NCBI GenBank assembly: GCA_934567355.1
Contig: CAKTJC010000027.1
Coordinates: 1-40,082 of the forward strand
Direction: 5' to 3'
Source: an uncultured Oscillospiraceae bacterium
GTDB taxonomy: Bacteria > Bacillota > Clostridia > Oscillospirales > Oscillospiraceae
Length of the DNA: 40,082 nt
Positions 1 through 40,082 of this stretch are shown here, piece by piece. A program made the translations under genes and the position numbers. Under the pieces are notes generated by a model, which saw only the letters and a program-made list of their open reading frames with translations, had not been told where the DNA came from and ran no database searches. The stretch's first letter is position 1. Every line of letters begins with the position of its first letter.

Positions 1-64
1 GAGGTTATCCACCGTTTTTATTGGGCACCTATTGTATAATGCGATTTTTGGTGTTTATGCGGTG
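1..64. other. Unidentified sequence joined to the truncated regulator
   Basis: The response regulator reading frame to the right follows its family up to the codons for Leu-Gly-Gln at about 65-73. It then changes abruptly into an unrelated tail that stops at 29-31. The left-most 64 bases therefore do not belong to the original gene. A mobile element end or a deletion junction would explain this; I recognise no particular element. The true length is unknown because the window starts here. Confidence 0.5.
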
Positions 65-1369
65 TTGCCCTAAATGACTGTTTACATACCGCTTAATCTG
101 GGTCAACAGCCCTGCGACACCATCAGAGCGGTTCTTCTGTGCATCCAACTGCCATTTTTCAATGGCTTCATCCAGAAAGCGCAGCAGCTTTGCGGCTGAT
201 TCTGTACAGTGGACATATACATCTGATTGGATCAGATTATCCACTGTTTCTTCCGCATTTTTATCGCTGAAAGAGTATAACGTGCTGATTATCAGCTGTG
301 CAAGGATTGCCAGTGTCCTTTTGTTCAGTTGCTTGGAGCTATCCTGTTTTTTCAGAAACCGTGCTACGTCTTCACGTATCAGGTCTTCGCCGTTTTCAAG
401 CAGCCAGCTTTTCCAACTTTGCAACGATAGTTGCTTTCTAACAAGGTCACCATTTCGAATTGAATCCTCAACTGCCCCATATTCAAACACACCACTGTAC
501 CTTCCTACGTTGAGACTGTTGAGCCGCACAAGATCCTGATATGCCTGTGGAAGGTTTTGAAGCTCTGTTTCTTCGGAAACACACACAGACAGGGAAATAC
601 TTTTGTCCAGATTTGTCCGCTGAAGGAACGCCTTCATTTGTATTACGACATTTCCGCCTCCTACGATAAAAACTCTCTGCCCGGTAGGTATTTTTAAGCT
701 TATGATCACAGGAACATTTTTCCGCAAAGTTTCCTCAATTTCCTTGTGAAGCTCATTCTCCTTGTGGTGGGCAAGCCAGTTGTTCGGCGCCTCGCATTTC
801 CAAAAGAGCGTTACAAGCACCATGCGGTAAACCATTCCGGAGGGCGGATAAATCTGAACTTCCTCCAAAACGTCCCGCATTTCTCCTTCTGTATAGGCAG
901 GCACTCTGAAAATGATTTCTCTCCATGCGTTTTCTATTCTTAGAGCGTTATATTGCTGTACCTCCGCAGAATGGGACAAATCCTTCTCGATTTTCTCCGT
1001 GAGCATTTTGTTAATGGCTGCAATCAATGAATTCTGGAGCTTTTGATAGTCTACCGGCTGCAATATATAGTCATAGCACCCAAGGCGGATTGCTGACTGC
1101 GCATAACGAAAAGAATCATAACTGGTGAGAAATACAATGCCGATATTCTGCCGCTGTTTTTTCAGCTTTTCCGCTAATTCAAGTCCGCTCATCCCCGGCA
1201 TTTCGATATCTGTGATTAGAAACTGAATATGATTTTTCGAGATGATCTCCAGTGCTTCCTCTCCGGAATATGCAAAAAATAATGTAATCTCACCAATGGA
1301 ATTCCAGTCCACACCCTGTGCAATTCCTTGGACTACATCAAATTTATCATCTACGATTAATATATTCAT
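29..1369 (-). pseudogene. YesN-type response regulator, 3'-truncated (no AraC DNA-binding domain)
   Basis: The first 120 residues form a receiver domain: acidic pair Asp7-Asp8, phospho-acceptor Asp54 in the ITDIEMPGMSG context, and Thr82. The usual conserved lysine near position 104 is glutamine (YILQPVD), a variant I believe occurs in this subfamily. A helical linker of about 300 residues typical of YesN proteins follows. The frame reaches the segment just before the two helix-turn-helix motifs (IKRYVNSHLGQ) and then runs into 11 unrelated residues and a stop. Intact relatives are about 530-540 residues; this one has 446. It overlaps the kinase stop by four bases (ATGA), so it is the last gene of a ROK-kinase-regulator operon. 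Without the AraC domain it should not bind DNA in the usual way; I infer loss of output function. Confidence 0.85.
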
Positions 1370-3111
1370 TGTCTTCCCCCCTCTGTCAGATCATCCCAAA
1401 TAATCGGCATAATAACCTCAGCCACTGCGCCGCCACTTTCGTTGTTATCGACTCCCATAAAAACCTGTCCGTCCGGGTATAGAAGATTTAGCCGACTATA
1501 TAAATTAAATAATCCCACATGGCCAGTATTTTCACAAAAGCCATTCTTTTTGATTTCTGAAATAAATCTTTCGCTGAATCCGCAACCGTCATCGCTGACA
1601 CGCAGCCGGATGAACTCCTCGCCCCCGGTTCCAAATATGCGAACCGAGACCCTGATGTTCAGGCTTTTTCGGGAAACGGTTCCGTGCTTTACTGCATTTT
1701 CCACAAAAGTCTGTACCAACAGTTTTGGAACCGGCACCTGCTCTACACTTGTATCCGCATCGAAGGTTATATTCACCTGCTCAGTGGAACCAGCGTTAAT
1801 AATGTCAACATAATACTTTACATGTTCCAATTCCTGCTGCAATGCCGCTTTCTTCCCGCTATCGTACGTTAGGTAACGGAAATAGCCGGAAAGCGTTAAA
1901 ATGATTGACTTTAACTTTTCGTATTGTTTCGTCTGCGCCAAAGCATAAAGATACTTCATGGAGTTGAGATAAAAATGGGGTTCTATCTGCAAGGTCAGAA
2001 ACTGAATCTCATATTGCTTCCACCGCAGTTCATTTTCATAGCCGTCAATCTTTAATGTCTTTATTCTTTCTGCCATTTCGTTCAGGGTCGAATAAATTGC
2101 CCTGAATTCCTGTGGAGATCCAGCATCTACATCAATCCGGCTTTCCAAATTTCCATCGCGGATTTCCGCAATACCTTTTTTCAGCTTTTTCAGCGGCTTC
2201 AATACTGCTCGAGACAATCTGCTGAATATCCAAAGATAGACCCCAAAAATCAAAATGGTTGTCGCCCGAAGAAGTGAAATAACCCTTTCAAAATTCTGTG
2301 AAAACAACTTTCCTTTTATAAAAAAGATCGGTCGATTCAGTTGATGGGAATAGGTGCTGACGACGATCTTATTACCGAGGATTGCAGCCTGATCTTCTTT
2401 ATCGACGTTTGAGATGACAACATTTTTGAGCATTGTATCCGAAACATCCAGCATGGCAGCATCCTCATCGTTCAGAATCATTATACTGCTGTTTTCGTCC
2501 AGTACAATCGCATACATATCAACAATCGTTTTTGCACGAATGCCCTGGCCTATCACATAACTTCCATCGGAAATTACATAAACAAAATACCATTCATTTC
2601 CAATCTGGCAAGGCCTCCACGAAAATCCTGTTTCGGATTCCTTTATGCTCAAGGAAGCAACATATGCTTCCAAATCCAGCTTCTCTCGGGTGGAAAACCG
2701 GGCAGTTGCGGACAGTGTGATTCGGAAAGAATCAAATCCATCACCATGTTTGCGAACAAATGCCATCTCAGAAGCCGTTGATTGAAATAGCTGATTATCA
2801 AAATCGCCGCAAATTGTTTTTTCTGCAATGTAGGCTGCGCTGCGGGTGTTTGCCCTGAGTAGATTGCTTATGTGGGAGCCGGAAAACGAATAGCTTACCA
2901 AGCCTGCGGCTGCACTGGATAAATTGTTTTCAATGGAATTCTGCCTCAATTTTAAGATGTTTAGATACTGTTCCGATGTTTCCTCTTTCATTTTCTTTGA
3001 CGCATATTCGGTGTTAAACGCCAGTGTGGATAAAATAACAACCATACCGGCCAGCAATGCTGCCGTAACGGCCTGCCGAATGGAAAGACACTCTTCTTTC
3101 ACATGCTTCAT
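1366..3111 (-). CDS. YesM-type sensor histidine kinase
   Basis: This 581-residue membrane kinase has a first transmembrane helix near residues 13-33, an extracytoplasmic sensor of roughly 240 residues, and a second helix near 285-300. A HAMP-like linker (LKPLKKLKKGIAEIRDGNLESR) follows. The His_kinase domain of the LytS/YesM class carries the phospho-acceptor His in IEPHFYLNSMKYLY, then a HATPase domain with the N-box FVENAVKHG, the G1 box VSDDGCGFS and the G2 region GHVGLFNLYSRL. YesM/YesN pairs commonly respond to sugars or envelope signals and control neighbouring uptake genes; the ligand cannot be read here. Its start overlaps the ROK stop and its stop overlaps the regulator start, so the three genes are translationally coupled. 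The kinase looks intact although its partner is truncated. Confidence 0.9.
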   Translation of the reverse strand: MKHVKEECLSIRQAVTAALLAGMVVILSTLAFNTEYASKKMKEETSEQYLNILKLRQNSIENNLSSAAAGLVSYSFSGSHISNLLRANTRSAAYIAEKTICGDFDNQLFQSTASEMAFVRKHGDGFDSFRITLSATARFSTREKLDLEAYVASLSIKESETGFSWRPCQIGNEWYFVYVISDGSYVIGQGIRAKTIVDMYAIVLDENSSIMILNDEDAAMLDVSDTMLKNVVISNVDKEDQAAILGNKIVVSTYSHQLNRPIFFIKGKLFSQNFERVISLLRATTILIFGVYLWIFSRLSRAVLKPLKKLKKGIAEIRDGNLESRIDVDAGSPQEFRAIYSTLNEMAERIKTLKIDGYENELRWKQYEIQFLTLQIEPHFYLNSMKYLYALAQTKQYEKLKSIILTLSGYFRYLTYDSGKKAALQQELEHVKYYVDIINAGSTEQVNITFDADTSVEQVPVPKLLVQTFVENAVKHGTVSRKSLNIRVSVRIFGTGGEEFIRLRVSDDGCGFSERFISEIKKNGFCENTGHVGLFNLYSRLNLLYPDGQVFMGVDNNESGGAVAEVIMPIIWDDLTEGGRQ

Positions 3112-4352
3112 AACGGCTCTCCATTATCTTTTCTGGTCTGATTTAGAAAGCGTGCCCTCAGACATAGTGCAGCACCTCTGCGAACTCGCTCTGTAAATAA
3201 TCCCTCGTCAAACAGAATCTGAATAGGGACTTTTAAGAGATGTTTGCCTTCCTCGGAGCAGGCTTTTTCCAGTGCTCTGTGCAGTACGCCTGAATGAACC
3301 GGAAATGCGTCGTGGAAGATAATGCATTCTGGATCTACCATCAGCTGGATATTGTAGAATAGTCTGGCGAATAATCTCCCAATCCTTTCAACTTCCTCTG
3401 CTGCGTAAGTATTGCCCTTTTCTGCCAGCCTGAGCAGATCATCCATTGACTGAATACTATTAGGATCCACTTTGGCACCATTTTCAGCTGCATTATGGGC
3501 TGCATTCCGGATGCTTTCCGGGTAGAGAAGCGACTCAAAGCAGCCCACTCTGCCACAGCGGCACCGAACACGACTTTTTCCTTCCAAAGCCGTGTGGCCG
3601 ATCTCACCTGTAAGGTTGTGAGCACCTCTGAAAATTTTCCCATTTTGTAGAAACGTTGCGCCAATACCATTGCTATGTGCAAGTATATATACGCAGGAAT
3701 TCGCGCCTCCTTCCGTAGAGGAAAGGTAACTGGCATAGCCGCTGAAATTGCACATATTGTCCACGAAAATATCCGATGAAAATCCCAGCTGGTTCTGTAG
3801 ATCTTTTGCAAAATAGCGGTTTCTGCCCCACCTGCTTTGAGTATCCTTTCCTGTAAACTCCAGCAGCACGCCATTCTCTGAGTCCACCATACCGGATATT
3901 GCTGCGGCAATCCCATAAATTTGTTCCGGCAAAACGTTCTCTGTACGCATCATCATTTGGATCAGTTCCGCAACCTGCTGCACCATTTCCTCGTAGGAAA
4001 AGTGAACTACATCCGCAATGCGGCAGCTGATCTGATTCAGTGCAAAGTCATTCAGCTCAACCAGCACATTCTCCGTACTTAGGTATAGAAAAAAACTATA
4101 CCGATAACCGGCACATATCGCATACGAAGCTGCACGCTTGCCGCCGAGGCGGGTTGAAGCACGCTTTTCTTTTTCTTCCACCAGTCCGCCTTGAATGAAT
4201 TCATTAAGGATATTCTGGACAGCCGTACGACTCAGGTTCATTCTGCCTGTGATTTCATTGATTGTCAGGCTGCTCGTTTCTGAAAGAAGCCGCAGCATAT
4301 ACCTGGCATTTTTCCTTCGTAAATCCTGTGGTCTGGTTCCCACTGTGCTCAT
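3108..4352 (-). CDS. ROK family transcriptional regulator
   Basis: The 414 residues begin with a winged helix-turn-helix (about 15-70; LTINEITGRMNLSRTAVQNIL). A ROK sugar-kinase-like domain follows, with the zinc motif CRCGRVGC inside the second ROK signature after GEIGHTALEG. ROK repressors such as NagC and XylR bind a sugar or sugar phosphate and release operators. The gene is first in a minus-strand operon with the sensor kinase and response regulator, and diverges from the esterase/hydrolase pair across a 200-bp gap with a promoter for each direction. An inverted repeat lies between its promoter and its start codon, so autoregulation is likely (inference). The ligand is unknown. Confidence 0.9.
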   Translation of the reverse strand: MSTVGTRPQDLRRKNARYMLRLLSETSSLTINEITGRMNLSRTAVQNILNEFIQGGLVEEKEKRASTRLGGKRAASYAICAGYRYSFFLYLSTENVLVELNDFALNQISCRIADVVHFSYEEMVQQVAELIQMMMRTENVLPEQIYGIAAAISGMVDSENGVLLEFTGKDTQSRWGRNRYFAKDLQNQLGFSSDIFVDNMCNFSGYASYLSSTEGGANSCVYILAHSNGIGATFLQNGKIFRGAHNLTGEIGHTALEGKSRVRCRCGRVGCFESLLYPESIRNAAHNAAENGAKVDPNSIQSMDDLLRLAEKGNTYAAEEVERIGRLFARLFYNIQLMVDPECIIFHDAFPVHSGVLHRALEKACSEEGKHLLKVPIQILFDEGLFTERVRRGAALCLRARFLNQTRKDNGEPL

Positions 4353-4369
4353 TTTTTATCTCTCCTTAG

Positions 4370-4398
4370 TTAAAACACTTTATATCGATACGTTTTAA
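4370..4398. promoter_or_regulatory. Inverted repeat, candidate ROK operator
   Basis: The arms TTAAAAC (4370-4376) and GTTTTAA (4392-4398) are perfect complements separated by 15 bases. The repeat lies just downstream of the expected start of ROK transcription, where a bound repressor would block elongation. That the ROK protein binds here is inferred from position and from the A/T-rich palindromes known for XylR-like ROK proteins. Confidence 0.4.
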
Positions 4399-4410
4399 TT
4401 CTATTTTTAT

Positions 4411-4439
4411 ATTTTAACCATAACTAACGAATATGTCAA
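4411..4439 (-). promoter_or_regulatory. Sigma-A promoter of the ROK/kinase/regulator operon
   Basis: On the minus strand the -35 box is TTGACA (4434-4439) and the -10 box is TAAAAT (4411-4416), separated by exactly 17 bases. Transcription would start near 4404, about 50 bases before the ROK start codon. Confidence 0.65.
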
Positions 4440-4492
4440 TATAATTCGAGAAGATATGAATTTTTTAATGCTATTATTGTTATAACACACAG

Positions 4493-4521
4493 TTGCATTT
4501 CCGAGAAAACAATGCTATATT
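4493..4521 (+). promoter_or_regulatory. Sigma-A promoter of the esterase/hydrolase pair
   Basis: The -35 box TTGCAT (4493-4498) and -10 box TATATT (4516-4521) are 17 bases apart. A strong AAGGAGG ribosome binding site (4539-4545) follows, seven bases before the esterase ATG. Confidence 0.6.
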
Positions 4522-4552
4522 GAAATTAAGCTAAAAGCAAGGAGGTATATCT

Positions 4553-6112
4553 ATGTATCGCAGAAAAATCGAACAGTTCATCTGTAGCGAGTTTGAACCG
4601 GTTGTGCAAACGAAGGCAGGGAAACTGCGGGGGTATCAGATTAATGGTATCTATACTTTCCGCGGCATTCGTTATGCCAAAGCAAAACGCTTTCATATGC
4701 CGGAGCCCGTTGACCCGTGGGATGGAATTGTCGACGCACAGGATTATGGTCATGTTTGTCCTACTCGTCCAGAGCATGATGTTGTTGGGAACCTTGCATT
4801 CCCCAAACGTTATTGGCTGGCGGATGAAAACTGCCAGTATCTAAATGTATGGACTGAGCAGCTTGACCCGGAAGCAAAGAAGCCGGTTGTGGTCTGGATC
4901 CATGGCGGCGGTTTCAGCGCAGGTTCCTGTTTGGAACTGGAATGCTACGACGGTGAAAACATGTGCCGCTATGGTGATGTGGTGCAGGTTTCCCTGAATC
5001 ATCGGTTAAACATTTACGGTTTCCTGGATTTGTCCGATTACGGTTCTGAATACGCCCTGTCCGGAATTGTTGGTATGGAAGACATCGTTGCAGCATTGAG
5101 GTGGGTGCAGGACAATATTTCCGCTTTCGGAGGTGATCCCAATAATGTTACAATTTTTGGAGAATCCGGCGGCGGCGGAAAAGTGCGTGCGCTGATGCAA
5201 ATGGGATCAGCCGACGGATTGTATCACAAGGCAATTGTGGATAGCGGAATCCTTCCTAGCAGAGGACTAGGTGCCCAGGATGAAAAGCAGGAAGCCCTGC
5301 TATTTGCTCAGAAAATCGTAGAAAAGGCAGGCGGCATCGAATCGCTCAAAGCAATGGACAACTACCATCTGCAGAACCTGATTGAAACCGTTTCGGAAGG
5401 CGGCTTCGTAAACTGGGGGCCAGTTCCTTGCACCGGGTCATATTCCGGCGAGTGGCTTAACACCCCATTCAGGGAGGAGAGCCTGCACATTCCTCTTATC
5501 GTTGGAAGCGTTTATCAGGAGCTGGTGCCCCGTCCCGCATCAATTTGCGACAAGAACGCATTGTCAGAGGAAGAGCGCTTCCACGCATTGGAGGAAGCCT
5601 ACGGCAAAGAGCCAGCACCTGCCATTCGCAACGCATTTCGGATTGCGTACCCGGAGCTCAACCTTTACTATGCATCTTTAATTGATTCCATGGTTCGTAT
5701 TCCCACCGTTCAATTCTGCAAAGAGCGTGTTGCTGCGGGTGGGAAAGACACTTATAACTTCCTTTTTGCATTTGAGACTCGCTATAAAGGCGGTCTTCTG
5801 TCCACTCACGCAGATGAGCTCGTATTTGCATTCCATAACGCCGAGTATAGCGGCGCAATGTTTGCCGGTTCCGATACATTAAAAATGCAGGATATGTTCT
5901 TCAATTCGCTTATGGCATTTGCGCATACAGGCAACCCCAATAATGCCTTTATCACGCCATGGAAAAAGGTTATGCCCGATGAAACAAACTGCTTTGTCTT
6001 TTCTGCTGCGCCTGGTAACCGCATTGCCCACGATGAAGAGCTTATGAAGCTGATTGCAGCATATTCAAAACATGCAACCCCACGTTGGGTAAAAAAGGAG
6101 AATTTTGTATGA
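4553..6112 (+). CDS. Type B carboxylesterase (para-nitrobenzyl esterase family)
   Basis: This alpha/beta hydrolase of 519 residues has no signal peptide, so it probably acts in the cytoplasm. The oxyanion-hole motif HGGGF starts at residue 117. The nucleophile elbow is GESGGG with Ser205, and the likely catalytic histidine is His419 in STHADELVF. Length and motif order fit the carboxylesterase/para-nitrobenzyl esterase family, which hydrolyses esters of small alcohols, aryl groups or acylated natural products. The start ATG is supported by AAGGAGG seven bases upstream. The stop overlaps the next start (ATGA at 6109), so the two hydrolases are coupled. The setting beside a ROK regulator and a sensor kinase suggests inducible breakdown of an esterified plant or drug compound, but the substrate is not determined. 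Confidence 0.9.
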   Translation: MYRRKIEQFICSEFEPVVQTKAGKLRGYQINGIYTFRGIRYAKAKRFHMPEPVDPWDGIVDAQDYGHVCPTRPEHDVVGNLAFPKRYWLADENCQYLNVWTEQLDPEAKKPVVVWIHGGGFSAGSCLELECYDGENMCRYGDVVQVSLNHRLNIYGFLDLSDYGSEYALSGIVGMEDIVAALRWVQDNISAFGGDPNNVTIFGESGGGGKVRALMQMGSADGLYHKAIVDSGILPSRGLGAQDEKQEALLFAQKIVEKAGGIESLKAMDNYHLQNLIETVSEGGFVNWGPVPCTGSYSGEWLNTPFREESLHIPLIVGSVYQELVPRPASICDKNALSEEERFHALEEAYGKEPAPAIRNAFRIAYPELNLYYASLIDSMVRIPTVQFCKERVAAGGKDTYNFLFAFETRYKGGLLSTHADELVFAFHNAEYSGAMFAGSDTLKMQDMFFNSLMAFAHTGNPNNAFITPWKKVMPDETNCFVFSAAPGNRIAHDEELMKLIAAYSKHATPRWVKKENFV

Positions 6113-7071
6113 TCGACAATTTGAAATTTGAGAATCCGCGTGTCATTGAAGATACCTATTTCCGTGCAACCGAAACCTTTCCCGGAATTTTTAAAATCTC
6201 ACAGCCTTGGTTTGCAGAGGGGAAGCTGCTTGTTTATAGTTTTCTGATCGTTGGAACCAAGGCAGCCATTGTATATGATTCCATGTTTGGTTACGGAAAC
6301 CTGAGAAAATTCTGTGAGAAAATAACTGATTTACCTCTTTTGATGGTGAATTCTCATTTTCACGGTGACCACGCTGCCGGTAACTTTGACTTCGATGCGT
6401 GTTTTATCCATCCCTATGATCTGGCAGGCATCTACCATGGTTTTTGCCAGACGAAAGAAGAGCTTTATGAACGGGCTCTGGATACTGCCGTCCCGGAATT
6501 TCGGGATAAAATCCGGATTGAGGATATGTGTGCGCCTCGTCCAATGAAAGCCTTCCCTATTTTTGACGGCGACGTTTTCGATATTGGCGACCGAGAACTG
6601 ATGGTTGTCCATGTCGGAGGGCATTCTCCGGGGAGCATTATGCTATTGGACCCTACTTATCAGGTCGCTTATTCCGGCGACACCTGCAACAATGATACCA
6701 TAGTTACCAATGGAGACTCTATTGAGGAGTATCTTCTGGGATTGATGCATTTGCGGAAATATACGGATGATATTCTTTATCTCTTCGGCGGACACGAAGA
6801 TTTTCCGGCAACCATTATTGACGAAGGAATTGAACTTCTTCAGAAGGTGATTTCCGGAACGGACGATAGGGTAGAATACGAAGTCCCATTTCCCCCGGGA
6901 CATATTACAAAGGTTCTTTTCGGCGCCAAAATGAAATCTTTTTACCGCCGAGTCGATGGAAAGGACATGAACGTCCAATACAAGCTCGATAACATTTTCT
7001 TTACCGGAAAAAGGAGACGGATTATTTCTGGCCTTTCTCCTGATGCGATGCGGAGTTATCCCCTTGACTGA
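6109..7071 (+). CDS. Metallo-beta-lactamase-fold hydrolase
   Basis: The zinc motif HFHGDH lies at residues 83-88. Downstream are the third histidine in GGHSPGSIMLLD, the bridging aspartate in YSGDTC and a final histidine in LFGGHED. This is the complete metal-binding set of the MBL fold. The 320 residues match generic MBL-fold metallohydrolases, which act on thioesters, lactones, beta-lactams or other esters; the exact reaction is not evident. The start is the ATG at 6109, which overlaps the esterase stop and has AGGAG upstream. An in-frame TTG at 6085 is less likely. Coupling to the esterase suggests two steps on the same substrate class (inference). Confidence 0.88.
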   Translation: MIDNLKFENPRVIEDTYFRATETFPGIFKISQPWFAEGKLLVYSFLIVGTKAAIVYDSMFGYGNLRKFCEKITDLPLLMVNSHFHGDHAAGNFDFDACFIHPYDLAGIYHGFCQTKEELYERALDTAVPEFRDKIRIEDMCAPRPMKAFPIFDGDVFDIGDRELMVVHVGGHSPGSIMLLDPTYQVAYSGDTCNNDTIVTNGDSIEEYLLGLMHLRKYTDDILYLFGGHEDFPATIIDEGIELLQKVISGTDDRVEYEVPFPPGHITKVLFGAKMKSFYRRVDGKDMNVQYKLDNIFFTGKRRRIISGLSPDAMRSYPLD

Positions 7072-7122
7072 CGAATTTCACGTAATGAATCGGAGAGCAG
7101 GACCACCGGAAATGATGCAAGA

Positions 7123-7625
7123 CCAGGTGAATACTTGTCTTCTTACGCCACGGGAGCGATTATACTGGGCAATAGACAGCCGCAGAGCGTTCTCTGAGCG
7201 CATTTCCCTATACTGATTACAGAACAGATATTCCCTAAAAACCAGTCTGATTTTGGCTTTTGGCGCAAAAGGGAAAGCTCTTCATCGGTATAGGTTTCCT
7301 TTACCGTCTCCTTGTCCTTCATATTGGGAATTGTAAGATTCGCCCGCCCTTCCCTCTGGCACCAATTCAAAAAGGTTCTGAGCACCCGCACATAGGTAGA
7401 AATAGAATTGTGCGCAAGCCCCGCCGCCCGCATTTCGCAAACCATGCTTTCCAAATCTCGCTTGGAGAGAACCACCATCGACTGCTCAATATCCAGATAT
7501 TTTGAAATGTTGTGAAGATGTTGGTGATAATTGCGGATGGTAACGTCTGAAACCCCCTCCGCTGTTTTAGCCAAAATAAAGTCCTGATACACCTCCGCCA
7601 CTGCCTGTCCAAAGTGTCCATTCAT
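7123..7625 (-). pseudogene. Decayed tyrosine recombinase (phage/ICE-type integrase)
   Basis: From the ATG at 7625 the frame encodes a SAM-like core-binding domain (YQDFILAKTAEGVSDVTIRN, then SISTYVRVLRTFLNWC) up to DEELSLLRQKPKSDWF. The next recognisable block is much later in normal integrases (EYLFCNQYREMRSENALRLS, then YNRSRGV), and it lies in a different frame. A further shift leads to KTSIHL, the start of the box II region. About 80 residues of the catalytic domain, with the first catalytic arginine, are missing, and the HxxR and Tyr parts are not recognisable. The gene is inactive. It lies beside a tRNA-Thr gene with a duplicated 3' end, the usual place for such an integrase. Confidence 0.85.
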
Positions 7626-7750
7626 CCTGAGTTTTCTTCCCAAAATAAGACCGCATCCCTTCATTCAAAAGTGACAGAAAGGGATGCGGTCTAGCTATAT
7701 TCTTCAAATCAGTAAAATCCAAGGTTTTTTCCGAAAACATACTGAAAGCA

Positions 7751-7784
7751 AAAGAAAACCTCTGAAACCCGAAGATTTCAGAGG
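7751..7784 (-). terminator. Rho-independent terminator behind the tRNA-Thr fragment
   Basis: CCTCTGAAA (7759-7767) and TTTCAGAGG (7776-7784) form a perfect nine-bp stem with an eight-base loop. On the minus strand a TTTTCTTT tract follows. It sits four bases beyond the duplicated tRNA 3' end, the position of an original tRNA terminator. Confidence 0.75.
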
Positions 7785-7787
7785 CTT

Positions 7788-7819
7788 TGGAGCTGCTAGT
7801 CAGATTTGAACTGGCTACC
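7788..7819 (-). repeat. Duplicated 3' end of tRNA-Thr (attachment-site remnant)
   Basis: These 32 bases match the 3' end of the intact tRNA-Thr at 7968-7999 at 30 positions, including the acceptor strand, CCA and T-loop. The 5' half of a tRNA is absent. Such partial copies are left when an integrative element inserts at the 3' end of a tRNA gene. The stretch 7820-7967 between the copies holds two small hairpins (7820-7851; GAATTGCC with GGCAATTC near 7875-7893) and no gene. Confidence 0.75.
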
Positions 7820-7967
7820 CGGTTTCCAGCGTGCTTACGCCCGCCGGAAGCCTTGAGACCTCTTTTTTGAAATCAGAATTGCCGTTGGCAATTCAGCGGA
7901 TGAGGCCGCCAGTTCTTGCGGTAGAGAAACAGAAAACTCCCAAGCCGATTGGCCTGAGAGCTTTTTC

Positions 7968-8043
<76 letters not shown>

Positions 8044-8077
8044 ATTTTCTTTTGGGCTGTTCCCTGACAGCTTTGAT

Positions 8078-8106
8078 ATTATATAACGGGATGGACGGTT
8101 TGTCAA
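8078..8106 (-). promoter_or_regulatory. Consensus promoter of tRNA-Thr
   Basis: On the minus strand the -35 box is TTGACA (8101-8106) and the -10 box is TATAAT (8078-8083), with a 17-base spacer. This is a perfect sigma-A consensus, as expected for a strongly expressed stable RNA. Confidence 0.85.
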
Positions 8107-8133
8107 TCTTTTTTTTAAGAAAATTGGATTATT

Positions 8134-8164
8134 TTGAAAATCCCTCCCCGCTGGGCGGGGAGGG
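8134..8164 (-). terminator. Terminator of the envelope operon
   Basis: CCCTCCCCGC (8142-8151) and GCGGGGAGGG (8155-8164) form a ten-bp, very GC-rich stem with a three-base loop. On the minus strand it is followed by ATTTTCAAAAT. It lies nine bases past the PAP2 stop codon. Confidence 0.75.
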
Positions 8165-8172
8165 GGAGGGGA

Positions 8173-8841
8173 TTAGCTTGCCTGCTGATTGACGCGCTCG
8201 TATTTGCCACGTTTGGGGGGGCGGACCTTGTAGATGATGGCTACGACGGCACAGCCCAGCAGACCCAGCAGGATACCGGCGAACATGGAGAAAATCACAT
8301 CGGTGGGGTAGTGGACGTACAGGTACAGCCGCGAGAAGGCCACCAGGAACGCCAGGATCATGGCAGGGATACCCGCCCATTTGCTTTTGATCATCAGCAC
8401 GGTGGCTGCTTCAAAGCACGCGATGGTGTGGCCGGAGGGGAAGGAGCGGTGCAGGTCGCTGGAGAAAAGCCACAGCAGCTGATCCTGGGTGACAGGCACC
8501 CAGCCTTTCAGCTGGGGCATGTCCAGTCCGGCCATGCGCTCCTCCGTGTAGAAGAGGAATGGGCGATCGCGGGCAATCAGGCTCTTGAGAATGATATTGC
8601 AGATGATCAGCCCCAGGGTGAGGGCGGCGGCCATGGACCAGCCGGTTTTCCGTGTCTTGCGGAACAGCAGCAAAATCGCCGCTACCGCGATCCAGAAGGC
8701 CCCCCACTCGCCGAAGAGGCTGATATAGGGCATGGCCTTATCCAGGAAGGGGTTCGTCAGGTAGTTGCGGATGAATTCCAGAATGGGGAAATCGAATGTG
8801 ATCGCCAGGGAGTCCAGGAGGGCTTTGGCTTGCTCAATCAT
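8173..8841 (-). CDS. PAP2 family membrane phosphatase
   Basis: The three PAP2 signatures are present in order: KSLIARDRP, PSGH (in RSFPSGHTI) and SRLYLYVHYPTD. They lie among five to six predicted membrane helices in 222 residues. The family removes phosphate from lipid phosphates such as undecaprenyl pyrophosphate or phosphatidic acid on the outer face of the membrane. It is the last gene of a minus-strand operon. Its ATG overlaps the previous stop by eight bases and is served by GAGGAGG inside that gene. The neighbouring GT2-GtrA glycosyltransferase and phosphodiester glycosidase suggest recycling of undecaprenyl carriers for a surface glycan (inference). A BcrC-like bacitracin resistance role is possible. 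Confidence 0.9.
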   Translation of the reverse strand: MIEQAKALLDSLAITFDFPILEFIRNYLTNPFLDKAMPYISLFGEWGAFWIAVAAILLLFRKTRKTGWSMAAALTLGLIICNIILKSLIARDRPFLFYTEERMAGLDMPQLKGWVPVTQDQLLWLFSSDLHRSFPSGHTIACFEAATVLMIKSKWAGIPAMILAFLVAFSRLYLYVHYPTDVIFSMFAGILLGLLGCAVVAIIYKVRPPKRGKYERVNQQAS

Positions 8842-10609
8842 TGACGTTTACCTCCTCTGTATCTTGGAATACGGGATAGAGCTTCATGGGCGTCAGGGTA
8901 TATCCGCTGGACAGGGTGATATTTCCGACTTCGTCGGGCTGGAATACGATGGTCCAGGTCTTCTGCCCATCATCGCTGGTTTCAACGGTGGCCCAGCCGC
9001 TGAACGTCTTGCCGGCGGGAACTTCCAGCACGGGAGCGGTGAGGGACTGTGCATCCGTTGCGTAGAAAGCAGAGGACAGCTGATTTCCGGCTGCATCGAA
9101 GAAGGTCAGCCGCACCTCGCCCACGGGAGCGGTGATGTCCTCATTGGTCATTTCGGTGCACATCCACTTGTCACCCTTGTAATTAAAGTACATGGACTGG
9201 ACGACGCTGAAGTCCTTCTCGGTGTTGTCCTTATTGGTCACGTGCATGACCATGGAGGCGCGGACGGAGAACATGGTATCGGAGTGCTTTGTATAGCCCA
9301 GGATCTCCTCGTTGCGGAATTCATGACCCCGGTCGGAGTTCATCCACAGCTCGCTGCCCATCTTGATAATATCATTGTAGGTCTGCGTGCCGCCTTCAAA
9401 ATACTTGGAAACGGCGGCGCGGCTGCCGCTGACATTGATCATAAAGCCGGCGTAAGCTTCCAGTGCACCGAACACGGCATTGCGCTCTTCATCGGTGATT
9501 GCAATGGCAGCGATCTGCTCTTCAAACATGCCGGAATCACTGTTGTAGCGAACCTCAATGGGGGCGCCGGTCTGGTCGTAGACCAGCAGCTCGGGGGTGG
9601 TCATCAGGCCGTCCACCTCCTGGATGCTGGTGCGTACACGGTTTTCGGCAGCCAGATTTTCATCAGCCTTGGTGGAGGCAATCTGAATGGTATAGTCGTC
9701 GCTCAGGGGATTATTGTTCACGTAAGCCACATGGCTTTCCAGCTTGCGGATCTTGATGGACTGGTTCCGGGTGATGAACAGCTCCACCTCGCCCAGCTGC
9801 CAGTCGGGAATGTCGGTAATGCTGTCCTGCTGCCCCAGCAGTGTGAAGGAGGCCAGCTTTTCCGTGCCCAGGCGGACAAGGTACTTCTTGCCGGTCAGAC
9901 CGCCGGAGGTTTCCACATATTCCAGCTGCTGCGTGCCGACCTTTTCCTGCATATACCGCACGTAGGCATCGGAGCCTTCAAACTGGGTGTCGTATTTGTT
10001 TGTTCCGGTGCCGGTGGGGTCACCTGCCAGGCGATAGAGCTGCGCCCAATCGGGGTTCGCAAACAGCTGCTCGAACACCTGCTGCCCCTTTACGGTGGGC
10101 TGGGCAGCCTCATAGTCCTTCAGCCAGCCGTTGAGCCAGTTCAGGCCAATGAACACGCCCACAAAGAAGATGAAGATCAGGCCAAAGTAGAAGCTGTAGA
10201 AGATGATGCCGCCGGTACGGGGGCCGCGCTTTTTCAGCACCACCTCGTTCTGGGTCTGCTTCCGGGGCGGCTGTGCCGGGCGCTGATTGGGTGCCGGACG
10301 CTGGCCGGAAGCGGCGGGACGCTGCTGGGCCGGGTTCCCGGCGGGCCGGGGACTGCCGGACTGGGCGGGACGCTGTGCGCCGGACTGCGCCGAACGCTGC
10401 GCGGGCCGCTGCCCGGTGGGGCGCTGCATTCCGGCAGGCTGGGCGGGGCGGCCGGATGCACTGCGGTTGGCGGCGCGCTGGGCTTCCCGCTGGGCACGCT
10501 TGGCGGCCAGGGCGGCGTTGGCCTCTTCCCGCTCTTTGAGGATTTCGTCAAGAGTCTGGTCAGGGGACTGCTGCCCCTTGGACTTTGCGTCAAATTTTCC
10601 TTGATACAT
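8834..10609 (-). CDS. Membrane-anchored protein with disordered basic N-terminal tail, function unknown
   Basis: I do not recognise a named family. The first 125 or so residues are low complexity, rich in Pro, Gln, Ala and Arg, with many QRPA-like units and a strong positive charge. A single transmembrane helix follows at about 134-158 (GGIIFYSFYFGLIFIFFVGV), and then some 430 extracytoplasmic residues of mixed alpha/beta character. The tail should therefore be cytoplasmic. The C-terminal part (VGEVRLTFFDAAGNQL onward, ending in TPMKLYPVF) resembles the small beta repeats seen in clostridial surface proteins. The ATG has GGGAGG ten bases upstream and the gene lies 13 bases after the phosphodiester glycosidase. 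By context it is an envelope or polysaccharide-related protein. Confidence 0.75.
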   Translation of the reverse strand: MYQGKFDAKSKGQQSPDQTLDEILKEREEANAALAAKRAQREAQRAANRSASGRPAQPAGMQRPTGQRPAQRSAQSGAQRPAQSGSPRPAGNPAQQRPAASGQRPAPNQRPAQPPRKQTQNEVVLKKRGPRTGGIIFYSFYFGLIFIFFVGVFIGLNWLNGWLKDYEAAQPTVKGQQVFEQLFANPDWAQLYRLAGDPTGTGTNKYDTQFEGSDAYVRYMQEKVGTQQLEYVETSGGLTGKKYLVRLGTEKLASFTLLGQQDSITDIPDWQLGEVELFITRNQSIKIRKLESHVAYVNNNPLSDDYTIQIASTKADENLAAENRVRTSIQEVDGLMTTPELLVYDQTGAPIEVRYNSDSGMFEEQIAAIAITDEERNAVFGALEAYAGFMINVSGSRAAVSKYFEGGTQTYNDIIKMGSELWMNSDRGHEFRNEEILGYTKHSDTMFSVRASMVMHVTNKDNTEKDFSVVQSMYFNYKGDKWMCTEMTNEDITAPVGEVRLTFFDAAGNQLSSAFYATDAQSLTAPVLEVPAGKTFSGWATVETSDDGQKTWTIVFQPDEVGNITLSSGYTLTPMKLYPVFQDTEEVNVND

Positions 10610-10622
10610 TCTTCTGCCTCCC

Positions 10623-11765
10623 TTACTGCTGTGCCGATACCATCCAGAAGGTAGGCATTCTTCTGGGCTCGGTCTGAAGAACGGAATAGCTGTTCATCAT
10701 CTGAACCTCGCCGGGGTTGCCATATCTTCCTTCTGTGTCCCGGTAGTACATGATGGAGGAGGAGCCACCATCCATGCAGGCCGCGTTTATGGCACCATAC
10801 TCGATCATGATGTCGGTGACATCCTTGAAGGTTGCACCCATGGAACCGGCCTGGCGACCGTCGGCGCATATGAAGATCACTGCACCGTCTGCCCGCTGAC
10901 CGACGGCGGTACGGGGATTGTAGCCGCCGGTGTAGCCGGAATAGACGCTTTGGTTGACTTCGCTGTTGACGATCAGAAGCGGGCCAAATTCGCAGCCGTC
11001 CCGGATCTTCCACTCGTTGGCTTTGTCGATGGTCATATTTTCGGCAACGATCAGAATGTTATCCGTATTAAAACCGGCAAAAGCGGGCTTGAAGTCGGAA
11101 GAAAGGAAGCCGCGGTAAGAATCGCTGATAACGACGCCGTCCGCAACCGTGACACCGGCAGCCACGCTGCCGACTTCCGGCTTGGAGGTACCGTCATCAT
11201 TGAAAGCACCGCCGTTTACGGCTGCAATGACATTGGGATAGTTTGCCATCACCTGGTTCAGACGGACGCCGGGGTTGCTTGTGGAGTAGCCGGTGGCATT
11301 GGAACCGTTGTATTTGTAAGAAACACCGAGGCTGACCCGGGAGGGATCCTTGACGATCATGATGTGCGCGTTGAAGGTTTTGCCGTGGTAATCCTCAAAG
11401 CGGATGCCGTCGGGATAGGCAGCCCACTCCGAGTCTCCGGAGGCAGAGGTGTTGCTGAGGTTGATAACGATCTGGCTCGTATCCGTTTCCTCGGAAGGAG
11501 CGTCGGTATTTTTACCTGCGTATTTAATGGAATTCACCAGATCCTCACTCATGAACAGACCGGGAATCCACTTCGTGGCGCTGGGCTCCAGCAGGGACAT
11601 GGTCAGCGCATCCCGGGCTGCGGTGGACGGGCCGTTAAAGATCAGGTTCATCGCCAGCGCCAGACCCACCACCAGCAGAACGATCAGGGTGAACAGCAGC
11701 AGGAAGAAGCGGCGGATGATGCGCCCCAGCAGTCCGCTGCCTTTGGATTGCTTTTTCTTACTCAT
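10623..11765 (-). CDS. Phosphodiester glycosidase family protein (NAGPA-like domain)
   Basis: A short basic N-terminus and one membrane helix (about 18-40, RRFFLLLFTLIVLLVVGLAL) anchor an external domain. Family landmarks are VIAAVNGGAF, NPRTAVGQRADG and NAACMDGGSSS. The last matches the terminal LDGGGSS motif of the phosphodiester glycosidase family, relatives of mammalian N-acetylglucosamine-1-phosphodiester alpha-N-acetylglucosaminidase. Members cleave sugar-phosphodiester bonds, for example in surface polymers. The 380 residues are full length. The gene lies five bases after the glycosyltransferase and 13 before the next gene, so it belongs to the same transcript. A role in trimming or remodelling surface glycans is inferred. 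Confidence 0.9.
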   Translation of the reverse strand: MSKKKQSKGSGLLGRIIRRFFLLLFTLIVLLVVGLALAMNLIFNGPSTAARDALTMSLLEPSATKWIPGLFMSEDLVNSIKYAGKNTDAPSEETDTSQIVINLSNTSASGDSEWAAYPDGIRFEDYHGKTFNAHIMIVKDPSRVSLGVSYKYNGSNATGYSTSNPGVRLNQVMANYPNVIAAVNGGAFNDDGTSKPEVGSVAAGVTVADGVVISDSYRGFLSSDFKPAFAGFNTDNILIVAENMTIDKANEWKIRDGCEFGPLLIVNSEVNQSVYSGYTGGYNPRTAVGQRADGAVIFICADGRQAGSMGATFKDVTDIMIEYGAINAACMDGGSSSIMYYRDTEGRYGNPGEVQMMNSYSVLQTEPRRMPTFWMVSAQQ

Positions 11766-11770
11766 TTCGG

Positions 11771-12880
11771 TTACCTCGCGTCAGATTTTTGTTTGTGCGA
11801 TGCAAAGACCCAGCGCTGCTGGATCGCGTAGCTGATAAAATAGAGCACGATCATTACAATCGTATACCACAGCGTCCGCAGTCCGCTTGCCCTCTCGCTG
11901 ATATGCAGCAGCCAGAATACGCCGTTGGTAAGACCCAGCTGCACCAGCAGCTGAGGGATCGCAAGCGCATAGTAGCGGAGCAGGGCTTTGCCGGTCTTCT
12001 CTTTGGACTGGAACACGACCCGCTGGTTGATGAAGAAATTCAGCAGGGAGGAAATGATCCGCGCCAGCACGGTGGGCACCGTGTTGTGGACGGCGGTACC
12101 GGCGCTGACCAGCAGATGGTCAAACAGGGTGTACATCCCGATGTCTACCCCGGCGCACAGCAGGCTGCTGAGGGTATAGCGGAAGAAGTGGCGCAGGATC
12201 AGCCGGTAGATCCGCCAGGAATCCTTGAGCCAGTGGAAATGGGAGCTTTTGTTTTCTTCAATGTAGACGGTGCGGATCTTTACCTCGTCAAAGGGCAGGC
12301 CGCCTGTTTTCATGGCCAGCAGGACGTTGGTCTCGTATTCGAACCGGTCGCCGCCGATCTGGGTCATCAGCTCCAGCGTTTCCCGGGGAAAGGCGCGCAG
12401 ACCCGTCTGGGTGTCGGACAGCTTAATGCCGCAGAAGAGCCGGAACACCGCCGACGTGGTTCGGTTGCCGAACCGGCTCCGGGGTGGTACATGGGGCAGG
12501 GAAAAATCCCGGCAGCCCAGGGTGATGCGCCCGGTTTCCAGCATGTGCTCGCAGCAGGCGCGGGTGTCTTCCGGGTGATGCTGGTTGTCGCCGTCTACGG
12601 TGACAACGCCCAGGCTGTCCGGGCGGTTTTTGAGAACATAGTTGAAGGCTGTTTTCAGCCCCGCGCCCTTGCCCCGGTTGACTTCGTGGGTCAGCACATG
12701 GATCTCGGGGTGCGCCTGGGCGGCATCGGTAAAGAAATGCAAATTTTCCGGCTTGCTTCCGTCGTTGACCAGGATGATGTCGGTAAAGCCGTATTCCAGC
12801 AGACCGTCGATGACGGCATTGAGCTTTTCATCCGGGTCAAGAGAGGGAAGAACGACGGAAATTTTTGAAATATCTGCCAT
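11771..12880 (-). CDS. Glycosyltransferase family 2 fused to a GtrA-like membrane domain
   Basis: The first 230 or so residues are a GT-A fold resembling dolichyl/polyprenyl-phosphate mannose synthases. They show IILVNDGSK, the metal and sugar site VVTVDGDNQHHPED and an acceptor region GLRAFPRETLELM. From about residue 235 a four-helix GtrA domain follows (FRYTLSSLLCAGVDIGMYTL onward). Such fusions load a sugar onto polyprenyl phosphate and help flip it across the membrane. The ATG at 12880 has AGAGGA upstream; an in-frame start at 12922 lies inside the promoter and is unlikely. It is the first gene of a four-gene envelope operon ending with PAP2. Confidence 0.92.
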   Translation of the reverse strand: MADISKISVVLPSLDPDEKLNAVIDGLLEYGFTDIILVNDGSKPENLHFFTDAAQAHPEIHVLTHEVNRGKGAGLKTAFNYVLKNRPDSLGVVTVDGDNQHHPEDTRACCEHMLETGRITLGCRDFSLPHVPPRSRFGNRTTSAVFRLFCGIKLSDTQTGLRAFPRETLELMTQIGGDRFEYETNVLLAMKTGGLPFDEVKIRTVYIEENKSSHFHWLKDSWRIYRLILRHFFRYTLSSLLCAGVDIGMYTLFDHLLVSAGTAVHNTVPTVLARIISSLLNFFINQRVVFQSKEKTGKALLRYYALAIPQLLVQLGLTNGVFWLLHISERASGLRTLWYTIVMIVLYFISYAIQQRWVFASHKQKSDAR

Positions 12881-12923
12881 TTGAAATCCTCTTCTATCAC
12901 ACAAGCGATTTTTTTGCCACAAT

Positions 12924-12951
12924 AGTATATCACATCCGCCGCCAATTGCAA
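12924..12951 (-). promoter_or_regulatory. Promoter of the envelope operon
   Basis: On the minus strand the -35 box is TTGCAA (12946-12951) and the -10 box is TATACT (12924-12929), with a 16-base spacer. A TGTGA sequence just before the -10 box may help as an extended element. Confidence 0.55.
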
Positions 12952-13482
12952 AGCGTTTTCCAAAAGTTTTCCATAATTTTAAGAATTTCTAAAGAAATCC
13001 CTAAATCAGACGCCGCAGGGCCGCTTCCAATGGTACTATTTGCGAAAACCGGTGAATTTATGAAAATGAAAAGCTGTGTGGGGATACAATATATATTATT
13101 CTGGATGGAACGCAGTTCGAAGCGAATGTAGGGGAACGGACTGCATTCTATTCATCCAACCGGTTCTGCATCTTACCTGCCGCCCTTCGTCAGGCACGGC
13201 ACGGCGGGACGAATTATGCAAAAATTGGCGCTGCAAAATGATGCAGGCGGGGGCGGCGGGTTTCATTTTTTGCAGCCGCCTGCAGGGAGACAGAAGCCGG
13301 GCGAAAGGCAGCGGCGGGGGCAAAAGGAGAAATTCGACGGTGGGAAGTGTACGCCGGGGACGGAACAATGATTTCACACCAAAAACGATTGTGATAATAA
13401 ACAAAAAAAGTTTTGCCTTTGACCGGAAAATGCGGGGAATTGTAGAACACAACAAAATTGCCCGAAAAATATTAACCAAGGG
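12952..13482. other. Long intergenic region upstream of the opp operon, with crossing inverted repeats
   Basis: I see no convincing gene here. A possible -10 box TACAAT lies at 13085-13090 without a good -35 box. Two inverted repeats cross each other: CTGCAAAATGA (13231-13241) with TCATTTTTTGCAG (13263-13275), and TGCAGGCGG (13242-13250) with CCGCCTGCA (13276-13284). The 12 bases 13166-13177 match the first LytTR-type repeat at 22838-22849. An untranslated regulatory RNA or long leader is possible but not shown. Confidence 0.35.
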
Positions 13483-13511
13483 TTGATTTATGAGAAATGC
13501 TATGGTAAAAT
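13483..13511 (+). promoter_or_regulatory. Promoter of the opp operon
   Basis: The -35 box TTGATT (13483-13488) and -10 box TAAAAT (13506-13511) are 17 bases apart, with ATGG in front of the -10 box. The start would be near 13518. This leaves a leader of about 85 bases before oppA, whose ribosome binding site is GGAGG at 13591-13595. Confidence 0.6.
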
Positions 13512-13603
13512 ATCTGCAAATCATTTCAAAAGAATGATTTATGCAGGATGCCGAAACAAATTATGCATGGAATCCTGCGAAATATTTTAAGGAGGAAACA
13601 AAC

Positions 13604-15760
13604 ATGAAGAAACTTTTCGCAATGATGCTGGCTGTCGCTATGGTTCTGTCCATGGTCATGGTTGGCAGCGTCTCTTCTTCCAAGGTTGTTGCGATGTCCG
13701 ACCTGGGCGACGCCATCGATCAGCTGACCGAAGATTACGACGAGAACTCCGCTACTCTGTATGATTATGTCCTGGGCGACTTCTATGCTGCCTACGAGGA
13801 AGCCAAGTCCATCGACGACGCTTCCGAAGCTTGGGCCAAGATGGCTATCGCCGAGGCCAAGCTGCTGGAGGCCGGCGTGATGCTGCCCACCACTACCAGA
13901 GGCGGCAACTATGCCATTTCCCGCATTGCTCCGGGCACCGTCACTCCCATCCTGTACGGCAATGACAAAGACCGTTTCCAGAACTACCTGATCGCCACCG
14001 AATTCATCAAGGCCGAGGACCGCGCCGAGATGAAGGCTCACTATAACGAAGTCAAGGGCACCGGCACCTACATGGAGTGGGCGAAGAACTACCTGACCGA
14101 GAAGGGCTATACCCTGACTGATGTCTACGGCTATCCCTCCTACACCGCCGACCCCAAGACCTGGGACTATTTCGCCACCTCCCGCGCGGCCGACTCCGAG
14201 GCCATTGTGAACGGCCTGGAAATGCTGCTGGAGTATGACGTGGAAGGCGTGCAGCAGCCCGCTCTGGCCACTGGCTACACCGTGTCCGACGACGGCCTGA
14301 CCTACACCTTCACCATCCGTGAGGGCGCTGTCTGGGTCGACTCTCAGGGCCGTAAGGTCGCTGACGTGACCGCTGACGACTTTGTCGCCGGCTTCCAGCA
14401 CATGCTGGACGCTCAGGGCGGCCTGGAGTTCCTGGTCAGCGGCGTCGTGAAGAACGCTGCCGAGTATATCAGCGGCGAGATCACCGACTTCTCCGAAGTT
14501 GGCGTCAAGGCTGTTGACGATTACACTCTGGAGTACACTCTGGAGGCTCCCTGCCGTTACTTCGTCACCATGCTGGGCTACAACCCCTTCGCTCCTATGA
14601 GCCGTGAGTACTACACCTCTCAGGGCGGCCAGTTCGGCCAGGATTACGATCCCTCCGCTGAGACCTACACCTACGGCACTTCCCCCAACAACATCGCCTA
14701 CGTCGGCCCCTATGTTGTGACCAACTTCACCTCTGAGAACACCATCGTGTTCCAGGCCAACGAGTCCTACTGGAATGCTGATAACATCAACATCCACACC
14801 ATCAACTGGATCTTCAACGACGGCACCGATGTGACCAAGGCCTACACCGACTGCAAGAACGGCATCGTTTCCGGCGTCGGCCTGAACACCACCACCGTGG
14901 AGCTGGCCAAGGAGGATAAGCTGTTCGACGATTACGCTTATGTTTCCAGCACCGACGCCACCTCCTACATGGCTTTCCTGAACATCTACCGTGAGGCCTA
15001 TGCCAACGTCAATGATGAGAGCACCGTCGTCTCCACCAAGACCGACGAGCAGAAGGATGCCACCGCCGTTGCCATGCTGAGCCAGAACTTCCGCCTTGCT
15101 CTGTGCACCTCCGTTGACCGCGCTGCCTACAACGCACAGAGGGTCGGCGAAGAGCTGAAGATGAACAACCTGCGTAACTCCTACACTCCTGGCAACTTTG
15201 TCACCCTGACCGAGGACGTCACCGTTGACATCAACGGCGAAGCCACCACTTTCCCCGCCGGCACCAACTACGGTGCGATCATGCAGGCTCAGATGACTGC
15301 TGACGGCTACCCCATGAAGGTTTATGATCCCGCTGCCGACGACGGCGCCGGTTCCTCCGATACCTTCGACGGCTGGTACAACCCCGAAGCTGCCAAGGCT
15401 TACATGGACGCCGCCGTTGCCGAGCTGGCTGAGCTGGGTTACGAGGTCACTCCCGAGAACCCCATCGTTGTTGATTATCCCTACGCTTCCAACAGCGAGA
15501 TCTACGTCAATACCGCTATGGCTCTGAAGAAGTCCATTGAGGACGCTCTGGGCGGCCTGGTCGAGATCAACCTGATTTCCTGCGTTGACTACAACGAGTG
15601 GTACTACGCTGGCTACTACACCGACTTCGGCTACGAAGCCAACTACGAGATCTACGACCTGTCCGGTTGGGGTCCCGACTACGGCGATCCTTCTAGCTAC
15701 CTGGACACCTTCCTGCCTGATTATGCCGGCTACATGATCAAGTGCATCGGCATCTACTAA
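13604..15760 (+). CDS. oppA: Oligopeptide-type substrate-binding protein, apparently circularly permuted
   Basis: The ATG at 13604 lies eight bases after GGAGG and gives 718 residues. The signal peptide (MKKLFAMMLAVAMVLSMVMV) lacks the lipobox cysteine typical of Gram-positive binding proteins. Right after it comes a block (about 45-130: LYDYVLGDFYAAYEEA, KMAIAEAKLLEAGVMLPTTT, RGGNYAISRI) that in ordinary clostridial OppA proteins forms the C-terminus. Only then come the usual N-terminal landmarks: DPKTWDYFATSRAADSEAI, LATGYTVSDDGLTYTFTIRE and VTADDFVAGFQHMLD. The protein ends shortly after LSGWGPDYGDPSSYLDTFLP, exactly where the moved block would normally follow. I read this as a circular permutation (inference). 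Codon use is strongly biased, suggesting high expression. It heads the oppABCDF operon and should deliver peptides or similar solutes. Confidence 0.85.
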   Translation: MKKLFAMMLAVAMVLSMVMVGSVSSSKVVAMSDLGDAIDQLTEDYDENSATLYDYVLGDFYAAYEEAKSIDDASEAWAKMAIAEAKLLEAGVMLPTTTRGGNYAISRIAPGTVTPILYGNDKDRFQNYLIATEFIKAEDRAEMKAHYNEVKGTGTYMEWAKNYLTEKGYTLTDVYGYPSYTADPKTWDYFATSRAADSEAIVNGLEMLLEYDVEGVQQPALATGYTVSDDGLTYTFTIREGAVWVDSQGRKVADVTADDFVAGFQHMLDAQGGLEFLVSGVVKNAAEYISGEITDFSEVGVKAVDDYTLEYTLEAPCRYFVTMLGYNPFAPMSREYYTSQGGQFGQDYDPSAETYTYGTSPNNIAYVGPYVVTNFTSENTIVFQANESYWNADNINIHTINWIFNDGTDVTKAYTDCKNGIVSGVGLNTTTVELAKEDKLFDDYAYVSSTDATSYMAFLNIYREAYANVNDESTVVSTKTDEQKDATAVAMLSQNFRLALCTSVDRAAYNAQRVGEELKMNNLRNSYTPGNFVTLTEDVTVDINGEATTFPAGTNYGAIMQAQMTADGYPMKVYDPAADDGAGSSDTFDGWYNPEAAKAYMDAAVAELAELGYEVTPENPIVVDYPYASNSEIYVNTAMALKKSIEDALGGLVEINLISCVDYNEWYYAGYYTDFGYEANYEIYDLSGWGPDYGDPSSYLDTFLPDYAGYMIKCIGIY

Positions 15761-15789
15761 GCAGAAATTTCCAAATGTAATGCATCGCT

Positions 15790-15811
15790 CTGGGGCGGGA
15801 GACCGCCCCAG
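15790..15811 (+). terminator. Strong hairpin between oppA and oppB
   Basis: CTGGGGCGG and CCGCCCCAG form a perfect nine-bp stem closed by GAGA. No T-tract follows, so it more likely protects the 3' end of oppA mRNA or partly terminates. That would give more binding protein than permease, as in many transporter operons. Confidence 0.55.
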
Positions 15812-15857
15812 ACGACTGCGCTTTATACGGGCTTCACGAAGCAGAAAATTAATGGTT

Positions 15858-15909
15858 GGAGGATGGGCCATTAAGTCCATCCTCCTTACCACATATATAT
15901 GGGTGTGGT
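15858..15909 (+). promoter_or_regulatory. Two hairpins in front of oppB, one close to its start codon
   Basis: GGAGGATGG (15858-15866) pairs perfectly with CCATCCTCC (15877-15885). ACCACA (15888-15893) pairs with TGTGGT (15904-15909), only three bases before the oppB ATG. The first hairpin buries the only good GGAGG sequence and the second covers the spacer, so oppB translation should be low unless the structure opens (inference). Confidence 0.45.
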
Positions 15910-15912
15910 ATT

Positions 15913-17481
15913 ATGACAAAATATTTAATTAACAGAATACTGAGAAGCATTGTCTCCGTCTTCCTGGTTGTGGCGCTGGTAATGGTCCTCATCTACTCTT
16001 TGATGGATCGAAACCTGATTTTTGCGCAGGATCCGCTTTACACGAAGCAGTCTAACAACCAGAAAGAGGCATACAAGTACCGCAAATGGGAAGAGTATGG
16101 CTATCTTGACTATGTCCCCTATGTGGAATGGCTTAATGAAATGGTCAAGAAGGGTGAAATCACCCAGGAAGAGCGGGACGCCGTGGTTAAGTTCGGCGTC
16201 AAGCCCGAGAACGACTCGGACGCGGTGGCCGAAATGGTCGCCAAATTCACCGAATACTATGAATCCCAGGGCTATACCGTGGTTCGCCTGAACGGTCAGA
16301 AAACCGGTAAGAAGTATAAGCCCGGCGGAAACGAGCAGCTCTTCGCCTATAAGGATAAACCGCTGATCAGCCGTGTGCTGAATTATTTCGGCGGGCTCCT
16401 CACCGTGGATAATATTCATAGAGTGCAGGAGGACATCGGCGAAAGAAAGCTGACCTTCACTTTGAAAGACCCTGTGTACGGCGGGGACAAGTTTGCCCCG
16501 GCCATCATCGGCAACGGCACGACCCATAAGTACCTGCTGTATACAGATAATATTTTCCCCTATGTTCATCAGAATCTGCTCACGCTGAATCTGGGCAAAT
16601 CCTATGTGGAATTTGCCGGTATCGACGTGTTTACCGTCATGACGAGAACCCAGGGCTCCTACGTCAAGTCCACCGTCACCTATCCCACCGGCTTGGTGGA
16701 GCAGAGCGCCGACGACCTGCACACCGCGACCTATGTGGCAGGCTCCCGCTCGATGAGCGCCCTGGCAGCGGAGCGGTTTACCGACGACTACACCAATGTT
16801 GGAACCGTGGACAACAACATGTCCAAGATGGGCTTCTCCTTCGTCATCGGCATTATCGCCACCTTCATCGCCTATATCCTGGGCGTGCCTCTGGGCATCC
16901 TGATGGCGCGCAACAAGGATAAGCTGCTGGACAAGATCGGCACCCTCTATATTGTGTTCATCATGGCGGTTCCTTCCCTGGCCTATATCTTCATGTTCAA
17001 GGCATTTGGCGGCGCAATCGGTCTGCCGACCACCTTCGATATGGAGTCCAACAATAAGCTCATGTTTGTGCTGCCCATCATTTCGCTGGCGCTGCCCTCC
17101 ATCGGCGGCCTGATGAAATGGATGCGCCGGTATATGATCGATCAGATGAATGCCGACTATGTGAAGTTCGCCCGCTCCGGCGGCCTGTCCGAGGGCGAGA
17201 TCTTCAGCAAGCACATCATGAAGAACGCCATCATCCCCATTGCCCATGGCATCCCTGCCAGTGTGCTTGGCGCGCTGACCGGCGCCATCATCACCGAGCG
17301 CGTGTATGTGGTTCCCGGCGCGGGCAACCTGCTGACCAGAGCCATCAACAACTATGATAACGGCGTGATCGTGGGTATGGTGCTCTTCTATGCCACCCTG
17401 AGCGTGACCTCCATCATTCTGGGCGACGTGGTAATGAGCCTGGTTGACCCCAGAATCTCCTTCTCCTCGAAAGCTAGGTGA
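15913..17481 (+). CDS. oppB: Oligopeptide ABC transporter permease with enlarged extracytoplasmic domain
   Basis: After a first helix (about 7-30, ILRSIVSVFLVVALVMVLIY) the protein has roughly 270 residues outside the membrane. The standard permease core resumes near residue 305 (FSFVIGIIATFIAYILGVPL). The coupling-helix EAA motif is FARSGGLSEGEIFSKHIMKN. Total length is 522 residues against about 310 for ordinary OppB, the difference being the external domain. The ATG at 15913 begins at the membrane helix; a start at 15856 would lie inside the hairpin region. It is followed five bases later by oppC. The extra domain may dock the binding protein, which has no lipid anchor (inference). Confidence 0.88.
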   Translation: MTKYLINRILRSIVSVFLVVALVMVLIYSLMDRNLIFAQDPLYTKQSNNQKEAYKYRKWEEYGYLDYVPYVEWLNEMVKKGEITQEERDAVVKFGVKPENDSDAVAEMVAKFTEYYESQGYTVVRLNGQKTGKKYKPGGNEQLFAYKDKPLISRVLNYFGGLLTVDNIHRVQEDIGERKLTFTLKDPVYGGDKFAPAIIGNGTTHKYLLYTDNIFPYVHQNLLTLNLGKSYVEFAGIDVFTVMTRTQGSYVKSTVTYPTGLVEQSADDLHTATYVAGSRSMSALAAERFTDDYTNVGTVDNNMSKMGFSFVIGIIATFIAYILGVPLGILMARNKDKLLDKIGTLYIVFIMAVPSLAYIFMFKAFGGAIGLPTTFDMESNNKLMFVLPIISLALPSIGGLMKWMRRYMIDQMNADYVKFARSGGLSEGEIFSKHIMKNAIIPIAHGIPASVLGALTGAIITERVYVVPGAGNLLTRAINNYDNGVIVGMVLFYATLSVTSIILGDVVMSLVDPRISFSSKAR

Positions 17482-17486
17482 TTGAT

Positions 17487-18464
17487 ATGAAAAATGAAAA
17501 AGTGAATCTGGATGACCTGGGCTTTTCCGAACAGGAGCTGTTCTCCCATGTGGACAACGATGTGAACAGTGCCGAGAAGATCACGGCGCCCCGCTACTCC
17601 TATTGGAAGAGCGTGTTCCGCGTGTTCTTCAAAAAGAAGATCAATATCGTGGTGCTGAGCCTGCTGGCCGCAGTGATTTTCATCACCTATATCTACCCGC
17701 TGATTACAAATTACGATGCCTATGTGAATCTGCTGGATTCCGGCGCAAAGCATCTGCGCCCGCTGGCCGCCATGAAGCGCTTCGGCTATAACCTCCACTG
17801 GATCCTGGGCACCGGCGCTTCCGGCAACTCCACCTTTGACGCCGTGTGGAACGGCGCAAAGATCTCCATCTCCATGGCCTTTATGTGCGCCCTGATCAAT
17901 ATGACCGTCGGCGTCATCATCGGCTCCGTCTGGGGCTTCTCCAAGAAGATGGACGTGTTCATGACCGAGGTCTACAACATCATCGGCAACGTGCCCTATG
18001 TGCTCTTCGTCTCCGTCATGGTGCTGGTGTTCTCCCCCAGCTTCTGGACGATGGTCTTTGCACTGACCATCACCGGCTGGCTGAGCATTGCCTACTTCAT
18101 CCGCACCCAGGTGGTCATCATCCGCGACCGGGAATACAACCTCGCTTCCCGCTGCCTCGGCACCTCCACCATGACCATCGCCATGAAGAACATACTGCCC
18201 TTCATGACCTCCGTGATTGTCACGCTGGCGGCCACTGAGATCCCCTCCTATATTTCCTACGAGGTGTTCCTCAGCTTCCTGGGCATGGGCATGTCCGAAA
18301 TGTCCCTGGGTCGTCTGATCGGCGCGGCACAGAGCGCCATGGTCACTCCCGGCTGGGAATTCGAATTCTGGAGCCCCGTGGTGGTCGTATCCATCGTCAC
18401 CGTGGTGCTGTATGTGGTTGGCCAGAATCTGGGCGACGCTTCCGACCCCAGAACCCACATGTAG
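17487..18464 (+). CDS. oppC: Oligopeptide ABC transporter permease
   Basis: This 325-residue second permease has a cytoplasmic N-terminal tail of about 50 residues, a first helix (INIVVLSLLAAVIFITYIYP), a modest external segment and the binding-protein-dependent transport core. Its EAA motif is ASRCLGTSTMTIAMKNILPF. Size is near normal for OppC/DppC, unlike its OppB partner. The ATG at 17487 follows AGGTGA with short spacing; GTG at 17478 would overlap the oppB stop. The downstream oppD start has AAGGAGG just beyond the oppC stop. It forms the channel with OppB in the cytoplasmic membrane. Confidence 0.9.
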   Translation: MKNEKVNLDDLGFSEQELFSHVDNDVNSAEKITAPRYSYWKSVFRVFFKKKINIVVLSLLAAVIFITYIYPLITNYDAYVNLLDSGAKHLRPLAAMKRFGYNLHWILGTGASGNSTFDAVWNGAKISISMAFMCALINMTVGVIIGSVWGFSKKMDVFMTEVYNIIGNVPYVLFVSVMVLVFSPSFWTMVFALTITGWLSIAYFIRTQVVIIRDREYNLASRCLGTSTMTIAMKNILPFMTSVIVTLAATEIPSYISYEVFLSFLGMGMSEMSLGRLIGAAQSAMVTPGWEFEFWSPVVVVSIVTVVLYVVGQNLGDASDPRTHM

Positions 18465-18476
18465 AAGGAGGACAGT

Positions 18477-20225
18477 ATGGAAGAGAAAAAGGTTCTTTTG
18501 TCTGTCCAGGATCTGGTTGTGAAATTCCATGTCCGCGGCAGAGTCCTCACCGCCATCCGGGGCATCTCCCTGGATATTTATGAGAATGAGTCCATCGCCA
18601 TCGTGGGCGAGTCCGGCTCCGGCAAGTCCGTCTTTACCAAGACCTTTGCCAACATGCTCGATTCCAACGGCTTTGTGGATCAGGGCAAGATCATCTTCTC
18701 CGACGATACCCTGGCCGATTTCAAGGTCACCCTCGGCCCCGCCCAGCACCGCATGATCGCGCGGCTGGCGCAGAGACTGGATTCCTACTCCAGCCTGGAA
18801 AACGGCGCGGAAGTTTATAAGCAGATGAAGTGCCTGGAGTCCGAGGACAAGCAGCGCAGAACGCTGACCGCGGACGAGGAGAAGGAGATTGAAGAGAAGC
18901 TGGCCGACCTGCGCTATGAGCGGGCGGAAACCTTCAACCTGAGGCAGACCTTCGACCCCAAGAAGGAGAAGGACAAGATCCATCAAGCCTCCGCCAAGCT
19001 CTCCCAGCTGGATCGCCAGATCAAGGAAGTGGAATCCCGGGAGAAGGCCACCATCAAGCAGCGCACCGCCGATGTAAAGAAAAACAACTACTATCAGGCG
19101 GACTACGCCAAGAAGATGGACGAGCTGAAAAAGAAGTACCGCGAGGCCTGCGCCGCTCCCGTCACCCAGGAGCAGAAGGAGCGCAACGCCCAGCTGGCGA
19201 AGGAAATTTACCTGTCCATCGGCCGGTATGATTTCGTCACCCGCCAGAAGATCCTCAGAAAGCTCATGTCCTGCATGAAAGAGGCCATGCGCCAGGGGCT
19301 GGATCTGAGCAGCGACGAGGTGCGCAACGATGTGTTCGCCCCCGCCATCTACCGGGTCAAGCTGCTGGATGAAACACCGGAGAAGCTGCACGGCAAGTGC
19401 GTCTTCGACCTGGCAAACATCAAGTATCAGAAGGATCTCTCTCAGATTCGCGGCAAGCGCATTGCTACCGTGTTCCAGGATCCCATGACCTCCCTGAACC
19501 CCATCCTGACCATCGGCGACCAGATCTCCTCCATCATCCTCAAGCACCAGCAGTGCTCTGAGACGGAGGCCAGGATCCGCGCCATTGAGCTGATGAAGAA
19601 GGTGGGCATTCCCAATGCCGAGAACCGCTACGACGATTATCCCTTCCAGTATTCCGGCGGCATGCGCCAGAGAATCGTTATCGCCATTGCCCTGTCCTGC
19701 CAGCCCAAGATCCTCATCTGCGACGAGCCCACCACCGCGCTGGACGTGACCATCCAGGCGCAGATTCTGAAGCTCATCAAGGATCTGCAGAAGGAATTCG
19801 GCTACACCATCGTGTTCATCACCCACGACCTGGGCGTGGTTGCCAACATCGCCGACCGCGTGGCCGTGCTGTACGCCGGTCAGATCGTGGAGCTGGGCAC
19901 CGTGGAAGAGGTTTTCTACGATCCCCGCCATCCCTACACCTGGGCAATGCTCTCCAGCCTGCCCCAGCTGGCGCAGCGCAATACGGAGCTGTATTCCATC
20001 ACCGGTACGCCCCCGTCCCTGTATAATACCATCGTGGGCGACCCCTTTGCACCCCGCAATCCGTACTGCCTGAAGATCGATACGCTGAAGGATGCCCCCA
20101 TGTTCCAGGTGAGCGAGACCCACTTCGCCAAGACCTGGCTGCTGGATCCCAGAGCGCCCAAGATCGAAAAGCCCGAGGCCATCCAGAACCTTCATGAGAA
20201 GCTTCTGAAAGCCTTCAACATCTGA
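18477..20225 (+). CDS. oppD: Oligopeptide ABC transporter ATPase with about 200-residue insertion
   Basis: The ATPase motifs are complete: Walker A GESGSGKS (about 44-51), Q-loop [11 protein letters not shown] (about 331), signature YSGGMRQR (about 392), Walker [13 protein letters not shown] (about 412) and H-loop ITHDLG. Walker A and the Q-loop are some 280 residues apart where about 80 is normal. The insertion (about 85-320) is highly charged and helical with coiled-coil character ([35 protein letters not shown]). The C-terminal oligopeptide-transporter extension is present but has lost most of its usual cysteines. Total length is 582 residues against about 330-350. The gene is bounded by AAGGAGG ribosome sites on both sides in the opp operon. 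Confidence 0.9.
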
Positions 20226-20242
20226 TAAGGAGGTTATGCATC

Positions 20243-21541
20243 GTGAGTAATGCACAAGAGGCGACTGCCAGACATTTCCCGGAGCATGGCCCCATCGACC
20301 CCAAGACCGGTAAAGAGGTGCTGCTGTCCCTGAAGAATGTGGACATCACCTTCGGCAAGGGAGACAAGGCGCTCAAAGCCGTCAGCAATGCTTCGTTCGA
20401 TATTTACAAGGGCGAGACCTTCTCGCTGATCGGTGAATCCGGTTCCGGCAAGACCACCATCGGCCGCGCCGTCATCCGGGTCAACCCCTGCTCTGCCGGT
20501 GAGATCCTCTATAAGGGCGTCCGCATTTCCGGCAATATTCCCCACAGCCTTGACCGCGAGGTCATCCGCAACATCCAGATGGTTTTCCAGGATCCCGCCG
20601 CGTCCCTGAACGAGCGCGCCACCGTGGACTATATCATCTCCGAGGGTCTGTACAATTTCCATCTGTACAAAGACGAGGCTGACCGGGTGCAGAAGGTGGA
20701 CAACATCATCAAGGAAGTGGGATTGCTGCCCGAGCACCTGACCCGCTATCCCCATGAGTTCTCCGGCGGCCAGCGGCAGAGAATCGGCCTGGCCCGCGCT
20801 ATGGTCATGGAGCCCGAGCTGGTGGTGGCCGACGAGCCTATCTCCGCTCTGGACGTGTCCATCCGCGCCCAGGTGCTGAACCTGCTGAAAAAGTTCCAGC
20901 GGGAGCAGGGCACCACTTATCTGTTCATCGCCCATGACCTGTCCATCGTGCGGTTCATTTCCGACCGCATCGGCATTATCTACAAGGGCAATATCGTAGA
21001 GGTCGCCGAGGCCGAAGAGCTCTTCGACTTCCCCATGCACCCCTACACCCACAGCCTGATTTCCGCCATCCCCATCCCCGACCCCGTGCTGGAGAAGAAC
21101 AAGGAGCTGTACACCTACGACCCCAGCATCCACGACTACTCCGTGGACAAGCCGGAGCTGGTGGACATCGGCAACAACCACCTGGTTTACGGCAACAAGG
21201 CAGAAATTGAGCGCTATAAGAAGCTTCGCGCCGAGGGCAAGAAGATCAAGTCCATCACCATCCTCACTCCCGAGGAGAAGGCAAAGCGCGACGCCGAGCG
21301 CGAGAGCGTGCCCACCGGTGAAGTGGTGCTCGATCACCCCGTTCACGATACCGGCAGCTTCTGGTATAAGTTCCTGGCGTTCTTCCTGCCCATCCTGGGC
21401 TTGCTGGGCGGACTGATCTTCAAGGCGAAGAATTATATCAACAATTACAAGGCACTCAAAAAGGGCGCCATCGTCGGTCTGATTTTCCGGCTCGTGGTGC
21501 TGCTGCTGTTTGGATTGCTGCTGATTCTGGCCACAATTTAG
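20243..21541 (+). CDS. oppF: Oligopeptide ABC transporter ATPase with C-terminal membrane helices
   Basis: The start is GTG at 20243, nine bases after AAGGAGG; the ATG at 20236 runs straight into a stop. Motifs are Walker [11 protein letters not shown]-loop [12 protein letters not shown], signature [15 protein letters not shown], Walker [15 protein letters not shown] and H-loop IAHDLS. The normal OppF end ([18 protein letters not shown]) is followed by about 110 extra residues: a charged linker and two hydrophobic helices ([17 protein letters not shown] and [19 protein letters not shown]) at the very C-terminus. A soluble ATPase with its own membrane anchor is unusual. It is the last gene of the operon, before a strong hairpin. 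Confidence 0.9.
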
Positions 21542-21554
21542 ACGATACACATCC

Positions 21555-21590
21555 GTGGCTGTCTCGCAGAGACAGCCACGTTGTGCTTTG
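21555..21590 (+). terminator. Hairpin terminator behind the opp operon
   Basis: GTGGCTGTCTC (21555-21565) and GAGACAGCCAC (21569-21579) form a perfect 11-bp stem with a three-base loop, followed by GTTGTGCTTT. The T-tract is interrupted, so some read-through into the next gene is possible. Confidence 0.6.
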
Positions 21591-21603
21591 AAAGGAGCCT
21601 TTC

Positions 21604-22794
21604 ATGTCCCGTTACGCACGAAGAAGAGAGCCGAATGTCCGCCGGAAGCAGCGCATCGAGCTGGAGAACATCAATGTCCCCCTCCGCGCCGTGCTGGTGG
21701 GGATTGCGATTCTGATTGCTGCACTGGCCTTTGGCAGCGTCGTAAATCAGTGGCTGACCGTAAAAACCGGCTGGCAGGAGATCGAAGCCGCCAACCCGAA
21801 AACAACGGCGCACCAGTCCTTCTCGTTTTCCTATTGCCTGGGAGCTGGGGAGCAGTCTGCCCGCGCAGAGCTGCGGGCGGTGACGGCGCTGTATACCGAG
21901 ACGCTGGACGATGCCTTCCGCGCGCTGTCCGGCGAGGAAACAGAGGGCGTGAGCAATCTCTATACCCTGAACCGCCATCCCAACGAGGATGTTCAGGTGC
22001 ACCCGCTTCTCTATGCCGCCTTCGAGACACTGGAGGCGACGGGCAGCCGCTATGCCTATCTGGCGCCCATGATGGAGCAGTACACGGCGCTTTTTGCCTG
22101 CACCTACGACGAGGAGGCGGCGCTCTATGACCCCGCCCGGAACGCCGATGCCAGGGAATATATCGATCAGGCGGTGGCCTTTGCGGCAGATCCCAATGCA
22201 GTTCGGGTGAAGCTCCTGCCGGACAGCACCCTCCGCCTGGAGGTATCGGATGACTATCTGAAATTTGCCCGGGGAAATGAGATCGAAGCCTTTGTTGACT
22301 TCGGAATTCTGCGCAATGCTTTCGTGTGCGATGCGGCGGCAGATGCGCTGCTGGCGCAGGGCTATGAACGCGGCGTGGTGTCCAGCCTGGATGGCTTTAC
22401 GCGCAATCTGAGCAGCGAGGAATTCTCCCTGAATCTGTTCGACCTCACGGACGGCAAGGTTACGAATCCCGGCGCTGTCGGCTACACCGCCCCGGCGGCA
22501 CTGGCGGCACTGCGTGCCTTCCCGACTTCCGCTTCCGATCAGCTGAATTACTATGTCTATTCCGACGGCACCGTGGTCGTGCCCTATCTGAATGCCTACG
22601 GCCTTGCCCACGCGGAAGTGTCCTTCCTGGCATGCCTGAGCGCCGAGGAAAGCGCCGCCAATCTGGCCATCCGCGCGCTGGATGCCTACACCGGCGGCGA
22701 CCGCACCTTTGCAGCCCTGGATGACTTATCCTGGGTCAGCGTAGACAGGGGAGAGGTCACGCTCCACGGCACACAGCTTCACATGGTTCAATGA
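21604..22794 (+). CDS. Membrane-anchored protein, possibly a degenerate ApbE-like fold
   Basis: A basic N-terminus and one membrane helix (about 29-50, VLVGIAILIAALAFGSVV) precede an external domain; total 396 residues. The order of elements weakly recalls ApbE flavin transferases: an early segment with MEQYTALFACTYDEEA, then VDFGILRNAFVCDAAADALL where ApbE has its KGYAVD block, and GVVSSLDGFTRNL where ApbE has its GGN turn. The conserved lysine and glycines of active ApbE are missing, so an enzymatic role is doubtful. AAAGGAG lies seven bases before the ATG. It lies between the opp hairpin and its own terminator and could be expressed with the transporter. Function unknown. Confidence 0.7.
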   Translation: MSRYARRREPNVRRKQRIELENINVPLRAVLVGIAILIAALAFGSVVNQWLTVKTGWQEIEAANPKTTAHQSFSFSYCLGAGEQSARAELRAVTALYTETLDDAFRALSGEETEGVSNLYTLNRHPNEDVQVHPLLYAAFETLEATGSRYAYLAPMMEQYTALFACTYDEEAALYDPARNADAREYIDQAVAFAADPNAVRVKLLPDSTLRLEVSDDYLKFARGNEIEAFVDFGILRNAFVCDAAADALLAQGYERGVVSSLDGFTRNLSSEEFSLNLFDLTDGKVTNPGAVGYTAPAALAALRAFPTSASDQLNYYVYSDGTVVVPYLNAYGLAHAEVSFLACLSAEESAANLAIRALDAYTGGDRTFAALDDLSWVSVDRGEVTLHGTQLHMVQ

Positions 22795-22800
22795 AGAAGA

Positions 22801-22829
22801 TCCCCGGCAGCAATGTCGGGGACTTTTTG
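22801..22829 (+). terminator. Rho-independent terminator
   Basis: TCCCCG (22801-22806) pairs with CGGGGA (22817-22822), followed by CTTTTT. It ends the transcript of the membrane-anchored protein and separates it from the LytTR operon. Confidence 0.7.
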
Positions 22830-22838
22830 GAGCGCGGC

Positions 22839-22870
22839 TGCATCTTACCGCCCCAAAAATGCAGCTTACC
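22839..22870 (+). promoter_or_regulatory. Direct repeats 21 bp apart, candidate LytTR binding site
   Basis: TGCATCTTACC (22839-22849) and TGCAGCTTACC (22860-22870) differ at one position and start exactly 21 bases apart. LytTR regulators are known to bind direct repeats about two helical turns apart, upstream of weak promoters. The repeats lie about 70 bases before the LytTR start, and no good -10 or -35 boxes follow, as expected for an activated promoter. Autoregulation is inferred. Confidence 0.6.
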
Positions 22871-22941
22871 CGTCCGGGGCTGGAAAAAGAGACAGGAATG
22901 TGATAGCCTAATAAAGCACGCGAACTTGAGGGGGCGTGGAA

Positions 22942-23385
22942 ATGAGGTTTACGGTGGAAACGATTCCCGGCAGCAGCGAGGAGGAAGTGCTCATCCGCTG
23001 CCACAATCCGGAGGAGCCCTGGGTGGATGCCATCCACGCCGTGGCTGCCGGAGAGACAAAAATTGCAGGCAGCACAGACGAGAAAACCTACCGCCTGACC
23101 CTGCGGGATGTGTACTATTTCGAAGTCGTGGATGGCGCGTCCTTCCTGTACTGCCGCAGCGCGGTGTATTCATGCAGGTTTCGGCTGTATGAATTTGAGG
23201 AGCTTTGCCGCGGCTCCATGTTCTTCCGGTGCAGCAAGTCCATGGTGCTCAACGCGGATAAGATCGAATGCGTCCGCCCGTCCCTTTCCGGCCGGTTTGA
23301 GGCGACTTTGGAAAACGGGGAGCGGGTCATTATTTCCCGGCAGTATGTGTCCGCCCTGAAGCGGCTGCTGGGAATCGGAGGGTAG
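22942..23385 (+). CDS. LytTR family DNA-binding regulator
   Basis: This 147-residue protein has an N-terminal beta-rich segment of about 45 residues and a LytTR domain (about 50-145). Typical features are YYFEVVDGASFLYC, FEELCRGSMFFRCSKSMVLN and the conserved ending FEATLENGERVIISRQYVSALKR. There is no receiver domain, so it belongs to the stand-alone LytTR group usually encoded with a DUF3021 membrane protein, as here. Those pairs are thought to act as a membrane inhibitor with a DNA-binding activator. The ATG at 22942 follows GAGGGGG; GTG at 22936 is an alternative. The next gene starts three bases after its stop. Confidence 0.9.
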   Translation: MRFTVETIPGSSEEEVLIRCHNPEEPWVDAIHAVAAGETKIAGSTDEKTYRLTLRDVYYFEVVDGASFLYCRSAVYSCRFRLYEFEELCRGSMFFRCSKSMVLNADKIECVRPSLSGRFEATLENGERVIISRQYVSALKRLLGIGG

Positions 23386-23388
23386 AAG

Positions 23389-23838
23389 ATGAAAAAGCTG
23401 TTTTTCTGGCTGCAGCGTTTTTTGACGGTGTATGGGATCATCATGCTCAGCACCTTCTTTATGTGTCTGTTTGCTAACCCCAATTCTCAGCTCCCGGTGG
23501 TGTCCTTTTTCGGCAGATGCATTGTGCTGACGATGCTGTGCCTTGCCTCGCTGGTGGTCTATTGCTCCGGCAAGGAGCTGACCCGAGGCGGCTGGTGGGT
23601 GCGCACCATCCTGCATACGCTCCTGCTGGAGGTCATGCTGCTGCCTCTGGCGCACCACTGGCAGTTCTGGTATGGGCGGCTGGACGGGATCATATACGCA
23701 TCGTTTATCCTGGCGGCAAAAGTCGTGTGGCATCTGGTCGATTACACGGTGAGCGCCAGCGCTGCCATGCAGGTCAATGAGCAGCTGCGCAGACGCCGCC
23801 ACGAGCGAAAGGGAGAGCAGAATGATACAGCGGATTGA
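23389..23838 (+). CDS. DUF3021 family membrane protein
   Basis: Four predicted membrane helices occupy 149 residues (FLTVYGIIMLSTFFMCLF; CIVLTMLCLASLVVYC; TILHTLLLEVMLLPLA; GIIYASFILAAKVVWHLV), ending in a basic tail. Size, topology and position directly after a LytTR regulator match DUF3021. In better-studied relatives the membrane partner restrains the regulator; that role is inferred here. GGAGG lies at the end of the LytTR gene. Its 3' end overlaps the start of the KTR protein by 17 bases. Confidence 0.85.
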   Translation: MKKLFFWLQRFLTVYGIIMLSTFFMCLFANPNSQLPVVSFFGRCIVLTMLCLASLVVYCSGKELTRGGWWVRTILHTLLLEVMLLPLAHHWQFWYGRLDGIIYASFILAAKVVWHLVDYTVSASAAMQVNEQLRRRRHERKGEQNDTAD

Positions 23839-24037
23839 AAGAGAAGCGGCTGCGTGGGTGCGCTGCCCCCAGTGTGGCGGCAAGACCCGGACGCAGATCC
23901 GCAAGCACACGGTTTTGGAGGATTTTCCCCTCTTCTGCCCCAAGTGCCGGTTTGAATGCGTGATTCAATTCCGGAACGGGAGAATCGAAGAAATGAAGCT
24001 GCCGAAGGGGAGTGAGTATGCTGCCAATACGGTATGA
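23822..24037 (+). CDS. Cysteine-rich KTR domain protein (small zinc ribbon)
   Basis: This 71-residue protein carries CPQCGGKTRTQIR and FPLFCPKCRFEC, two CxxC pairs around a KTR motif, which define the cysteine-rich KTR family. Zinc binding is expected from the two CxxC pairs; the function is unknown. Such genes are common beside regulators and on conjugative elements in Firmicutes. The ATG at 23822 has AAGGGAG upstream and overlaps the DUF3021 gene. A second copy lies at 26502 behind a TetR gene. The stop overlaps the start of the acetyltransferase gene, so translation is coupled. Confidence 0.85.
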   Translation: MIQRIEREAAAWVRCPQCGGKTRTQIRKHTVLEDFPLFCPKCRFECVIQFRNGRIEEMKLPKGSEYAANTV

Positions 24038-24587
24038 GAAGCTGAATCCCGGCAATTTTGGCGTCCACTCCCTGGACGATTTTATCCGCCATCAGGCAGT
24101 GCGGGAGGTCTGGAGAGAAAGCGGGGGCGTGTGGCGCCTGGTGCCGGAAGCCTTTGAAGAAAACTGGGATTTTGAAAAATGCCGGGAGACTGCGGCAGAC
24201 ATCAAGATGCATATGCAGTCCGACCAGTCGGCTTTCGGTGCATTCGATGGGAGCCGCCTGGTCGGATTTGTCACGGTTTCCCATGCGCTGTTCGGCAAAA
24301 CCGCCCGCTATGCGCAGCTGGTCTGCTTTCAGGTATCCGAGCCCTATCGGGGGAGGGGGATCGGCCGTGCCCTGTTTATGCGCGCCGCAGAGGAGGCAAA
24401 GCGCCTGGGTGCAGAGCGGCTCTACATCTCAGCCCATTCCTCCCGGGAAAGCCAGGCGGCCTATCGCGCCCTGGGCTGCCTGTTGGCAGCGGAGATCAAT
24501 GAAACACTGGCCGGACAGGAGCCCTGCGACGTGCAGATGGAATACCGCCTGACCGGGCAGAAGAATGGAAAGGAAAGAGAAGTATGA
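24018..24587 (+). CDS. GNAT family N-acetyltransferase
   Basis: The acetyl-CoA-binding core is seen at about 95-150: LVCFQVSEPYRGRGIGRALF with the RGRGIG pyrophosphate loop, then RLYISAHSSRESQAAYRALG. The 189 residues are normal for the family. The N-terminal half would select the substrate, which cannot be predicted; antibiotics, amines or amino acids are all possible. The ATG at 24018 follows AAGGGGAG and lies inside the KTR gene. The stop overlaps the start of a small membrane protein, so this is a tightly packed operon under the LytTR promoter. Confidence 0.88.
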   Translation: MLPIRYEKLNPGNFGVHSLDDFIRHQAVREVWRESGGVWRLVPEAFEENWDFEKCRETAADIKMHMQSDQSAFGAFDGSRLVGFVTVSHALFGKTARYAQLVCFQVSEPYRGRGIGRALFMRAAEEAKRLGAERLYISAHSSRESQAAYRALGCLLAAEINETLAGQEPCDVQMEYRLTGQKNGKEREV

Positions 24588-24745
24588 AAACGACAACACG
24601 ATTGACCACTGCCGGCATTTTGATGCTGCTGTCGGCAGGCATATTTGCATTCTTGGGTCGTTGGATTTATGCGGCACTTCTGGGTGCCGGCGGCTTCGGC
24701 TGCCTGGCCGGGGCGCTGAATTTCAGGAGCCGGGAGAAAGAGTAA
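24584..24745 (+). CDS. Small membrane protein of 53 residues
   Basis: The ATG at 24584 overlaps the acetyltransferase stop (ATGA). The product has a short basic N-terminus, two hydrophobic segments (TAGILMLLSAGIFAFLG and WIYAALLGAGGFGCLAGAL) joined by a tight turn, and a charged tail ending SREKE. AGGAAAGAGAAG upstream can serve as the ribosome site. The next gene starts one base after its stop. No family is recognised. Operon position, coupling and codon use support a real gene. Confidence 0.7.
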   Translation: MKTTTRLTTAGILMLLSAGIFAFLGRWIYAALLGAGGFGCLAGALNFRSREKE

Positions 24746-24746
24746 A

Positions 24747-25055
24747 ATGGATGAAATGCTCAGGGAATTGCAGCCCTTTCTGGACGAGGCAGGCCGTCTG
24801 ACTGCCCTCCCGGCAAAGCACCGCAAGGCTTTGGCGGCGCTGTGGTATCTGGCCGGAAAAATTGAGTCTGACCGGCAGTATGCCGAGCCGGAGATCAACG
24901 ACCTGCTGGACGAATGGGCGCTCTTCCGCGACCATGCCACTCTCCGCCGGGAGCTGTACAATAAGCACGTCCTGAACCGCACGGAGGACGGCCGCCTGTA
25001 TTGGAAAGAAGAGGAAATCCCGCCGCTGCCGGAATTTGTTGCGCGGTATATTTGA
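24747..25055 (+). CDS. DUF2087 domain protein
   Basis: The 102 residues match the DUF2087 pattern throughout: FLDEAGRLTALPAKHRKALA, then ALWYLAGKIESDRQY, INDLLDEWALFRDHATLRREL and a final RTEDGRLYW. This small helical winged-helix-like domain occurs alone or fused to regulators and is thought to bind nucleic acid or act in regulation; a precise role is not known. The ATG follows GGGAG in the preceding gene and starts one base after its stop. It belongs to the LytTR operon. Confidence 0.85.
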   Translation: MDEMLRELQPFLDEAGRLTALPAKHRKALAALWYLAGKIESDRQYAEPEINDLLDEWALFRDHATLRRELYNKHVLNRTEDGRLYWKEEEIPPLPEFVARYI

Positions 25056-25079
25056 TTCGATGAAAGAAGAGGAAGAAAA

Positions 25080-25625
25080 ATGAAAACACTTAATACCATT
25101 CAAAAACTCTCGAAAGTGGGAAAGGTTCTCAGCCGTATTGCGTTCGTATTTGCGGTGATCGGCTTTTGCGGATGCATCATGGGACTGATCAGTGTCCAGT
25201 GGGGCAACGGCTCTGTGATCCAGTGGGGCGGCGTAACGCTCCATGGCATTCTCTCCCGCTCCGATGCATACGACCTTAAGAGCATCACGGCAGCGCTTTC
25301 CGGAATCCTGTTCGTCTGCGCCGGTGAGGCGATGCTGGCCTGGTTTGCGGTGCGTTATTTCCAGAATGAACTGAAAGCGGGCACTCCCTTCACCCTGAGC
25401 GGTGCGAAGGAGCTGCTGCGGCTGGGCATTCTGACCTGCGCCGTTCCCCTGGGCAGCGCCATGGCGGCCAGCATCACAGAGGGAATTGTATCGGGCTACC
25501 TGCGCGCGGCCAGGGACTCGTATTCAGATATTTTCTTCAATAACGACGGCAGTGTTGCATTGGGCGTCATGTTTATCTTCATGTCCCTGCTGTGCCGCTA
25601 TGGCGCAGAGCAGAAGGCAGACTGA
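25080..25625 (+). CDS. Four-helix membrane protein, DUF2975-like
   Basis: Four hydrophobic segments lie near 18-40 (IAFVFAVIGFCGCIMGLI), 68-92, 115-135 and 158-175. Between the second and third is a cytoplasmic stretch with FQNELKAGTPFTLSGAKEL. The pattern of Phe, Gly and the PF[TS]xxxAxxL stretch is that of DUF2975-type membrane proteins, which often accompany a small Xre-type regulator; none is seen here. AGAGGAAG precedes the ATG. It is probably the last gene of the LytTR operon. Function unknown. Confidence 0.65.
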   Translation: MKTLNTIQKLSKVGKVLSRIAFVFAVIGFCGCIMGLISVQWGNGSVIQWGGVTLHGILSRSDAYDLKSITAALSGILFVCAGEAMLAWFAVRYFQNELKAGTPFTLSGAKELLRLGILTCAVPLGSAMAASITEGIVSGYLRAARDSYSDIFFNNDGSVALGVMFIFMSLLCRYGAEQKAD

Positions 25626-25638
25626 CATAGCGCAAAAG

Positions 25639-25773
25639 TCAGCCGGGGCCGCCGGATGACGATATGATCCCCAGTGAAGTTGCCATTTGCAGCAATTTCA
25701 CCGGGAGGGATACTTCCGAATGTTCCGGATGGAACGTTTGCAGCTGAACCTGGCTCAGCTTCGAACGATCCAT
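25639..25773 (-). CDS. Possible small peptide gene divergent to tetR
   Basis: A 44-residue frame (begins MDRSKLSQVQLQ, ends ISSSGGPG) starts at an ATG with AGGAAG at a suitable distance. It shares the upstream region with tetR. It also spans a hairpin (GTGAAGTTGC at 25674-25683 with GCAATTTCAC at 25692-25701). I do not recognise the peptide. It may be only a chance frame in the intergenic region; confidence is low. Confidence 0.25.
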   Translation of the reverse strand: MDRSKLSQVQLQTFHPEHSEVSLPVKLLQMATSLGIISSSGGPG

Positions 25774-25803
25774 CCGGACTTCTTCCTTTTTATGATTTTC
25801 ATA

Positions 25804-25832
25804 TTGACAAACGGAATTTGATGAATTATAAT
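25804..25832 (+). promoter_or_regulatory. Consensus promoter of tetR
   Basis: The -35 box TTGACA (25804-25809) and -10 box TATAAT (25827-25832) are 17 bases apart, a perfect sigma-A consensus. Such a strong promoter for a regulator gene fits tight repression at the overlapping downstream operator. Confidence 0.85.
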
Positions 25833-25833
25833 A

Positions 25834-25853
25834 GCTAACGAACATTAGTTAGC
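25834..25853. promoter_or_regulatory. TetR-type operator palindrome
   Basis: GCTAAC (25834-25839) and GTTAGC (25848-25853) are perfect inverted arms around an eight-base centre, placed over the expected transcription start. Position and form are typical for autoregulation by a TetR family repressor; binding itself is inferred. Confidence 0.65.
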
Positions 25854-25866
25854 ATATGGAGGAGCC

Positions 25867-26505
25867 ATGAAGCAGGAGGATACGAAACAGAAAATACTGG
25901 ATAAGGCGTTGGAACTGTTTTCTGTGTACGGATATGATTCGGTGAGCGTGGGAATGATTGCACAGGCGGTGGGGATCAAGGCGCCGTCGCTTTATAATCA
26001 TTTCCCCAGCAAGCAGTCCATTTTCGATGCCATTGTGGAGGCAACGGCGGCGCAGTATGAGCATGATACCGACAAGATCGACATCCACGTGCAGAACGCC
26101 CCACAGGATGTGCCGGTGTTTACGGAAATCAGCGAGGATGCGCTGGTTGCCAAGGTGTACCAGATCTTTGACTATTCCCTTCACAATGAGGCCATCAGCC
26201 GCTTCCGGCGGATGATGACCATCGAGCAGTTCCGGTCTCCCGAGTTGGCGGCGCTGTATTCCCGGCGGTATGTGGAGCGGGTGATCTCCTATCACGCGGG
26301 AATTTTCCGCAGTCTGATCGCCGGTGGGGAGCTGCTGCCGGAAAACCCCGATACCATGGCGCTGATGTATGTCGCACCGGTGATCACCCTTATCGGCATC
26401 TGCGACCGGCAGCCCGAACGTGAGGAGGAGTGCCGGAAAATGCTGGATGCCCACGTGCGGCTTTTTTTCCGAATCTTCCACGCGAAAAGAGGCGACAACG
26501 CATGA
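25867..26505 (+). CDS. TetR/AcrR family transcriptional regulator
   Basis: Residues 10-56 form the TetR helix-turn-helix (KILDKALELFSVYGYDSVSV, then IAQAVGIKAPSLYNHFPSK). A helical ligand-binding domain of about 150 residues follows. The 212-residue length is typical. GGAGG lies four bases before the ATG. A perfect promoter and a palindrome over the start site suggest autorepression. The stop overlaps the start of a KTR zinc-ribbon gene, which is its only obvious co-transcribed partner. The ligand and wider targets are not evident. Confidence 0.92.
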   Translation: MKQEDTKQKILDKALELFSVYGYDSVSVGMIAQAVGIKAPSLYNHFPSKQSIFDAIVEATAAQYEHDTDKIDIHVQNAPQDVPVFTEISEDALVAKVYQIFDYSLHNEAISRFRRMMTIEQFRSPELAALYSRRYVERVISYHAGIFRSLIAGGELLPENPDTMALMYVAPVITLIGICDRQPEREEECRKMLDAHVRLFFRIFHAKRGDNA

Positions 26506-26681
26506 GCAATGAGGAAAAGTGGATCCTTTGCCCCGTCTGCGGGGCAAAAACCCGCCTGCGGCTGCTGCCCAGCACGGTGCTGCGCAATTTCCCGCTGTTC
26601 TGCCCCAAGTGCAGGCGGGAATGCATCATCAACGCAGAGCACTACATAATTGAAAAAGCCCCCTGCCAGCCAGACGCATAG
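26502..26681 (+). CDS. Cysteine-rich KTR domain protein, second copy
   Basis: The 59 residues contain CPVCGAKTRLRLL and NFPLFCPKCRREC, the same two CxxC pairs and KTR core as the protein at 23822; the cores agree at most positions. It is probably a zinc ribbon; the function is unknown. The ATG overlaps the tetR stop (ATGA), so the two are translationally coupled. A terminator begins right after the stop, making tetR-KTR a complete two-gene unit. Both KTR genes in this window follow DNA-binding regulator genes. Confidence 0.85.
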   Translation: MSNEEKWILCPVCGAKTRLRLLPSTVLRNFPLFCPKCRRECIINAEHYIIEKAPCQPDA

Positions 26682-26731
26682 ACGCAGTGCTGACCGCCAA
26701 AACCGGTGGTCGTGCACTGCGTTTTTATTTG
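26682..26731 (+). terminator. Terminator of the tetR-KTR unit
   Basis: ACGCAGTGC (26682-26690) pairs with GCACTGCGT (26714-26722), with an inner GACCGCC/GGTGGTC stem, followed by TTTTATTT. It starts at the base after the KTR stop codon. Confidence 0.85.
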
Positions 26732-26740
26732 TGACGGTTT

Positions 26741-26805
26741 TGTAAGGTCGGATGCCGAATATGTAAGGGGATGCGCATGCATGGTGAAAAAAAGTGTTTT
26801 ATAAT
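26741..26805 (+). promoter_or_regulatory. Promoter of the DUF998 gene with direct repeats 21 bp apart
   Basis: TGTAAGG occurs at 26741-26747 and again at 26762-26768, exactly 21 bases apart, each followed within a few bases by GGATGC. A perfect -10 box TATAAT lies at 26800-26805, but no good -35 box is found. This suggests an activator that binds the repeats. The geometry resembles that before the LytTR gene, although the repeat sequence differs. Confidence 0.45.
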
Positions 26806-26832
26806 CGTCGGGCAGAAAGGAGCCTTTGTAAT

Positions 26833-27453
26833 ATGAAAAAAACCCTGGTTCAAAAATTGGGGCTGCTGGGCGTGGTCAGCCTGCTTTCGTATACGGCGGC
26901 GGTGGTATTTTCTCCGCTGGCCTATCCGGGCTATGACTGGATGGCGCAGGCAGTGAGTGACCTGAGCGCGGCGGATGCGCCGTCCCTGGCACTATGGAAC
27001 CGACTCAGCAGCCTGTATAATGCATGTGAGCTGATGAGCATCATGATGGTCTGCGTGGGAATGCAGGGAAAGAAGACGCACCTGCTGCGCGTCGGTATCT
27101 GGCTGTTTGCGGCAATGGAGTGGGTTTCCGCCGTGGGCTACCGCATGTTCCCCCTGAGCAGCAGCGGCTATGCCGGTGCATTTCAGGATAAAATGCACAT
27201 TCTTGCCACGGTGCTGGTGGTGCTGCTGTCCATCGCCTCGCTGACGGTGATCATCGTCGCCGGAGCAAAAAGCAAAGACTGTCGCTCCTATGGCATATGC
27301 GCGGGCATTGCGCTGGGCATGATGCTGGTGGGGGCGCTGGGAATGAAAATTGTCCCGGCGGCTTATTTCGGGGTGGTGGAGCGATTCAGCGTCTTTGCCG
27401 CCACGGGCTTCAATGCCGCGCTGGGCATCCATCTATACTGCATGAAGGATTGA
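26833..27453 (+). CDS. DUF998 family membrane protein
   Basis: Six hydrophobic segments in 206 residues match DUF998. The family-typical first loop contains SPLAYPGYDWMAQAVSDLSA and the second part has MFPLSSSGYAG before helix four. These integral membrane proteins have no established reaction. The ATG at 26833 follows AAAGGAG; an upstream in-frame start would overlap the -10 box. The next gene, a lipoprotein, starts three bases after its stop, so the two are probably co-transcribed from the promoter with the 21-bp repeats. Confidence 0.85.
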   Translation: MKKTLVQKLGLLGVVSLLSYTAAVVFSPLAYPGYDWMAQAVSDLSAADAPSLALWNRLSSLYNACELMSIMMVCVGMQGKKTHLLRVGIWLFAAMEWVSAVGYRMFPLSSSGYAGAFQDKMHILATVLVVLLSIASLTVIIVAGAKSKDCRSYGICAGIALGMMLVGALGMKIVPAAYFGVVERFSVFAATGFNAALGIHLYCMKD

Positions 27454-27456
27454 AAA

Positions 27457-29316
27457 ATGAAAACAAAAAAGCTTATTCTCATTCTTTTGGCGCTGTGCCT
27501 GCTGCTTGCAGGCTGCGGCAATGAGCAGCAGTCCCCCCAGAGCCGGGAGCCGGTGCGCGCGCTGCAATGCATCCAGCCCAGCGCTCTTTCCGGCATTTAC
27601 CCTGTGGGCGGGGTACGGGTGGCGGTATGCTGGGCGGATTATGAAAAAGAAAAGACGTCCCTGCGGATCGTGGACGTCAATGCGGACACCGCCGTCTGCA
27701 CCGCCGATCTGGGGGGAACCTGGAGCCTTAAGGAACAGACCTTTGTCGACGGAAGGCTTGCCCTGTACAACCGGGATACAAACGCCTGGAAATTTCTGGA
27801 CGGAAATCTGGAGCCCCTCGGCATGGCAAACACGGAGACCGTGGACGGTTTTTTCTCCTATGACGGACAGAGCTTTTATTATGTCCGCGACAATGTGCTC
27901 TGCTGCCAGAGCGTGACCACCGGCGAAAGAAGCACCGCAGCGCTGAGCCTTGACCTGCGGCTGCTGGACATTACAGCCTTCGACAGCCAGAGCGGTCGAA
28001 TGGCGGTGGAGTTTTTCCTCTCCCCTTACGGCAGCGAATGCGGCACAGCCATGGTTGACCTCTTTACGGGGCAGGTGACCATGCTCAATCAGGCGCGCTA
28101 TCAGACGAGCTTCCGGGACAGCGGCATGACGCTGCTGCAATTTGACATGGATGCAATGGGCTATTCCGCCCTGTATTGCGCGGAAAATCAGGAATTCCGG
28201 TTTGCGGACTGCACCGTTTTCCAGAGCAGCAGCGGGGAGGTATATGCCGTCCCTGATTCTGCCTATCTGGTGGGCACCCGCGGGGGCAGCACCACGGTGT
28301 ATGCCCTGGGTGAGCAGGTCAGCGCCTGCGCACTGGCAGAATCCGGCATCTCCGGCGAAATGTATTTCTCCTGCTACCTTCCGGAGGTGGGAGCGCTGGT
28401 GGGGGCGGTTTACGAAAATGGAGCGTTCCGCTTTTATGCAATGGATACCGCTCGCCTGCCCTTCCGGGCAATCGCGGATGCCGCAGCCGTCCCCTCGCCC
28501 GTGACGGTGGATGAATTGCTGGCGCAGCAGTACTGGCAGACTGCCGACGGCGCACCGGTGGCACAAACGCTCCGGGAGGCGCGGGATTATGCGGATACAT
28601 TGCAGGAACGCTACGGTGTGCACATTCTGCTGTCCGCCCAGTGTGCCGAGGCGGCAGCGCTCTGCGATCACCCCCTGACGCTGACGGACAGCATGGGCGC
28701 TGCCGAAGAAGTGACAGCCATCCGCACCGTGCTGGATGCGCTGAGCCGCACGCTGGCGCTGTATCCCCAGGGCTTTTTCGCTCAGTTCCAAAACGGAATG
28801 GGCGAGGGCGGCGTGCGCTTCCTGCTGGTGGAGCACATCGGCAGTGACTATGGCGCGGTGGGCGTCACCTACGAGAGCCGTGACTGGCAGAACATTGCAC
28901 TGGATGTCCGCGCGACGGACACGCTGGACAGCATCATTTGCCACGAGCTCTGGCATGCCACGGAAAATCACATTCTGTCCGTCAACTATGCGGCAATCGA
29001 CCCGGACACCTGGATTTCACTGAACCCGGCGGATTTTCACTACACCTACGACCCAAACCAAAGCGACCCGACGCAAAAATGGACGCTGTACGGTGGCAGC
29101 CTGAACACGGTTTATTTTGTGGACAGCTACGCCTGCGTGGACGAGCGGGAGGATCGGGCACGAATCATGGAATATTTTATGGTTCACGAGGACGAGGCAG
29201 CGCTGCTTATTCAATCCGCTGCCATCCGGCAGAAATTGCAGCTGATGTGCACCGCCGTGCGCAGCTGCTTCGATACCGCCGGCTGGAAGGACGTGCGCTG
29301 GGAGCGGCTGCTCTGA
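27457..29316 (+). CDS. Lipoprotein with HExxH metallopeptidase-like C-terminus
   Basis: A lipoprotein signal peptide (LILILLALCLLLAGC) places the protein on the outer face of the membrane. Residues 30-350 look like a beta-rich domain of repeated strands (YPVGGVRVAVCWADY, FDSQSGRMAVEFFL), perhaps a propeller. Near the C-terminus IICHELWHATEN contains HELWH (about 496-500), and about 65 residues later DEREDRARIMEY offers a third acidic ligand near 565. This is the layout of gluzincin-type zinc peptidases. I do not recognise the exact family. Proteolysis is inferred from the motif only. It follows the DUF998 gene by three bases. Confidence 0.75.
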   Translation: MKTKKLILILLALCLLLAGCGNEQQSPQSREPVRALQCIQPSALSGIYPVGGVRVAVCWADYEKEKTSLRIVDVNADTAVCTADLGGTWSLKEQTFVDGRLALYNRDTNAWKFLDGNLEPLGMANTETVDGFFSYDGQSFYYVRDNVLCCQSVTTGERSTAALSLDLRLLDITAFDSQSGRMAVEFFLSPYGSECGTAMVDLFTGQVTMLNQARYQTSFRDSGMTLLQFDMDAMGYSALYCAENQEFRFADCTVFQSSSGEVYAVPDSAYLVGTRGGSTTVYALGEQVSACALAESGISGEMYFSCYLPEVGALVGAVYENGAFRFYAMDTARLPFRAIADAAAVPSPVTVDELLAQQYWQTADGAPVAQTLREARDYADTLQERYGVHILLSAQCAEAAALCDHPLTLTDSMGAAEEVTAIRTVLDALSRTLALYPQGFFAQFQNGMGEGGVRFLLVEHIGSDYGAVGVTYESRDWQNIALDVRATDTLDSIICHELWHATENHILSVNYAAIDPDTWISLNPADFHYTYDPNQSDPTQKWTLYGGSLNTVYFVDSYACVDEREDRARIMEYFMVHEDEAALLIQSAAIRQKLQLMCTAVRSCFDTAGWKDVRWERLL

Positions 29317-29377
29317 GTTTCCGCTTGGGGAAAAGCGCCGCCGGAGCCGGAACGAGACACGGATTCGGCGGCAAAGC

Positions 29378-29707
29378 ATGGATTTCTACAAATCAATTTG
29401 CAATCTGCCCAACGCCGGTACAGGGGAGCGGCTGAATCACACCTTCTATTCCCATGACCCGCTGGCAAAGGCGTCCATGTCCTGCGGTTTTGCCGAAAGC
29501 TTCCTGAATTTTGCCGCTGTTCCCGAAACCTCCGCCCTCAATGCCCAGGTGCGCGGGCGGATCCCGATGGGCTCTCTGGGAGAGCTGTACAATGGGATAC
29601 TGATGCGGCTGCTGCCGCGCAGCTATCGGATACAGGCCGTTCCGGCGGAGCTGTATGACGCCATGATCTTCGTGACGGAAGCCACACCCATTGAAATTGC
29701 AAAATAA
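29378..29707 (+). CDS. Hypothetical protein of 109 residues
   Basis: I do not recognise a family. The product is soluble, with no signal peptide or membrane helix. Notable stretches are GERLNHTFYSHDPLAKASMS and RGRIPMGSLGELYNGILMRL. The ribosome site is weak (GGCGGC), and a GC-rich hairpin (GCCGCC at 29337-29342 with GGCGGC at 29367-29372) lies just upstream. It could be a fragment of a larger gene. Its frame and codon use fit the surrounding genes, and a lipoprotein gene follows 17 bases later. Confidence 0.5.
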   Translation: MDFYKSICNLPNAGTGERLNHTFYSHDPLAKASMSCGFAESFLNFAAVPETSALNAQVRGRIPMGSLGELYNGILMRLLPRSYRIQAVPAELYDAMIFVTEATPIEIAK

Positions 29708-29724
29708 GAAAGGAATATTACAAA

Positions 29725-30054
29725 ATGAAAAAACTGATTTTACTCCTCACCCTGTTCGCCCTTCTCTTGACGCTGGCAGCCTGCGGCGCACGCAGAGATG
29801 CCGACGTGCTGCCGAATCTCGTCTCCACCGGCACTGAGCCGGACACCGAGCCTGCCCCCACACAGGCAAGCACCGAGGCGCAAAAGGAGGTATGGAAGGT
29901 GGAGTTTGAGCGGGGCCTGATGGAAAATTACGGCGTCGCCCCGGAGTACTACGAGGATCTGGGCGACGGCATTTATCAGGTCTATGTCAAGATCGACGGT
30001 AAAATCGTCCCCTATGTGACGGTGAACTCTGCCACGGGGGACTATCACGGATAA
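29725..30054 (+). CDS. Small lipoprotein, function unknown
   Basis: The signal peptide LILLLTLFALLLTLAAC ends in a lipobox. A Thr/Pro/Glu-rich linker (about 35-55) follows, then a compact domain of some 55 residues: WKVEFERGLMENYGVAPEYY, then GDGIYQVYVKIDGKIVPYVT. This end resembles small beta-sheet domains of secreted Firmicutes lipoproteins, but no named family is recognised. AAGGAA lies upstream of the ATG. It lies in the same direction and close spacing as the hypothetical protein and the methyltransferase. Confidence 0.75.
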   Translation: MKKLILLLTLFALLLTLAACGARRDADVLPNLVSTGTEPDTEPAPTQASTEAQKEVWKVEFERGLMENYGVAPEYYEDLGDGIYQVYVKIDGKIVPYVTVNSATGDYHG

Positions 30055-30078
30055 AAGGCGGGAATTACCCTGAAAGCA

Positions 30079-30831
30079 ATGCAGAGCGATTGGTATCGCA
30101 AGATATGGACGCTGGATATTCAGAATCAGTCCTGGGTGGAGGACACCGTGCGGCAGGTGAATTTCCTGATCGAAGTCCTGCAGCTTCGCCCCGGGCAGCG
30201 GATCCTGGATCTGGCCTGCGGGTTTGGGCGCCACAGCCTGGAGCTGGCACGGCGGGGCTTTTCCGTGGTCGGCGTGGACATTACGAAGGACTATGTGGAC
30301 TATGCGCAGCAGCAGGCGCAGCGGGAGGGATTGGACGCGCATTTTCTGTGCATGGACATCCGCAGGGTGCCCTTCGCAGGGGAATTCGACGCCGTGCTGA
30401 ACATGGCGGACGGCGCAGTGGGCTACCTGGAAAACGACGCGGAAAACAGGAAGATCTTTGAGGTCGCCGCCAGAGCGCTGAAGCCCGGCGGGAGGCACTT
30501 CATGGACATCATGAACGGCGACTATGCGGATTCCCATTTCCCCTGTCGCCTCTGGGACGCCGGAGAAAAGTGCCTGACGCTCTCCGCCTTTGAGTGGAAT
30601 CGGGAGACGCGCATCCTGCTCTACGGGCAGGTGGATTACGCATACGGCGCGCCGCTGCTCAAGCCGGACATGCAGGAGGGCAACCCCATCCGCCTGTACA
30701 CCCTGCAAGAGCTCCGGGCGCTCCTGCCGCCCCTCGACCTGCAAATCACCGCTGCCTACGCCGACTTCACCGGCACTCCGGCTTCTGACCGGGGGATCCA
30801 GCTGATGGTCTGCTCTCAGAAGGAAAAATGA
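30079..30831 (+). CDS. Class I SAM-dependent methyltransferase
   Basis: The SAM-binding motif I is ILDLACGFGRHSLELARRG (about residues 42-60), motif II is VVGVDITKDYVDYA, and the acidic loop MDIRRVPF and FDAVLNMADG follow. The 250 residues are full length for this group of small-molecule methyltransferases. The substrate is unknown. The start used is ATG at 30079, which has only a weak ribosome site; a CTG at 30070 behind GGCGGGAA is a possible alternative. A bidirectional terminator begins just after the stop. Confidence 0.88.
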   Translation: MQSDWYRKIWTLDIQNQSWVEDTVRQVNFLIEVLQLRPGQRILDLACGFGRHSLELARRGFSVVGVDITKDYVDYAQQQAQREGLDAHFLCMDIRRVPFAGEFDAVLNMADGAVGYLENDAENRKIFEVAARALKPGGRHFMDIMNGDYADSHFPCRLWDAGEKCLTLSAFEWNRETRILLYGQVDYAYGAPLLKPDMQEGNPIRLYTLQELRALLPPLDLQITAAYADFTGTPASDRGIQLMVCSQKEK

Positions 30832-30832
30832 A

Positions 30833-30872
30833 AACCGGGACGTTCGCAAAAATTCGAACGTCCCGGTTCTTT
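30833..30872. terminator. Bidirectional terminator
   Basis: AACCGGGACGTTCG (30833-30846) and CGAACGTCCCGGTT (30855-30868) form a perfect 14-bp stem. T-rich tracts lie outside the stem on both strands. It serves the converging methyltransferase and ABC transporter genes. Confidence 0.9.
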
Positions 30873-32503
30873 TAGCACCGCTCCGGAGTGCATGCTCCCA
30901 GGGAGAAATGCAGATGCTTATTGATAAAGGGCCGCCCGTCCAGCGTGTGATCGATCAGCAGGATGATCTTGTTGCCCCGTCCGGCAAGCTCCTCCACATG
31001 GCGGTAGAAGCAGTCCGGGGCCTGGGCGTCCAGACCGGCGGTGACTTCGTCCAGAATGATGACCGAGGCGTCTTCCTGCCGCAGGAGCATCTTGAGAATG
31101 AGCAGCTTTTTCCGCTGGCCGACGGAAAGGGAGCTGCCGTTTCCGATAATTTCCCGGTCGTCGTCCGGAAGACTCAGTGCGGCAAGCAGGCGGTGGTATT
31201 CCTCACGGGGAATATCCCTGCCCGTGATCCGGGAGAGGTAATTGAGGAAGGTTTCATCCAGAAGCTTTTCGTCCTGGTTGACATAGAGGATCTGTCGGTT
31301 GCGGTCAGCTTGCCGGAAATCGTCGGCGGACTGCCCGTTGAAGCGAAGGGTTCCCTCGTCAGCCCGGTACAGGTCGGTGATCAGCTTGATGAACGTGGAT
31401 TTTCCGCTGCCGTTCTCGCCGGTGATCTGCACGGTATCCCCGGCCTCCAGGTGGCAGCTCACGTCCTTCAGCGCCTGCACTCCGTTGGGATAAGTAAAGG
31501 AGACATTTTCAAAATCCAGGTCACGAATGGCTTGCAGCGCTGCTTCGCCCTGCCGTCGGGGCAGCTGCCGCAGCGTCTCCACATGGTGAAGGCTGGGGAA
31601 CATCCGCACGCACTGCCGGAACAGCCCCTCCAGCGACTGCGCCTGCTGCATGGCAAGATTTGCCAGCATGGTAAAGAAAACAAGGTTGGAGATTTTTCCC
31701 TCCGCTGCCGGGATCGCCAGCAGCGCCGACAGGACGATGGAAAACAGCGTGTGATACCCGCTGACAAGCCCCGTCCAGAAATAGATCTTCTTATCCTCCC
31801 GGATGGCGGTGGAAATGAAGGAAGAGAGATTTTCGTGGGTCTTCTCCTGATAGTAACCCAGCACATCGTGGGTTTGGATCAGCGGGAGCATTTCCACAAA
31901 TTGGGTGCACCAGGCATCGTGAATTTTCATTTTTCCGTTGGTCTGGCCGGCGACCTTTGCAAGGATCTCCCTGCTGAACCAGGACAGCAGCAGGCCCGCG
32001 GCGATTGCCGCCAGAATGTACACCGCCAGCCAGAAGTCATAAAAGAAGCCCAGACTCAGGGAGGTCAGCAGCACGGCAATTGCACCGATGATGGATGGAA
32101 TGAAATGTCCGATGCACCGAAATACATTGAATACATCGCTGTAAAGAATGTTGCGGATCATCTGGGGCTGAAGCTTTTCAATTTCGGAATAGGCCGTGTG
32201 CGCCATGGTGTCTTCCAGCTCCAGCGTCAGGTGCTCGATGTATGCCCCGCCGAACCGGTCCAGCGCGGCAAAACGCCGGATATTCAGCAGCGTCTGCACA
32301 AACAAAAAGACGGCAAATATTGCACAGCCGCCCCAAAGGATCCCATAGTCCTTCTCTTCAATTACCCTATCCAGAAATGCCCGCATGCCCCATGGCATGA
32401 CGGTGTCCGTCAGCGTCAGCAGCGCAGTCATCCCCATGGCTGCGGCAAACGCCTTTGGAAAAAGGCGGATCGCCTCCCGAAAGTAGCGGAAAAAAAGCTT
32501 CAT
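30872..32503 (-). CDS. ABC exporter, fused permease and ATPase
   Basis: The N-terminal 310 residues hold six membrane helices of the type I exporter fold. The ATPase domain (about 325-540) has Walker A GENGSGKST, a Q-loop region ILYVNQDEKLLDETF, signature SLSVGQRKKLL (a variant of LSGGQ), Walker B ASVIILDEVTAGLD and H-loop IDHTLD. The 543 residues are slightly short but complete for a half-transporter, which would act as a homodimer or pair with another half. The substrate (drug, peptide or lipid) is not evident. AAAGGAGGG precedes the ATG, a good promoter lies just upstream, and the gene ends at a bidirectional terminator. It is thus a single-gene unit. Confidence 0.92.
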   Translation of the reverse strand: MKLFFRYFREAIRLFPKAFAAAMGMTALLTLTDTVMPWGMRAFLDRVIEEKDYGILWGGCAIFAVFLFVQTLLNIRRFAALDRFGGAYIEHLTLELEDTMAHTAYSEIEKLQPQMIRNILYSDVFNVFRCIGHFIPSIIGAIAVLLTSLSLGFFYDFWLAVYILAAIAAGLLLSWFSREILAKVAGQTNGKMKIHDAWCTQFVEMLPLIQTHDVLGYYQEKTHENLSSFISTAIREDKKIYFWTGLVSGYHTLFSIVLSALLAIPAAEGKISNLVFFTMLANLAMQQAQSLEGLFRQCVRMFPSLHHVETLRQLPRRQGEAALQAIRDLDFENVSFTYPNGVQALKDVSCHLEAGDTVQITGENGSGKSTFIKLITDLYRADEGTLRFNGQSADDFRQADRNRQILYVNQDEKLLDETFLNYLSRITGRDIPREEYHRLLAALSLPDDDREIIGNGSSLSVGQRKKLLILKMLLRQEDASVIILDEVTAGLDAQAPDCFYRHVEELAGRGNKIILLIDHTLDGRPFINKHLHFSLGACTPERC

Positions 32504-32545
32504 AATCCTGCCCTCCTTTGTGTGCTCCGCGGTAATAAGGACATC

Positions 32546-32574
32546 AGAATATCATATTTCTTCTCCAAAGTCAA
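32546..32574 (-). promoter_or_regulatory. Promoter of the ABC exporter gene
   Basis: On the minus strand the -35 box is TTGACT (32569-32574) and the -10 box is TATTCT (32546-32551), separated by 17 bases. It lies just past the MFS pseudogene stop, so the exporter does not depend on that gene for transcription. Confidence 0.65.
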
Positions 32575-32592
32575 TTGGCGGCGCATGCGTTT

Positions 32593-33724
32593 TTATGTAC
32601 AATACATCCTGCGTGCAAGGACTGCGACCGGGAGAACGGAGAGAACCATCAGAACGCCGACACCCAGAAAGCTGTCTAGCCACCGCAGATGATGCCAGCA
32701 AAAACACCACTTCCAGAATGCTCCCGCCCATGTTGATCACCGAAAGAATGAACGCGCGGTTTCCCTCCTGGCTGATGGAATCAATGTAGCGGTTCTGAAT
32801 ATCCTCCTCCGGGGATCGCCAGCAGCAGCGGAAGAACCATCATCAGGCCGATTGCCGGAATTGCCGCTTTGACTGCGCCGAAGACTGCAAATGCGCCCCC
32901 TGCTGCGATGGCGGAGAGCAGCAGAACGACAGGATAGCGGCGGACTTTCAAGACCCGGAAGATCGGCTCGCGCAGCAGCTCTGCCAGAGAATACGCCAAA
33001 ATGATTCCTGTCATTGCCTCTGCCCCGATGGACAGCGCTTCCAGCTTGTTTACATAGAAGAAGCTGATCAGAAAAGAACCCAGCGTAAAGCAGGTGCTCA
33101 GCAAGATCATCAGAAATACTGTCCCAATGCCCTGCGTGTTCCAGGTGAGCTTCCTTTTCTCACGATCGTCTTCGGCAGAACCGGCTCTTTCGGGAAGCGG
33201 ATCACCAGCAGCAGACTGATACCGCATGCGGCAGCTGTGGTCACCAGCAGCCCGGTCAGCCCGAAAAAGTGATAAATCGGTGCATACAGTACCGTGCTGA
33301 CCAGAAAACCCACGGTTCCAAAATTATTGATGCGCGCCCGTTTTGCAGCAAATCCGTCTTTACGGAACAGGGAGTACAGATACGCACTGTCCGTCCCGGA
33401 CAGAAAGCAGCAGGAAATCCCTTCCACGAAGGCCTCTGCATAGAAAATGGGGAGGGAACGAAGCAAAAAACCTGCCAGCAGCACACGCGCCATGACCAGG
33501 AGCAGCTGCGCCGTGACCAGGGAGCGCTTGTATCCGATTTTATCGGAGAGAAATCCGGTGGGAATTTCAAACCACAAAATCGTCAGCGACAACGCCGCCT
33601 GAAGTACAAAGAACTGAGAATAGGAAACCCCTGCCTGCGTCCGCACCAGCAGCGCCACCGGCGCAAAAAAGACCAGACTGTTTGTCAGGCTTTGCAATTC
33701 CAGAATATCCGCTTTTTTCTTCAT
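32593..33724 (-). pseudogene. Major facilitator superfamily transporter, three frameshifts
   Basis: Translation from the ATG at 33724 (GGAGGG upstream) gives a clear MFS N-terminal half with IPTGFLSDKIGYKRSLVTAQ, the motif A loop. The frame breaks near 33140 in a run of A (one base appears missing). It continues in a second frame (TWNTQGIGTVFLMILLSTCF), breaks again near 32805, and continues in a third frame (VINMGGSILEVVFLLAS). After about 32680 only a fourth frame keeps MFS-like sequence (WLDSFLGVGVLMVLSVLPVA), ending at a stop at 32593-32595. The combined length of about 377 residues is normal. Either the gene is recently dead or the assembly has errors. The substrate is unknown. Confidence 0.88.
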
Positions 33725-33891
33725 TTTCCCTCCGTACTGAGTGGATAAGACGCTCGTTTATAGCGGCATAAATGCCGTAAAGTCCTGTTCCGTAAAGATT
33801 GGAAGAGGCACGAAAAGATCCAATTTTCTGTTGAAATGCGAGATAAATCCCCGAGCTGCCCGACTTCGGATGATTTGCTCAGAGTTTCTCC

Positions 33892-34782
33892 CTAGGCTTG
33901 GGGAATGGTAATGGGAATCAGATACTGCTGGGTATCGTGATAATTGCGCATGAGGGAGGGCATCTCGTCCTTGTAGTAAACCTCTTCCAGCCGAACCACC
34001 AGCGTGTAGTCCCCGGCGGGCATGGTTTGGTTCCAATCAAGCTCAATGGTTCCGGTGCCGTCCATGGTAACGGGAATGGACAGAATCACCAGGGTTTCGC
34101 CCAGATATTCCTGGTCGGGTTCGGAAACCAGATAAAAATCCTTCAGGTACAAATCGCCAAAATTCTGCCCGCCCTGCTGGGTGGTTTCCAGGAGGATGCC
34201 GGTTTCGGTGACCTCGGTGGGCGTGAAGGTGATGCCCCAGTCCTCCAAATCCAGGTATTGCCTTGTCCGCATATCGGTGTAGCCGATGGGCGCCGGGGTC
34301 AATTCCTGCGGAGTGGTGACGGTAAAATAATTGATGGTGTAGTTGGTGCCGTTGGGGGTTTCGTAGACATCATGAATGGTGATGAGCATATAGTCCGGGT
34401 AGGTATAGGTGAACTTTGTCAGACCGTTGTAGGTGCATTCGCCCTCCGTACACAGACCGAGGCGGGCATCCACCTGGGCATAGGCAATCAATTCTTCAAC
34501 GGAGCATTTCTCCTCCTTGACGGCCTGCTCCAAGGGAATGGCCTTGCCGTCAATGGTAACGCAGACATTGCTGACACCCTCATAGGAAATGTTGCCGCTG
34601 TAATGGTTGTCCACCTTGGAGGGAGCAATCACCTGGTAATTGTCTTCAATGCTGAACTGTAGATAGGGACGGCTGTCCACGCGCTGGGAAGCATCCGCAG
34701 CTGCCTTGAAATTGCTTAGGAACCCTGCAAGAAACAAGGGAATTGTGAACGTCAGTAACGCTTTTGTAAAACGAGGCTTCAT
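33892..34782 (-). CDS. Exported protein of unknown function
   Basis: From ATG 34782 (GGAG ten bases upstream) the product has 296 residues, beginning with a signal peptide or anchor (FTKALLTFTIPLFLAGFL) without a lipobox. The mature part is beta-rich, with stretches such as ISYEGVSNVCVTIDGKAIPL and LDLEDWGITFTPTEVTETGI. It ends in an immunoglobulin-like segment (ELDWNQTMPAGDYTLVVRLE). I do not recognise a family. It diverges from the YfhO gene across a 128-bp gap. The 167 bases beyond its stop hold a small palindrome (CGGCATTTATGCCG near 33762-33775) and no clear gene. Confidence 0.7.
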   Translation of the reverse strand: MKPRFTKALLTFTIPLFLAGFLSNFKAAADASQRVDSRPYLQFSIEDNYQVIAPSKVDNHYSGNISYEGVSNVCVTIDGKAIPLEQAVKEEKCSVEELIAYAQVDARLGLCTEGECTYNGLTKFTYTYPDYMLITIHDVYETPNGTNYTINYFTVTTPQELTPAPIGYTDMRTRQYLDLEDWGITFTPTEVTETGILLETTQQGGQNFGDLYLKDFYLVSEPDQEYLGETLVILSIPVTMDGTGTIELDWNQTMPAGDYTLVVRLEEVYYKDEMPSLMRNYHDTQQYLIPITIPQA

Positions 34783-34843
34783 ATTCGATGACTCCAATCT
34801 TTGAAAATTTGAGACCTTAATATTTTCTTTCGAAATTCACCAC

Positions 34844-34872
34844 TTTACCTGGCGGGAAAAACATGGTAAAAT
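34844..34872 (+). promoter_or_regulatory. Promoter of the YfhO family gene
   Basis: The -35 box TTTACC (34844-34849) and -10 box TAAAAT (34867-34872) are 17 bases apart, with ATGG directly before the -10 box as in the opp promoter. The start would be near 34879, about 30 bases before the first ATG. Confidence 0.5.
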
Positions 34873-34910
34873 AATACGGGTTTTGCCCATAATACCATGG
34901 GAGGCAGAAA

Positions 34911-37900
34911 ATGCTGCTGCGCTCCCAGAAAATCCTTCGGAGGATCACCCAAATGAAATTAACAAGAAAACCGCGCCTGCGGGGGAGCGGATGGAACTGC
35001 CTGCTTGCCTTCCTGATCCCCTTCGGCGGCATGCTGCTGGTGATGCTGGTAAACGGCTATCATCCCTTCGGCACCTCGGCCATGCTGTATTCGGACAATT
35101 ATCACCAGTACTATCCCTTCTTCGTCTCCTTCCGCCGGGCGCTGCTCAGCGGCGACAGCCTGCTCTACAGCTGGGATGTGGGCATGGGCGTGGACTATCT
35201 GGGCCTGATCGCCTATTATCTGGGCAGTCCCCTGAATCTGCTCAGCGTGCTGGTGCCGGAGAGCCAGGTGCTGAATTATTTCTGCCTGCTGGTGCCCATC
35301 AAGCTGGGGCTGGCGGGGCTGTTCTTCAGCATCTTCCTGCATAAGCTCTTCGACCGGGACGATTTTTCCATTGCCCTGTTCGGCGGCTTTTATGCCCTGT
35401 GCGCCTGGGCGCTGGGCTACCAGTGGAATGTGATGTGGCTGGATACCTTCGCCCTGCTGCCGCTGGTGACGCTGGGCATGGTGCAGCTGCTGCGGGATAA
35501 GAAATTCGTGCTCTATACCGTCACCCTGGCGCTGGCGGTGATCTCCAATTATTATATCGGCTTCTTTGTATGCATTTTCGTCTTCCTGTGCTTCTTCTGC
35601 TATGAGATCTGCTGCCCCCGGGGCTGGAAGCGGTTTTTCGCCGACCTGCTGCGCATCGGCATCTTCTCGGTGCTGGCGCTGGGTATGACGGCATTCCTGA
35701 CCGTCACGGCCATGGCGGCGCTGCAGACTACCCAGTCCAGCGTGAACAAATTCCCCACCGGCCTGCGGCTGAACATTGCCTCCACCAACGATCTCAAGGG
35801 ACTGCTGGATGCCATGCGCCAGGTGGCGGGCAACATGGGCGGCGGCATCGAGCCCAGCTTCAAGGAGGGGCTGCCCAACCTGTACTGCGGCGTGGGCAGC
35901 ATCATGCTGGGCATTCTGTTCCTGATCTCCTGGGATGTGAAGTGGCGCGATAAGCTGTGCAGCCTGTTCCTGCTGCTCTTCTTCAATGCCAGCTTTGTTA
36001 TCCGCCAGCTGGACTATATCTGGCACGGCTTCCATTTCCCCAATATGATCCCCTATCGGTTCAGCTTCCTGTATAGCTTTGTGCTGCTGGTGATGGCCTA
36101 CCGCGCCTGGATCTTGCGGCGGCGGTTCGAGCCGCTGCAGATCGTCACATCGGGGCTGCTGACCGCCGCCATTTTGTGCTGCTGCAAGGATTTCATGAAG
36201 ACCCAGAGCATTCCGCTGTTCGGAAAGCAGATGGATGTGCATGTGTACATTCTGTACAATGCCTTCTTCTTTGTGCTGTATCTGGTGATCCTGCTGCTGG
36301 GCAGCTTCCGCGCCAAGCCCAAGGAGGAGACGCAGGAGGAGACCCAGCGCGTCCGCCGGGTGCAGCGCCGCCGGAGCCGGATCACCAAGCGCTGCGTATG
36401 CACCGTGATGGCGCTGGAGCTGGCGGCCACCCTGACCGCCTTCGGCTTCTATTTCCCCGGCACCAATGTGATAGACTATCCCAGGGGCACGGAAGCGGCG
36501 GCGTCCATGATCCGCTACATGCAGGAGCGGGAGGCGGATACCCTCTTCTACCGGGCGGAGACGGCTCATTCCCAGACCCTTAACGACGGCGCGCTGAACG
36601 GCTATTCCGGCATCTCCACCTTCACCAGCTCCGCCAATGTGCACATCACGGAATTTATGCGCGCCCTGGGCTATGGGGCGAAGAACACCTATAACCGCTA
36701 CTGCTTCGAGGAAAGCTCCCCGGTTGCAAATCTCTTCCTGAACCTGAAATACATGATCGAGCGGGACGGAAGAGACCGCAGCAGCTCCTGCTTTGAGGAG
36801 GTGCACCATTTCGGCGGCGTGTACCTGTACCGCAATACGGCCTACCTGCCCCTTGGCTTCCTGACGGAGCCCCAGCTGGCACAGGTGGATTTCCTGACCG
36901 GAGATTGTTCCTTTGGCTTCCAGAATGAGCTGTTCCGGGCGGCCACCGGTGTGACCGATGATGTGTGGCATACGATTCCGGACGAATACTGGGATGTGTT
37001 TGGCAGCGGCGTAGAGGTGCCGGAGTACAACCCCAGCGGTTATTGCCGATACGAAAATCCAACTGCCAGCTCTGTTGTGACCTATTCCTATGTAGCGGAT
37101 CTGGATGGATTTGCCTGTGTGCGGCTGGATCTTCCGAAGCGCAATGATTTCTATGTCAGCGTTAACGGGGTGGATTTGTACCGTGAAAATATCAGTCTGC
37201 CTCAGATGCTTGCCATTTCCGATGTAAAGTCGGGGGATATAATCGACATCCGCATTCTGTGCAAGGCAGGTGAGAGCGGCACGGCAAATGTCAGCGTAGC
37301 CATCATGGATGATGCGTTGTTCCGCTTGGGCTATGAACTGCTGAGCAATTCCGCGCTGGAGCTCACCTCCTTCTCCAATACGCTGGTGGAGGGCACCATC
37401 AATTGCTCCCGGGATGGCCTGCTGTATACCTCCATCCCCCAGAACGGCAACTGGTACGCCGAGGTGGATGGCCAGCCCCAGGAGACGGTGCTGATCGGCG
37501 ACTGCATGATCGGCTTGAACCTGACCCAGGGCGCCCACACCCTACGCTTTGTCTACCGCAATCACGCATTCCGCCTGGGCGCCGTCATTTCGGCGGCCAG
37601 TGCGGCGATTTCTCTGCTGCTGGCGATAGTCTGCCGCCCCCGGAAAAAGCAGGAGGAGCAGCCGGACGAGGCGGAACCGGAGCTTCACCCGGAGCGCCCC
37701 CGCCCCGAAATCGAAATGCCGCCCCTGAACCCTGCCGAAGCGGAGCTGGTGGAAGCGGATGAACCCTTCGTCCTTCAGCCCCTGACCCCGGAGCACCCTG
37801 CCAACGGGGAAAAGCCGGAGGAAGCCGGTGCGGAAGCGCCAGGGGAAACCGGTGAGGAAAAGCCCCAACCCCCGGAGGCATCCGCCCCCGCAGAGGAGCC

Positions 37901-37943
37901 GCCCGCTGCCGCTCAACCGCCTCAGGAGGACACAGAAGCATAA
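34911..37943 (+). CDS. YfhO family membrane protein with acidic C-terminal tail
   Basis: The first 500 or so residues hold about 12 membrane helices with the YfhO landmark DNYHQYYPFFVSFRRALLSG, followed by LYSWDVGMGVDYLGLIAYYL. A large external domain (about 520-890) and a last helix (AVISAASAAISLLLAIV) follow. YfhO proteins are GT-C-like membrane proteins; Bacillus YfhO is linked to glycosylation of lipoteichoic acid. The final 100 residues, after RPRKKQEEQ, are rich in Pro and Glu, strongly acidic and probably disordered, an addition to the usual architecture. ATG 34911 has GGGAGG six bases upstream; ATG 34953 with GGAGG is an equally good start and would remove 14 residues. Confidence 0.9.
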   Translation: MLLRSQKILRRITQMKLTRKPRLRGSGWNCLLAFLIPFGGMLLVMLVNGYHPFGTSAMLYSDNYHQYYPFFVSFRRALLSGDSLLYSWDVGMGVDYLGLIAYYLGSPLNLLSVLVPESQVLNYFCLLVPIKLGLAGLFFSIFLHKLFDRDDFSIALFGGFYALCAWALGYQWNVMWLDTFALLPLVTLGMVQLLRDKKFVLYTVTLALAVISNYYIGFFVCIFVFLCFFCYEICCPRGWKRFFADLLRIGIFSVLALGMTAFLTVTAMAALQTTQSSVNKFPTGLRLNIASTNDLKGLLDAMRQVAGNMGGGIEPSFKEGLPNLYCGVGSIMLGILFLISWDVKWRDKLCSLFLLLFFNASFVIRQLDYIWHGFHFPNMIPYRFSFLYSFVLLVMAYRAWILRRRFEPLQIVTSGLLTAAILCCCKDFMKTQSIPLFGKQMDVHVYILYNAFFFVLYLVILLLGSFRAKPKEETQEETQRVRRVQRRRSRITKRCVCTVMALELAATLTAFGFYFPGTNVIDYPRGTEAAASMIRYMQEREADTLFYRAETAHSQTLNDGALNGYSGISTFTSSANVHITEFMRALGYGAKNTYNRYCFEESSPVANLFLNLKYMIERDGRDRSSSCFEEVHHFGGVYLYRNTAYLPLGFLTEPQLAQVDFLTGDCSFGFQNELFRAATGVTDDVWHTIPDEYWDVFGSGVEVPEYNPSGYCRYENPTASSVVTYSYVADLDGFACVRLDLPKRNDFYVSVNGVDLYRENISLPQMLAISDVKSGDIIDIRILCKAGESGTANVSVAIMDDALFRLGYELLSNSALELTSFSNTLVEGTINCSRDGLLYTSIPQNGNWYAEVDGQPQETVLIGDCMIGLNLTQGAHTLRFVYRNHAFRLGAVISAASAAISLLLAIVCRPRKKQEEQPDEAEPELHPERPRPEIEMPPLNPAEAELVEADEPFVLQPLTPEHPANGEKPEEAGAEAPGETGEEKPQPPEASAPAEEPPAAAQPPQEDTEA

Positions 37944-37947
37944 GAAC

Positions 37948-37990
37948 AGCCGGATGAATTCCTTTTTCTGGAATTCATCCGGCTGCTTTT
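37948..37990. terminator. Bidirectional terminator
   Basis: AGCCGGATGAATTCC (37948-37962) and GGAATTCATCCGGCT (37970-37984) form a perfect 15-bp stem, with GCTTTT after it on the plus strand. It separates the converging YfhO and flavin-split-barrel genes. Confidence 0.85.
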
Positions 37991-38393
37991 ACGTCCATTC
38001 GTACCTTGTCCCGTGGGACAGGAGTACTGCTTCGGTGAGGGTGATGCGCAGAATGACGGTGTTTTCGTCATCAAAATTGTTGTGCCCATTGTCGATCCAT
38101 GCGGCAAAGGCGGCGCGCAGCTTTGCCGCAATGGCTGCGTTTTCCGGCTTGCGGAACCAGCCAAGGCTCTCACCCGTTCCCCGACCGGTGAACCACTCCC
38201 CGGCCAGCGCCACATGGGGGCAGGCGGCAATTTGACGCATTTTATTGGACAGGGCATAGGTAATGACGTAAAACGCGCCTTCTTCATAGTAGGCATTCAC
38301 ATACCGCACGGCGGGAAGTCCATGCTCCACTGTCGCCAGGGCAAGCACATTGTCCTTGCCAAAGCGCTCGGTCATCAATTGCTTCATGCTCAT
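37989..38393 (-). CDS. Pyridoxamine 5'-phosphate oxidase-like flavin-binding protein
   Basis: The 134 residues show the split-barrel pattern: LALATVEHGLPAVRYVNAYY, FYVITYALSNKMRQIAACPH, then VALAGEWFTGRGTGESLG. Members of this small family bind FMN or F420-like cofactors or haem, and many have unknown substrates. The start ATG at 38393 overlaps the stop of the upstream acetyltransferase (ATGA); an ATG six bases later is possible. The two genes form one unit behind the leader at 38933-39026. It ends at a bidirectional terminator shared with the YfhO gene. Confidence 0.85.
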   Translation of the reverse strand: MSMKQLMTERFGKDNVLALATVEHGLPAVRYVNAYYEEGAFYVITYALSNKMRQIAACPHVALAGEWFTGRGTGESLGWFRKPENAAIAAKLRAAFAAWIDNGHNNFDDENTVILRITLTEAVLLSHGTRYEWT

Positions 38394-38932
38394 TTTGCGT
38401 TTCTCCTGTCGCTGCACAGCAGGGCGTAGACATAGGTATCCTTCCAGATGGGGTTCCCCCGTTCATCCGTCCAGAAGGAAACATTTTGCCGCAGATGCCC
38501 TTCCCGCCGGAAGCCGAGCCGCTCCAAGAGACGCCAGGATGCGCTGTTTTCCGGGTCGCATTCCGCATAGATGCGGTGTGCGCCCTGCTGAAAAGCGAGA
38601 GAGATCAGCGCTCCGCAGGCTTCGGCAGCATAGCCCATGCCCCAGAAATGCCGGTTCAGCACATAGCCGATTTCCAGCGAGTCGAAGTCCCGTTTTCCAA
38701 GATAGACATTGCCGATCATCTTCCCGCTTTCTGCGCATACGATGGCGACCATCTCATCGGTGCCGATGCGCCAGGTCAGATTCTCCCGCACCTCGTCCAT
38801 GGACATGGGCTTATAAGGCTCGAATTTTACGACCTGTGCGTCGGAAAGGTATTCGTAAAGATCATTCAGATCCGTTTCCCGATACCGCCGCAGGATCAGC
38901 CGCTGGGTCTGCAGTTGTTCATTTGGTCCCAT
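38390..38932 (-). CDS. GNAT acetyltransferase (RimJ/RimL-like)
   Basis: The 180-residue product begins LQTQRLILRRYRETDLNDLY, the usual start of RimJ/RimL-type acetyltransferases. It has the acetyl-CoA loop FWGMGYAAEACGALI and the C-terminal motif ECDPENSASWRLLERLGFRR. Relatives acetylate ribosomal proteins, antibiotics or other small amines; the substrate here is unknown. ATG 38932 with AAAGGG upstream is preferred. A longer start at 38977 lies inside the terminator-like hairpin directly behind AAGGGG. It is coupled to the flavin-binding protein gene by an ATGA overlap. Confidence 0.88.
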   Translation of the reverse strand: MGPNEQLQTQRLILRRYRETDLNDLYEYLSDAQVVKFEPYKPMSMDEVRENLTWRIGTDEMVAIVCAESGKMIGNVYLGKRDFDSLEIGYVLNRHFWGMGYAAEACGALISLAFQQGAHRIYAECDPENSASWRLLERLGFRREGHLRQNVSFWTDERGNPIWKDTYVYALLCSDRRNAK

Positions 38933-38957
38933 TTTTCTTGCGCCCTTTCTTCCGGCC

Positions 38958-39001
38958 GCAAAAAGACGCAAAGCCATCCCCTTGGGATTAGCCCTGCGTC
39001 T
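38958..39001 (-). promoter_or_regulatory. Terminator-like hairpin in the GNAT leader, possible attenuator
   Basis: On the minus strand AGACGCA (38995-39001) pairs with TGCGTCT (38964-38970), with an inner AATCCC/GGGAT stem, and TTTTTG follows. It can end the transcript of the upstream reductase. A consensus promoter lies between that gene and the hairpin, so GNAT transcripts must also pass it. Confidence 0.6.
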
Positions 39002-39032
39002 AAAGCGTCCGGCATTTATTTTCTATCGCTTC

Positions 39033-39060
39033 ATTATAAGGCAGCAGACGGAAATGTCAA
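39033..39060 (-). promoter_or_regulatory. Consensus promoter of the GNAT/flavin-protein unit
   Basis: On the minus strand the -35 box is TTGACA (39055-39060) and the -10 box is TATAAT (39033-39038), with a 16-base spacer. The start would be near 39026, giving a leader of about 95 bases that contains the hairpin at 38958-39001. Confidence 0.75.
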
Positions 39061-39087
39061 GTGTTTTTGCATTTCGCCGGATCGCTG

Positions 39088-40005
39088 TCAATGCATGTAT
39101 TTTCCGGCTTCCATCTCCAGCGCCTGCCATACCGGATATGCCGCGCCGTGCTCATCAAAGAACTGTTTCAGATCCCGGTTCAGCGCGCTCATTTCATCGA
39201 CGGCGTTCATGGCATGGTCGGAGGCGCAGATTTTTCCGAGACTCGTTGCGCACATGAGCTTGAAAAAGCGCAGGCAGGTCTTGCGATATGCGGCGCCCTC
39301 AAATTCCGCATCCGCCTTCGGCAGGATCTCATGCCCGGCATCCCTGATCGCGCGGTAGGCCTCAATGTTGGCATCGATCATCCGGCTCAGATAGGCCGTG
39401 TTGCCCTTGAGCTTTTTCAGATCGCCGTCCGTTTTGTAGCACGCGAAGGCTGCCGGGATCACGAACGCCGCATGGCAGAGCAGGTAGTCCTCCATATTCG
39501 GCTCGTAGACTACCTTGTATTTCGTGCCGTTGAAAATCCGGCCGATCAGCTGCTCATTCGAGGGCATCCCCGGAAGCTGCCCGATGGTGATCTTCTTGAG
39601 GTCAATGGACGCCACCCGGTCAGGCTCCCGATGCCCCGCCGAGAGCGCAAAGGCAAACATTACGTTTTTCTCCGGCAGGGAAGCGACAACCGCTCTGGTG
39701 CGCACGTCGTTGCCCACGAAGACAATATTCTTTGTGGGATTCGCCCGCAGCACATCCGCGATCGAACCGATCTGCGTATAGCGCATGACGACAAAGATCA
39801 CATCGTACGTATCCTCCGGCCTCAGCTCAGTCACCACCGGGATCTGGGTGACCGATGTGCGCAGTGAAAATTTATCCTTGATCCGCAGACCGTTTTTTTG
39901 AATTGCCTCCGCCCAGTTCCCCCGCGCAAGCAATGTGACATCCTTCCCCGCGCGCAGCAGATTCCTTGCGAGATTACAGCCGAGCACGCCTGCGCCGAAT
40001 ACTAA
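39088..40005 (-). pseudogene. Ketopantoate reductase family protein, 5' end replaced
   Basis: The frame begins inside the Rossmann dinucleotide motif: LVFGAGVLGCNLARNLLRAG with GAGVLG. It continues with VTLLARG, DVIFVVMRYTQ and a helical C-terminal domain as in ApbA/PanE-type reductases, which use NADPH to reduce 2-keto acids. About 305 residues remain. The first few native residues (normally Met-Lys-Ile or similar) are missing, because the sequence beyond about 40005 is unrelated although the frame stays open to the window edge. The first in-frame ATG, at 39987, lies within the nucleotide-binding motif and would not give a working enzyme. The family covers more than pantoate synthesis, so the substrate is uncertain. 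Confidence 0.8.
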
Positions 40006-40082
40006 GGAACCTCTGAATAAATTGTCTGCGGCTGGACAGCGGGTCTTTTGCTCCCATGCCGCAGGATGAAAAATGGGAAATA
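40006..40082. mobile_element. Probable insertion-element end at the right edge
   Basis: The reductase reading frame loses family likeness exactly at GGAACCTCTGAATAA (from 40006). The last 77 bases are unrelated to it. A sharp break within the first codons of a gene, at the edge of an assembled sequence, is typical of an insertion element end. CTAA at 40002-40005 could be a target duplication. No transposase is visible, so the element type is unproven. Confidence 0.4.

Follow-up and report, generated by a model that had tools for sequence, protein, structure and literature searches.

A circularly permuted oligopeptide-binding protein in gut Clostridia: evidence for an old rearrangement of the chain order

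The window analysed here is a stretch of 40,082 nucleotides from an uncultured Oscillospiraceae bacterium (contig CAKTJC010000027.1). On its + strand it carries a gene for a predicted oligopeptide-binding protein, the first gene of an operon in which two permeases and two ATPases follow (15913-21541). The reading frame of the binding protein (13541/13604-15760, + strand) was confirmed in the list of open reading frames, and the ATG at 13604, giving 718 aa, is the better start because a ribosome-binding site stands before it. The features of the locus are given below, with AliD limits taken from the accessible part of PMC11192437.

13589-13595, + strand: ribosome-binding site AAGGAGG (sequence)
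13604-15760, + strand: gene for a predicted circularly permuted oligopeptide-binding protein, 718 aa (ORF, Pfam, RBS)
13604-13693, + strand: predicted signal peptide region, residues 1-30, without a lipobox cysteine in the clade of the source protein (alignments)
13733-13897, + strand: first part of the moved block (residues ~44-98), counterpart of AliD ~529-582 at the close of Domain III, lobe 2 (alignments; limits from PMC11192437)
13898-14011, + strand: second part of the moved block (residues ~99-136), counterpart of AliD 583-617, the final segment of Domain I in lobe 1 (alignments; PMC11192437)
14012-14059, + strand: third part of the moved block (residues ~137-152), counterpart of alpha19, the C-terminal helix in Ali proteins (predicted helix 137-150, alignments)
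14060-14119, + strand: new linker from the old C-terminus to the old N-terminus, residues 153-172 (absent from 9 unpermuted rows)
14120-15757, + strand: ordinary N-terminal and middle part in normal order, residues 173-718 (Pfam, PDB matches, alignments)
15665-15691, + strand: GWGPDYGDP, in which W689 and D692 align with AliB W500 and D503 (alignment; invariant in 32/32)
15692-15757, + strand: new C-terminal tail of 22 residues with an aromatic last residue; cut point (tail-length count)
15913-17481, + strand: OppB-type permease, with ~320 residues before the Pfam transport domain (ORF, Pfam)
17478-18464, + strand: OppC-type permease (ORF, Pfam)
18477-20225, + strand: OppD ATPase (ORF, Pfam)
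18708-19406, + strand: 233-residue insert in OppD, residues 78-310 (alignment, insert profile)
20243-21541, + strand: OppF ATPase (ORF, Pfam)

An open frame of 788 aa lies opposite the binding-protein gene (13526-15892, - strand); antisense frames also face several other genes of the window and look mechanical. The gap between the binding-protein gene and OppB holds a GC-rich hairpin (15789-15812) with a perfect 10-bp stem and no T run, possibly an mRNA-stabilising element. The corresponding gaps in relatives contained a 40-base window at -15 kcal/mol or lower in 75/80 cases (native sequences only).

The Pfam family SBP_bac_5 (PF00496) matched residues 218-705 with 134.8 bits, against a gathering cut-off of 32.4, and no other Pfam domain was found in the protein at E values up to 10. 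In sequence and structure matches to the PDB the nearest solved structures were the Ami/Ali proteins, with 31-34% identity over the core in the structure alignment, and the 50 structure matches listed included no type I sugar-binding protein. W689 and D692 were invariant in all 32 aligned proteins; their AliB counterparts fix the peptide by its amino end, according to the accessible part of PMC11192437. Judged from its sequence, the protein is thus an SBP_bac_5 member and an AmiA/Ali-like oligopeptide-binding protein. Its first ~170 residues resemble an extra domain in annotation because Pfam covers 218-705 only, and the fate of the C-terminal segment cannot be seen with Pfam because the SBP_bac_5 model ends near WGPDYGDP.

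A first-pass annotation had read the gene as a circularly permuted OppA, and the motifs that it quoted do occur in the translation of 13604-15760 in the order it gave. In a phmmer search of the PDB, in which AmiA, AliB, AliC and AliD ranked first, residues 173-703 corresponded to AmiA chain 14-497. Second, out-of-order pieces paired residues 64-149 with AmiA chain 532-613 (6.1 bits) and 62-133 with AliB chain 520-591 (11.9 bits), neither of them significant alone. A profile built from 14 blocks (residues 40-172) and run against 177635 PDB sequences matched AliD 503-609 (1.1e-6), AliB 517-610 (1.3e-6), AmiA 516-622 (9e-6) and AliC 519-616 (1.7e-5). All four are C-terminal segments and were the only matches below E 1e-4; up to E 1 just two others appeared, both at 0.17. 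Aligned separately, residues ~44-152 therefore match the Ami/Ali C-termini and residues 173-718 the ordinary start of the chain. The first-pass annotation had correctly placed the ordinary N-terminal part inside the protein, but this part begins at about residue 173 and not at 150; the block runs to ~152 and is followed by a linker of ~20 residues.

The block was also compared with relatives in which the order is ordinary. By hhalign, 51 blocks matched the C-termini of 13 of the 19 unpermuted proteins with a probability of 99.6 and E 2.2e-24 over 105 columns. When the alignment of all 19 was cut into nine slices along its length, the two C-terminal slices gave 7e-23 and 1e-24 and the remaining seven 0.003-0.6, while five of five column-shuffled controls of the block match gave 0.2-0.8. 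With the parts re-set in ordinary order, permuted and unpermuted sets (10 and 9 rows; alignment displayed in part) aligned end to end. A complete C-terminal lobe elsewhere in the protein would have told against a permutation, but a profile search of the 718-aa protein found the segment once, with no second copy.

These data bear on the idea of a truncated OppA with an unrelated extra domain as its N-terminal 170 residues. Residues 1-217 have no Pfam assignment, and the block modelled alone gave no confident fold match in a structure search, both of which would suit an extra domain; the latter result is also expected for a permutation, because the block comprises two pieces of a larger fold, but lends it no support. 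Against the profile matches to Ami/Ali C-termini and to unpermuted relatives, and with the controls negative, we give this idea very little credence and treated it as ruled out by Pfam, the PDB profile, hhalign and the slice and shuffle controls. Profile matches, hhalign, controls and the sorting of relatives by block order agree with one another, and support a circular permutation of an OppA-type chain as the probable origin of this gene product.

Block order sorted the relatives into 98 permuted proteins, with the block before the core, and 19 unpermuted ones, with the block after it. The permuted set consists of L001-L080 (80/80), L092-L096 (5/5), L081, L082 and L101-L111 (11/11), and the unpermuted set of L083-L091, L097-L100 and L112-L117; L118-L120, three distant proteins of OppA type, were used as the outgroup. 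Permuted queries had given 444 loci, of which L001-L080 are the best 80, with more than one from some genomes. The other loci came from a core profile search in the genomes of two classes and from a search with the divergent permuted L082 in one order; 40 stretches, plus 11 wider ones, were added to the 80, and their open reading frames were scored for core and block. Some of the weaker core matches were left out, including G468, G569, G500, G486, G541 and G562, and G765 in the order search. Among the 391 genomes of the class to which G001 belongs, 5 matched at 1e-70, all five of them permuted (up to 3 candidates per genome in the matches listed); the order to which G614 belongs gave matches in 14 of its 150 genomes, and the 13 retrieved were all permuted. 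Eleven genomes of relatives had one full-length core match each, with one additional partial match (E <= 1e-20) in four of them.

An assembly or frame artefact, in favour of which nothing was found, has a negligible probability in the face of this spread: 6233 homologs had E <= 0.001, the block comes first in 119 of the 120 listed, which stem from a wide range of contigs and sources, and the best 80 of 444 loci, found with permuted queries, all carry the permuted order in one open frame. The shorter homolog P0057 (562 aa) is without the block. PF27766, a precomputed domain entry of homolog P0041, was not recovered by a Pfam scan of that protein.

The ends of the chains locate the cut. Unpermuted chains continue past ..GDMLKYFGL.. 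into the block, and permuted chains end at ..GYMIKCIGIY. The first-pass annotation put the stop about 20 residues beyond the motif, and the count is 22 residues after WGPDYGDP. Among permuted proteins, 96 of 98 have the WxPDYxDP pattern (it is missing from the other two), followed by 22 (83 proteins), 21 (9), 27 (3) or 24 (1) residues, compared with 128-149 in the 19 unpermuted proteins. The last residue is Y, F or W in 93/98. Unpermuted chain ends correspond to about residue 152 of the 718-aa protein or lie slightly further on; from there the linker (GTGTYxxWAKxYLxEKGYTLKD in the main permuted group, a longer sequence in the deep one) runs to the old N-terminus.

In the outgroup the segment is C-terminal in 3/3 proteins (E 9e-8 to 1.5e-4, profile search in a small set), and the ordinary order is therefore ancestral. 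A core tree was computed from 61 sequences, namely a selection of 39 permuted, the 19 unpermuted and the 3 outgroup proteins. It showed the unpermuted proteins as one group (SH-aLRT 99) and the permuted ones as two groups at a near-trichotomy; constraining the permuted proteins together gave a tree better by 8.2 log units (p-AU 0.67). A single old event would fit best, being compatible with the tree though unproven by it. The permutation is real, old and widespread, and dates to an ancestor common to a large family in gut Clostridia; the earlier reading was thus right about the permutation itself but not in making this gene its site.

The block may have come to the front through a tandem duplication whose outer halves were then lost, a plausible route. 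No open reading frame of at least 300 aa in the 120 loci had the block at both ends, and this lack of a duplication intermediate among the loci examined would also suit a chimera, in which another Ami-like paralog supplied its C-terminal segment to the front of the protein while the protein lost its own C-terminus. The product of such a fusion would look like that of a permutation. We consider it unlikely, however, since the identities of block and core to relatives drop in step, as expected if both belonged to one protein: core/block identities were 0.34/0.28 between main permuted and unpermuted proteins and 0.37/0.30 between main and deep permuted ones (10 permuted, 9 unpermuted rows), and 0.47/0.42 among the unpermuted (9 rows).

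In AliD, lobe 1 consists of residues 29-63, 191-296 and 583-617 together with Domain II (64-190), lobe 2 of residues 297-582, and a C-terminal helix (622-652) is characteristic of Ali proteins, as described in the accessible part of PMC11192437. In our alignment the cut maps near AliB 530, inside lobe 2; residues ~44-98 complete lobe 2, ~99-136 complete lobe 1 and ~137-152 form the extra helix, so that the equivalent of alpha19 is present in the 718-aa protein but internal now (aligned segment and predicted helix 137-150). The best explanation as a whole, which we hold with high confidence, is that of an Ami/Opp-type importer binding protein whose ordinary chain has a single cut, placed in a lobe 2 loop immediately past the peptide-holding W/D motif, and whose old termini on lobe 1 were joined through the ~20-residue linker. 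The normal two-lobed trap fold would be kept. Conservation and the operon suggest normal closure of the trap and normal delivery; peptides would be bound via their amino end and then handed to OppBC. As the cut lies within lobe 2, the signal peptide, or the lipid anchor of those relatives that have one, would enter the fold at lobe 2, the anchor side having shifted there from lobe 1. The loop that contacts the peptide close to the old N-terminus (N52 and A54 in AliB) is predicted to be internal now.

Of the permuted loci, 97 are untruncated, and 87 of these have a lipobox cysteine, recognised by pattern in 79 and by eye in 8. It is absent from the 718-aa protein and missing in 10/97, these being the clade of the source protein and several other lineages; because of this repeated absence, an advantage of the tether cannot be the whole story. 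Three of the 19 unpermuted proteins had no match to the lipobox pattern. Some permuted lineages without the cysteine show signal-peptidase-I-like ends.

The downstream genes were then compared. Of the 64 loci with at least 6.5 kb downstream of the permuted gene, 61 have a complete OppB-C-D-F set there; the exceptions are L072, without a separate OppF, and L029 and L073, with none of the four in that stretch. L072 has a 1029-aa OppD frame (8134-11220), possibly a fused OppD-OppF. For the unpermuted relatives L121 and L122 no OppB-C-D-F operon and no OppD was found within 16 kb; an OppF-like ABC protein (538 aa, 78 bits) lies downstream instead. The N-terminal extension of OppB resembles AmiC-like permeases with a large extracellular part, and would have the same location. 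The OppD insert is charged and 233 residues long, and separates the Walker A region from the Q-loop region. In an alignment of nine OppDs the other five permuted rows had 233-242 residues at this place and the three unpermuted rows none. A profile of 140 columns, covering part of the insert and built from the six permuted rows, matched 71/71 OppD frames downstream of permuted genes in L001-L080 and 4/4 in deep permuted operons (75/75 in total), and 0/4 OppD frames beside unpermuted genes, a small sample. Its presence in both permuted groups favours a shared ancestry of the permuted operon. It is possible, though we would not presume it, that the permuted protein, with its tether or export signal on lobe 2 and its former ligand-contact N-terminus now internal, and the OppD rebuilt with its ~233-residue insert make up a distinct importer class of old origin and wide distribution among gut Clostridia, where two linked changes affected both the holding of the trap and the drive of the pump.

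Taken together, the tail end of the chain seems to have moved to the front in an old rearrangement that probably kept the shape and changed the tethered half. Annotation by a 'middle' domain model can overlook such a rearrangement, and with unpermuted sister proteins at hand the role of the tether position in the trap becomes testable. 'Domain dislocation' as an account of the fold types among binding proteins is reportedly an older idea. OppA from Salmonella typhimurium (structure 1ola) and other OppA/DppA proteins have the ordinary chain order, unlike the permuted protein; OppA also does without the extra C-terminal helix of Ali proteins, as stated in the accessible part of PMC11192437. The closest known system is Ami of Streptococcus pneumoniae, described in the same paper: its binding proteins AmiA, AliB, AliC and AliD (SBP_bac_5, cluster C) share the core, the W/D motif and an equivalent of the C-terminal helix, and the system has a long OppB/AmiC-type permease and an Opp-type operon. 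In contrast to Ami/Ali, the C-terminal ~110 residues stand here at the N-terminus, with a new linker and the other anchor side, and the clade of the source protein has no lipobox; the OppD insert is defined against unpermuted relatives, not against pneumococcal AmiE. Searches of the open-access literature in PubMed Central listed no permuted peptide-binding (cluster C) protein and yielded one published natural circular permutant among the binding proteins of ABC importers, TpMglB-2 (Tp0684) of Treponema pallidum. The accessible part of its description (PMC4990184) presents a sugar-binding lipoprotein with a circularly permuted topology that also occurs in Gram-positive bacteria, proposes the names Type Ic and Cluster Bc, and raises anchoring or tethering as a possible reason for the topology. 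TpMglB-2 has a Type I, cluster B sugar-binding fold whereas the 718-aa protein belongs to SBP_bac_5, and with the two in different fold classes their permutations presumably arose independently; permutation is now seen in the peptide-binding fold as well, inherited by many gut bacteria.
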